Assembly (NCBI GenBank): GCA_026392045.1
Contig: JAPLCU010000025.1
Coordinates: forward strand, 1 to 40,933
Source: Armatimonadota bacterium
GTDB lineage: Bacteria; Armatimonadota; UBA5829
Reading direction: 5' to 3'
Length of the DNA: 40,933 nt
How positions within the stretch are numbered: position 1 is the first letter of the stretch; each line of letters opens with the position of its first letter. Shown here piece by piece: positions 1-40,933 of the stretch. Both the position numbers and the translations under genes were made by a program. The notes below the pieces were generated by a model. The model had not been told where the DNA came from, did no database searches, and worked only from the letters and a program-made list of their open reading frames with translations.

Positions 1-46
1 GCTGGATTGCAAATCCGCCCGAACAGAGCGTGGAGAGTGGACAGCT

Positions 47-94
47 AAAAAGACAGATCCCCGTTGATCTGAGTGGCTGTTCTGATCAACGGGG
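47..94 (-). terminator. Rho-independent terminator of flagellin
   Basis: An 11-bp perfect inverted repeat (CCCCGTTGATC at 59-69 and GATCAACGGGG at 84-94, 14-nt loop) lies just beyond the flagellin stop codon. Read on the minus strand it is followed, 7 nt later, by a run of five T (51 to 47). Stem, position and T-run all fit an intrinsic terminator. Confidence 0.6.
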
Positions 95-131
95 AGCCTT
101 GGGGTCCGAGAGAATGGACTTAGTTTTGTTA

Positions 132-1874
132 TTACTGCAGCAGTCTCAAGAGAGTCTGCGGCATCTGGTTCGCCTGAGCGAGCATCGAGACACCCGACTG
201 CTGAAGTATCTGGTTCTTGGTCAAATTTACGACCTCAGCTGCCATATCGGTATCTCTAATCGTGCTTTCGGAAGCCGATATGTTCTCTTTCGCGATGTTC
301 AGCGATGTGATGCTGCTTTCGAGAACGTTCTTCTGAGTTGCGCCGAGCGCTGCTCTCTGGCTGGATATCTGCTGGATAGCATCATCCATGATCCTGATCG
401 CCTTTTGAGCGCCATTGTTTTTTTCATCAGTAACATTGATCGTGGATAGACTTTCATCTTCCAGAGCGCCGCGTCCGAGTTCATTGGCAAATATCGAGCC
501 GATGTTGACGTCTCTGAGCTGGTTATCGTAAGCGCCCACCTGGAACTTCAGCGTGTTCACGCCGAGGTTGAACTGTGTGGCGTAATCCATAGCAACAGAA
601 CCCATCGCTTCGCGCATTTTGATGGTGTTGCCCAGGCTATCTTTGAGTTCCAGACCAATGCCTGATTGCCAGATTGCGTCTGATACGCTCTGTTCGATGC
701 CGTTAATAACTTTGGTGACTTCAGCCCGCGCATTCGCGCCATAGTCGTTTGCTGTGGATATGCCGCCAAGGAAGTCTGATGCAAGAGTCATACCGATCTT
801 GGCTATCGAGCCATATTCATTGGTTTTGACATCGATTTGGCCGGTGACCTGGTTGTAGGTCGCAGCGGCTCTTGTCAGGTCGGTCTTGGCATTGATCTTA
901 ATGATTAGATCCTGGACAGAGTCGCCGGATGCATAGTCGACTTTTACACCATTGACATACATTGATCCGTTTCTTGTGGCAAAAGCGCCCCAATCAGTGC
1001 CGGTTCCATAGTTTGAAGTAGCGGCGAACAGCGTTCCAGCCGCAGTTGTTATCACATCAAACGTTCCCGCAGCGCCGATTGTCGTGCTCGTGAGATCAAT
1101 TGCCCCAGTGGTAGTGTTGTATGTCGCTCCAACACCGGTTGTTGTTTTCACGGCTTCAATGGCAGTCAGAACGGTAGCCACAGTGTCTGCGGTTACGTAA
1201 GCAACAGTGGCGCCATTAATAAGCATGGTGCCCCAAGCTCCCATTACCGCAGTTGTATCGGCAAATGTGGCTAATGTGGCCGCAAGTCCGCTGGTCAGTG
1301 CACTATATGTTGCAGCGCTGGAAAGTGTTGCTTTCTCAGCAGCCGCAGTGATATTGATTTTGATAGCGACGCCATCGGTTAGATTGTTTGCATACGAGAA
1401 GTCACCCGTCATAACTGCACTGCCATCGATGTATGTCCTGATACCCGCAGTTCCGTCGAGCAGCTTCCTGCCGCCAAACATTGTTTCCTGGGCGATCTTG
1501 TTAAGAGACTGGATAGAGTTGGTGATCTGGGCTTGGTCTGCCTGTACGGCAGCCGGGTCGTTCGCACCTGTGTTGGCTGCATGGACCGCCAGGTCTCTCA
1601 TTGACCTTAGGAGTCGGCTGACTTCACTGAGAGCGCCTTCTGCGGTTTTTACCATATTGACCGCATCTCCAGCGTTCTTGATGGCTTGTCCGATACCACT
1701 TACCTGGGCACGCAGTTTTTCGGAAATGACCAATCCTGCGGGATCATCGCCTGCGGAGTTAATTTTGAACCCCGAAGACAAACGCTCGATGGTCTTTGAG
1801 AGAGTTGTGTCCGTTTCCGACAACGTTCTGTGCGCGGTCAAAGCCGCGGTATTCAGGTTAATTCGTAGACTCAC
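132..1874 (-). CDS. Flagellin
   Basis: This is the structural subunit of the flagellar filament, secreted through the flagellar export apparatus. The 580-aa product has the conserved D0/D1 ends: residues 1-140 contain SLRINLN, LSSGFKINSAGDDPAG and KTAEGALSEV, and the last 90 residues contain SQRAALGATQKN and ANQMPQTLLRLLQ. The middle (about 150-440) is Ala/Thr-rich and not conserved, the expected surface-exposed D2/D3 part, which makes this longer than a minimal flagellin of about 280 aa. The start is GTG (1874-1872), chosen because AAGGAGGA sits about 10 nt upstream and the conserved N-terminus begins there. No other flagellar gene is present, so it is a monocistronic unit with its own terminator and possibly a sigma-28-like promoter. 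Confidence 0.96.
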   Translation of the reverse strand: MSLRINLNTAALTAHRTLSETDTTLSKTIERLSSGFKINSAGDDPAGLVISEKLRAQVSGIGQAIKNAGDAVNMVKTAEGALSEVSRLLRSMRDLAVHAANTGANDPAAVQADQAQITNSIQSLNKIAQETMFGGRKLLDGTAGIRTYIDGSAVMTGDFSYANNLTDGVAIKINITAAAEKATLSSAATYSALTSGLAATLATFADTTAVMGAWGTMLINGATVAYVTADTVATVLTAIEAVKTTTGVGATYNTTTGAIDLTSTTIGAAGTFDVITTAAGTLFAATSNYGTGTDWGAFATRNGSMYVNGVKVDYASGDSVQDLIIKINAKTDLTRAAATYNQVTGQIDVKTNEYGSIAKIGMTLASDFLGGISTANDYGANARAEVTKVINGIEQSVSDAIWQSGIGLELKDSLGNTIKMREAMGSVAMDYATQFNLGVNTLKFQVGAYDNQLRDVNIGSIFANELGRGALEDESLSTINVTDEKNNGAQKAIRIMDDAIQQISSQRAALGATQKNVLESSITSLNIAKENISASESTIRDTDMAAEVVNLTKNQILQQSGVSMLAQANQMPQTLLRLLQ

Positions 1875-1991
1875 TTTTCAGTTTCCTCCTTGAAATCTTT
1901 CCACCTGTCCGCACAAGCAAGTCCATTGCATAACGGCAGATGTCAGTTCAATTCATATTCAGGCACATTAACCGGGTTTCTTTCAATACAC

Positions 1992-2019
1992 ATATCGACT
2001 GTGTTTTGAGAGGACATTA
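1992..2019 (-). promoter_or_regulatory. Possible sigma-28-like flagellin promoter
   Basis: On the minus strand TAAT (2019-2016) is followed after 16 nt by GTCGATAT (1999-1992). This resembles the flagellar sigma-28 pattern TAAA-N15-GCCGATAA. It lies about 120 nt upstream of the flagellin GTG. The match is imperfect in both boxes, so this is a tentative call. Confidence 0.3.
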
Positions 2020-2053
2020 GTACTTTTTTAAGAAATCTGGGATTATTTTTGGA

Positions 2054-2149
2054 GTGGAGAGTGGAGAAGGGAGAGTGGAAAGCGGAAAGCGGAAAGCGGA
2101 AAGCGGAAAGCGGAAAGTGGAAAGTGGAAAGTGGAAAGTGGAAAGTGGA
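2054..2149. repeat. Heptanucleotide tandem repeat (GYGGAAA)n
   Basis: Ten perfect-length 7-bp units run from 2075 to 2144: one GTGGAAA, five GCGGAAA and four GTGGAAA. A degenerate GTGGAGA-type run precedes them (2054-2074). The C and T variants are in blocks, as expected from slippage or unequal exchange. A short piece of the same motif in the opposite orientation is at about 7891-7907 (GCTTTCCGCTTTCCGCT). It lies between flagellin and xylulokinase and is probably non-coding. Confidence 0.85.
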
Positions 2150-2155
2150 CGGGCT

Positions 2156-2262
2156 GTCCCGATTAAATCGGGACGCCCGAACGAGGGCTATTGCCTGTTC
2201 CCTGTAACCTATTCCCTTCTTTTCCCTTCTGTAACCTGTTCCCTATTCCCTATTCCCTGCTT
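2156..2262. repeat. Intergenic palindrome followed by family-B repeats
   Basis: A perfect 9+9 palindrome (GTCCCGATT/AATCGGGAC, 2156-2174) is followed by GCCCGAAC, the same tail that follows a palindrome at 4-24 and another near 15296-15316. Positions 2194-2262 are then filled with CCCTGTAACC / CTATTCCC units. A 24-bp stretch of this block recurs, inverted, inside the end of the double glycosyltransferase gene (about 18061-18084). The whole 1875-2313 gap therefore holds a possible flagellin promoter and dispersed repeats, and no gene that I can support. Confidence 0.7.
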
Positions 2263-2313
2263 TTTTGGTATCCTATTACTCGAATGCATCCTCATCGGGA
2301 GAACATAACGATC

Positions 2314-3852
2314 ATGAATTACCTTTTAGGCGTAGATATAGGCACCAGCGGCACCAAAGCGCTGTTGATTAACGCGAGCAAAGGCGGCGAGGTGGTGGCA
2401 TCGTCTGCTAAGACCTACCCGCTCTATACTCCCAAGCCCCTCTGGGCGGAGCAGGAACCGGAAGATTGGTGGCAGGCGACTATAGCCGCCATTGCCGACA
2501 TCATAGAGGCATCGGGCATCAATCCGAAAGACATCAAAGGCATGGGGCTTTCGGGCCAAATGCACGGCTCGGTATTTCTGGACGAAAACAACCAGGTCCT
2601 GCGCCCGGCAATCCTGTGGTGTGATCAGCGCACGCAGGCCGAATGCGATTGGATAATGGATACGGTGGGCCGAGAAAAGACCGTCGAGCTCATCAGCAAC
2701 CCCGTGCTCACCGGCTTCACGGCGGGCAAGATAATCTGGGTTCGCAACAACGAGCCCAGGGTCTACGAGCGCATAAAGAAGGCGCTTCTGCCTAAGGACT
2801 ACATCAGATTCAAACTCACCGGCGAGTTCGCAACCGAAGTTTCCGACGCCAGCGGCACGGCCCTCTTCAATGTTGCAAAACGCGAATGGGCGTGGGAAAT
2901 GCTGGATGCCATTGATATCCCGCGAAATTGGATGCCAAAGGCTTACGAAAGCCCGGAGGTCAGCGGACGGATAACCTCAGACGCATCGATCATCACCGGC
3001 CTAAGGGAAGGAATGCCGGTTGTGGGCGGCGGCGGCGACCAGGCTGCGGGCGCAGTGGGCAACGGCATTGTAGAACCCGGAATCATTTCCAGCACGGTCG
3101 GCACATCGGGCGTGGTCTTCGCATTTGCCGACAAGCCGGTGGTAGACCCCAAACTTCGCGTGCACACATTCTGCCACGCAGTGCCTGGAAAATGGCATGT
3201 GATGGGCGTTATGCTCTCAGCCGGCGGCAGCCTCAGATGGTATCGCGATACATTCGCAGATTGCGAAGCGTCTGTTGCCAAGGCTATGGGCGAGGACACT
3301 TACGACGTCATGAGCCGGGAAGCGCTAAGGGCTCCGGCAGGCTCAGAGGGTCTTATATTTCTGCCGTATCTCACAGGAGAGCGCACCCCCTACCCTGATC
3401 CAAACGCTCGTGGGGCGTTCTTCGGAATCACTCTGCGAAGCGACAAAGCCCACTTCGTGCGGTCGGTTATGGAGGGCATCGCCTACGGCCTGCGCGATTC
3501 ATTTGAAATTCTCAAGGAAATGAACATCCCAATGGAGCAAGTCCGAGCATCCGGCGGCGGCGCGCGCAGCGCGACCTGGCTGCAGATACTGGCAGATGTC
3601 ATTGGCTGCAACCACTCGACCATCAACATAGACGAAGGTCCGGCGCTGGGTGTGGCGCTGCTGGCGGGAGTCGGCACTGGCGTTTACAAGAGCGTGGAAG
3701 ACGCCTGCCGCACGGTCATCAGGGTTGACAACACAACCATCGTCAATCCGATCAATAAAGAGGTTTACGATACATACTACCCTCTGTATCGCTCGCTATA
3801 TAAGTCGCTGAAAGATGATTTTGAGACGGTGTCGCAGTTGGTGAAAGAATAG
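2314..3852 (+). CDS. xylB: Xylulokinase (FGGY family)
   Basis: Phosphorylates D-xylulose to xylulose 5-phosphate with ATP, feeding the pentose phosphate pathway in the cytoplasm. The 512-aa product has the usual family length. It opens with the FGGY phosphate-binding strand LLGVDIGTSGTKALL, has the xylulokinase signature GLSGQMHG at about residue 75, DQRTQ near 105, a GGGGDQAAGAVG loop in the second half and ASGGGARS near 410. The open frame extends upstream into repeat sequence. I chose ATG 2314 because the conserved domain begins 3 residues later, with GGGAGA about 12 nt upstream. No xylose isomerase or transporter is adjacent, so the true substrate could be another ketose, but the GQMHG motif favours xylulose. 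Confidence 0.9.
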   Translation: MNYLLGVDIGTSGTKALLINASKGGEVVASSAKTYPLYTPKPLWAEQEPEDWWQATIAAIADIIEASGINPKDIKGMGLSGQMHGSVFLDENNQVLRPAILWCDQRTQAECDWIMDTVGREKTVELISNPVLTGFTAGKIIWVRNNEPRVYERIKKALLPKDYIRFKLTGEFATEVSDASGTALFNVAKREWAWEMLDAIDIPRNWMPKAYESPEVSGRITSDASIITGLREGMPVVGGGGDQAAGAVGNGIVEPGIISSTVGTSGVVFAFADKPVVDPKLRVHTFCHAVPGKWHVMGVMLSAGGSLRWYRDTFADCEASVAKAMGEDTYDVMSREALRAPAGSEGLIFLPYLTGERTPYPDPNARGAFFGITLRSDKAHFVRSVMEGIAYGLRDSFEILKEMNIPMEQVRASGGGARSATWLQILADVIGCNHSTINIDEGPALGVALLAGVGTGVYKSVEDACRTVIRVDNTTIVNPINKEVYDTYYPLYRSLYKSLKDDFETVSQLVKE

Positions 3853-3865
3853 CGGATAATAAAAA

Positions 3866-3893
3866 TTGACAACCAGGTTAAGTGATGTATAAT
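3866..3893 (+). promoter_or_regulatory. Consensus sigma-70 promoter
   Basis: TTGACA (3866-3871) and TATAAT (3888-3893) are both perfect matches to the housekeeping sigma-70 consensus, with 16 bp between them. It lies 14 bp after the xylulokinase stop and would start a transcript near 3900, giving a leader of about 130 nt before the TM2-domain gene and probably reading on into serC. Confidence 0.75.
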
Positions 3894-4028
3894 AAATAAG
3901 ACTGCTGCGCGCATGCGAATGTGGTGTGCCTGCGGTTTCAAAATACAAAATCTTACTGAACTTGGGTAATTCTGAGGTCTGCCAGTTGGGGGGCCAAATT
4001 GCCCGCTGACTCTGAAAGGAGAACGAAA

Positions 4029-4373
4029 TTGCTTAGAGTAATTGATATTCTACCCCAGCTTGAGCTTGCAGAGATAGATTATGTCCAGACGCTTATCGCC
4101 AACATGAGCGATGAGGATGCGCGGCGTTTTGCAGGCGTGTATTCAATTCGTCGGAAAGACAGCTCCACAATGCTGCTACTTGCGCTCCTCGGTTTTCTTT
4201 GGATTGGTGGTATTCACCGCTTTGTGCTCGGGCAAGTGGGCATGGGAGTCTTGTATCTTTTAACTGGCGGCCTCTGCTACATCGGCACAATAATAGACTT
4301 GGTCAACATCAAGCAAATGACCGCTGTTTACAACATGCAGGTCGCGCACGAAGTGGCCTTGATGATGAAGTAA
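4029..4373 (+). CDS. Small TM2-domain membrane protein
   Basis: A 114-aa protein of unknown role. The C-terminal half is a TM2 domain: two hydrophobic segments (LLLALLGFLWIGGIHRF and GVLYLLTGGLCYIGTIIDL) separated by a short charged turn with VLGQVGMG, ending in a cytoplasmic tail (DLVNIKQM). The N-terminal 50 residues are soluble and acidic with a predicted helix (LELAEIDYVQTLIANMSDEDARR without any catalytic motif). I start it at TTG 4029 because AAGGAG lies 7 nt upstream. An upstream in-frame TTG at 3999 has no such site. It follows a consensus promoter and precedes serC by 75 bp, so the two may be co-transcribed. TM2 proteins are found in many bacteria without an assigned biochemical function. 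Confidence 0.8.
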   Translation: MLRVIDILPQLELAEIDYVQTLIANMSDEDARRFAGVYSIRRKDSSTMLLLALLGFLWIGGIHRFVLGQVGMGVLYLLTGGLCYIGTIIDLVNIKQMTAVYNMQVAHEVALMMK

Positions 4374-4448
4374 CCTTGATAATATAGTGCGCTCGGCAAA
4401 ATTACAGATTTTGATGATACAATTAAATTAGCTTAAAAGGAGCACGAA

Positions 4449-5525
4449 ATGGCACGAATTTACAATTTCAACGCAGGTCCCGCCTCGCTTCCCCTCCCGG
4501 TTTTGGAGAAGGCGCAGGCTGAGATGACGGATTTCCCGGGCGCGGGGATGTCCGTGATGGAGATGAGCCACCGCTCAAAGAGTTTTCAGGCGATAGTGGA
4601 CGGTGCAGAAGCGAATGTCCGCAAATTGATGGGCGTATCAGATGATTATGCCGTACTCTTCCTGCAGGGCGGCGCGAGCTTGCAGTTTGCAATGATCCAA
4701 ATGAACCTCCGCAGGCCAGGCAAGTCCGCAGATTACATAGACAGCGGCAGTTGGGCGAGTAAAGCAATCAAAGAGGCCAAAATCGGCGGCGAAACGAACG
4801 TTATCTGGAGCGGCAAAGAAGAGAAATACATTCGCATGCCCAAGGCAAGCGAACTGAGCTTCACGCCGGGCGCTGAGTATGTGCATATCTGCTCAAACGA
4901 GACCATCGGCGGCATCCGTTTCCCGAAATTCCCGAAAACCGACGCCCCGCTTATCGCTGACATGTCCAGCGAGATCATGAGCCGGGTGATAGATGTAAAC
5001 CAGTTCGGAATGATCTACGCGGGCGCTCAGAAGAACATCGGCCCCTCTGGTCTGGCGCTGGTGATAATCCGCAAGGATCTCATCGAGCGCACCCCCGAAA
5101 CCACGCCGATTTTCCTGCGCTACAAAACCCACGCAGATGAAGGCAGCCTCTATAACACCCCAAACACCTGGGGCATATATATCTTGAAACTAGTCACGGA
5201 TTATGTAGAATCCCTCGGCGGCCTCGCGGTGATGGAAAAGATCAACACCAAAAAGGCAAACGCCCTCTACGGCCTGATCGATTCCTCAGATTTCTGGCGC
5301 TGCCCGGTAGAAAAAGAAAGCCGCTCGATCATGAACGTGGTCTGGCGATTGCCGAGCGAAGAGCTGGAAGAGCAATTCATAAAAGAAGCCAAAGCAGCCG
5401 GTTTTGAAGGTCTGAAAGGCCACAGATCAGTCGGCGGAATCCGCGCCAGCATCTACAACGCAGTAACCAAAGAAGCAGTCGATGCTCTGATTTCGTTTAT
5501 GAAGGCGTTTGAGGCGAAGGCTTAG
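4449..5525 (+). CDS. serC: Phosphoserine aminotransferase
   Basis: PLP-dependent fold-type I enzyme that converts 3-phosphohydroxypyruvate plus glutamate to O-phosphoserine (serine biosynthesis), and can act in pyridoxal 5-phosphate synthesis. The 358-aa length is typical. Visible family marks are the N-terminal YNFNAGPASLP, the FLQGGASLQFAM phosphate-binding region near residue 75, the PLP lysine in YAGAQKNIGPSG near residue 197, and HRSVGGIRASIYNA close to the C-terminus, which binds the substrate phosphate. An AAAGGAG site 7 nt upstream supports ATG 4449. No serA or serB is nearby. Base composition matches the neighbouring housekeeping genes. Confidence 0.97.
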   Translation: MARIYNFNAGPASLPLPVLEKAQAEMTDFPGAGMSVMEMSHRSKSFQAIVDGAEANVRKLMGVSDDYAVLFLQGGASLQFAMIQMNLRRPGKSADYIDSGSWASKAIKEAKIGGETNVIWSGKEEKYIRMPKASELSFTPGAEYVHICSNETIGGIRFPKFPKTDAPLIADMSSEIMSRVIDVNQFGMIYAGAQKNIGPSGLALVIIRKDLIERTPETTPIFLRYKTHADEGSLYNTPNTWGIYILKLVTDYVESLGGLAVMEKINTKKANALYGLIDSSDFWRCPVEKESRSIMNVVWRLPSEELEEQFIKEAKAAGFEGLKGHRSVGGIRASIYNAVTKEAVDALISFMKAFEAKA

Positions 5526-5588
5526 GGTTGTAGGTTTTAGGTTGTAAGTTGTAAGTTATAAGGGGGTGGCGGTTTTCGAATCGCCGCC
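5526..5588. terminator. TTAGG-type repeat and possible serC terminator hairpin
   Basis: Directly after the serC stop, GTTGTAGGTTTTAGG-type units (5526-5560, family C) are followed by a 7-bp stem GGTGGCG (5565-5571) / CGCCGCC (5582-5588) with a 10-nt loop. Only CCTTTCC follows the stem, so termination is plausible but the T-run is weak. Similar TTAGG-type units recur at 9143-9172 and 21107-21137. Confidence 0.35.
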
Positions 5589-5661
5589 CTTTCCAACACG
5601 AGCTTCTACGTTATAGGTAACTTTTATTTGATGTGCAAGATCGTTTCGGCAACATGTTTTC

Positions 5662-5830
5662 CGGAACGTAAGAGCTCAGTCTTTATGAGAATATACGCAC
5701 AAACCAGCATCCTGAGCTCTGTCGAAGGGTGCGGTCAAGTCTAAACATGCGTATCTTCGCAGCCGCATACTTCGACGGAGCTCAGCATGCTAAGGCTGTA
5801 CACATCATTAGTGAGCTATTACTCCGGAAC
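5662..5830. mobile_element. MITE copy 1 (IS66-like termini, 8-bp TSD)
   Basis: The non-coding element spans 5670-5822 (153 bp). It starts GTAAGAGCTCA and ends TGAGCTATTAC, whose reverse complement GTAATAGCTCA is the same terminal repeat with one change. Perfect 8-bp direct repeats TCCGGAAC flank it (5662-5669 and 5823-5830). The core is a large imperfect palindrome: 5706-5734 and 5763-5791 are inverted copies of an AGCAT-CTGAGCTC-GTCGAAG motif. GTAA ends with 8-bp duplications are the known hallmarks of IS66-family transposition. No transposase is encoded here, so it would be moved in trans. Confidence 0.8.
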
Positions 5831-5907
5831 ACCGAAGGGGTAGCATTCAGACGGTTGTTATGTGTGTTATACTGATTGAAATACAAAGGGAAAGAGAATT
5901 ATTCCAA

Positions 5908-6534
5908 ATGCCCATTAAGGATGAAATACGGACGATTGCCAACCGCTATGCTGCGAATCTCAAGCAGAAAATGGAAGAACGCGTTGAGGCAATGCGCAGT
6001 GACGACATCAGCCACTATCTTATATATAGAGCGCTGGGTATCGCTCTGAAAGAAGGAGAGCAGATTGACATTTATCAAAACAAAGGACGGCTTCTTTACA
6101 ATTCTGCCGGGAAATTCCTTGAAGAAGCGACAAAGTATTGCTTTAAATGCAAAGACAAGAATTCATGTCATCTAGCAATACCTAATACACGCGGAAAAAG
6201 GCCCAAAACATTTGAGATAGATTGTGTCTATGGGAATGACGCTATTGAAATCAAGTGGCGAGATGCCACAACAGACGGCGACCACATTACTAAAGAACAC
6301 ACCCGACTGAAGACTATCTCCGATGCAGGATACCATCCAATCCGGGTTATGTTCTACTATCCTAATCGAGAACAAGCAATAAAGATTCAGAAGACCCTGG
6401 AAACGCTTTACAATGGTGTCGGCGGGGCGTACTACTATGGCGACAAAGCTTGGAAGTTCGTTCAGAGGGAAACCGGTATTGATCTTCTGCAAATATTGAC
6501 GGAACTTGCTGAGGAGCGAATAAATGCAAGCTGA
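5908..6534 (+). CDS. ApaLI-like type II restriction endonuclease
   Basis: Likely a homodimeric restriction enzyme of the ApaLI family (the family prototype cuts GTGCAC), forming an R-M pair with the next gene. The 208-aa product carries a PD-(D/E)XK-type catalytic core: Asp in FEIDC (D105 in this numbering) and EIK (E114, K116) in NDAIEIKWRDATTDGDHITKEH, a stretch I recognise from this family. RVMFYYPNREQAIKIQKTLE follows. CFKCKDKNSC near residue 85 holds three cysteines of unknown role. I start at ATG 5908 rather than ATG 5860 because a TATACT -10-like box (5868-5873) lies downstream of 5860. The gene overlaps the methyltransferase by 11 bp. Family assignment is from memory of motifs; the exact target site is inferred. 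Confidence 0.75.
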   Translation: MPIKDEIRTIANRYAANLKQKMEERVEAMRSDDISHYLIYRALGIALKEGEQIDIYQNKGRLLYNSAGKFLEEATKYCFKCKDKNSCHLAIPNTRGKRPKTFEIDCVYGNDAIEIKWRDATTDGDHITKEHTRLKTISDAGYHPIRVMFYYPNREQAIKIQKTLETLYNGVGGAYYYGDKAWKFVQRETGIDLLQILTELAEERINAS

Positions 6535-7786
6535 AATGGAGTTGCACGTAGGCGATTGCCTCAATGTTATGAAGGGCATACCAACTGGAACGGTGGACTT
6601 GGTATACTTAGACCCGCCATTTTTCACTCAGAGAGTGCATGTGCTGGGCAACCGCACGCGCGATCTGGAGTTCAGCTTCAACGATCTTTGGCGTTCTCAC
6701 TCCGACTACGCTGATTTCATACACACGCGCCTCAAAGATATTCACCGGATACTTCATAAAACAGGTTCCATTTTCTTTCACTGCGACCGCAATGCAACAC
6801 ATATCGTGCGCTTCTTGCTAGAGGACGTATTTGGTGAAGATATGTTCCAGTCGGAGATCATCTGGCATTACCTACGTTGGTCGAACTCCAAAAGAGGTCT
6901 CTTGCCTTCGCACCAAACCATCTATTGGTTCTCTAAAACCCGGCAATTCAAGCACAACCCGCAGTTCACCGAATACTCGCCGTCAACGAATGTAGATCAG
7001 ATTTTGCAAAAGCGATGCCGAGATCAGCATAACAAGGCAATTTACGCCACGGACCTAAATGGAGATGTCATACTATCTGCGGAGAAGAAAGGCGTCCCGC
7101 TAAGTGATGTATGGGATATACCATTTCTCAATCCCAAAGCACGCGAGAGAGTAGGATATCCCACCCAAAAGCCAATTCTCCTTCTGGACCGAATAATCCA
7201 ACTCGCGACGGAGCCTGGCGACCTTGTGTTAGACCCATTTTGTGGCAGTGGGACAACACTTGTCTCTGCATACTTGAATAAGCGGTGCGCAATTGGTATC
7301 GACATATCGAATGATGCTATTGCACTATCCCGCCAACGACTAGATGCGCCCATAAGGACAGATTCTGCTCTGCTTAATAAAGGCCGTGGTTCATATATTC
7401 AGGTTGATCAGAAGGCCGTCGCGATTTTACACGGCTTGGATATCATTCCCGTGCATCGCAATAGTGGTATAGATGCTTTCCTAAAAGAAACCTTTGATGG
7501 TACTCCAATACCCATCAGAGTTCAGAGGCAGAATGAGTCGCTACTTGATGCAGGGAGGGCGCTCTATGACGCGTCATGTGACAAAGGAGCGCGTATTATG
7601 ATGTTGGTCACCGTTGGCGAAGGACTTGGCCTTGATGTGGCGTATCTCCTTCCCGCGCAAGTAATCGTCGTAAATAGCACTGCAAATGCGGTTAAGTCAG
7701 CGCTTAAGAAATTGACGGATTGCACGTCCAAGACACCTGATCCAGCATACACAGATACTATCTCCTCAAATGTGGTCAATGCCTGA
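6524..7786 (+). CDS. DNA (N6-adenine or N4-cytosine) methyltransferase
   Basis: Modification half of the R-M pair. The 420-aa protein is a beta-class amino-methyltransferase: the catalytic motif IV comes first (DLVYLDPPFF, near residue 28) and the SAM-binding motif I comes late (DLVLDPFCGSGTTLVSAYL, near 235). YPTQKP before it is typical of this class. DPPF is more often seen in adenine N6 enzymes, but N4-cytosine cannot be excluded. After about residue 285 there is an extra domain (GIDAFL, then PIPIRVQRQNESLLDAGRAL, then GARIMMLVTV) that resembles a degenerate PD-(D/E)XK or Mrr-like fold lacking the catalytic lysine. ATG 6524 has GAGGAG about 8 nt upstream, inside the endonuclease gene, so the two are translationally coupled. 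Confidence 0.9.
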   Translation: MQAEMELHVGDCLNVMKGIPTGTVDLVYLDPPFFTQRVHVLGNRTRDLEFSFNDLWRSHSDYADFIHTRLKDIHRILHKTGSIFFHCDRNATHIVRFLLEDVFGEDMFQSEIIWHYLRWSNSKRGLLPSHQTIYWFSKTRQFKHNPQFTEYSPSTNVDQILQKRCRDQHNKAIYATDLNGDVILSAEKKGVPLSDVWDIPFLNPKARERVGYPTQKPILLLDRIIQLATEPGDLVLDPFCGSGTTLVSAYLNKRCAIGIDISNDAIALSRQRLDAPIRTDSALLNKGRGSYIQVDQKAVAILHGLDIIPVHRNSGIDAFLKETFDGTPIPIRVQRQNESLLDAGRALYDASCDKGARIMMLVTVGEGLGLDVAYLLPAQVIVVNSTANAVKSALKKLTDCTSKTPDPAYTDTISSNVVNA

Positions 7787-7809
7787 TTAGGTATCGGGCT
7801 TTTTAGCTA

Positions 7810-7942
7810 TTTCGGAATTTGAGCGCAGCGGAAATCCCGAAACTAACCTTTCAGTTGTTTATCAACCACATGGAGCAACGGTTCCTTCTGGGCTTTCCGC
7901 TTTCCGCTAAACCAAACTCACGCTCAGCAACGAGTTTGTTTT
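7810..7942. terminator. Hairpins after the methyltransferase gene
   Basis: The gap 7787-8046 holds two hairpins. The first (7810-7820 with 7832-7842) pairs TTTCGGAATTT with AAATCCCGAAA with one G-U pair, and belongs to the GGGATTT/AAATCCC repeat family (family H). The second pairs CAAACTC (7913-7919) with GAGTTTG (7932-7938) and is followed by TTTT, so it is the more terminator-like. A short GCTTTCCGCTTTCCGCT piece lies between them. Confidence 0.4.
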
Positions 7943-7981
7943 GTGGAATAAAACTATAGCGCGTTGGAAAATACTATACCT

Positions 7982-8029
7982 ATTGACATATTTAAGCAGC
8001 CATGTCAATATTACTGTAGTATATATACT
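7982..8029 (+). promoter_or_regulatory. Two palindromes in front of the aldolase gene
   Basis: A perfect 9-bp inverted repeat TATTGACAT / ATGTCAATA (about 7981-8010, 12-nt centre) contains a consensus -35 hexamer TTGACA. A 12-bp perfect palindrome AGTATATATACT follows at 8018-8029, ending 7 bp before the GGAGG of the aldolase gene. This could be a promoter overlapped by an operator. A good -10 at 16-18 bp from TTGACA is not evident, so the assignment is tentative. Confidence 0.35.
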
Positions 8030-8046
8030 CATTCGGAGGTTTCTCG

Positions 8047-9048
8047 ATGTCAGAAAATGCCAAGGATCAGCTCGCGAAAGGTACGTGGCTTACGTACCGA
8101 CCCGAGATTAAGATAATGGACTGCACAATACGCGACGGCGGACTTATCAATGACCATAAGTTCGAAGACGGATTTGTGAAGGCGGTCTACAAGACCTGCG
8201 TTGCTGCAGGAATAGATGCGATGGAGTTTGGCTACAAGGCTGATAAGAAAATATTTGCGCCAGGACAATTCGGAGACTGGAAGTTCTGTGATGAAGACAC
8301 GCTGCGCCGCATAGTTGATGACAATCCCACCGATCTCAAAATTGCTGTTATGGCAGATGCCGAACGGACCAACTACCATTCGGATATTCTTCCGAAATCG
8401 GAGAGCGTGATCGATATTGTGCGAGTTGCTACATACGTTCATCAGATTCCTACCGCTCTTGAAATGATCAAAGATGCTCATGATAAGGGATACCGCGTGA
8501 CGTGCAACTTGATGGCGGTTTCCACCATTCAAGAAAATGAACTGGGGGAAGCTCTTGAAGTTCTTTCCAACAGCCCGGTATGCGCCATCTTTATAGTAGA
8601 CAGTTTCGGCGCCTACTACTCCGAACAAATACGCGCGCTGGCGCTGAAATTCCTCAGAGCGGTGGAAGGCAAGGGTATAGAGATAGGCATACACGCCCAC
8701 AACAACCAAATGCTGGCCTATGCTAATACCCTGGAAGCGCTGATATTCGGCGCAAATCGTATTGATGCGACTATGAACGGCATGGGCCGCGGCGCGGGGA
8801 ACTGTCCTCTGGAACTGCTGCTTGGCTTCCTCAAAAATCCGAAGTTCCAACTTAGGCCGGTTCTTGAGTGCATACAGGAGCATTTCCTACCGCTCGAGAA
8901 TGCAGGAAACATGGAATGGGGCTATAGGATTCCGTATATGATAACCGGCCAGATGAACCAGCACCCGCGCTCTGCCATTAAGATGAGAGCCGGCAAGAAT
9001 CCTGATGACTACGTAGCGTTTTACGACCAGATGATAGAAGAAGAATAA
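8047..9048 (+). CDS. DRE-TIM metallolyase, 4-hydroxy-2-oxovalerate aldolase-like
   Basis: A 333-aa TIM-barrel enzyme of the HMGL-like/DRE-TIM superfamily. Visible marks are MDCTIRDGG at residues 24-32 (the Arg-Asp of the DRE signature and a metal-ligand Asp), HAHNN at 216-220 (two metal-ligand His) and NGMGRGAGN about 30 residues later. These predict a divalent-metal-dependent lyase or aldolase acting through an enolate of a 2-oxo acid. The length suits a DmpG-like aldolase, but no acylating acetaldehyde dehydrogenase partner is present, so the catabolic meta-cleavage role is doubtful. A strong GGAGG about 8 nt before ATG 8047 fixes the start. It stands alone, converging on the DUF4091 gene. 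Substrate unknown. Confidence 0.85.
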   Translation: MSENAKDQLAKGTWLTYRPEIKIMDCTIRDGGLINDHKFEDGFVKAVYKTCVAAGIDAMEFGYKADKKIFAPGQFGDWKFCDEDTLRRIVDDNPTDLKIAVMADAERTNYHSDILPKSESVIDIVRVATYVHQIPTALEMIKDAHDKGYRVTCNLMAVSTIQENELGEALEVLSNSPVCAIFIVDSFGAYYSEQIRALALKFLRAVEGKGIEIGIHAHNNQMLAYANTLEALIFGANRIDATMNGMGRGAGNCPLELLLGFLKNPKFQLRPVLECIQEHFLPLENAGNMEWGYRIPYMITGQMNQHPRSAIKMRAGKNPDDYVAFYDQMIEEE

Positions 9049-9053
9049 ACCAT

Positions 9054-9193
9054 CCGTGGCTTCGGTGCTTCGGTTCGCTTTTTGAGCCGAAGCAAACCAA
9101 CGAAGAGTTGTGAGTTGGGGAAGGGACGCTTCCCTTCCCCAACACCCAACACCTAACACCCAACACCCAATATTGAAGCTATGGAGCTTCAAT
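9054..9193. terminator. Convergent-gene hairpins and TTGGG-type repeats
   Basis: Between the convergent aldolase and DUF4091 genes there are three hairpins. GCTTCGGTTC/GAGCCGAAGC lies at about 9068-9093. A 13-bp perfect stem with a 4-nt loop spans 9114-9126 and 9131-9143. ATTGAAGCT/AGCTTCAAT (9172-9180 and 9185-9193) overlaps the DUF4091 stop codon. CCCAACACC units (9139-9172) fill the rest. The block probably terminates transcription from both sides, though none of the stems has a long T-run. Confidence 0.5.
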
Positions 9194-12100
9194 CCTCTGA
9201 GCTATTTGGTCTCGAACCGATGCGAGAGCGCTGGCATCGCCATTGTAGCTGTTCCACAGAGTCGCGATCTGATCTGTGTATGCTTTTACTCCCGCGCGGC
9301 CTATTTTCTGCTCAAGAAGCCAGAAGTATTGATAATCTTCCACGGAGTCTCTCAGGGTCTCCATGCGAATTGATGTAACCGGTCCGTTGATGCCCACCTG
9401 ATAACCAGGATAGAACAGCGATCCCTCGCCATAGCGCCCATAAGTGTTGCCTACTCCCAGAGTATCCGCAGATGTCCAAGGATCAGGAACTGACGAAGAC
9501 CAGAAATCGACCTTCCAATAGAGGAATCCTGTGCATGCATAGTGATAAGACTGCCATGTCAGCACGCGCAGATCCATCGGCTTGCTCTGGATAAAGAACT
9601 TAGGATCAAGCGCTGTGCAGCCCCAAAGCGTATCTCCCGCCTGGCGTCTTGCCTCAAGCGCAGGCGCCACGCGCGTCTCCCAGAACTTGATACCTATACA
9701 CCAGAGGTTGGTATAGCCAGTGAGCTCGTCTATAATCTTGATCTGAGACCAGTATTGGTCTCTGTCCGCGCCAAGGACCGGCTCGCTTGCGGCGGAGGAT
9801 GTGTGGGCGACCTTGCACTTGTAGAGATAGTCCTGCCAATAGTAGGGTCCCTCGTCGCCATGGCAAACAATTTCCCCAACTGCGTAGCTTCTGCCGGAAA
9901 CCCATCTGGGCTCAGCGCTGGCTCTCGGGTCATCGACTACCGTAGCCATCGCCAGAGCAGCAGGCTTGATGCTATGCACATAGGTGCAATCATTCTTTAC
10001 ACTCGCAACATGCGCCATAGACCAAATCTCATCAGCGAGATAGAAATAGCCCTTATTGAGCACACCGAGTGATTCGAAGCGATTCATGCTGTTTGTCAAA
10101 TACGTCGCATTGGTGGTCCACGGTATGAGTGTGGCAGATAGTCTCGGATCAGTGAGGTACTTGGCTCCATCAGCCGAGAAGATGTCAGTGCCCGTAGGAA
10201 TAACAAACGGACAGACGCCATGGTTCAACATGAACTCGCTGTATATCTTTTCAAGATCAAAGCCCTGAGTCGAGTGGCGGTCGATCTTGTGCTGAATCGC
10301 CATCTCATAAGGATCGAACTGGAATGCGGTGGCGTATTTGTTCGCATCCGGAAGCGCGAAGTTATAAACGTGCAAAACGTAGGGAATCTCAGTCTTAGCG
10401 CCGCTGGCGTCAGTGATTGTGATCTTGCCAGTATAGTCGCCCTCGGCAGCAGTCTTCGGAACGGCTACGTCGAGCCAAATTGGCTTGGTCTCACCTGCGC
10501 CCAGCGTAAACGGCTTCTGGTAAGGAGGCAGCGCATCGGGATAGTCTTGCTTATAATCGGGCAAGTATATATACGAAGCCAGAAATACTGATACATTCGA
10601 TGCCGAGATCGTGCTTGCCCCGGAGGTAAGGTCGCTCGCTGAGATTGTGACTGAGCTAACAGCGCTGGCTCCGCCGCGAAGCACCACCTGGAACGCCTCG
10701 TGTTCACCCTTCGCAGCCTTGATAACAGGCGTCTGCAGATTCTTGACCGGATCAGTCTTGAGAATTTTCTCCAAAGAAGTTGCTGTCCAAATCGAGCCCT
10801 GGAACAGATTTTCAGGACGATCAGGAGCTATCATATCACTGCTGGATTCAACCCTCAGAACCGGTATCGCTGCTCCCACGTCGTTATTCTCAGCGCCAAC
10901 ACACCCGATAAGCGTAAACTGGCCGCTGGTGTTTGTGTTTTCGGGGGCATAGACCTTGATAGCCTGCATACCATCCGTGAAATCAAGCGTACCCGAGGCG
11001 ATATCAGCGGATGCAATTGACCCGGAGACTGACACAAGCAGACCGGTCATTGCCGCTGTTTCGAGCACAGATTCGATTGTGGATGATATAGCTGCAATCT
11101 TCATATTTGATGTCGAAACCGCCTGAGTATCAGCAATTATCACACGCTCGCCATTCAACGTGTCCAAAATGCCTTTAATGGCAATTTGCTGTCCCTCAAC
11201 TGCGTTTGTCTGCCCAATGATACGAATACCCGAACTGCAGTCTGTTTCTTCTATATAATACCCAGTCGCAGCGATGCTTCCGTCCGCATCAAGCTCGTTG
11301 ACCATCTTAGTTTGGGATTTGGGCGCCAATTGTACCAATGTGCCATCTTCAAGATTGGCAAGCTCAGAGATATTGGCAATGTTGACAACTGTCGGAGGTG
11401 GGGGCGGGGACGGAGGCGGAGGAGTAACCGCCGGCATATTAACTCTGGCTACACCGGCTATGTTCCATGCGGGGAGTATGTTATAGATGGTAACCAGCGA
11501 GTAAAAGTCAAAGCTCCCGTCTTTTGGAGGAACGTTGTACCATTGCAGCGGATGAATGGAGCTCATGCAGGTAACTATCTCGTCCACACCGTCATCATCC
11601 ACATCGCCAATTACCGTGCTCCCTCTATTTACGGTCCATGGCCAGTGTGAGCCTTTGACCTTGGAAAGGTTCCAGTTTCTATCGGTGAAATAGACCGTGG
11701 GGTCATAATCATCTGAGGCATAAAACGCCATAACCCGCGCCGGAACGGTGGCATCCAACTTGCCGCAACCTATGGGAACCCAATCGGGATACGGAGCTTT
11801 ATGATCATAGCCCGTGAAGCCGGCGCGCCATCGCATGCCTACGCCATTGGTCCACCAGACGAGATCAGACTTGATTCCACGCTGCCGAACGTCGGCAGCA
11901 TAAGCCTTGTCCATCCAAACCGATACACGACGTTGCGTGCCAGTGGGGCTAATGCTGTAAGATTTGCGATAAATCTGCGAGGCATAGACAATTCGCCCGA
12001 TTGTTCCCAATCCACCGGTTCGCAGCACAGTCAATGGAACTGCATCGATAGGTGTGTTGGGGATAGCATAATTTTGTTCGGGATGCCAAAGCCCATCGCC

Positions 12101-12427
12101 GGGAATCTTATAGTATCCCAGCTTGCCGCCCACGGCGCTCGAATAGACCATTTCATCCTCAGCGCCGTCGCCGTCCACATCCCCGATCACGACATTGTTC
12201 ATACTCGCCGTCCCAGCGAGGGTGACCGTGTCCTTAGCGCTGGGAACATATAGTTGGTAGTCTGTGCCAGGAGCTGTCCGGAAGACAATAACCGGACTTA
12301 CGCCAGCCAAAGCTGACGCAGACGCGATGAGCATTACGCCTAGCATAAATGCGATAAACAAAGCGCTATTACGCAAGCGCAAACCTGGCGTGCCTGGGCC
12401 AAAAGTGATGCCAAAACGATGTTTCAT
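9179..12427 (-). CDS. Secreted DUF4091 / GH123-like glycosidase with beta-propeller N-terminus
   Basis: A large extracytoplasmic protein, about 1082 aa from the chosen start. A signal peptide is clear: basic n-region, then LFIAFMLGVMLIASASALA. Residues 50-340 contain FG-GAP/VCBS-like blades with calcium-loop motifs (GDVDGDGAEDE and GDVDDDGVDEI). A Pro-rich linker (TPPPPSPPPPP) follows, then a beta domain of about 180 aa with OB-like character, then the C-terminal DUF4091 region related to GH123 (YTGKITITDASG, about 250 residues later YFYLADEIW, then FLYWKVDFW and DSVEDYQYFWLLE). The adjacent Asp-Glu in ADEIW matches the acid pair used by characterised GH123 enzymes. Start ATG 12427 has AAAGG 8 nt upstream; an ATG 14 codons earlier precedes a less convincing leader. 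The natural glycan is unknown. Confidence 0.85.
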   Translation of the reverse strand: MKHRFGITFGPGTPGLRLRNSALFIAFMLGVMLIASASALAGVSPVIVFRTAPGTDYQLYVPSAKDTVTLAGTASMNNVVIGDVDGDGAEDEMVYSSAVGGKLGYYKIPGDGLWHPEQNYAIPNTPIDAVPLTVLRTGGLGTIGRIVYASQIYRKSYSISPTGTQRRVSVWMDKAYAADVRQRGIKSDLVWWTNGVGMRWRAGFTGYDHKAPYPDWVPIGCGKLDATVPARVMAFYASDDYDPTVYFTDRNWNLSKVKGSHWPWTVNRGSTVIGDVDDDGVDEIVTCMSSIHPLQWYNVPPKDGSFDFYSLVTIYNILPAWNIAGVARVNMPAVTPPPPSPPPPPTVVNIANISELANLEDGTLVQLAPKSQTKMVNELDADGSIAATGYYIEETDCSSGIRIIGQTNAVEGQQIAIKGILDTLNGERVIIADTQAVSTSNMKIAAISSTIESVLETAAMTGLLVSVSGSIASADIASGTLDFTDGMQAIKVYAPENTNTSGQFTLIGCVGAENNDVGAAIPVLRVESSSDMIAPDRPENLFQGSIWTATSLEKILKTDPVKNLQTPVIKAAKGEHEAFQVVLRGGASAVSSVTISASDLTSGASTISASNVSVFLASYIYLPDYKQDYPDALPPYQKPFTLGAGETKPIWLDVAVPKTAAEGDYTGKITITDASGAKTEIPYVLHVYNFALPDANKYATAFQFDPYEMAIQHKIDRHSTQGFDLEKIYSEFMLNHGVCPFVIPTGTDIFSADGAKYLTDPRLSATLIPWTTNATYLTNSMNRFESLGVLNKGYFYLADEIWSMAHVASVKNDCTYVHSIKPAALAMATVVDDPRASAEPRWVSGRSYAVGEIVCHGDEGPYYWQDYLYKCKVAHTSSAASEPVLGADRDQYWSQIKIIDELTGYTNLWCIGIKFWETRVAPALEARRQAGDTLWGCTALDPKFFIQSKPMDLRVLTWQSYHYACTGFLYWKVDFWSSSVPDPWTSADTLGVGNTYGRYGEGSLFYPGYQVGINGPVTSIRMETLRDSVEDYQYFWLLEQKIGRAGVKAYTDQIATLWNSYNGDASALASVRDQIAQRIEAP

Positions 12428-12504
12428 AGTGTCGCCTTTCTTGGTTATAGATGCAGTGAATAGATTCATCCTTGAATATTATTCCATAATTAACTGCAGA
12501 GTTA

Positions 12505-12533
12505 TGTATAATTTTATGGCGTTCTTGTGTCAC
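12505..12533 (-). promoter_or_regulatory. Sigma-70-like promoter for the DUF4091 gene
   Basis: On the minus strand GTGACA (12533-12528) and TATACA (12510-12505) are separated by exactly 17 bp, matching TTGACA at 5 of 6 and TATAAT at 4 of 6. It lies about 80 nt upstream of the start codon. The -35 overlaps a small inverted repeat TGTCA-N5-TGACA, a possible operator. The rest of the divergent gap 12428-12798 shows no gene that I can support. Confidence 0.45.
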
Positions 12534-12798
12534 TGTATGACAGTCTGCTACAACCCTATTTTCTCATAAACCTGATTGGTTGGATCGGTTTACAAGTCAA
12601 ATCAACCTCCTTTTACGCTTGGTTCAGCCAAATTCGTGCTGATAAAAGGATAGCACAGCTGCTGTATATAAGCAAGGGCTTGTATTATTATTTTGCAGAC
12701 TTAACGCTTGCTTGTCACAAATTAACGGTCGAAAGAGTGTTTTTCGTGGTAAATGCTGGGTATAGTTATCCTGCATCCAGGCAGAGGAGGACAAAGAA

Positions 12799-14121
12799 CT
12801 GAACGAAAAAGCCCTGAGTCAGAAAACCAATGTCAGCAGCCCGCCCAACCCCATGTCCATGAGCCTGCGGCACAACTTCATGTGGACGCTGGCCGGCAAT
12901 TTGACGTATAGCGGGTGCCAATGGGGAATGCTTGTCGCAATCGCTAAGCTGGGTACGGTGGAGGGAGTTGGGTATTTCGGCCTCGCATTCGCAATTACAG
13001 CGCCAATCATCATTTTCGCGAACATGCAGCTTTGCGTAGTTGCGGGAACAGATACAAAACGAGATTACCTTTTCAGCGATTATCTCGGCCTCAGAATCAT
13101 CACAACAATAATCGCGCTGCCGGCAATGATTGGGTTTGGGGTGATTTCCGGCTCAGATCGCGAAAGTGTGCTTATCATCATAGTGATCGGCGTTGCTAAA
13201 GCAATTGAATCTATGAGCGATATCGTCTATGGCCCCTGTTATCAACAAGAGAGACTGGAGCGAGTCGCGATCTCAATGATCCTAAAGGGATTGATATCAC
13301 TTGCCACGCTCTGCACCGTCATGTATGTCACCCGTAGTATTCTATATGCTTCGATATCTTTGGCTATTTCATGGGCCATAATAGTAGTTCTTTATGACAT
13401 CAAGAGCCCGGCCGTAATTGCCAGAATGGCACGAGAATCACATATTGCAATGGTCGAAGATCTAAATATGCATCCGCATTTTAATTGGCCAAAGCTTAGG
13501 AAGCTGTTGACGCTTGCACTCCCCCTTGGTTTCGTTACCATGCTCGGTTCTCTCACCTTAAACGGCCCGCGCTACTTCATTGAATGGTGTTTCGGCAAAC
13601 ATGATCTGGGTATCTTTGTGGCGTTGGCATATCTTATGGCGGCCGGAAACACAATATTCACCGCGCTCGGGCAGTCGACAATGCCCCGCATGTCCAAATA
13701 CTACGCAGCCAAAGATTTCAGGGCTTTCAAAAAGCTTCTTGTAAAGCAGGTTGCATTCGCGGCAATGTTGACCGTGTGCGGAGTATTGTTAGTTTCAATG
13801 GCAGGCCAGTGGTTGCTGAGCGTTATTTATAAGCCCGAATATGCCACCCACCAAACAGAGTTCATTTGGTTGACCCTGGGAACTGGAATTGGGTTTATTG
13901 GCGGATATCTGGGGCAAGGGGTGACCGCGGCCCGAGCTTACAGACACCTCACGATATCATCCGTCACAATCACCGCTTCGGCCATTTTGATCTCGTGGAT
14001 GCTGATACCGAAATTTGGAATACTGGGAGCAGCCTGGACTACCGGGTTGGTTGGGGTGGTGAGTTGCATAATGCCGATCATTATTTTGATCACGCTCCTG
14101 CGCAAAGAGGCATGTTCATGA
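12799..14121 (+). CDS. Polysaccharide flippase (Wzx-like, MATE/MOP superfamily)
   Basis: Integral membrane protein expected to move lipid-linked sugar repeat units across the inner membrane. About 12 hydrophobic segments are spread along the chain, and the N-terminus (LRHNFMWTLAGNLTYSGCQWGMLVAIAKLG) has the layout of PF01943/PF13440 flippases. The last part (ATG 12853 onward) is 422 aa. I extend the start to CTG 12799 because GAGGAGG (12784-12790) sits 8 nt before it and the frame is open from 12766, whereas ATG 12853 has no ribosome binding site. The extra 18 residues are polar, as expected for a cytoplasmic tail. It is the first gene of the polysaccharide locus and overlaps the next gene by 4 bp (ATGA). 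Confidence 0.85.
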   Translation: MNEKALSQKTNVSSPPNPMSMSLRHNFMWTLAGNLTYSGCQWGMLVAIAKLGTVEGVGYFGLAFAITAPIIIFANMQLCVVAGTDTKRDYLFSDYLGLRIITTIIALPAMIGFGVISGSDRESVLIIIVIGVAKAIESMSDIVYGPCYQQERLERVAISMILKGLISLATLCTVMYVTRSILYASISLAISWAIIVVLYDIKSPAVIARMARESHIAMVEDLNMHPHFNWPKLRKLLTLALPLGFVTMLGSLTLNGPRYFIEWCFGKHDLGIFVALAYLMAAGNTIFTALGQSTMPRMSKYYAAKDFRAFKKLLVKQVAFAAMLTVCGVLLVSMAGQWLLSVIYKPEYATHQTEFIWLTLGTGIGFIGGYLGQGVTAARAYRHLTISSVTITASAILISWMLIPKFGILGAAWTTGLVGVVSCIMPIIILITLLRKEACS

Positions 14122-15428
14122 GAAAGCTCCAAGATTGGTTACTAGCCGGATATATAATCCTGCTTCCTATTCAGTTCAAAATGGGCGACTTTGGCCGATA
14201 TGCGCCTTCTGATACTTTTCTGTTCTTCATATTGCTGGGTTCGGCGCTTGGAGTGATGCGTTTGCGTATCAAACCTAATACCTGGAGTTTCTGGCATCTG
14301 GGATTGATAGCGGCTTTCTTGATTGCAACGCTTGTCGGTCTGGTGCGAACAGGCCGAGTGACACAATACGCCGTCATAAACAAAGACATCGGCTTGCTTG
14401 TGCTGTTTTCGGCTTATGCCGTGATGATCAACGCCGCCGACAGTTGGAAGCGCATCAGATGGATTTTGCGATTGCTGGTCTTGAGTGTTGCCATACAAAA
14501 TGTTTTCTGCGTTTTGGGATTTCTTGCAGTCAGGACTATGGGGGCGCAGTTGCCATTTCTTCTCTCGGACAACACTCGCCTTAACGGCCTCCTGGTAGAC
14601 CCAAATGCTTATGGCGGGCTGCTGGTCATGGCGATAAGCGTGCATATAGTCACCTATTTCCACCGGCAGCCTTTAGTGCCGGGGTTCGCAGGCGCCTTGG
14701 TAACTATAACGCTCGCAATGGGCGTGCTGCTCACGTATTCTCGATCAGCGTGGATAGGCCTTTTTGCTCTTATGCTGATAGTAATGGCGCAAGGCCCAAA
14801 AGCAGGGATTCGGCTTGCGCTGCTTGGCATTGTGAGTTTCTATGCCATTTTGCAAGTCATGGGGCCTCAATATGCCAATGAAATGAGCTCATTGGCATTT
14901 AGGCAGTCGCAGGTCACGGATCGAATCGAACTTATCCACAAGGCAATACTAATGTTCTGGCAGAGCCCGCTGTTCGGTATTGGGATGGGCGTATTCTGGG
15001 AAAAGTACGGCACCATCATCCACAACACCCCGGTCTGGATTCTCACTGAATGCGGCGTATTTGGATTTGTTATATTCGCCGGATTCAGCGCCTGGTTTCT
15101 GCTGAAAGGCATTCAGGCCTACAGGCTGGTGGGAAGGACAGAGAAAGCGCTGGTTATGGGTCTGCTGGCAAGCGACCTGGTCATGATGGGATTGTCAATG
15201 GGAATAGAAGCTACCTACCAACGGCACTGGTGGCTAGTTTTGGCGATGATAGCGGCATCTTATCGCCTATCGCGTGAAAAATCTTTGTTCGGGGGGATTT
15301 GCAATCCCGCCCGAAACGGTAGGCTTCGGCATCAGGATACCGAAGCAACAAACGGTAGGCTTCGGCATCAGGATACCGAAGTAACAAACGGTAGGCTTCG
15401 GCATCAGGATACCGAAGCAACAAGCTGA
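14118..15428 (+). CDS. O-antigen ligase/polymerase-like membrane protein
   Basis: A 436-aa multi-spanning membrane protein of the Wzy/WaaL group, which either polymerises repeat units or ligates the glycan to its acceptor. About ten hydrophobic helices are visible. A large loop near residues 285-320 carries the PLFGIGMGVFWEKYGTIIHNTPVWILTECG region, with the IHN segment usual for this family. The start is ATG 14118, overlapping the flippase stop as ATGA. The last 45 residues are abnormal: FGGICNPARNGRLRHQDTEAT and two more copies of NGRLRHQDTEAT/VT are a translation of an intergenic palindrome plus three 36-bp repeats (15315-15422), so the original C-terminus has been replaced or extended by repeat DNA. 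Wzy and WaaL cannot be told apart here. Confidence 0.85.
   Translation: MRKLQDWLLAGYIILLPIQFKMGDFGRYAPSDTFLFFILLGSALGVMRLRIKPNTWSFWHLGLIAAFLIATLVGLVRTGRVTQYAVINKDIGLLVLFSAYAVMINAADSWKRIRWILRLLVLSVAIQNVFCVLGFLAVRTMGAQLPFLLSDNTRLNGLLVDPNAYGGLLVMAISVHIVTYFHRQPLVPGFAGALVTITLAMGVLLTYSRSAWIGLFALMLIVMAQGPKAGIRLALLGIVSFYAILQVMGPQYANEMSSLAFRQSQVTDRIELIHKAILMFWQSPLFGIGMGVFWEKYGTIIHNTPVWILTECGVFGFVIFAGFSAWFLLKGIQAYRLVGRTEKALVMGLLASDLVMMGLSMGIEATYQRHWWLVLAMIAASYRLSREKSLFGGICNPARNGRLRHQDTEATNGRLRHQDTEVTNGRLRHQDTEATS
15296..15422. repeat. Family-D array, three perfect-length 36-bp units, in the ligase gene
   Basis: Units at 15315-15350, 15351-15386 and 15387-15422 are identical except for one C-to-T. Each has the arms CTTCGG and CCGAAG around CATCAGGATA. 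A GGATTTGCAATCC palindrome with a GCCCGAA tail (15296-15316) precedes the array; the same palindrome type begins the window (4-24). The unit length is a multiple of three, so the array is read as NGRLRHQDTEAT. The stop codon follows 4 bases later. A longer version of the same unit occurs in the next gene in a different reading frame. Confidence 0.95.
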
Positions 15429-15440
15429 GGTGTTGAAATC

Positions 15441-18107
15441 ATGAGAGTGGTGTATACCCTGGATCAGCGATACGATAGCACACCGGATGGAGCTGTGTGG
15501 GTGCGCGGCGGAGCGCCTTACGAATACTGGACTCGGTTTCTAGAGGTTTTTGATCAGGTCCTGCTGTTGGCGCGCGTGCGCCTGGTCGAAAATCCTCCGC
15601 CTGGGGCACATCGCGTTGACGGTGATCATGTGTCAGTTGCCCCGCTGCCGTATTACATCGGCCCCTTTCAATATCTCCTGCGCTCGCGACATATCACCCG
15701 AGCGGCTTTGGAGGCGATCAATTTTGACGATGCTGTTATCTTGTGCGGTGGTCAGATATGTGATCCCATCGCCGAAACGCTTCTTCGCGTAGATCACCCT
15801 TATGCTGTGCACGTCACAGGCGATCCGTTTGACGCTTTCAGCCCAGGCGCAATCAGGCATCCTCTGCGTGGTTACGTGAGATATCATGCGTCTGCATCTC
15901 TCAGGCGTTTGTGCAAAAACGCAAACGCAGCATCTTATGTGACGCAGAGCGCTCTGCAGCAGCGATATCCCTGCAACGGGTTCTCTATCGGCGTATCTGA
16001 CGCGAACATTCCCGCCGATTTTTGCATAGCTAAACCGCGCCCAATTTGCGAAAATCCGGGAACATTCAAAGTGATCATGGTGGGTTCGCTCGCACAAATG
16101 TATAAAGCGCCGGATATACTCATAAAAGCGGTTGGGAGGGCGAAGCTCCCGCTGAGCCGTGGGGGGGGAGGAATGGATATTAGACTGACGATAGTCGGCG
16201 ACGGTAAACATCGGCCTGCGCTTGAAGCACAGGCAAGCCGCCTGGGGATAGCAGACATCATACAATTCAAAGGGGAGCTGCCATCCGGGCAAGCCATTGT
16301 AAACGAACTGGATAAAGCCGATTTATTCGCGCTTGTCTCCCGCACCGAGGGGCTTCCGCGCGCGATGGTCGAGGCTATGGGGCGAGGGCTGCCGTGTATC
16401 GGTTCAAGTGTTGGCGGTATACCCGAACTGCTTTGCGCCGAAGACCTTGTTCCCGCCGGTAATTGGCAGGCTCTATCGGGCAAGTTACGCGAGATAGCCG
16501 GCGATCCTCACCGGCTGGCGCTAATGTCAGAAAGAAACTTAAAGAGAGCCAGAGCATTTCAAGATGATCTTCTGCGCGACCGGCGAGTGGCTTTCTTCTC
16601 TTACATCCGAGAAAGGACTGAAGAATGGCTGGCTTCGGCATCGGCATCAGGATACCGAAGCAACCAAGAATGGCTGGCTTCGGCTTCGGCGTCAGGATAC
16701 CGAAGCAACCAATGGCTGGATTCGGCTTCGGCATCAGGATACCGAAACAACCAATGGCTGGATTCGGCTTCGGCATCAGGATACCGAAACAACCAATGGC
16801 TGGCTTCGGCTTCGGCATCAGGCTACCGAAGCAACCAATGGCTCGGCAGGAGCCTCGCCCTCCCCGGGAGCCTCGCCCTCCCCGGGAGGCTTGCTCATAT
16901 AACTACAATTCCCAGCACGCTAATGTTCCTGACAGGACAGGTCGAATATATGCGCTCTAAGGGATTCGAAATACATACTCTGTCGTCGCCCGGGAAAATA
17001 CCCGCCGAGCATGCTGAGCTCTGTCGAAGCACGCGGCAGGAGATATGTAAGCACCATACCGTAAAGATGACGCGCCGCATCACACCTGCGCAGGATCTTG
17101 TGGCGCTTATTGATCTGACTCGGATTTTGAAGCGAATTCGCCCGACGATTGTACACTCACATACTCCAAAAGCTGGTCTTCTGGGTATGCTGTCTGCATG
17201 GATAGCGCGAGTTCCCATAAGGGTCTATCACATTCACGGGCTGCCTTTTATCACAGCCACAGGCCATAAACGCTTCATTCTGGGCATCACTGAGCGCCTA
17301 TCGTGCAAGCTCGCGCATCAGGCGCTGTGCGTAAGCCCGAGCGTGCGTGACGTGGTGATTTCTGAAGGATTCTGCCCGGCTGATAAGATCAAGGTAATAG
17401 GCTGCGGAAGCATAAATGGAGTGGACGCCGAGGGCGCATTCAATCCTGATTCAATGGGTGGATCCCGCGCGGAGGTGCGCAAGAAATATAATATTCCGCA
17501 AGACGCGGTTGTCATAGGATTCGTCGGTCGAGTCGTGCGCGATAAGGGTGTTGGCGAATTAGTTGAGGCTTGGCAGAACATCAAGGCTGAGTTTCCAGAG
17601 GCATACTTGATGATAATCGGGGATTTCGAAGCAGAAGATGCGATCCCTGTGAGCGCCGAAGAAGCGCTTCGAAGCGATGATCGGGTGCGCATAACCGGAT
17701 TTCTGTGGGAGATGCCTCCGCTCTACGCCGCAATGGACATGGTCGTGCTTCCGACGTATCGGGAGGGTTTCCCGGTCGTGCCTCTTGAAGCTGCGGCAAT
17801 GATGCTGCCCGTTATCGCCACGACCGTGCCCGGATGTGTGGATGCTGTGATTGATGGCGTCACCGGCAAGCTCATACATCCCAAAGACTCAAAAGCGCTT
17901 ACGGAAGCCATCAGGAATTACCTCAAGGATGAGAATTTGCGATTGGCTCACGGACAAGCTGGCCGAGAACGAGTAATCACAGAGTTTCGTCCAAGAGACA
18001 TCTGGGAAGCAACTCATACTGAGTATTTGCGGCTTCTGCGTGAAGCAGGGAATAGAAGGGAGGGAATAGGTTACAGGGAACAGGGAATAGAAGGGAGGCG
18101 GAGGTAA
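15441..18107 (+). CDS. Double GT4 glycosyltransferase fused through a repeat array
   Basis: An 888-aa cytoplasmic protein made of two GT-B fold family 4 glycosyltransferases. The first (about 1-390) has the C-terminal donor-binding motif RTEGLPRAMVEAMGRG (E-x7-E). The second (about 490-870) has HITTIPSTLMFLTGQ at its N-terminus and REGFPVVPLEAAAMM (E-x7-E). Between them is a low-complexity linker of five WLASASASGYRSNQ-type units and SLALPG repeats, a direct translation of family-D and family-E repeat DNA (16623-16890). The second enzyme has lost its own start codon, so the parts are covalently joined. Further repeat insertions are at 16134-16168, 17008-17034 and 18044-18101 (the tail GYREQGIEGRRR). 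ATG 15441 has GAGG 11 nt upstream. Each half would add one sugar to the lipid-linked unit. Confidence 0.88.
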   Translation: MRVVYTLDQRYDSTPDGAVWVRGGAPYEYWTRFLEVFDQVLLLARVRLVENPPPGAHRVDGDHVSVAPLPYYIGPFQYLLRSRHITRAALEAINFDDAVILCGGQICDPIAETLLRVDHPYAVHVTGDPFDAFSPGAIRHPLRGYVRYHASASLRRLCKNANAASYVTQSALQQRYPCNGFSIGVSDANIPADFCIAKPRPICENPGTFKVIMVGSLAQMYKAPDILIKAVGRAKLPLSRGGGGMDIRLTIVGDGKHRPALEAQASRLGIADIIQFKGELPSGQAIVNELDKADLFALVSRTEGLPRAMVEAMGRGLPCIGSSVGGIPELLCAEDLVPAGNWQALSGKLREIAGDPHRLALMSERNLKRARAFQDDLLRDRRVAFFSYIRERTEEWLASASASGYRSNQEWLASASASGYRSNQWLDSASASGYRNNQWLDSASASGYRNNQWLASASASGYRSNQWLGRSLALPGSLALPGRLAHITTIPSTLMFLTGQVEYMRSKGFEIHTLSSPGKIPAEHAELCRSTRQEICKHHTVKMTRRITPAQDLVALIDLTRILKRIRPTIVHSHTPKAGLLGMLSAWIARVPIRVYHIHGLPFITATGHKRFILGITERLSCKLAHQALCVSPSVRDVVISEGFCPADKIKVIGCGSINGVDAEGAFNPDSMGGSRAEVRKKYNIPQDAVVIGFVGRVVRDKGVGELVEAWQNIKAEFPEAYLMIIGDFEAEDAIPVSAEEALRSDDRVRITGFLWEMPPLYAAMDMVVLPTYREGFPVVPLEAAAMMLPVIATTVPGCVDAVIDGVTGKLIHPKDSKALTEAIRNYLKDENLRLAHGQAGRERVITEFRPRDIWEATHTEYLRLLREAGNRREGIGYREQGIEGRRR
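16134..16168. repeat. Family-E palindrome inserted in the first glycosyltransferase
   Basis: GGGAGGGCGAAGCTCCCGC begins a 24-bp stretch (16134-16157) that matches, with two differences, the palindrome after the dehydratase gene (30997-31021). A run of eight G follows (16161-16168). It is read in frame as GRAKLPLSRGGGG, at a loop where relatives normally have only a few residues between a helix and the DIRLTIVGDG strand. Confidence 0.75.
16623..16890. repeat. Family-D and family-E arrays joining two glycosyltransferases
   Basis: Five family-D units lie end to end: 45 bp (16623-16667), 45 bp (16668-16712) and three of 42 bp (16713-16754, 16755-16796, 16797-16838), all multiples of three. Two 18-bp units ending CGCCCTCCCC (16848-16865 and 16866-16883) follow and are inverted copies of the family-E motif. 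No strand or frame of the array contains frequent stops, so it is translated without interruption. Confidence 0.95.
17008..17034. repeat. MITE-core motif inside the second glycosyltransferase
   Basis: The 27 bp from 17008 differ at about three positions from the inverted arm of MITE copy 1 (5763-5791, reverse complement); the shared core is CTGAGCTC-N-GTCGAAG. It is read in frame as AEHAELCRSTR, in a loop that is some 6-8 residues longer than I expect for relatives. No terminal repeats or target duplication are visible around it. Confidence 0.6.
18044..18101. repeat. Family-B repeat forming the glycosyltransferase C-terminus
   Basis: GGGAATAGAAGGGAGGG / GGTTACAGGGAACAGGG units are the inverted form of the repeats at 2194-2262, including a 24-bp exact match. 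They encode the last 20 residues and, through GGAGGCGGAGG, supply the ribosome binding site of the next gene. Confidence 0.8.
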
Positions 18108-18112
18108 TCGCA

Positions 18113-18751
18113 GTGATAGCCAAACGAATCATGGATATTGTTTCGGCAATATTGCTGCTTATCGTATTCTTGCCAATCATGCTGATCGCGGCAATAGTCG
18201 TGCGAATCAGCATGGGCAGCCCGGTGATATTCAAGCAGCGTAGACCCGGGCTTAATGGACGGCTTTTCACACTCTACAAGTTTCGCTCGATGACTAACGA
18301 TTTTGATGAGAGCGGCAAATTGCTCCTGGACGAAGAACGCAATACCGGTTTCGGCGACTTTCTGCGCAAGTGCAGCATAGATGAGCTGCCTGAGCTATTT
18401 AATGTGCTCAAGGGCGACATGAGTATGGTCGGACCGCGCCCGCTGCTGGAGGAGTATCTGAACAGATATACACCAGAGCAGGCGCGCAGGCATGAGGTAA
18501 GACCGGGGATTACGGGTCTGGCGCAAATCAGCGGACGGCAAAATCTGACGTTCGGGCAACGCATTGCTCTGGATGTCTTTTATGTGGACCATCGCAGCTT
18601 GTGGATGGACATCAAGATTCTATTCATGACACTGCCGAAGGCGCTGGGGCAGCGAGGGGTAATTATTCAGCAGGAGATAGATGATGTAGATGACATAGGT
18701 CTCAACCCCGATTCAATACTCGGGCGCAGCAGAACCTTAAACAAGCAATAG
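18113..18751 (+). CDS. Polyprenyl-phosphate sugar phosphotransferase (monotopic PGT, PglC/WcaJ C-terminal type)
   Basis: Starts glycan assembly by transferring a sugar 1-phosphate from a nucleotide sugar to undecaprenyl phosphate on the cytoplasmic face of the inner membrane. The 212-aa protein is the minimal catalytic form with one N-terminal hydrophobic re-entrant helix (IVSAILLLIVFLPIMLIAAIVV). Family motifs are KQRRPGLNGR, LYKFRSM, the catalytic Asp-Glu dyad in SIDELPELFNVLKGDMS, VGPRP and VRPGITGLAQISGRQ. GTG 18113 is the start, with GGAGG in the preceding repeat. The stop TAG lies inside the 8-bp target duplication of MITE copy 2, which follows directly. Confidence 0.93.
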   Translation: MIAKRIMDIVSAILLLIVFLPIMLIAAIVVRISMGSPVIFKQRRPGLNGRLFTLYKFRSMTNDFDESGKLLLDEERNTGFGDFLRKCSIDELPELFNVLKGDMSMVGPRPLLEEYLNRYTPEQARRHEVRPGITGLAQISGRQNLTFGQRIALDVFYVDHRSLWMDIKILFMTLPKALGQRGVIIQQEIDDVDDIGLNPDSILGRSRTLNKQ

Positions 18752-18884
18752 GGATGTAACAGCTCACTCTCAATGTTTTGTCATTCCGAACTTGATTCGG
18801 AATCTAAGCCTTAAGCGTAACAGATCCTTAATCGAGTTCAGGATGACAAGTATGCTCACCAAGTCTGAGCTCTTACATAGGGAT
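18748..18884. mobile_element. MITE copy 2 (IS66-like termini, 8-bp TSD)
   Basis: The element spans 18756-18876 (121 bp), starts GTAACAGCTCA and ends TGAGCTCTTAC, and is flanked by perfect 8-bp repeats ATAGGGAT (18748-18755 and 18877-18884). The core is an imperfect palindrome with TGTCATTCCGAACTTGATTC at its left and its counterpart ending GGATGACA at its right. The core is nearly identical to copy 3 (31322-31390). Removing element and duplicate leaves the sugar-transferase stop and the next start codon only 17 bases apart, so it split an operon. The duplicated bases include both the TAG stop and the AGGGA binding site of the next gene. Confidence 0.88.
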
Positions 18885-18891
18885 AGAACAA

Positions 18892-20043
18892 ATGACAATA
18901 GTAGACAACAGATGGGAGCATGGGTCGTTTTTTCATTGGATGTCACCGAGCGCTGCTGAGGAAGCGGATTACCCTTGGGGGGAAGAAAGTGTCCTGTGCG
19001 GCTCAGGTCGGGACGCATTCAGAGTCCTCATCGAACATGGCAGGGCAAAACGTGGTTGGAAGAGGCTGTATGTTCCGTGCTACTACTGCCAGGAGGTAGT
19101 AGAGTCGCTGCTGTCTACAGGCATCGACGTGCGGCTTTATCCCGATGGTCCCCAGGACGTGATCGTCCGGGGAATCTGTCCCCGGACGGACAATGTCGAT
19201 CTGCGACCCGGAGATGTTGTGCTGCGAGTAGACTTTTTCGGCATGCGAGGCTCGCTGCACACGGAATTGCTTCCAGGTATCGAGACAATTGATGACTTTT
19301 CCCACGATCCGTGGTCGTATGGCGCCTGGAAAAGCAACGCGGATTGGTGCGCGTTCTCCCTCAGGAAAACATTGCCTATTCCAGATGGCGGAGTTCTATG
19401 GTCACCGCGCAGCCATCACTTGCCGCCGCAGCCGCCAGTTACACCAGAGCATAGACTGATATCCCTGGAACGGCTGGCCGCAATGGCGCTTAAAACAGAG
19501 TATCTAAACGGCAAACCCATTCAAAAAAATACGTTTCTCGAATTGGCTATAGCAAGCGAAGTGAAACTTAGCAAAGGGACGCCGTCAGGTATGACCGAAT
19601 GGAGCAAAGACTTATTGAATTGCTTCCCCACCCTCTCGTGGAGGCAACGAAGAAGAGCCAATTATGAGGCATTTGCAGAAGTGATTTCGGGCACGCCATG
19701 GTTGAGATTATTGCACTCTGCAGACAATAAGAAATCGTGCCCATTCTCTGCCATATTTATTTGTGACAACGTCGAACTGCGGAACCATATCCGCGATAGA
19801 CTAATATTGCTCAATATCTATCCAGCAACCTTGTGGCCGCTCGATGAGCCAGCTATTTCTGGAATACCACAGGAATACTTGGATTTCAGCCGAAAAATGC
19901 TGTCCATCCAATGTGACGCCCGCTACACATGCGAAGAAATGCAAAGAGTGGCGAAAATAGTAATCAAATCTGGGGATAACTATCTAAACAAACACCAAGA
20001 ACAACCTACTCAGCAGTCCAATCCGGTAAGCGGCGGAGTATAG
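18892..20043 (+). CDS. PLP-dependent aminotransferase-like protein, fold type I
   Basis: A 383-aa protein that I place in the DegT/aspartate-aminotransferase superfamily. Residues about 135-145 (TIDDFSHDPWSYG) have the Asp that would pair with the pyridine nitrogen of PLP, and SLRKTLPIPDGGVLWSP about 25 residues later contains the expected Schiff-base lysine followed by a Gly-Gly turn. The N-terminal part (VLCGSGRDAFRVLI) matches the phosphate-binding helix region. It is shorter and more divergent than normal sugar aminotransferases, so substrate and even activity are uncertain. ATG 18892 follows MITE copy 2 by 15 bp and uses AGGGA from the target duplication. It is immediately followed by the FemAB-like genes, suggesting a shared role in glycan decoration. 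Confidence 0.7.
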   Translation: MTIVDNRWEHGSFFHWMSPSAAEEADYPWGEESVLCGSGRDAFRVLIEHGRAKRGWKRLYVPCYYCQEVVESLLSTGIDVRLYPDGPQDVIVRGICPRTDNVDLRPGDVVLRVDFFGMRGSLHTELLPGIETIDDFSHDPWSYGAWKSNADWCAFSLRKTLPIPDGGVLWSPRSHHLPPQPPVTPEHRLISLERLAAMALKTEYLNGKPIQKNTFLELAIASEVKLSKGTPSGMTEWSKDLLNCFPTLSWRQRRRANYEAFAEVISGTPWLRLLHSADNKKSCPFSAIFICDNVELRNHIRDRLILLNIYPATLWPLDEPAISGIPQEYLDFSRKMLSIQCDARYTCEEMQRVAKIVIKSGDNYLNKHQEQPTQQSNPVSGGV

Positions 20044-20045
20044 AG

Positions 20046-21122
20046 TTGCATAATAATACACTGTTAACTTTAACAACCAAAGATGCGCGACTATGGAAAA
20101 CCGCACTTGAACAGACACGGCCTTATGATTTCTATCATCTGCCTGAGTTTCATCGGCTGGCAGAAGGCAATGGTGAAGGCGACGCGGTCATGCTGGTCTT
20201 CACCCAAGAGAGCCACATGATCGCATTTCCTATGCTGCTTCGGAATCTAGATATTCCTGGTAAAGCGTATAGAGATGCGGGGTGTGTTCACGGCTTCGTG
20301 GGACCCTTGACCACATCCGGTGAAATACCAGAGCAAGTGCGGCGACATTTCATTGAAAGCCTTCAGGAATTCTATATAAGCCAGAATGTAATATCCGCTT
20401 TTAGCAGGCTGCACCCGCTCATTGATAGATCGACGCTTCTCAGCGGCTATGGAAATGTCATAGATGTGGGCGCTACTTTATCCATCGACCTCACGCCACC
20501 TCCCGAAGAGCAGCTAAGCCGATATAGAAGAAACCATCGGCAGGATATCAACCGGCTCAAAAACGCAGGCTACACTTGCCGTAGAGTTGGGCCAAAGTAC
20601 CTAGGCGACTTTCTGCGCATCTATCTGGACACGATGGATAGAATACAAGCGGATAGCATGTACTACTATGACAACGATTATTTTGAGTATCTGTTGCGTG
20701 AGATGAAAGACGTCATACACCTCTTCGTATGTGAACTAGACGGCTGCATCGCCAGTGTTGCGCTATGCGCTTTTTGCAATGGCATAATCCAAGTTCATCT
20801 GGCTGGAACAGACGCTGAGCATAAGAAATTCGCGCCAATGAAGCTGGTCTTCGACACTATTCGAGAATGGGGCAACAAAAATGGCGCAAATGTGGTTCAT
20901 CTGGGAGGCGGAGTCGGGGCAAGACGAGATTCTCTTTACAACTTCAAAAAGGGATTCGGCGCGAATGAACATACATACCGCATTTGGCAGCATATCGTCG
21001 ACCCTGACGTTTATGAAACGCTCTGCAGCCAGGCGTTTGATGAATCGCGAATCGAACCAAGCGTGGACTACTTCCCGAAATATCGAAACCCGTGTCTTCG
21101 GGGAATAGGTCTTAGGTCTTAG
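20046..21122 (+). CDS. FemAB-like GNAT transferase, paralogue 1
   Basis: First of three tandem paralogues, 358 aa. The double-GNAT layout of FemAB/Acetyltransf_6 proteins is visible: YDFYHLPEFHRLAEG near residue 25, RYRRNHRQDINRLKNAGY near 165, VHLAGT near 250, and HLGGGVGARRDSLYNFKKGFG near 295. Relatives transfer amino acids or acyl groups to amino groups on cell-envelope glycans. In this locus an amino sugar is the likely acceptor, but that is inference. Start TTG 20046 has GGAG 7 nt upstream, inside the end of the preceding gene (2-bp gap). The last residues (GIGLRS) and the stop codon come from a TTAGG-type repeat that begins within the gene, so the C-terminus has been reshaped by repeat DNA. 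Confidence 0.85.
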   Translation: MHNNTLLTLTTKDARLWKTALEQTRPYDFYHLPEFHRLAEGNGEGDAVMLVFTQESHMIAFPMLLRNLDIPGKAYRDAGCVHGFVGPLTTSGEIPEQVRRHFIESLQEFYISQNVISAFSRLHPLIDRSTLLSGYGNVIDVGATLSIDLTPPPEEQLSRYRRNHRQDINRLKNAGYTCRRVGPKYLGDFLRIYLDTMDRIQADSMYYYDNDYFEYLLREMKDVIHLFVCELDGCIASVALCAFCNGIIQVHLAGTDAEHKKFAPMKLVFDTIREWGNKNGANVVHLGGGVGARRDSLYNFKKGFGANEHTYRIWQHIVDPDVYETLCSQAFDESRIEPSVDYFPKYRNPCLRGIGLRS

Positions 21123-21145
21123 GTTTTAGGTGTTAGAAGGGAAGG
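21104..21145. repeat. Family-C TTAGG-type repeat at the end of a gene
   Basis: TCTTAGG, TTTTAGG and TGTTAG units run from about 21107 to 21137. They overlap the last 15 bases of the first FemAB-like gene and supply its stop codon. Similar units follow serC (5526-5560) and lie between the aldolase and DUF4091 genes (9139-9172). Confidence 0.7.
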
Positions 21146-21169
21146 GATTGCGCGAGGAGGTTATGAGAA

Positions 21170-22288
21170 GTGCTTAGTAGCATCAGCGTAGAAATCCTCA
21201 CAATCAGCAACTGCGAGCGATGGCGGGAAACTCTCAACGAGATTGGCGCTTATGACTTCTATCACCTGCCGGCATTTCATCGCCTTGCGGAAATGCAAGG
21301 AGAATGCGAGGCTGTGATGCCTGTCTTTCGCCGAGATCGCTATGTAATGGCATTTCCGATGCTGCTGAGGAATATGCCGGAATCTGCTCAAGTTGGCTCT
21401 GCGCTCAAAGACGCCACTTCAATCAACGGATTTGCAGGGCCTGTGGTATCTACGGTTAATTTACCTGAAGAAATTCGACAAGATTTTCAGCGCATGCTCC
21501 ACGATTTCTTCGCGCAAAACCACATAGTGACAGCATACAGTCGGCTGCACCCGCTAAGGAGCAGTAATTTGCTCGGAGATGGGTTCGGGGAGTTGCGAAA
21601 GATCGGAGTTCTGCTGTCTATAGATCTCTCATTGCCTCCCGAAGCTCAATGGCAAAACCTCAGACGCGACCACAGAAAAGATATCCGCAGATTGCAGAAA
21701 AAAAATTACATTTGCGAAGAAGGCAGCCTTCGGGATTTAGATGAAGTCATTGCAATTTACCACGACACAATGCGCCGCGTTAAAGCCGATGCGGCGTTTC
21801 TATATGATAAAGCATATTTCGAATATCTGCTTACAGAAATGCCCGATGTAATGCACCTGTTTCTATGCCGACTGAACGGCACAATAGCCACATTCATGAT
21901 CTTTTCTCACTGCGCGGGGATCGTGTCGCCATATATAAGTGGGACCGCAAAGGGATTTGTAGAAGACTCACCATCCAGGATATTGTATGATGCTTTGCGC
22001 ATTTGGGGTAATGAAAATGGGGCAAGACGCATTCACCTTGGTGGAGGGGTTGGTGGACAGCGTGACCAGTTATACCATTTCAAACGCGGCCTGGCTACCG
22101 ATGAACACGCATATCAAACTTGGAGGTACGTTGTGGACCAGAAAGTGTATGACGAAATCTGCCGAAATATCTGTAATGACGAGAGCAGCGAACTCCGCAC
22201 ATCTTACTTTCCCGCTTACAGAGACCCGGCGCAACAGATTTCGCATGCAGCATCAGCGGAGCATACCAACATATCAAGCGGAAGGTAG
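21170..22288 (+). CDS. FemAB-like GNAT transferase, paralogue 2
   Basis: Second tandem copy, 372 aa, clearly homologous over its whole length to its neighbours: YDFYHLPAFHRLAEM, AFPMLLRN, SRLHPL, LRRDHRKDIRRLQKKNY and HLGGGVGGQRDQLYHFKRG. It is the most divergent in the strand before the glycine-rich motif, where the AHLAGT-like segment reads SPYISGT, so its acceptor may differ. GTG 21170 is preceded by GGAGG at 9 nt; a closer ATG leads to a stop after four codons. It has an extra C-terminal tail of about 15 residues (HAASAEHTNISSGR) not present in the others. The next gene starts 10 bp later. Confidence 0.85.
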   Translation: MLSSISVEILTISNCERWRETLNEIGAYDFYHLPAFHRLAEMQGECEAVMPVFRRDRYVMAFPMLLRNMPESAQVGSALKDATSINGFAGPVVSTVNLPEEIRQDFQRMLHDFFAQNHIVTAYSRLHPLRSSNLLGDGFGELRKIGVLLSIDLSLPPEAQWQNLRRDHRKDIRRLQKKNYICEEGSLRDLDEVIAIYHDTMRRVKADAAFLYDKAYFEYLLTEMPDVMHLFLCRLNGTIATFMIFSHCAGIVSPYISGTAKGFVEDSPSRILYDALRIWGNENGARRIHLGGGVGGQRDQLYHFKRGLATDEHAYQTWRYVVDQKVYDEICRNICNDESSELRTSYFPAYRDPAQQISHAASAEHTNISSGR

Positions 22289-22298
22289 ATTAGTACCC

Positions 22299-23375
22299 AT
22301 GCATGAGCAGGTGGATATACTCACAACCAGGGATTTCGAGCCTTGGAAGCAAGCTCTGGAAGAGGTAGGCAACTATGACTTCCACCATCTTCCGTCATAT
22401 CATCGTCTTGCAGAGATGCGCGGTGAGGGAGATGCGTTTATGCTAGTCTACCGAACAGCCGATTGCCTGATCGTTTTCCCTCTTCTTCTTAAGGAAATCA
22501 ATCTACCATGCTCTAAATTGCGCGGCTTCAAGGATGCGACGTCCGTGCATGGTTACGCTGGTCCATTGTGTTCAAAGACTCATGTTTCGGAGGACATCAG
22601 TAATCGGTTCCTCCGAAACATCGGAGACTTTTACCGGTCAAACAACGTCGTGACGGCCTTCACTCGTCTGCATCCGCTTTTCGATCAAGCCTTCCTCCTG
22701 AGAGGTTGCGGAGAAATCACGGAAATTGGCGTTACAGTCTCGATAGACCTCACACAGCCTCCCGAAGAACAGAGATCGAGATATCGCAAAAGCCACCGAT
22801 ATGAGATCGAACGTCTGCGGAAAAAGGGGTTCACATGCTGCGAAGTCGGCCCAGAACGCACGGATGAATTTGTTCGAATATACAACCAGACTATGCTCGA
22901 CCTGAAAGCCGATGATTTTTATCTATACGATCGTGCGTATTTTGACTATCTCATAGGAGATATGGCCGATGTGACCCATCTGTTTATGTGCTTAGACGGC
23001 GACAACGTAGCATGCGTGGGGCTGTTCGCGACTTGCCAGGGTATCATCCAGTATCATCTCGCGGGAACCGCGACGCGCTATCGAAAACTAGCTCCCATGA
23101 AGCTCCTGCTGGATACCGTTCGAGACTGGGGAAACGAGATAGATGCAACCACACTGCATTTGGGTGGTGGGCTGGGAGCGAAACGTGATTCGCTCTATGA
23201 GTTCAAAATGGGCTTTGGAAGTGTCGAGCATACCTACACCGCATGGAGAATGGTGATCGATTCAGCAATATACAGGGAGCTTTGCCACGATGCCCAAAGT
23301 ATGATCGCCGAGGAACTCGACAACACCTATTTCCCTATCTATAGAAACCCGATCCTGCACGAAAAGACCTCGTAA
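22299..23375 (+). CDS. FemAB-like GNAT transferase, paralogue 3
   Basis: Third tandem copy, 358 aa, closest to the first: YDFHHLPSYHRLAEM, KDATSVHGYAGPL, RYRKSHRYEIERLRKKGF, YHLAGTATRYRKLAPMKLL and HLGGGLGAKRDSLYEFKMGFG. The frame is open far upstream into paralogue 2, but homology begins at MHEQVDILTTRDFEPW, which fixes the start at ATG 22299. Only a weak GGAAGG lies 13 nt upstream, so translation may depend on coupling. Three linked copies suggest successive addition of the same kind of substituent, or addition to three different positions or sugars. This is inference from copy number and locus. Confidence 0.85.
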   Translation: MHEQVDILTTRDFEPWKQALEEVGNYDFHHLPSYHRLAEMRGEGDAFMLVYRTADCLIVFPLLLKEINLPCSKLRGFKDATSVHGYAGPLCSKTHVSEDISNRFLRNIGDFYRSNNVVTAFTRLHPLFDQAFLLRGCGEITEIGVTVSIDLTQPPEEQRSRYRKSHRYEIERLRKKGFTCCEVGPERTDEFVRIYNQTMLDLKADDFYLYDRAYFDYLIGDMADVTHLFMCLDGDNVACVGLFATCQGIIQYHLAGTATRYRKLAPMKLLLDTVRDWGNEIDATTLHLGGGLGAKRDSLYEFKMGFGSVEHTYTAWRMVIDSAIYRELCHDAQSMIAEELDNTYFPIYRNPILHEKTS

Positions 23376-23399
23376 GACCAAATCAGGGAGGCCATGCTT

Positions 23400-24188
23400 A
23401 TGCCATCGATCTCAAATAAGGAACTCTTCCAGGGCAAAGAATACCGTGAATGGTCGACGAGAAACGATCTGGTAGAGGACGAAATCTTTGTATTCGATAG
23501 ATACCTTAACCCGAACCTCAAGACAATTGAAGCAGGCAGCGGGGGGGGCAGAATCACTTACTCTTTGAAGAAAATGGGGTTCACTTCGCTTCATGGTTTC
23601 GATTTCGTTCCGGAGTTCGTGGAGGCGGCCAAGGCAAAAGACCCCACTCATAGCATTTCATTCGAGGTGCAAGACGCCACGCGTTTAGCCTACCCAGACA
23701 ATAGCTTCGAGCAATTATTGTATCTGGGGCAAATGATCAGTTGCCAAGGCACAACAGAAGAACAGTTAAAGGTGACTCAAGAGGCCTACAGAATCGCCAA
23801 GCCAGGCGCGCTGCTACTCATCTCGTTCATGAGCATGGATAGCAGACTCGCGAGGCCGCTGCACGCCGCTTACACCGCATATTTAAGAGCATTTCGTGCG
23901 CTCAGAGGCTGCAACAAACCACTGCAACTGCAACCTTGGCTCAAACACGGCGGAAAAACAAACTTCGGCGCATTCAAAGATGCCTCCCCCTATCTCTACT
24001 ACTTCAAGCTCTCTGAGATCGGCGACTTAATCAAGCGGCCCGGCTTTGAAATCGTGGAGATAGGCTCGACCTATCAGATCAGCCACCATGAAAGCATGTG
24101 CCAAAATATCGCTGAGCTATCAATGCGGCCAATATACGGGGCTATTTTCGCGGCGTGCCGCAAGCCTATCTACATAGGAAAAAGGTGA
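23400..24188 (+). CDS. SAM-dependent class I methyltransferase
   Basis: A 262-aa Rossmann-fold methyltransferase. Motif I is TIEAGSGGGRITYSL near residue 45, motif II is around HGFDFVPEFVEAA, DATRLAYPDNSFEQLLYLGQMI provides the motif III/IV region, and AYRIAKPGALLLISF is the usual post-IV strand. The acceptor is probably a sugar hydroxyl, carboxyl or amine of the polysaccharide, but nothing in the sequence identifies it. I prefer ATG 23400 over ATG 23394 because GGGAGG ends at 23391, giving spacing of 8 rather than 2. Motif I contains a run of eight G (23541-23548), a possible slippage site at which a one-base change would shift the frame. Confidence 0.85.
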   Translation: MPSISNKELFQGKEYREWSTRNDLVEDEIFVFDRYLNPNLKTIEAGSGGGRITYSLKKMGFTSLHGFDFVPEFVEAAKAKDPTHSISFEVQDATRLAYPDNSFEQLLYLGQMISCQGTTEEQLKVTQEAYRIAKPGALLLISFMSMDSRLARPLHAAYTAYLRAFRALRGCNKPLQLQPWLKHGGKTNFGAFKDASPYLYYFKLSEIGDLIKRPGFEIVEIGSTYQISHHESMCQNIAELSMRPIYGAIFAACRKPIYIGKR

Positions 24189-24291
24189 TTCGTTACAAAA
24201 CGCGGGGGGTATAGGTGAGAAGATACCAAGCAGATTATTACCGTGCTCACCAATTACTGATATGTAAACCGGCAAACATACAGGAGGACCC

Positions 24292-25452
24292 ATGGTGGCT
24301 ATCGGTCAATCTTCATTAATTCATCCAGTAATGAATCCTACATTGCCTGATCCGGAAGAGATTTTGGATGATCTTCGAGGCATTTTCAAATCCGGCCGTG
24401 TGACAATAGGCAAACACGTTCAAGCTCTGGAAGAAGAAATAAGCGACTGGATGGAAGTCAAGCATGCCATTGCGATGTCGTCGGGAACAAGTGGTTTAAT
24501 GCTGCTTTTGCACGCTCTCGGACTTCCAAAAGGCAGCGAGGTAATCACCCCGAGCTTCACCTTCGCCGCAACAGCCCACGCTCTGTTGTGGAACGGCCTC
24601 AGGCCAGTCTTTTGCGACAGCGAACCCAGAACTTTCACCCTGGATGCCGAAGCAGCCGAAAAGCTTATTACCGAGCGCACAACGGCTATTTATCCTGTCT
24701 GCATCTTCGGTGTGCCTGGCGATATGGACGCCTATCAAAAGCTCGCAGACAATTATGATCTTGCGCTCATCTTCGACAGCGCTCAAGGTCTTGGCAGCCG
24801 CTTCAAGGGTAAAGCCGTCGGCAGCTTCGGCAACGGCGAGGTATTCAGCATGAGTCCTACAAAGGTAGTAACCGCTATGGAAGGCGGGCTGGTCACTACA
24901 AATGACGATATTCTGGCGCATCAATTGCGGCAGATGCGAGATTATGGCAAAGCGCCGGATGGTGAGGATATGCTTTGGCGGGGTCTCTCCGCACGCATGA
25001 CCGAAGTTAATGCTTTGATTGCCAGATGGTCTTTCGCGCGCCTGGATAAGTGGATTGCAAACCGTTGCGCGATAATGAGCCTATACCAGGAGCGCCTGAG
25101 TCAATATCCCGGCGTCAGTTTCCAATACATCCCACCGGAGTGTGTATCGTCCAGGAACTATGTAGTAATACTCTTGGACCCAGCGATATGCCGCATCAAC
25201 CGAGATACACTTTATGACTGGCTCAAGACCAGGAGCGTGCAAACTAAGCGATATTTCTACCCGGCTCTGCACAACCAGACGCTCTACAAACGCCTTGAAC
25301 CGGAAACGCTTTCTCGTCTGCCGGTTTCCGAGCGAATAGCATCTCAAAGTCTTGCGCTGCCTATGTATTCGCACATGGAACTGGCAGAAGTGGATGTCAT
25401 TTGCAACTACATCGATGAATGTTTTTTCCAGGCGGGAGTCATATTGGAATAA
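24292..25452 (+). CDS. DegT/DnrJ/EryC1/StrS family aminotransferase
   Basis: A 386-aa PLP-dependent sugar aminotransferase that converts a keto-sugar nucleotide to an amino sugar, for example the 4-keto product of a 4,6-dehydratase such as the one encoded at the end of this locus. Family motifs are SGRVTIGKHVQALEEEISDWM near residue 35, AMSSGTSGLMLLLHAL with the phosphate-binding Ser-Gly-Thr, PSFTFAATAHAL, LALIFDSAQGLG (PLP Asp), and SMSPTKVVTAMEGG with the Schiff-base lysine. A GGAGG site precedes ATG 24292. Gap 24189-24291 upstream contains no repeat or clear promoter. The combination with FemAB-like transferases suggests the new amino group is later acylated. Confidence 0.93.
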   Translation: MVAIGQSSLIHPVMNPTLPDPEEILDDLRGIFKSGRVTIGKHVQALEEEISDWMEVKHAIAMSSGTSGLMLLLHALGLPKGSEVITPSFTFAATAHALLWNGLRPVFCDSEPRTFTLDAEAAEKLITERTTAIYPVCIFGVPGDMDAYQKLADNYDLALIFDSAQGLGSRFKGKAVGSFGNGEVFSMSPTKVVTAMEGGLVTTNDDILAHQLRQMRDYGKAPDGEDMLWRGLSARMTEVNALIARWSFARLDKWIANRCAIMSLYQERLSQYPGVSFQYIPPECVSSRNYVVILLDPAICRINRDTLYDWLKTRSVQTKRYFYPALHNQTLYKRLEPETLSRLPVSERIASQSLALPMYSHMELAEVDVICNYIDECFFQAGVILE

Positions 25453-25521
25453 GTATAACTTTACCTGGGAATTCTAAAACAGATCAACCGAAATAGCTTA
25501 CTAATGTTCGGTACAAGTTTG

Positions 25522-25552
25522 TTATGCACAGGTTATACACATCTGTGCATAA
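25522..25552. promoter_or_regulatory. Three DnaA-box consensus sites at 11-bp spacing
   Basis: TTATGCACA (25522-25530, plus), TTATACACA (25533-25541, plus) and TTATGCACA on the minus strand (25552-25544) all match TTATNCACA exactly. Starts are 11 bp apart. The outer two also form a perfect 10-bp inverted repeat (TTATGCACAG / CTGTGCATAA). The third site overlaps CATAAT (25548-25553), a 5-of-6 match to a -10 box. The site lies 35 bp upstream of the export gene start. Confidence 0.6.
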
Positions 25553-25586
25553 TCCAGATAAGCTAAGCTCAAAGGGGGCCAATAAA

Positions 25587-26777
25587 TTGTATAAGATTCG
25601 CAAGAATGGCTGTTGTATAGGTTTTATGCGCTCAACTTTTGCGGCGGCGATCATCGGAATAATGGCCGCCTGTCCTGCGCTGGCGATCGATGATACGGCT
25701 GCATATAAGGTTGCGGCCGATGACGTCGTAAATGTAAACGTGGCCAGACACCCGGAGTTCTCAGGCGAGTTTTATGTGCCGGCAGACGGCAATGTGTCAC
25801 TTCCCGCCGCAGGGCAAGTTGCCATGAGCGGCAAAACTCTGATGCAAATTGCTGAAAACATAAGCGAAAAACTGCGCACGAGGTTGAGGAAGCCGGAAGT
25901 AACTGTCTCGCTGCGTACACCCAGCCGCAGACAAGTATATGTTCTGGGCGCAGTGACCAAGCCAGGCGCCTATGATATGAAGCAGGATTGGCGATGCGCT
26001 GAAGCTATTGCTGCGGCTGGGGGGGTGCTCGACAGCGCTCAGCCCGTGGAGTGCAAAGCTTCATTGCGTAAAAGTTTAACCGGGCAAACTTTAACAATAG
26101 ACCTACCAGCACTACTGCGTGGAGATTCATCGGCTAATCCGATTGTTGAAAACGGCGACATCATTTCGATTGATGCCCCGGAGATGATGAGCGTGTATGT
26201 ATCCGGCAAAGTTAAGAACCCCGGACTCTATAAAATTCGCAAAGATAACGGCACCGTCCTCGAAGCGCTGGCGCTGGCGGGTGGAGAGCAAGACAACTCC
26301 GCCACAGACCGCATCGCCATCACTCACACATCAGGCGCCACGGATATCTGCAACCTCACACAATCCATCAAAAGCGGCATGCCATTATCGATCCCAAAAC
26401 TGCAGCCGATGGATGTGATTCTTGTGCCTGAAGAGACCGCACGTATTGCAGTGATGGGATATGTGAACGCACCGGGATTCGTCCCATTCAACAGCGCCCA
26501 AAAAACGACTCTTATCGATGCATTGAGCACTGCGAAAGGAGCCGACACCCGAGCAAACATCGGATCAATTGCATTGATACGCACTGAAAACGGTCAGCAG
26601 AAAAGAGTTATATATAACCTGAATAATTACTTCAAATCTGATGATGCGTCCCAAAATCCTGAATTAAAAGCAGGGGACGTGGTTTATGTGCCACAGGCGA
26701 ATAAGTCGAATCTATACGAGATATTGGGCTCCGCAGCCGCCCTGGCATTGGCTATCAATCCATTCTTGAGAAGGTGA
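25587..26777 (+). CDS. Wza-like polysaccharide export protein
   Basis: Outer-membrane or periplasmic channel component for capsule/exopolysaccharide export. The 396-aa precursor has an N-terminal signal (hydrophobic FAAAIIGIMAACPALA, cleavage after ALA near residue 34). No Cys follows the cleavage site, so it is probably not a lipoprotein. A Poly_export domain follows (YKVAADDVVNVNVARHPEFSGEFYVPADGNVSLP is the typical strand pattern), then three SLBB domains marked by VYVLGAVTKPGAY, VYVSGKVKNPGLY and IAVMGYVNAPGF. A hydrophobic stretch (ILGSAAALALAINPFL) ends the protein, as in related C-terminal pore helices. I start at TTG 25587 with GGGGG 8 nt upstream, because the more upstream ATG 25524 overlaps the DnaA-box cluster. 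Confidence 0.88.
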   Translation: MYKIRKNGCCIGFMRSTFAAAIIGIMAACPALAIDDTAAYKVAADDVVNVNVARHPEFSGEFYVPADGNVSLPAAGQVAMSGKTLMQIAENISEKLRTRLRKPEVTVSLRTPSRRQVYVLGAVTKPGAYDMKQDWRCAEAIAAAGGVLDSAQPVECKASLRKSLTGQTLTIDLPALLRGDSSANPIVENGDIISIDAPEMMSVYVSGKVKNPGLYKIRKDNGTVLEALALAGGEQDNSATDRIAITHTSGATDICNLTQSIKSGMPLSIPKLQPMDVILVPEETARIAVMGYVNAPGFVPFNSAQKTTLIDALSTAKGADTRANIGSIALIRTENGQQKRVIYNLNNYFKSDDASQNPELKAGDVVYVPQANKSNLYEILGSAAALALAINPFLRR

Positions 26778-26783
26778 GAGAAT

Positions 26784-29009
26784 ATGATGCGTCGAGACCA
26801 CAACAAAAAACAACTCAGGCAAGCCCCAGGCCCCGACACAATAATCTGGGAGCACATGCAGGCAGAAGAGGACGAGATCGACCCTCGAGATTTCCTGGCA
26901 GGATTTTGGCGCAAAAAATGGATATTTGCGCTTGTAATGGCTGTGTTCGCAGGAGCAGGCATTGCCTACTATAAAATGCACAGGCCTATGTACGAATCTT
27001 ACGCCGATATTGTGGTCGTCAGCTCAAACCGCAGCGATCTCGTCGCACCCGAGAACGATATCCCGCTAATGACTGATCTTCGAGCTCTTACACGCAGTCG
27101 TTCATTGAATACACAAACCAAAATCATATCCAGCCCTGAGGTGATTGACGAAGCATACAGCAGCCTGGGAACCGAAGCCGTAAAGCGCGGGTTTGCTTCA
27201 GAGCAGGCCCCTGAGTGGTCATACAGAATAGACAGCATGCCGGATACGGATATTATTCGCATCACCGCACGCGCCTATACGCCGGCAGCCGCAGCAAGAT
27301 TCGCCAACAGCATCGCAAACACATATTTCAATCGAGACTTGCTGAAAAACACGCAGGCCACCCGCAAAGCCCGGCAAACCGCTGAAGCGAGAATGAAGAT
27401 TGCAGAAACAGCTCTGACGGCTGCAAATAATGCTTTGACGGATTTCAAGCAGCTAAGCGGCTTTATATCTCCAGACACGCAGCTCGGCAGAATGGTCGAA
27501 CGATCAGCCGAACTGTCAATGAGCCTGGATCAAGCAAAAGCGCAGGCTGCGGCCGATGAGCAAAGTGTCTCTTCCATGCAAAAACAGCTTGCCGCCCAAG
27601 GCCAAACGGTGGAAACAAGCCGAAATCTAATGCTCAATCCACGTATCACAGCAATACTCACGCGTATCGACACTCTGAACAGCGAGCGTATATCAATTTT
27701 GCAGGAGTTCACTCCAGAATCTCCTGAGGTCGCCAGGATAGACGACAGTATCAGGCAGGAAGAAGCTCGGCTAAAAGAGATGGCCGAAAATGTGGTCGAA
27801 TCCAAGACTCTCTCACGAAATCCCGTCCGTGACACGCTCATTACCACATACGCGAGCAGTATTGCCGCACTTGCAGCTAGCTCTGCTCGCGAGCGCGCAA
27901 CCCAAGCCGAATCCTATGAACTGCAACAAACGCTTCAGCAATTGCCTGCGCAAGAAAGGCAGTATTTGGACCTTGCCCAAGAAGCATCTATAGCCAAATC
28001 AACATTCGAGATGCTTGCCAATAAATACCGCACCCTGCTTTTAAGCGAGCAAACGATTATGCCCAAAGGAATGCTGATTTCGGCGGCGCGCATGCCATCA
28101 TCCCCACAGTATCCTGAAAAGAAGAGTGTCTTGATGGTATTTGTGCTCCTTGGTGTGATGGCGGGCATTGCAGCGGCTTTAGGCGCCGACCGGCTGGATC
28201 AGCGAACGCATAACAGGCAAACCATCGAGCGTATTCTGGGATTGGAGACACTGGCGATGTTGCCGGATATACCGCGAAGATCACCCAAAATATTAAGCAT
28301 CGATGGCCAAAACCCAATTCTGCTGGAGAAATATCGCATGCTAAGAAACTCGATCAATCTTTCAACGAGCGATGAATCTCCAAGAATAATCGCGGTCAGC
28401 AGTCCCAGCGTGGGCGACGGCAAATCGACTGTCTCAATCAACCTTGCCGCTGCCATGGCTTTGGACGGTAAGAGGACGCTCCTGGTTGACGCCGACACGC
28501 GCAATCCATCACTCCACAAGCTGCTTTCTACAGCGAATGACATAGGGCTTATCGATGTCCTTCGCGGCGAGCTTGACCTTGACGAGGCGGCAATTCCTGC
28601 CCGAATCGATAATGTTTCATTCTTGCCTGTGGGTAAGTTTGCTAAAGATTCGCCCGAATTGTTGAACTCAACCAATGGCCGGGAAGCATTCAAGAAAATG
28701 CGGGTAAAGTATGACATAGTTATACTCGATTGCCCACCAAGCGCGGGGTTGGGAGATATGCAAATCATATCGACTATTGCAGATGCGGTTCTATTGGTTG
28801 TCTCGATAAGATCTGCCATAAAACCACATCTCAAGACAGCGGCAAAGTTCCTGGAGCAAGCCGGCGCCAATCTTATTGGCCTGGTGATAAACAGAACGCG
28901 ATCCAAAGCCTGGGAGGACAACCACATCAGTTCGTACCGTATGCGATCTGATATATCAGACACAACCGAATCATCTGAAAACCGAACGAAGATAAGAGTT
29001 CAGAGTTAA
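26784..29009 (+). CDS. Wzc-like chain-length regulator and BY-kinase
   Basis: Inner-membrane co-polymerase with a cytoplasmic bacterial tyrosine kinase domain, partner of the Wza-like exporter 6 bp upstream. The 741 aa comprise an N-terminal Wzz domain (first TM helix at about 45-65, IFALVMAVFAGAGIAYY), a long periplasmic coiled-coil region, a second TM helix near 450 (LMVFVLLGVMAGIAAALG), and the kinase with Walker A SPSVGDGKST near 545, Walker A' LLVDADTRNPS and Walker B VILDCPPSAGLGD. The C-terminal tail (ISSYRMRSDISDTTESSENR) has only one tyrosine, whereas typical BY-kinases have a cluster that is autophosphorylated. The tail is instead Ser/Thr-rich. ATG 26784 is used; ATG 26787 is possible. 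Confidence 0.92.
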   Translation: MMRRDHNKKQLRQAPGPDTIIWEHMQAEEDEIDPRDFLAGFWRKKWIFALVMAVFAGAGIAYYKMHRPMYESYADIVVVSSNRSDLVAPENDIPLMTDLRALTRSRSLNTQTKIISSPEVIDEAYSSLGTEAVKRGFASEQAPEWSYRIDSMPDTDIIRITARAYTPAAAARFANSIANTYFNRDLLKNTQATRKARQTAEARMKIAETALTAANNALTDFKQLSGFISPDTQLGRMVERSAELSMSLDQAKAQAAADEQSVSSMQKQLAAQGQTVETSRNLMLNPRITAILTRIDTLNSERISILQEFTPESPEVARIDDSIRQEEARLKEMAENVVESKTLSRNPVRDTLITTYASSIAALAASSARERATQAESYELQQTLQQLPAQERQYLDLAQEASIAKSTFEMLANKYRTLLLSEQTIMPKGMLISAARMPSSPQYPEKKSVLMVFVLLGVMAGIAAALGADRLDQRTHNRQTIERILGLETLAMLPDIPRRSPKILSIDGQNPILLEKYRMLRNSINLSTSDESPRIIAVSSPSVGDGKSTVSINLAAAMALDGKRTLLVDADTRNPSLHKLLSTANDIGLIDVLRGELDLDEAAIPARIDNVSFLPVGKFAKDSPELLNSTNGREAFKKMRVKYDIVILDCPPSAGLGDMQIISTIADAVLLVVSIRSAIKPHLKTAAKFLEQAGANLIGLVINRTRSKAWEDNHISSYRMRSDISDTTESSENRTKIRVQS

Positions 29010-29033
29010 TTAATGACCTTGGGCGAGGTAAAT

Positions 29034-30995
29034 ATGGAACAGGATTTGAGCCAACGTCTTGGCCTGATAAAGGCGCGATTTGTGCTGTCTATCTTCGTGC
29101 TGGCTGATGCGGCAGCGCTGCTTTCTTCCGTCATAATAGCGTTTCTGCTGAGGTTTGATTCTCTGCCTTTGGCGGAAATCAACCAGCGTTATCTGCAGCC
29201 ACATATTATAAGCTCACTGCTGGCGATGGCGATATATTCGTATGCGTTCTCCTTGCTGCGGTTATATAGATGTGCATGGCGGTTTGCCGGGCTGGAGATA
29301 TTGTGGTCTGTAATCATGGGAAATACCATCGGCGTTACGGGGCTGTTTGCGCTGCAGCGCTTCCTGGACGGCAGCTCGTTCCCAATATCTGTAATCATAA
29401 TACTCTGGGCAATAGGCATTCTGCTTACCGGAGGCCTGCGAGTAGCGCTTCGAATGCTAAGCGCCGCCAAGCGCCATAACAGAAACACACGCTATTGCGC
29501 GAGATATCAGCATCCTCGAAGAGTAGTAATTCTGGGCGGCGGGGCCAATGGCGCACGAATATTGAAATCAATTCGCGAAGATCCTGAGCTGCAATACGAT
29601 ATCATAGGATTTCTGGATGATGACCCCGCAAAAAACGGTGTCTACATCCGAAACGTCAAAGTCCTGGGCCCGATTGATTCTTTGGAAAGACTTCTGAGCG
29701 AGCGCGCAGTTGATGAAGTCATAATCGCCATACCAAATATGGACGAAAAACGCCTGCGCGAATACGTGATGGAGTGTCGTCATCGCAAGCTGCCCGTAAA
29801 ACTGGTCCCGCAGCTTAGTGATGTTCTCAACGGCAAGCATCACCTTCAACTGGTGGATTTCGATGTTGAAGATCTCCTGCGGCGCTCCCCTGCCAACACC
29901 AACATCAGCGCTATGGGCAAATATCTGACCGGAAAACGCGTGATGATTACGGGGGCTGGCGGATCGATAGGCTCAGAACTTTGCCGGCAGATCATTTCGA
30001 TGGATCCATCGGCCATCTTTCTGCTCGGCCACGGAGAGAACTCGATCCATCAGATATTCATGGAGCTTCAGCATTCGTACCCATATATGTCTGAACGGAT
30101 CCACTGCGCGATCGCGTCGGTCGCCCACCAGCAGCGCGTGGAACAGGTAATCGAGGCGTATAAGCCCAATATCGTATTCCACGCCGCCGCGCATAAGCAT
30201 GTGCCGATGATGGAAACTAATGAACAGGAAGCCGTGCGCAATAACGTTTTGGGCACATATCACATTGCCGAAGCCTGCGGAAAGTTCGGCGTAGAACGAA
30301 TAGTCCTGATTTCGACCGACAAAGCCGCCGACCCATGTTGCATAATGGGCATAACAAAGCGGCTCTGCGAAGAAATATTCCGCTCAGCAGCGTCGTTCTG
30401 GCCAAAGACGTGCTATGTTACGGTCAGGTTCGGCAACGTGCTTGGCAGCCGTGGAAGTGTGGTGTCGATCTTCAGACAACAGATCAAACACGGCGGGCCT
30501 GTCACGATCACCCACCCTGAAATGACCAGATATTTTATGACCATCCCGGAATCTGTGCGGCTCGTATTACAGGCGGGTGGAGTCGGCGGATCAGGGGAAC
30601 TCTATCTATTGGAAATGGGCAAGCCCATGCGTGTGCTCGATCTCGCAAAGGATATGATCCGGCTCAGCGGCTATGAACCCGATGTAGACATCAAAATTGA
30701 ATATTCAGGTATTCGCCCTGGCGAAAAACTGCACGAGCGGCTTGCATCAGAAGAGGAGCAAATCGAACCCACACCGTGGGAAGGGCTTTCTCTTGTTCGC
30801 AAACCAATGCAGATTGGCGCTAACGAGATGCTGAATGCCATCGTGCGCCTGGATCACATCACCAACTATGGAAATGGGTTCGATACACGCAAACTCCTGC
30901 GGGAACTCGTGCCGGGCTGCGCCAGCGGCACGGAAACGCAAGCCGCATCAGAGTGTAAGCTGGAGGTCGTTGCCGCAAAAGTTCGCGGTGAGTGA
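29034..30995 (+). CDS. Membrane nucleotide-sugar 4,6-dehydratase (WbpM/PglF/CapD type)
   Basis: Converts a UDP-GlcNAc-type sugar nucleotide to the 4-keto-6-deoxy form, the substrate of the DegT aminotransferase of this locus. From the chosen start it is 653 aa: four N-terminal TM helices, a CoA-binding-like Rossmann domain (VVILGGGANGARI), and the catalytic SDR domain with GAGGSIGSE near residue 305 and FHAAAHKHVPMME. The active site reads STDKAADPCCIMGITK, in which Met replaces the usual SDR tyrosine four residues before Lys (M438, K442), as in WbpM and PglF. RFGNVLGSRGSV and EMTRYFMTIPE follow. ATG 29034 has GAGG 5 nt upstream; ATG 29013 is an alternative adding 7 residues. It ends the polysaccharide locus. 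Confidence 0.92.
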   Translation: MEQDLSQRLGLIKARFVLSIFVLADAAALLSSVIIAFLLRFDSLPLAEINQRYLQPHIISSLLAMAIYSYAFSLLRLYRCAWRFAGLEILWSVIMGNTIGVTGLFALQRFLDGSSFPISVIIILWAIGILLTGGLRVALRMLSAAKRHNRNTRYCARYQHPRRVVILGGGANGARILKSIREDPELQYDIIGFLDDDPAKNGVYIRNVKVLGPIDSLERLLSERAVDEVIIAIPNMDEKRLREYVMECRHRKLPVKLVPQLSDVLNGKHHLQLVDFDVEDLLRRSPANTNISAMGKYLTGKRVMITGAGGSIGSELCRQIISMDPSAIFLLGHGENSIHQIFMELQHSYPYMSERIHCAIASVAHQQRVEQVIEAYKPNIVFHAAAHKHVPMMETNEQEAVRNNVLGTYHIAEACGKFGVERIVLISTDKAADPCCIMGITKRLCEEIFRSAASFWPKTCYVTVRFGNVLGSRGSVVSIFRQQIKHGGPVTITHPEMTRYFMTIPESVRLVLQAGGVGGSGELYLLEMGKPMRVLDLAKDMIRLSGYEPDVDIKIEYSGIRPGEKLHERLASEEEQIEPTPWEGLSLVRKPMQIGANEMLNAIVRLDHITNYGNGFDTRKLLRELVPGCASGTETQAASECKLEVVAAKVRGE

Positions 30996-30996
30996 C

Positions 30997-31063
30997 GGGA
31001 GGGCGAGGCTCCCGCCGAGCCTAGTAGCTGCGAAGAACGGCTCAGGGGGACCTTCGCCCTCCC
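30997..31063. repeat. Family-E long palindrome after the dehydratase gene
   Basis: Immediately after the stop codon, two 25-bp arms (30997-31021 and 31039-31063) are inverted copies with a few mismatches, starting GGGAGGGCGAGGCTCCC. Single arms of the same palindrome occur within the double glycosyltransferase gene (16134-16157 and, inverted, 16848-16883). It could act as a transcription terminator or RNA-stabilising hairpin. Confidence 0.75.
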
Positions 31064-31076
31064 CTGTAAATACGCC

Positions 31077-31190
31077 GAACCCGGAGATGCTCTGATGTCA
31101 TCTCCGGGTTCATTGCGTTGCGGGCTGCGTTACCCGCCGTGCCTGGTTTCCCTCAGCGATCTTTCGCTGATCTGCAGTAAAAACCCTCCC
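31077..31190. other. Series of hairpins in a 520-bp gap
   Basis: A 13-bp perfect stem (GAACCCGGAGATG at 31077-31089, partner at 31099-31111), then GCGGG/CCCGC (about 31120-31137), then nested GGTTT/AAACC enclosing CAGCGA-N4-TCGCTG (about 31146-31188). No T-run follows the first stem. This might be a terminator followed by unrelated palindromes, or a small structured RNA. The gap 30996-31515 contains no open reading frame that I can support. Confidence 0.35.
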
Positions 31191-31288
31191 AAATGCTTTA
31201 CCCAACTCACTTCACGGGCGCGCGATAGGTATACCCCGCCTACTCGCCACACGAACCGTCAGCAATGAAAAATAGGACTAAATAAAGC

Positions 31289-31426
31289 ATATTAGCGTAA
31301 GAGTTCAGTCTTAGTGTATTTGTCATTCCGAACTTGATTCGGAATCTAAGCCTTAAGCGTAACAGATCCTGAATCGAGTTCAGGATGACATGTAATTCCC
31401 GCAAGACTGAACTCTCTCATATTAGC
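31289..31426. mobile_element. MITE copy 3 (IS66-like termini, 8-bp TSD)
   Basis: The element spans 31297-31418 (122 bp), starts GTAAGAGTTCAG and ends CTGAACTCTCTC, flanked by perfect 8-bp repeats ATATTAGC (31289-31296 and 31419-31426). Its core is almost identical to that of copy 2 (18779-18848), while its outer arms differ from copy 2 but remain complementary to each other. The flanking sequence without the element aligns, base for base and without gaps, with the region upstream of the second HzsA-like gene (34614-34660), which serves as a natural empty site. Confidence 0.92.
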
Positions 31427-31515
31427 CCTTCTTCTGCGTCTTTATCTATAAATGGTATATAATTAATCGGTAAGCGCAATTATATCGTAGTGCATAATAT
31501 CCAGGAGGATATCAA

Positions 31516-34500
31516 ATGTTTTCTCCCCGTAATATCAGATATTTTCGCTCCAATGGCAGTGCAGCTTGGAAATTCGCTGCCACCGCTGCGCTTGTAGTGG
31601 TCATTGCTCTTCCAATCGCAGGCCTTTCGGCTTTGAAATCCAATGACGAGAGATCCCACCCCGCTTACTACGTCAAAAAGCAGACTGCCCGCGAGACGTT
31701 CACGGCAACGATGCAAGAGATCACCAGCAACAGACCCAAACTCGGGCCTTGGTACTACATCGGGCCATTCAATAATGACGACTTCAAGGGCGAAAACAGA
31801 GAATACGGGCCCGAGAAGGGCGTCGACCTCGATGCCGAGTATGCGGACACGGACGGAAAAACAGTCAAATGGCGTAAGGCGAATAGCTTCGTCGATGGCC
31901 AGGGCTGCGACCTGCGTGCTCTTATGGACTATGATTTTAAGGTCGCATATGTTGGACGCGAGATAGAGGCAAAATATGCTGAAGACTACAGGGTAAGCGC
32001 GTCTGCGGATGATGCAGTAGCCATCTGGTGCAACGGCGAGAGAATGGGTGATCCCGGAAATGCAATACTCAGACTCAAGCCCGGCAAGAATCAACTTGTG
32101 CTGAAGGTCTCGCAAGCCACTGCAGGCTGGAATTTCACGTTCAGGTCTCCCGACATCGAAGAAAACGCCAATAAGATAGTCTTATATAGAAAAGGCAACA
32201 CTGTCTTGTCGGAAATATCCAAGGAGTTCCCAGCCTCTGAATTTCACGATGTCTCAATCTATGCGTCGAACTTGATGGAGTATGACGTGATTGCCACACA
32301 GATAGTGGTTAAGGCGAATATCAACTGCTTCGCATCGACGGCGCTGAACCCGCAAGCATTGATCGCCGAATCTGACAAAGACCCCGCCGACGTAGCGCTC
32401 AGGAGAACACGCGCACTTCTGAATGACCTCAAGAGAATGGCGCCCAACAAGGACTGGAGCAGCCTGCAAAGCCAACTGGCAAAGCTCGAAGGCAAAAATG
32501 GGACAGTCGATGTTACAGATAACGCTGCCCGCTTGAATCTCTACATGGAAGCCTGCAAAGTGAGAAGAAAGATAGCATTTTCCAACCCGCTCTTGAACTT
32601 CGACAAGCTTTTGTTTGCCAAACATAGTATGTGCACCCCCGAAAAAAATGCCGGTCACATGTGCTACCAGTTTTACGGCTATAATGCAACGTCAGGCGGT
32701 GGAATCTTTGTAATGGAGAACCCATTTGGGGCCAACCCGGCGCTTAAAGATGTGCTGGAGAATGCTGTGGTTGAATCCGGCAGGCTCAAAGGCACAAAAC
32801 TGACACAGCAGGGCTCATATCTCTCGCCATCGCTGTCTTACGACGGCAAGACCATATTCTTTGCATACACGGAAAGGAGCGGAGGCGCAAACTGGTCACC
32901 CGGTATGTCGTGGCACATTTTCAGGGTCAACGTAGACGGGACCAAGCTCATGCAGTTAACCGATGGCTCGTGGAATGAATTCGACCCTTACCAGATGCCG
33001 AATGGTCGAGTGGTCTTTATTTCTGAGAGACGCGGCGGCTTCGGACGATGTCACACCGCGCCGTGCCCCGTTTTCACACTTTACACTATACAACCTGATG
33101 GCAGCGATCTCGCCTGCATCAGCTATCACGAAACCAACGAATGGCAGCCGGCCATAAACAATGACGGCATGCTCATCTATACCAGATGGGACTATGTTGA
33201 CCGCGGTTTCAACCAGGCGCATCACCCCTGGATTTCCACTCCTGACGGCAGAGACGCGCGCGTCATACAGGGCAATTATCCCGAGAAGCTTCAGAACCGC
33301 CCTTGGATGGAAATGCACCTGCGCCCCATTCCAGGCTCTCAGAAGTACCTGGCTGTTGCCGCCGGGCACCACACGCAGGCCTATGGATCGCTGATCTTGA
33401 TCGATCCTCGCATCCCTGATGATGACGCAATGGCCCAGGTGCGCCGTGTCACCCCGGAAATACCGTTCCCGGAAGGCGAAGCGTGCTCGTGGGCTGGCCA
33501 ACTGACCTACGGAGCCACCTGGCCTTTGTCTGAGAAATACTATATTTCGTGCTATGACCCCGCGAACGACCTCCACGGTTTGTGGCTCGTAGATTGCTTC
33601 GGCAACCGCGAACTCATTTACAGGGACCCGAGCGCGGGCTGCCTTGCTCCGACGCCATTACGGCCAAGAAAAGCGCCGCCAATCGTGCCCGATATGGTCA
33701 AACCAGATGATCCTAAAATTGATACGGGCACTGTAGCTCTAATGAACGTGTATGATTCTTTCAAAAAATGGCCGAAAGGGACGAAAATAACGGCTTTGCG
33801 TATTATAGAAGTGCTGCCAAAAACCACTTTTTTTGGTGACAGCCCAAGAATCGGTCATGCTTATCAGAAAAACGCTCGAATGGTGTTGGGAACCGTTCCT
33901 GTTGAAAAAGACGGCAGCGCATACTTCACTTTACCAGCCAAAAAGCCTGTCTTCTTCCAGGCGTTGGACGCGAACGGCTTGGCGGTGCAATCTATGAGAT
34001 CTGATACTTATGCTCACCCTGGCGAGCGATTAGTATGCCAGGGCTGCCACAACCAGGTTAAGAAATCTCCAAGGCAGGCAAAAGCAACTCCTATAGCATT
34101 GCGCAGAGCGCCATCATATATCAAGCGAGATGTTGAAGGCTCCTATCCATTCAATTATCCGCGGCTGGTTCAGGGCGTGCTGAATCGAAACTGCGTGGAT
34201 TGCCATTCAAAGAACCCGAATTCCCCTGATCTTACAGGCGCTGACGGTGGACAATTCGGTTGGTCCAAGTCTTATTTCAGCTTAAAAGACTTCGCATATT
34301 TCATCGAGCCTTTCGCGGAAACTACGTCCAGAACGATCCCTGGCGAGTTCGGCGCAAAAGCCTCGCGTCTATACAAAATGCTGAGCGAGGGCCATCACGA
34401 TGTCAAACTCTCCAAGCAGGATATGCACAGAATAACTCTTTGGCTGGATTGCAATTCGGACTTCTACGGGTCTTACGAAAACACTGAAGCACAGAGAAAG

Positions 34501-34530
34501 GGCGAGGTGGTCTGGCCGACTCTTTATTAA
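31516..34530 (+). CDS. HzsA-related secreted dihaem protein, copy 1 (with extra N-terminal domain)
   Basis: A 1004-aa extracytoplasmic protein. The N-terminus has a signal or anchor (WKFAATAALVVVIALPIAGLSAL). Residues about 75-215 form an extra beta domain (GPWYYIGPFNNDDFKG, then RVSASADDAVAIWCNGE and NQLVLKVSQATAGWNFTF) like PA14 or carbohydrate-binding domains. The middle resembles TolB/WD-type propellers (SPSLSYDGKTIFFAYTE, HIFRVNVDGTKLMQLTDG, GRVVFISERRGG). Two c-type haem motifs, CQGCH (residue 841) and CVDCH (893), lie near the end. This arrangement is what is called HzsA-related after the alpha subunit of hydrazine synthase; it does not imply hydrazine chemistry. ATG 31516 follows AGGAGG by 8 nt. 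A TATAAT box (31458-31463) lacks a clear -35. Confidence 0.85.
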   Translation: MFSPRNIRYFRSNGSAAWKFAATAALVVVIALPIAGLSALKSNDERSHPAYYVKKQTARETFTATMQEITSNRPKLGPWYYIGPFNNDDFKGENREYGPEKGVDLDAEYADTDGKTVKWRKANSFVDGQGCDLRALMDYDFKVAYVGREIEAKYAEDYRVSASADDAVAIWCNGERMGDPGNAILRLKPGKNQLVLKVSQATAGWNFTFRSPDIEENANKIVLYRKGNTVLSEISKEFPASEFHDVSIYASNLMEYDVIATQIVVKANINCFASTALNPQALIAESDKDPADVALRRTRALLNDLKRMAPNKDWSSLQSQLAKLEGKNGTVDVTDNAARLNLYMEACKVRRKIAFSNPLLNFDKLLFAKHSMCTPEKNAGHMCYQFYGYNATSGGGIFVMENPFGANPALKDVLENAVVESGRLKGTKLTQQGSYLSPSLSYDGKTIFFAYTERSGGANWSPGMSWHIFRVNVDGTKLMQLTDGSWNEFDPYQMPNGRVVFISERRGGFGRCHTAPCPVFTLYTIQPDGSDLACISYHETNEWQPAINNDGMLIYTRWDYVDRGFNQAHHPWISTPDGRDARVIQGNYPEKLQNRPWMEMHLRPIPGSQKYLAVAAGHHTQAYGSLILIDPRIPDDDAMAQVRRVTPEIPFPEGEACSWAGQLTYGATWPLSEKYYISCYDPANDLHGLWLVDCFGNRELIYRDPSAGCLAPTPLRPRKAPPIVPDMVKPDDPKIDTGTVALMNVYDSFKKWPKGTKITALRIIEVLPKTTFFGDSPRIGHAYQKNARMVLGTVPVEKDGSAYFTLPAKKPVFFQALDANGLAVQSMRSDTYAHPGERLVCQGCHNQVKKSPRQAKATPIALRRAPSYIKRDVEGSYPFNYPRLVQGVLNRNCVDCHSKNPNSPDLTGADGGQFGWSKSYFSLKDFAYFIEPFAETTSRTIPGEFGAKASRLYKMLSEGHHDVKLSKQDMHRITLWLDCNSDFYGSYENTEAQRKGEVVWPTLY

Positions 34531-34531
34531 A

Positions 34532-34728
34532 CGCAAACCTAGTTACTTCGGGACACCTTGTCCGGTAATCTCTGCGCACGCGGCGGCATCGGGACAAGGC
34601 GCACCGATACAACAATAGAACAAAAAAGGGCAGATAAGCCTTTCTACTGCGTCTTTAATTGTAAAAGGCGCATAAATATTCGGTAAGCACACTTGCATCG
34701 CATGTGCAATATCCAGGAGGGTATCCAT
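34532..34728. repeat. Duplicated upstream region of the second HzsA-like gene
   Basis: About 115 bp (34614-34728) align with the region before copy 1 (31271-31296 plus 31427-31515), including ACTGCGTCTTTA, CGGTAAGC and ATATCCAGGAGG. The tandem duplication therefore included the promoter and ribosome binding site. TTCGGGACACC hairpin sequence just after copy 1 (34548-34566) recurs after copy 2 (37209-37220), marking the other end of the duplicated unit. Confidence 0.75.
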
Positions 34729-37185
34729 TTGTTTTCTCCCCGTAATATCAGATCTTTTCGCTCCAATGGAAGCGCAGCCTGGAAGTTCGCTGCCGCAACT
34801 GCGCTTGTAGTGGTCATTGCTCTTCCAATCGTAGGCCTTTCGGCTTTGAAAGCCAAGACAGCCATATCCGAAGATTTTCCGGCCCCCGAGGTTCATAATC
34901 TCTCAATAGATACCGCAAACGCTTCAGAGTATGAAGTGATTGCCAAGCAGATAGCCAACAAAGATAGCATCAACCGCTTTGCATCCACCACACTTGACTC
35001 TGCGGCATTGATAGCCGAGTCTGATGAAGACCCCACGGATGTGGTAATCAGAAGAACACGCGCGCTTCTGGCAGATCTCAAGACCATGGCACCCAGCAAA
35101 GATTGGAAAGACCTTCAGACCCAGCTGGACAAGCTCGCCGCGAAGAATAAGATAATTGATATTGAAGATTCGGGCGCCCGCTTCGATCTCTACATGGAAG
35201 CCTGCAGAGTTCGCAGGAAAATAGCATTTTCGAACCCGCTATTGAACTTCGACAAGCTTCTCTTTGCCAAGCACACAATCTGCGGCCCGAATGAAGGCCT
35301 GGGTAATCATATGTGCGACCAGTATTTTGGCTGGAAAGCCGTGCCCGGCGGCGGAATATTCGCGCTGGAGAACCCATTTGGAGCCAATCCTGTGCTCAAA
35401 GATGTGCTGGAGAATGCTGTGGTCAAATCCGGCAGGCTCAAAGGTCAAAAGCTTACTCAGCAGGGCTCATATCTCTCACCATCGCTGTCGTACGACGGCA
35501 AGACCATATTTTTTGCCTACACAGAAAAAGGTGAAGGCGATCTCTGGTCGCCGGGCAAATCATGGCACATTTTCAAAGTCAATGTGGATGGCTCCAACCT
35601 TGTGCAGTTAACCGATGGCCCCTGGAACGATTTCGACCCTTATCAGATGCCCAACGGCAAGTTAGTATTTATTTCCGAAAGACGCGGCGGCTACGGCCGC
35701 TGCCACGGCAGACCGGTTCCCGTTTACACACTTCACACGATGAAGTCCGATGGAAGCGACATCACCTGCATAAGCTATCACGAAAGCAACGAATGGCACC
35801 CTGCAATCAACAACGACGGCATGGTCATTTATTCGAGATGGGACTATGTCGACCGCGGCTTCAACCAGGCGCATCACCCCTGGATTACCACCCCTGACGG
35901 CAGAGACGCGCGCGTCATTCAAGGCAATTATCCCGAAAGGCTTCAAAGCCGCCCATGGCTGGAAGTGCATATGCGCCCCATTCCAGGCTCTGCGAAATAC
36001 GTGGCTGTGGCAGGGCCTCATCATGGACAGGCGTATGGATCACTTATCCTCATCGACCCTAAGGTACCCGATGATGGCGCGATGGCTCAGGTGCGCCGCA
36101 TTACCCCGGAAGCAGCATTCCCGGAAGGCGAAGATAATAGAAGATACCCCTACGGAATGGTCTACGGCGCTACCTGGCCGCTTTCTGAGAAGTATTATAT
36201 TGCGGTTTATGACCCCAAAAGCGCCATTCACGGAGTTTGGCTCATCGACTGCTTCGGCAACCGCGAGCTTATCTACCGAGACCCAAACGTGGGCTGCCTC
36301 GGCGCGATGCCTTTGAGACCCAGAAAAGCTCCGCCGATCATTCCCGATATGGTCAAGCCAACTGACCCAAAGACCAACACAGGCACAATAGCCTTGATGA
36401 ACGTCTATGATTCTGTCAAGCAGTGGCCGAAAGATACAAAAATCACAGCCCTGCGAATCATGGTAATCCTGCCAAAGACAACTCCTAATGCCGACAACCC
36501 AAGAATAGGTTATGGAGCGCAAAAGAGCGCTCGAATGGCGCTTGGGACAGTTCCCGTAGAAGAAGACGGCAGCGCATACTTTACTGTGCCCGCAAAGATG
36601 GCTGTATATTTCCAGGCAATAGATGCGAGCGGCATGGCGGTGCAAAACATGAGATCTGATACTTACGTGCAACCTGGCGAGCGATTGGTATGCCAGGGCT
36701 GCCACAATCCTGTCAGAAAGTCTCCAAGCCGCGCCAACGCAACGCCTACGGCGCTGAAAAGAGCTCCATCCAATATCGTTAAGGATGTTGACGGCTCCTA
36801 TCCATTCAGTTACACTAGACTGGTTCAGGATGTGCTGAATCGAAATTGCGTGGACTGCCATTCGAAGAATCCGGAAGCGCCTGATGTTACAGGCGTTGAC
36901 GGCGGACAAAACGGTTGGTCGAAATCTTATGTCAACTTAAGGGACTACACGTTCTTCTTCGACGGCGCGGCTGAAACTTCGTCACTATCTATCCCAGGCG
37001 AGTTCGGCGCGCGTGCCTCGCGATTATACAAAATGCTAAGCGAAGGCCATCATGACCTCAATCTCTCCAAGCAAGACATGCACAGGCTGACTCTTTGGAT
37101 GGACTGCAATTCGGATTTCTACGGGTCTTACGAAAACACCCAGGCTCAAAGTAAGGGCGAGGTGGTCTGGCCGACTCTTTATTAA
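34729..37185 (+). CDS. HzsA-related secreted dihaem protein, copy 2 (without extra domain)
   Basis: Tandem paralogue of the preceding gene, 818 aa. The signal region is almost identical (FSPRNIRSFRSNGSAAWKF), but the PA14-like domain (about 180 residues) is absent: the sequence jumps from ALKAKTAISEDFPAPE to the segment equivalent to copy 1 residue 235. The TolB-like middle and the haem motifs CQGCH (residue 655) and CVDCH (707) are retained, as is the common ending GEVVWPTLY. Start is TTG 34729, at the position of ATG in copy 1, with AGGAGG 8 nt upstream. Loss of ATG may lower its expression relative to copy 1. Redox partner and substrate are unknown; a role in periplasmic electron transfer or polymer binding is inference. 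Confidence 0.85.
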   Translation: MFSPRNIRSFRSNGSAAWKFAAATALVVVIALPIVGLSALKAKTAISEDFPAPEVHNLSIDTANASEYEVIAKQIANKDSINRFASTTLDSAALIAESDEDPTDVVIRRTRALLADLKTMAPSKDWKDLQTQLDKLAAKNKIIDIEDSGARFDLYMEACRVRRKIAFSNPLLNFDKLLFAKHTICGPNEGLGNHMCDQYFGWKAVPGGGIFALENPFGANPVLKDVLENAVVKSGRLKGQKLTQQGSYLSPSLSYDGKTIFFAYTEKGEGDLWSPGKSWHIFKVNVDGSNLVQLTDGPWNDFDPYQMPNGKLVFISERRGGYGRCHGRPVPVYTLHTMKSDGSDITCISYHESNEWHPAINNDGMVIYSRWDYVDRGFNQAHHPWITTPDGRDARVIQGNYPERLQSRPWLEVHMRPIPGSAKYVAVAGPHHGQAYGSLILIDPKVPDDGAMAQVRRITPEAAFPEGEDNRRYPYGMVYGATWPLSEKYYIAVYDPKSAIHGVWLIDCFGNRELIYRDPNVGCLGAMPLRPRKAPPIIPDMVKPTDPKTNTGTIALMNVYDSVKQWPKDTKITALRIMVILPKTTPNADNPRIGYGAQKSARMALGTVPVEEDGSAYFTVPAKMAVYFQAIDASGMAVQNMRSDTYVQPGERLVCQGCHNPVRKSPSRANATPTALKRAPSNIVKDVDGSYPFSYTRLVQDVLNRNCVDCHSKNPEAPDVTGVDGGQNGWSKSYVNLRDYTFFFDGAAETSSLSIPGEFGARASRLYKMLSEGHHDLNLSKQDMHRLTLWMDCNSDFYGSYENTQAQSKGEVVWPTLY

Positions 37186-37206
37186 ATGCAAACAAGCGCT
37201 TTAGTT

Positions 37207-37273
37207 ATTTCGGGACACCCTTTGTCTCGAAATATGTATGCTCGGCAGTATCGGGAAAAGGGTTTCCCGATAC
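37207..37273. terminator. Two hairpins between convergent genes
   Basis: ATTTCGGGACA (37207-37217) pairs with TGTCTCGAAAT (37223-37233) with one G-U. GTATCGGGAAA (37248-37258) pairs perfectly with TTTCCCGATAC (37263-37273) around a 4-nt loop. They lie between the convergent HzsA-like copy 2 and AAA ATPase genes and could terminate from either side, though neither is followed by a good T-run. Confidence 0.45.
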
Positions 37274-37346
37274 AACAAGGATTACCGATTGAAATATTCA
37301 TTCCGTGGACGGCCGGGTATATTTAACACCTCTTCTGGATAGTGAC

Positions 37347-38780
37347 TTACGAGAAAGACTCTCCAGCCGGAAGGTCCTGCATCTGAATTGTCGTTAAGTC
37401 ATCTCTGGTCGGGTTCGGAATCATTGCCACCCTGTCTGAGTTCCTGGCAAGCGTTCGCTCGAAGAAGTTGCGAACCATTCTGCCATTGCCGAAGTTGATT
37501 TCTCTCATGTCGTATTGCGAATCGAGAAGACTTCGAGCTAGTCTTGCCGCCTCTGGAGTAAGCCTATACTCATGTTTCTCGCACATGCCAACGAAGATAG
37601 TGTTGAGTTCGTGCGGGCCATAGTCTTCGAAATGGATGAATTTGTTAAACCGTGATCTCAAACCGGGATTGCCTTCAAGAAACTCTCGCATTTTGTCAGG
37701 ATAACCAGCTGCGATAACAACCAAGTCACTTCGATTGTCTTCCATAATCTTGATAAGTGTGTCGATGGCCTCTCTGCCGTAGTCACTAATGTCGTGTCCG
37801 GCCACCAATGAATAGGCCTCATCAATGAATAACACACCTCCCAACGCAGACAAGGCAACGTCCTGGACTTTGAGAGCTGTCTGTCCCACATATCCACCAA
37901 CAAGCCCAGACCTATCCGTCTCCACAAGATGACCTCTCGTCAACAAGCCCAAGGAGCTGTATATTTCTGCTAGCAGTCTTGCCACGGTAGTCTTCCCAGT
38001 TCCAGGATTACCAGTAAATACCAGATGCAGGGACATAGGTGGTGAGTTAATGCCCTGGGCCTCACGCATTTTCCGTATCTTGATAAGATTAGTCAAGCTA
38101 TTAACATCTTGCTTAACTTTGTCAAGCCCAACAAGCGAATTTAGTGTATTTAGCAGTTCCGCAATATCCTTCTTCACCACAGATGTTGGTGTCTCTTTGA
38201 CCCCGTGAGTGACAATTTCTCTATCGTTAGAAACGGGCAATACGGTCTCTAAATCATCGGATTCTAATTCATCGTCCTCATCAGGGGCATAGGCCAAGAC
38301 TCCAGATCGTCTCAAGTAGGAGCGCAATGTAGTCTCGTAGTTTGCCAGTGTCTCGCATTCGGCATACGTTTTTTCTTCATCTGACATGATGATCGTATCT
38401 CCACAGCCGATAACGCAATCCACCATTAGGGCAGCTAAACTCGTATTAGTTGTTTTGTCTATCTCAACGGCAGCCTTGATGCATTTTGGAATCTGTTTGA
38501 GAAAGTGTGGATTTTCTTTCAACTCAAAGAGCACTCTCTCGAGAACACCATCATCATCGATATCGCGCTGAAGGGCATAATTGAACAAGAATGCCTCCTC
38601 GTCGGCAAGCGTTCCATCCGTCAAGGCGAGATGGGCGAATAGGCTGTAAAATGTATCAAACACATCTGTTATCGCATCACCTTCGTACGGCCACGCTTCA
38701 TTCTGGTCTATCATGCTGGCCAGTCCGAACCATGAATTAAAGAACTTTTCTGCCAATTCCGCAATTTGATGAACCAACAC
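37347..38780 (-). CDS. TerB-like / CbbX-type AAA+ ATPase
   Basis: A 477-aa cytoplasmic ATPase. The first about 150 residues look like a TerB (tellurite-resistance B) helical domain (HLALTDGTLADEEAFLFNYAL, then IDKTTNTSLAALMVDCVI). An acidic linker (YAPDEDDELESDDLETV) follows, then the AAA+ module of the CbbX/SpoVK/EccA group: NSLVGLDKVKQDV, Walker A FTGNPGTGKTT near 255-265, GLVGGYVGQTALKV (pore-loop region), Walker B GGVLFIDEAYSL, and RSRFNKFI with the arginine finger. Such ATPases remodel protein complexes; no Rubisco or type VII secretion gene is present, so the client is unknown. GTG 38780 is preceded by GGAGGT at 7 nt. It has its own promoter, with a palindrome downstream of it. Confidence 0.9.
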   Translation of the reverse strand: MLVHQIAELAEKFFNSWFGLASMIDQNEAWPYEGDAITDVFDTFYSLFAHLALTDGTLADEEAFLFNYALQRDIDDDGVLERVLFELKENPHFLKQIPKCIKAAVEIDKTTNTSLAALMVDCVIGCGDTIIMSDEEKTYAECETLANYETTLRSYLRRSGVLAYAPDEDDELESDDLETVLPVSNDREIVTHGVKETPTSVVKKDIAELLNTLNSLVGLDKVKQDVNSLTNLIKIRKMREAQGINSPPMSLHLVFTGNPGTGKTTVARLLAEIYSSLGLLTRGHLVETDRSGLVGGYVGQTALKVQDVALSALGGVLFIDEAYSLVAGHDISDYGREAIDTLIKIMEDNRSDLVVIAAGYPDKMREFLEGNPGLRSRFNKFIHFEDYGPHELNTIFVGMCEKHEYRLTPEAARLARSLLDSQYDMREINFGNGRMVRNFFERTLARNSDRVAMIPNPTRDDLTTIQMQDLPAGESFS

Positions 38781-38841
38781 TTGTGCGACCTCCAGATTCT
38801 CGCAACCAATAAACTAAGAGGCGTAATGGGGAAGTTTGTGG

Positions 38842-38919
38842 ATGAACACTATTGTTCATAGGCACAAGTCTACCCTAAGCCACTAAACATATTATGAGTT
38901 CGCACAGGCTTTTTGTCAA
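38842..38919 (-). promoter_or_regulatory. Promoter and operator-like palindrome of the AAA ATPase gene
   Basis: On the minus strand TTGACA (38919-38914) and CATAAT (38896-38891) are 17 bp apart, a strong sigma-70 promoter. About 30 bp downstream, ATGAACA-CTAT-TGTTCAT (38842-38859) is a perfect inverted repeat in the leader, a plausible repressor site. It has a GAAC-N6-GTTC core, whereas the known Gram-positive LexA box has N4, so LexA is not supported. Confidence 0.6.
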
Positions 38920-38957
38920 CCCCGTGATGACCGTTTTATGGCTCAGTTATCCTTCTT

Positions 38958-39004
38958 TCGGTCTTTCGGGATTTGAATGAAGCCGCAGGCGGAATGGAAA
39001 TCCC
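38958..39004. repeat. Family-H hairpin repeat, copy 1
   Basis: GGGATTT (38968-38974) and AAATCCC (38998-39004) form the outer stem and CCGC/GCGG an inner one. The 45 bp differ at about three positions from 40776-40821. A TTTCGG-type relative is at 7810-7842. It lies in the gap 38781-39059, which otherwise holds the ATPase promoter and, before the DUF885 stop, CTAACAACTAAAG-like units. Confidence 0.8.
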
Positions 39005-39059
39005 AAAAGCAGAAAGGGTTTCCCAAAACAACTAACAACTAAAGACACCCACCTCGACA

Positions 39060-40595
39060 TTACGCCAGCAATTTTTCCATCTCGTCCGTCAACCCGGTGA
39101 TCTCCCAGCGGATAAGGGAAATTGGGATGAAGCCGGCGCCCAAGAAAGCGGTAAAGCAATCCTGGAGCGAGAAGTCGGCGCCCTTGATCCGCGAATAATC
39201 CGCAATCAGTTTGTCCAACTGAACTTTGCCCATCAGATAGCCCGTTCCGTAGCCGGGCTGGCGGATGTAGAGCTCGAGATCGTCCCACAGAAGGAACGTG
39301 TCTGCCCGGCTGTAGCCCCTGGCCGTAAAGTGGGCGGCGTAATCCAGCCCGCCCTTGAAATCCAACTCGTGGCAATGCATCTTTAGGTCTGCCGCGGCGC
39401 GGGCGGCCCGGAAGCTGAGGAGCACGTAAGTCAGTTCGCGCGCGCGCGGTCGGTCGTCGAGCAGCCCCAGGTGCGAGAGGATCTCCTCAATGCCGGTCGC
39501 CAGTCCCTCCGCGCGCAGACCGGCAATGTGATAGGGCCGGTCCGCGCCCCGAATCGAGCGAATGTCCCCCGCGTAACGCCGGTCGTCGTGCGCGTGGCCG
39601 CAGACATCATGGGCATGCAGGGGCAGTACGTCGCGGCAAAGGACCTCCTGGAAAAAGTCCATCTTCGCCGGATCGTAGGGCCAAAATCTCTCGGGCCTGC
39701 GCTTCGGTTTAAGGAACTCCATGTCCTTGAATATCAGCGTGCTTTCCAGGAAGCTCATCAGCCGTTCCATGCCGCCGTCGAAGAGCGCCAGATGCTCCTC
39801 GGTGGACTGTGCCGGGACCAGTTCGGGAAGGTCCCGGTTATGGTGCTCCTCCAGGCGCATGCATAGCTCCGCGCGCTCCAGTTCGCGCTGGACAATGGCA
39901 TGCGATTCTTGCCACGTATACGGGAAGAGGTACACGTTCTTCATGAACCAGTTCCAGTTCTCTTCGCCTAAGCCAGCGTTCGGCAGAAAACGCTCCTGAT
40001 CGGCCTGCAGCCAAACGCTGAAATCATCGATCGCTTCCACGATGCGCGAGACGTCTGGAACCAGTTCGGGATGATGCTCGCTGGCCTTCTCCGCGAACTT
40101 GCACCAGGCGTCACGCTCACGCTTTTTCATCCGCAGCGCCAGCGTGGCGAAATCGGCCGCGACCTCCGTCAGATTGTCTTTGGCCTGGGCCAGCAGCGCC
40201 GGGAGTTTGCGGATCGCGCCCTGGAACGCCTCAAGGTCATCGGTCGGGAGCGGCAGGTTTCTGGGAATTTGTACGGCGCCCTGCATGGTCTCTTCGAAAC
40301 GCGGCGTGGTGCAATAGAACCCGGGATCGCGCGACCAGGGTCTGATCACCCGATGATTAAAGTCGAGTCCGTTCATTTCCGCGCGGACGATGTGGTAGTC
40401 CACCTGTTCGCTCACGGGCCAGCTCCCGATATCCATGGCCGCCAGACGTTGCTGGTACAGCTTGAGTTCTGCATGCTGCGCATTCATTCTCGCCGCGGTA
40501 TAGTCGGGGATGCCGTCGCATGATTTGGGGGGTCTGAACTCGCAGAATTCACGGAACAGGTTGACAAGGTCAGTGTGGGTCGCAGCTTTGCTCAC
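39060..40595 (-). CDS. DUF885 family protein
   Basis: A 511-aa protein of the DUF885 family, whose members resemble zinc metallopeptidases. The C-terminal third follows the family pattern: RAEGLATGIEEILSHLGL, ELTYVLLSFRAARAAADLKMHCHELDF, then LELYIRQPGYGTGYLMGKVQLDKL. Where typical members have HExYPGHH, this one has HAHDVCGHAHDD, one residue shorter and with Asp for Glu, so metal binding may be altered or lost. No signal peptide is evident, unlike many relatives. GTG 40595 is preferred over an upstream in-frame ATG (40673) because AAGGAG lies 6 nt before it. The gene is clearly richer in GC than the rest of the window, suggesting a different origin. Confidence 0.8.
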   Translation of the reverse strand: MSKAATHTDLVNLFREFCEFRPPKSCDGIPDYTAARMNAQHAELKLYQQRLAAMDIGSWPVSEQVDYHIVRAEMNGLDFNHRVIRPWSRDPGFYCTTPRFEETMQGAVQIPRNLPLPTDDLEAFQGAIRKLPALLAQAKDNLTEVAADFATLALRMKKRERDAWCKFAEKASEHHPELVPDVSRIVEAIDDFSVWLQADQERFLPNAGLGEENWNWFMKNVYLFPYTWQESHAIVQRELERAELCMRLEEHHNRDLPELVPAQSTEEHLALFDGGMERLMSFLESTLIFKDMEFLKPKRRPERFWPYDPAKMDFFQEVLCRDVLPLHAHDVCGHAHDDRRYAGDIRSIRGADRPYHIAGLRAEGLATGIEEILSHLGLLDDRPRARELTYVLLSFRAARAAADLKMHCHELDFKGGLDYAAHFTARGYSRADTFLLWDDLELYIRQPGYGTGYLMGKVQLDKLIADYSRIKGADFSLQDCFTAFLGAGFIPISLIRWEITGLTDEMEKLLA

Positions 40596-40705
40596 GGTTT
40601 CTCCTTCTGATGCATGTTTACACAATAATCGCAAATCTTCCATCATTGCGCAAGGCGATAGAGCCTGTCCCATCCGTAGTTGGAAGTGGTGGTGGCTCTA
40701 GCTGA

Positions 40706-40734
40706 ATGTTACGCTGCTTTTTTCTCTTTGTCAA
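40706..40734 (-). promoter_or_regulatory. Sigma-70-like promoter of the DUF885 gene
   Basis: On the minus strand TTGACA (40734-40729) and TAACAT (40711-40706) are separated by exactly 17 bp: a perfect -35 and a -10 matching 4 of 6. A transcript would begin near 40700, about 105 nt upstream of the GTG start. Confidence 0.6.
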
Positions 40735-40775
40735 CATCTTCGTCAAGGGCAGCTTTTAGCATCCATAAGTCCTTA

Positions 40776-40821
40776 TCGGTCTCTCGGGATTTGAATGGAG
40801 CCGCAGGCGGAATGGAAATCC
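40776..40821. repeat. Family-H hairpin repeat, copy 2, interrupted by the intron
   Basis: Nearly identical to 38958-39004, but the match stops at AAATCC: the final C of the stem is replaced by the end of the group II intron. The intron therefore appears to have inserted at the base of this hairpin. Confidence 0.75.
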
Positions 40822-40933
40822 ATAGAGGTAGGTGTGAGTCACGGCTCACACCCCCTCCCCGAACCGTACGTGCGGTTTTCCCGCATACGGCTCTCCACGT
40901 AACTCTCGCCGCAAGGCATGCGCAGGCAGTTGC
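40822..40933 (-). mobile_element. 3' end of a group II intron (domains V and VI)
   Basis: On the minus strand, GAGCCGTATGCGGGAAAACC begins a 33-nt hairpin (40893-40861) ending GGTTC. It has the catalytic AGC triad and the GAAA-like loop that define bacterial group II intron domain V. GGTGTGAG-CCGTGA-CTCACACC (about 40851-40830) is a domain VI stem, followed by TACCTCTAT at the presumed 3' splice site next to the family-H hairpin. The upstream ribozyme domains, and any reverse transcriptase reading frame, would lie beyond the window end. Which class (IIB or IIC) cannot be decided from this fragment. Confidence 0.85.

Follow-up and report, generated by a model that had tools for sequence, protein, structure and literature searches.

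A REP-element array as the probable joint between two glycosyltransferase genes of an Armatimonadota bacterium

Bacterial gene fusions are mostly seen as finished products, in which the event that joined the genes has been lost. In an Armatimonadota bacterium (assembly GCA_026392045.1, contig JAPLCU010000025.1), two glycosyltransferases of family GT4 share one open reading frame, and the DNA between them consists of repeats. The question raised by this locus is whether those repeats joined two formerly separate genes and, if so, how the reading frame was made continuous. The window considered here, meaning the whole stretch of DNA that was analysed, measures 40,933 nucleotides; beyond it, 60 stretches (about 0.92 Mb) of the same genome were analysed. 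A preliminary description had proposed that two GT4 domains are joined in one ORF by an in-frame repeat array, and this is borne out: the ORF at 15441-18107 is open throughout its 888 codons, and Pfam detects GT4 modules, each accompanied by an EX7E motif, in both halves.

The two halves are readily delimited by comparison with relatives. The first domain, GT4-A, is 47-52% identical to the corresponding protein (GT-A) of genomes G011, G001 and G006 as far as TQEW[LI], its own TEEWL end being kept and aligning to TQEWL or TQEWI of these relatives. The second, GT4-B, is 50-58% identical to five relatives over its full length, with the EGFPVVPLE motif intact, and resumes after the array at RLAHITTIP, which aligns to KLVHVTTVP in G011 and RLVHITTVP in G015. 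Given full-length alignments with catalytic motifs, both catalytic domains look intact. Between them lies a repeat-encoded linker of about 85 residues (Table 1). Tandem Repeats Finder places an array of the first repeat family, D, at 16624-16843 (5.2 copies, 93% matches). The preliminary description had correctly counted five D units, though they sum to 213 bp (71 codons) and not to 216 bp (72 codons); its two units of the second family, E, given as 36 bp, are present as one full element (16840-16864) followed by a partial copy (16865-16882). It had also noted that the second domain has no start codon of its own. Indeed, no in-frame ATG, GTG or TTG occurs between the array and the ATG at 16923, which sits within the first conserved strand (RLAHITT) of GT4-B.

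Table 1. Features of the fused glycosyltransferase ORF and of the end of the preceding gene (window coordinates)
Feature	Position	Strand	Remarks
D array of three 36-bp units at the end of the preceding wzy (O-antigen ligase) ORF	15314..15423	+	other frame (NGRLRHQDTEAT)
GT4-A, first glycosyltransferase domain	15441..16625	+	Pfam GT4; ends in conserved TEEWL(A)S
E element within GT-A	16134..16158	-	in-frame GRAKLPLSRGG; net +6 aa relative to three relatives
Ancestral GT-B start codon	16625..16627	+	ATG kept but not in the frame of GT4-B; homologous to the G011/G015 ATG
Array of five D (REP) units	16626..16838	+	45+42+42+42+42 bp; WLASASASGYRSNQ-type repeats encoded
E element (25 bp) and 18-bp partial second copy	16840..16882	+	encodes GRSLALPGSLALPG
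GT4-B, second glycosyltransferase domain	16887..18107	+	Pfam; starts RLAHITTIPSTLMFL; without its own start codon
Third dispersed repeat (GAGCATGCTGAGCTCTGTCGAAGCA) within GT-B	17007..17031	+	in frame; net +6 aa against five relatives
GGAACAGGGAATAG-type short repeat	18046..18104	+	18-aa C-terminal extension (NRREGIGYREQGIEGRRR); homologues without extension

Repeats are not confined to the linker. The third dispersed family, GCATGCTGAGCTCCGTCGAAGCATGCGG-like, has at least 17 copies in the examined quarter of the genome, against 0 for the reversed control. In the window, 2053-2149 and 9138-9170 consist of tandemly repeated heptamers (AGTGGAA, CCCAACA), and a related 14-mer, the short repeat of the last row of Table 1, recurs across the genome and supplies the C-terminus of the fused protein. 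The window also holds runs of similar genes: three consecutive related genes in the polysaccharide cluster (20046-23375), the first with FemAB/acetyltransferase-like Pfam hits, and two adjacent, similar large secreted-type proteins (31516-34530 and 34693-37185), which form a pair of tandem paralogues.

A search for relatives with two separate, adjacent GT4 genes, suggested by the preliminary description, recovered the unfused state. In the family-mate G011, GT-A and GT-B are separate, overlapping genes: GT-A ends TQEWLKSSNR, GT-B starts MAEILQPVKLVHVTT, and the ATG of GT-B falls inside the last QEWL codons of GT-A (cagGAATGGCTG), 24 nt 5' of the codons for (K/R)L(V)H. The gene order GT-A, GT-B, sugar transferase is preserved in G011, which argues against a chimeric join. 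In G015, GT-A has decayed, yet the overlap is still visible (VVKERTEV / ATGTCTGAAGC) with the same 24-nt spacing, whereas in G001 and G006 one gene stands between the two. In distant phyla they are likewise separate, and the fused ORF is present in none of the 18 order-mates. This distribution supports the reading, already put forward in the preliminary description, that the GT4-GT4 fusion is derived, with the repeat as its agent. The earlier view of the linker as captured intergenic repeat needs amending, in that the DNA is repeat but the site invaded is a gene overlap.

What, then, is the repeat? The D core, GCTTCGGCATCAGGATACCGAAGC, has 184 matches in the genome at up to two mismatches against 0 for a reversed-pattern control, and its inner 20-mer occurs, among 61 genomes, only in this one (187) and in G011 (19). 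The consensus of 129 copies reads GTAG-GCTTCGGCATCAGGATACCGAAGC-AACTAA, the GTAG head being exact in 39 of them and by far the commonest tetranucleotide; the D copies of the glycosyltransferase linker have themselves lost it. D forms a hairpin (GCTTCGG-N10-CCGAAGC; 7-bp stem, DNA minimum free energy -7.3 kcal/mol, z -4.97) that none of 200 shuffles equalled in stability. A RAYT-type Y1 transposase gene (PF01797), with an HYH motif in MPDHYHVIL, lies at 3991-4470 of contig C107 with a D copy on either side (3934 and 4511), the two being inverted, and the RAYT of an order-mate (G018), 62% identical to it, has inverted D variants on both sides. Inverted copies around the gene are the layout that defines RAYT/REP units (PMC2817692). 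Its GTAG head, hairpin and copy number, together with the inverted copies around a RAYT gene, identify D as a REP element of the GTAG type; the RAYT transposase of the same genome is predicted to transpose it and has probably spread it. Identity of D with the Rickettsia palindromic element (RPE), to which the preliminary description had likened the repeat, was rejected on size (a palindrome of 24 bp in D against 105-146 bp) and on the flanking transposase. E is also dispersed, with 94 copies of its core in the genome and 0 for the reversed control. The idea that E is a RAYT-linked REP found no support: no E copy lies within 1.5 kb of the PF01797 gene at four of five such loci, and E folds no better than shuffles.

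The arrays themselves point to local growth. In all 34 multi-copy D clusters the copies share one orientation, and the spacers are alike within an array and different between arrays; such locus-specific spacers argue for local amplification of the REP together with host flank. At the glycosyltransferase locus the amplified flank is GAATGGCTG, the host gene junction, where GT-A ends and GT-B has its ATG, and each D unit of the linker opens with a copy of it, TGGCTG / ATGGCT, so that here, too, the REP and its flank would have been amplified in place. The old ATG at 16625 consequently recurs at 16670, 16712, 16754, 16796 and 16838, giving six ATGGCT copies, all in the same wrong frame; the first opens a dead-end ORF of 111 aa (16625-16960). 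Between this ATG and the (K/R)L(V)H codons, G011 and G015 each have 24 nt, whereas the window has 262 nt. The difference of 238 nt is 3n+1, and it places GT-B in the GT-A frame while leaving the old ATG outside it.

A continuous frame also has to be free of stops. Read in the GT-A frame, consensus D (ASASGYRSN) is bounded by the TAG of its GTAG head and the TAA of AACTAA, and in that frame at least one end is a stop in 87 of the 127 D copies outside the linker, against none of the five units of the linker, which have TCG and CAA instead; a ribosome would therefore read through them. The D core is open in five of the six frames. Three of the five differences among the linker units are silent in the glycosyltransferase frame, a number too small to use. 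The fusion needed both a net 3n+1 insertion and stop-free units, which makes it one of three possible frame outcomes and not the work of a special fusion device. The preliminary statement that all unit lengths are multiples of three applies to gene-embedded arrays and not to the D family. In wzy, the glycosyltransferase pair and cheB, 8 of 8 spacings are multiples of three, compared with 12 of 35 in other places (Fisher p 0.0009), an enrichment to be read as weak, since it comes from only three arrays and the units within each are non-independent; array spacings elsewhere in the genome fall in all three classes (14, 13 and 10).

The same arithmetic exposes the reading to a sequencing or assembly artefact. 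One base missed or extra anywhere in 16628-16886 would undo the fusion, leaving two overlapping genes with repeat-extended ends, of which GT-B could regain its old ATG and be extended at the N-terminus. That ATG and the GAAAGGA upstream of it survive, frame 2 is open across the array (MAGFGFGIRIPKQP) and would be reconnected by a single base, and the assembly is fragmented, at 206 contigs. The fused frame gives the junction sequences EEWLASASASGYR / LALPGRLAHITT and ERTEEWLASASASGYR / LALPGRLAHITTIPSTLMFL, and the alternative frame gives MAGFGFGIRIPK. We regard such an error as unlikely, because the array holds no obvious homopolymer error and both E copies of the linker match each other and the genomic E consensus. 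Collapse of copy number during assembly is ruled out as the cause of the fusion, as the linker units are all multiples of three.

Copies of D elsewhere show what else such insertions do. The array closing the preceding wzy gene is in another frame, as the preliminary description had observed. Single in-frame copies lie in Pfam-domain proteins, namely CheA, a CHAT protein, a PMT_2 protein, an exosortase, a methyltransferase, an M16 peptidase, a beta-galactosidase and an arabinofuranosidase. In cheB (contig C112 of this genome, about 20032-21235), which is intact as one gene in four family-mates, a three-copy D array parts the receiver and methylesterase ORFs, which are in different frames; the DIEMP motif of the receiver is also altered. 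With the glycosyltransferase genes fused in one case and cheB split in the other, D arrays change frames regardless of outcome. The split cheB and the many proteins with single in-frame copies make the glycosyltransferase fusion look like a tolerated accident.

If damaging insertions such as that in cheB are tolerated, the fused ORF might itself be a decaying pseudogene pair, joined without function and encoding dispensable enzymes; that it holds two further dispersed-repeat insertions and a low-complexity tail would fit. We consider this improbable. The ORF maintains 888 stop-free codons in which every insertion is in frame and the EX7E motifs are intact in both domains, the surrounding cluster is otherwise complete, and a close second copy of GT-B was not found in the genome. 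That the enzymes are still made separately, with GT-B initiating at any of the six ATGs in the array (the first with its plausible upstream GAAAGGA) and then shifting by +1, for which CCC-CGG in the E units (CCCCGGG occurs twice ahead of GT-B) is a possible site, or restarting downstream, is very improbable, as the GT-A frame continues into GT-B with no special event required and the first in-frame standard start, ATG 16923, would delete the RLAHITT strand common to all homologues.

We therefore favor the REP-mediated fusion, for which the following course of events is proposed. A D copy with an adjacent E element would have entered the overlap of two consecutive GT4 genes in an exopolysaccharide cluster, probably moved in by the RAYT transposase, and the insertion would have destroyed the stop of GT-A. 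The REP and its small host flank would then have been tandemly amplified. The net length would have put the body of GT-B in the GT-A frame and stranded its start codon, and read-through of the stop-free units would yield the 888-residue GT4-GT4 protein. What the DNA shows directly is the sequence of the locus, the family to which the repeat belongs, the transposase gene between its D copies, the overlap of the ancestral genes and the count of the frame change. Transposition by that RAYT, the order of these events, near-neutrality rather than a selected benefit, translation as one polypeptide and continued activity of both domains are inferred. For the scenario as a whole, from arrival at the overlap to read-through, we estimate a probability of about three in four.

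In bifunctional GT4-GT4 glycosyltransferases such as WbdA, a single polypeptide with a pair of GT4 catalytic domains serves one polysaccharide pathway. The predicted two-domain protein described here differs in that its linker is traceable to mobile repeat DNA and that the fusion occurs in no relative searched. Among repeats, D resembles the REPs of GTAG-type REP/RAYT REPtrons in its GTAG-headed palindrome, its more than 100 copies, its arrays and its RAYT-type gene between inverted copies (PMC3733652; PMC2817692). REPs inside ORFs have been documented, and in Thauera and R. conorii their clusters encode 43-82 aa (PMC3733652); in contrast to known REPs, the present array occupies what was a start/stop overlap in the ancestor, with the start codon copied into every unit. 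RPEs are likewise palindromic repeats read in frame inside conserved proteins, and one RPE-bearing enzyme was translated and active (PMC2229807). They measure 105-146 bp, some being CGTC-tagged, and CGTC units were not found flanking any transposase gene (PMC3733652), whereas D is about 30 bp long, GTAG-type and associated with a flanked RAYT. RPE inserts of this kind also sit within single genes (PMC2229807), whereas the D array joins two. REPs within genes are thus already known, but the non-subscription literature searched yielded no account of two genes joined by a REP array.

The value of this locus is that the joining DNA is still recognizable, that a relative still has the two genes unfused and overlapping, and that the change of frame can be counted to the base. 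It is possible, though we advance it tentatively, that REP mobilization is a general way of fusing and splitting genes that has so far gone unrecorded, acting through stop-poor hairpin arrays inserted at overlapping operon gene boundaries or domain linkers. If so, REP arrays would re-sort reading frames, fuse genes as in the glycosyltransferase pair or split them as in cheB, and supply a ready-made repeat linker. With the fused glycosyltransferases and the array-split cheB taken together, it becomes testable in REP-rich genomes whether mobile repeats drive the fusion and fission of domains.

Follow-up and report, generated by a model that had tools for sequence, protein, structure and literature searches.

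The window, by which the whole 40,933-nt stretch of DNA analysed is meant, held on its forward strand an ORF of 888 aa (15441-18107), a single open frame with 0 stops in 888 codons. A Pfam search of this ORF returned two Glycos_transf_1 stretches, both well above the cut-offs, corresponding to two GT4-type glycosyltransferase halves: GT1 (15441-16625, forward strand) and GT2 (16887-18038, forward strand; first conserved residue a His at 16896). The EX7E motif of GT4 enzymes was intact in GT1 (E303..E311) and in GT2, and both halves had the GT4 domain. Alignment columns were invariant around E303-A312 and E321-A330, which indicated conservation of the catalytic-region residues. A bacterial sugar transferase (Pfam Bac_transf; 18113-18748, forward strand) lay downstream in the same operon.

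Five repeat tracts of four families (D, E, M and B) had been reported in this one open frame by a preliminary description, and all five were confirmed at their positions. A D array of five REP-like palindromes in 42-45-bp units (16623-16838, forward strand; 16624-16843, period 42 and 5.2 copies by TRF) was placed by the alignment after the final residues of GT1 (EWL) and before the first strand of GT2. The same interval held, on the 3' side of the junction, an E REP-like unit (16840-16863) with its 18-bp tandem partner (together 16840-16883, reverse strand; inverted units at 16848-16883, period 18). B heptamer-type units (18044-18101, forward strand) came after the last homologous GT2 residue. 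The D array, the E pair and B were outside the aligned domains, and three of the five tracts were therefore junction and tail. Only the E arm in GT1 (16134-16157, forward strand; REP-like unit 16135-16158) and the M ('MITE-core') motif in GT2 (17008-17034, forward strand) sat within a domain, and the original reading of five insertions in one gene stood for these two tracts and not for the other three. The 888-aa ORF contains two complete GT4 glycosyltransferases and is not one gene struck five times.

Each in-domain tract amounted to a net +6 aa in the alignment with intact homologues; at the E arm site the window had AVGRAKLPLSRGGGGMDIRL vs. AVAACVR-DGVDLRL in homologues. One GT1 alignment row (L020), a partly masked, poorly aligning fragment, was left out of the weighing. 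Equal residues in homologues at these sites, which the preliminary description had named as a refutation, were not found: the intact homologues lacked the six residues at both. AF2 models of the two halves, made from shallow alignments of 8 and 5 sequences, had a mean pLDDT of 81.0 and 81.1 (81 for GT1). The E arm was modelled at the end of helix 224-235, in the turn before strand 247-252, and the M motif at residues 69-78. The pLDDT was below 50 at residues 72-80 (M site), in the linker (1-23) and in the tail (420-434) with the B units. Placement of all tracts at surface loops or termini, as first described, is supported by the models for the E arm, the linker and the tail, but the M site would be only a low-confidence segment. 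The suggestion of permissive sites is supported, since the tracts lie where two genes meet, in the C-terminal tail, at a turn from helix to strand and in a segment modelled with low confidence, and we propose that six extra residues may be tolerated at the E and M sites within the domains.

The four families were truly repeated in the 3.55-Mb genome, with 165 copies of E (GGGAGGGCGAAGCTCCC, up to 2 mismatches), 189 of D (CTTCGGCATCAGGATACCGAAG, up to 2 mismatches), 61 of M (GCATGCTGAGCTCTGTCGAAGCA, up to 3 mismatches) and 59 of B (CAGGGAACAGGGAATAG, up to 1 mismatch); all reversed control patterns had 0. Intergenic loci were 12/14 for E, 10/11 for D, 9/9 for M and 6/6 for B in a location sample drawn by contig number (42 stretches, 448,786 bases, 82% coding with a home-made gene caller). 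The total of 37/40 was far from the expectation for 82% coding DNA (binomial p about 2e-24), and the repeat families avoid genes, the intergenic counts being somewhat inflated because the caller misses some genes (e.g., 18892-20043 in the window). Among the 30 best-match copies per family, 22 of E and 24 of M were intergenic, and the exact single-arm form of E therefore enters genes more often. In a 795-kb sample, the window included, 574 genes were called, and any of seven repeat families occurred in 21 of them: 19 genes had one family, CheA had two, and the 888-aa ORF was unique in having four.

A second D array, of three 36-bp units (15322-15421, forward strand), occupied the spacer preceding the 888-aa ORF and in translation gives the C-terminal tail of the ligase ORF upstream (13866-15428). 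Starting at the ligase gene and ending at the gene that follows the sugar transferase, the successive operon spacers carried repeats or palindromes. Since these spacers carry repeats and the families avoid genes, the tracts mark spacers rather than the 888-aa gene, and the idea of a preferred target gene was not upheld (37/40 loci intergenic). Copies of E were found in NuoN, LpxB, FlhF, CheA (there with D) and other genes, which stay open. The E insert in LpxB adds 8-9 aa and was absent from all 13 family homologues whose alignment spans it (alignment of 14 rows; the fragment L225 does not reach the insert). Intragenic E was translated in several frames and from either strand, and for this reason the idea that the E peptide has a coding role was rejected.

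E was present in 20/151 genomes of the phylum sample, own genome counted. Its layout was GGAG plus the imperfect palindrome GGC-GA-NNN-TCCC-NNN-GA-GCC, and many copies formed inverted pairs about 53 bp apart (pair about 70 bp, unit 24 nt). With both NNN (3+3) left free, 50/53 units of the own genome and 22/31 units in other genomes were fully complementary. The stems were AGC/GCT, GGC/GCC and AGG/CCT in the own genome, with ACC/GGT added elsewhere; the E stem covaries. E had the short imperfect palindrome with conserved stem, high copy number and mostly intergenic location of REP elements, but not their GT(A/G)G head, the copies listed having GGAG.

Inverted E copies (1329-1352, forward; 1855-1878, reverse) directly flanked a RAYT ORF (1375-1857) at locus L236 of the genome G007; this ORF matched NCBIfam NF047646 (REP_Tyr_transpos) with 83.9 bits (cut-off 80). 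Inverted D copies (1232-1253, reverse; 1809-1830, forward) were found at locus L179 of the own genome around a RAYT-like ORF (1285-1845), with 74.3 bits for NF047646 vs. the cut-off of 80 and a score above the Pfam Y1_Tnp cut-off. Y1_Tnp matches occurred in 5/9 other E-rich genomes searched; of the 12 Y1_Tnp loci inspected in other genomes, solely this one locus in G007 had flanking E copies. That E might be the REP belonging to a RAYT of its own genome was rejected, there being no flanking E at the five own Y1_Tnp loci, and none of these five matches was a close homologue of the E-flanked RAYT of G007. E and D appear to behave like REP elements, E not being filed as a GTAG-type REP. Their spread is probably due to REP-associated tyrosine transposases (RAYTs), a mobilisation that we infer from such flanking pairs.

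Close homologues of each half in the 60 relatives searched were ORFs of their own of about 400 aa; the exceptions for GT2 were two longer ORFs (L044, 604 aa; L046, 926 aa), neither with a GT1 homologue. About 1.2 kb separated GT1 from GT2 in G001 and G006. GT1 and GT2 adjoined in the order of the window, with a 25-nt overlap, in G011, which is of the same family and the single relative from which the overlap is known. The 3' end of G011 GT1 was GAA TGG CTG AAA TCC TCC AAC CGG TAA, and GT2 began as ATG GCT GAA ATC, its start lying inside GAATGG and its ATG within GAATGGCTG.

The overlap motif was retained in the window, where GAAGAATGGCTGG encodes EEWL of GT1 and contains an ATG (16625-16627, forward strand) matching the GT2 start codon of G011. 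This ATG now opens an ORF (16625-16960) that is out of frame with GT2. Between the old GT2 ATG and the conserved His lay 33 nt in G011 but 271 nt in the window, which is longer by a net 238 nt, or 3n+1. The tracts had been described as all keeping the frame; this was true of the ORF as it stands, but not of the junction relative to the former start of GT2. GT2 had no in-frame start codon of its own: none of ATG, GTG and TTG occurred in its frame from aa 383 to aa 495. Out of the frame of its own start and in that of GT1, GT2 would thus be readable only as part of an 888-aa two-domain protein.

Each D unit of the array carried AATGGCTGG, a locus-specific piece of the overlap that GT1 and GT2 had in the ancestor. 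Among the own-genome loci examined, AATGGCTGG stood beside D only in this array and where contig C189 ends. D was thus duplicated in tandem together with the overlap, and the array grew in this way. No stops were present in any of the three forward frames of the junction, and the 42-bp D unit and the E arm were each open in 5/6 frames; among composition-matched shuffles of the junction, 5% had no stop in a given single frame. As the repeats are almost stop-free, most phases are read through, and an open frame over stop-poor repeats is weak evidence of translation.

The ORF probably arose by fusion of two polysaccharide glycosyltransferase genes that followed one another, with a junction filled by repeats. 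In the ancestor, GT2 would have started within the last GT1 codons (GAATGGCT), as in G011. A D-type REP-like palindrome would have landed at the overlap, D and AATGGCTGG of the overlap would have been tandemly duplicated, and E REP-like units would have come next. With the GT1 stop codon lost, the net 3n+1 length would have shifted GT2 from the frame of its own start into that of GT1, fusing the two. E in GT1 and M in GT2 would be further mobile insertions within domains, and the B repeats a C-terminal tail. REP insertion itself may be blind to frame, selection sparing copies in spacers, linkers and turns. Direct observations behind this reading are the separate homologous genes, the G011 overlap, the frame arithmetic, the +6 aa sites, the repeat families, the RAYT flanking and the stem covariation, the junction itself being documented on one MAG contig. 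From these we infer in which order the events took place, that the ORF is translated as a fusion and that both domains function.

Ordinary spacer repeats could instead be read through, with two proteins still made and the long ORF merely an open frame; GT1 would then have a repeat tail, and GT2 would be made from a non-canonical start or by frameshifting. The upstream ligase ORF likewise has a repeat tail, the junction lacks stops whichever forward frame is read, so that its openness says little, and GGGAGG lies a few bases 5' of the first conserved residues of GT2. This alternative is nevertheless unlikely, given the lack of in-frame start codons from aa 383 to 495 and an old GT2 ATG that is out of frame in an ORF stopping at 16960. 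An assembly artefact, with GT1 and GT2 joined via a collapsed array and the true neighbour of GT1 on C189, would account for the end of C189, where the final 21 nt of GT1 are joined to two consensus D units and a single E, beyond which comes an unrelated gene; contig ends in this MAG are often repeats. It is nonetheless quite improbable: the window array is tiled by private variants absent from the other own-genome loci examined, G011 has GT1 and GT2 adjacent in identical order, and the shared part of C189 is at its extreme end and of consensus type. The C189 end may reflect variation within the population or a misjoin in that contig; a misjoin in the window is less likely, given the private variants of the window array.

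Relaxed constraint, by which repeats would be piling up in a decaying pseudogene, would agree with the four families found together in this ORF alone among the 574 genes called, and the GT1 half scored poorly in the coding model of the home-made gene caller. With 888 stop-free codons, GT4 domains well over the Pfam cut-offs and conserved catalytic-region residues, decay of the ORF is very unlikely. Hardly credible at all is a mechanism favouring frame-preserving insertion, as had been suggested for this gene, or selection of the repeats for the encoded peptide. Although all four D spacings in the 888-aa ORF were multiples of 3 and genes with intragenic E copies remain open, three of the four spacings were one 42-bp duplication and the junction insert was 3n+1. 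D spacings outside genes were spread 17/11/11 modulo 3 (n=39, p=0.40), and E was translated in several different frames of both strands, most copies being intergenic.

E and D resemble the REPs and REPINs of RAYTs (NF047646) in being short imperfect palindromes of high copy number, in inverted pairs, flanking a RAYT or, for D, a RAYT-like ORF, and mostly between genes. E differs from described REPs in its GGAG head and in what looks like a tandem G-A mismatch within its stem; the described heads, in the excerpts of the sources, were GT(A/G)G (PMC2817692) and GTAG or CGTC (PMC3733652). Intragenic REPs are known, e.g., in uvrA of Opitutus terrae, as are two insertions in one gene, according to the excerpt of PMC3733652; like the copies here, the uvrA REPs lie in conserved genes and are read as amino acids. 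The cases in that excerpt were within single genes, whereas 3/5 tracts here were the former junction and the tail of two genes, with four families involved. Rickettsia palindromic elements (RPE) are tolerated in frame in conserved protein genes, as excerpts of PMC10969869 and PMC2229807 describe, and E copies were similarly in frame in NuoN, LpxB, FlhF and CheA. RPE measure about 105-150 bp in these excerpts vs. a 24-nt E unit (about 70 bp as an inverted pair) that is RAYT-flanked, and by description the two are set apart. Bacterial MITE-ORF fusions, in which mobile repeat ORFs are fused in frame to host ORFs, are described in PMC2229807, the excerpt of which contained no case of a repeat joining two complete host genes. 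A limited search of titles and abstract openings returned no literature on a REP-made fusion of two genes. REPs within genes are already known, and the fusion of gene to gene would be the new part, as far as these partial sources go.

RAYT-type REPs may, tentatively, act more generally as a gene-fusion engine, landing in stop/start overlaps of operon genes and duplicating in tandem. If so, almost stop-free palindromes would become flexible linkers, shifting a downstream gene into the frame of its neighbour and yielding new two-domain enzymes. REPs are usually treated as extragenic, and overlapping genes brought into one frame would offer a checkable route from selfish repeats to a multidomain enzyme. 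Stop-poor sequence combined with selection could account for 'frame-preserving' repeats in genes, and no special mechanism of insertion would be needed. GT1-GT2 would be one instance of such a fusion engine, and a GT-A/GT4 ORF in G016 (L046) is a second candidate. The latter is not claimed as a fusion because a possible TTG start lies directly before its GT4 half. Its 926 aa comprised Glycos_transf_2 and Glycos_transf_1 with a repeat-filled junction of hairpin repeats, and the junction as query had 43 matches in G016, itself included.

The E arm within GT1, the first glycosyltransferase half of the fused ORF, matched together with its flank (window 16113-16168) a second E arm of the same genome (G000:C111:30244-30300; approximately 10244-10300 of locus L109), with a gene identified by eye as prepilin-like lying just downstream. 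Both stretches were 95% identical over 57 bp, and the shared part included roughly 22 bp of flanking GT1 coding sequence and a G-run after it. In the comparison of pairs of E-copy flanks, the GT1 and C111 copies shared 20 of 24 flank bases, whereas most other high-scoring pairs had repeat flanks. This suggests that the E element moved together with flanking DNA.

The end of another contig (G000:C189; L110 11590-11722) carried the last 21 nt of GT1, two consensus D units and one E, followed by an NTP-transferase-like gene (named by eye). This arrangement is either a population variant of the GT1/GT2 junction or a chimeric contig end.

Among single-arm E copies, E arms with AGC/GCT stems were often positioned directly 3' of heptamer tandem repeats (e.g., L131, L134, L137, L065 and L133). 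These heptamers were GGGTGTT or GGGAACA/GGGAATA, as if heptamers and E were moving or growing together.

Two repeat families also occurred in a second gene, encoding CheA (L112 15402-17843), with E and D together in the linker joining two duplicated domains. In another genome, G016, a 926-aa ORF with GT-A and GT4 domains (L046, reverse-complement coordinates 4-2784) had both domains joined by hairpin repeats, for which G016 gave 43 matches, and had a repeat-like C-terminal tail. A possible TTG start precedes its GT4 half.

A third palindrome (GCTTCGGGAC...GTCCCGAAGC) was present on both sides of another RAYT-like gene (L180; G000:C179). The spacer directly downstream of the sugar transferase gene (window 18779-18852) was filled by an inverted repeat-like pair (GTCATTCCGAACTTGATTCGG ... 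GAGTTCAGGATGACAAG).
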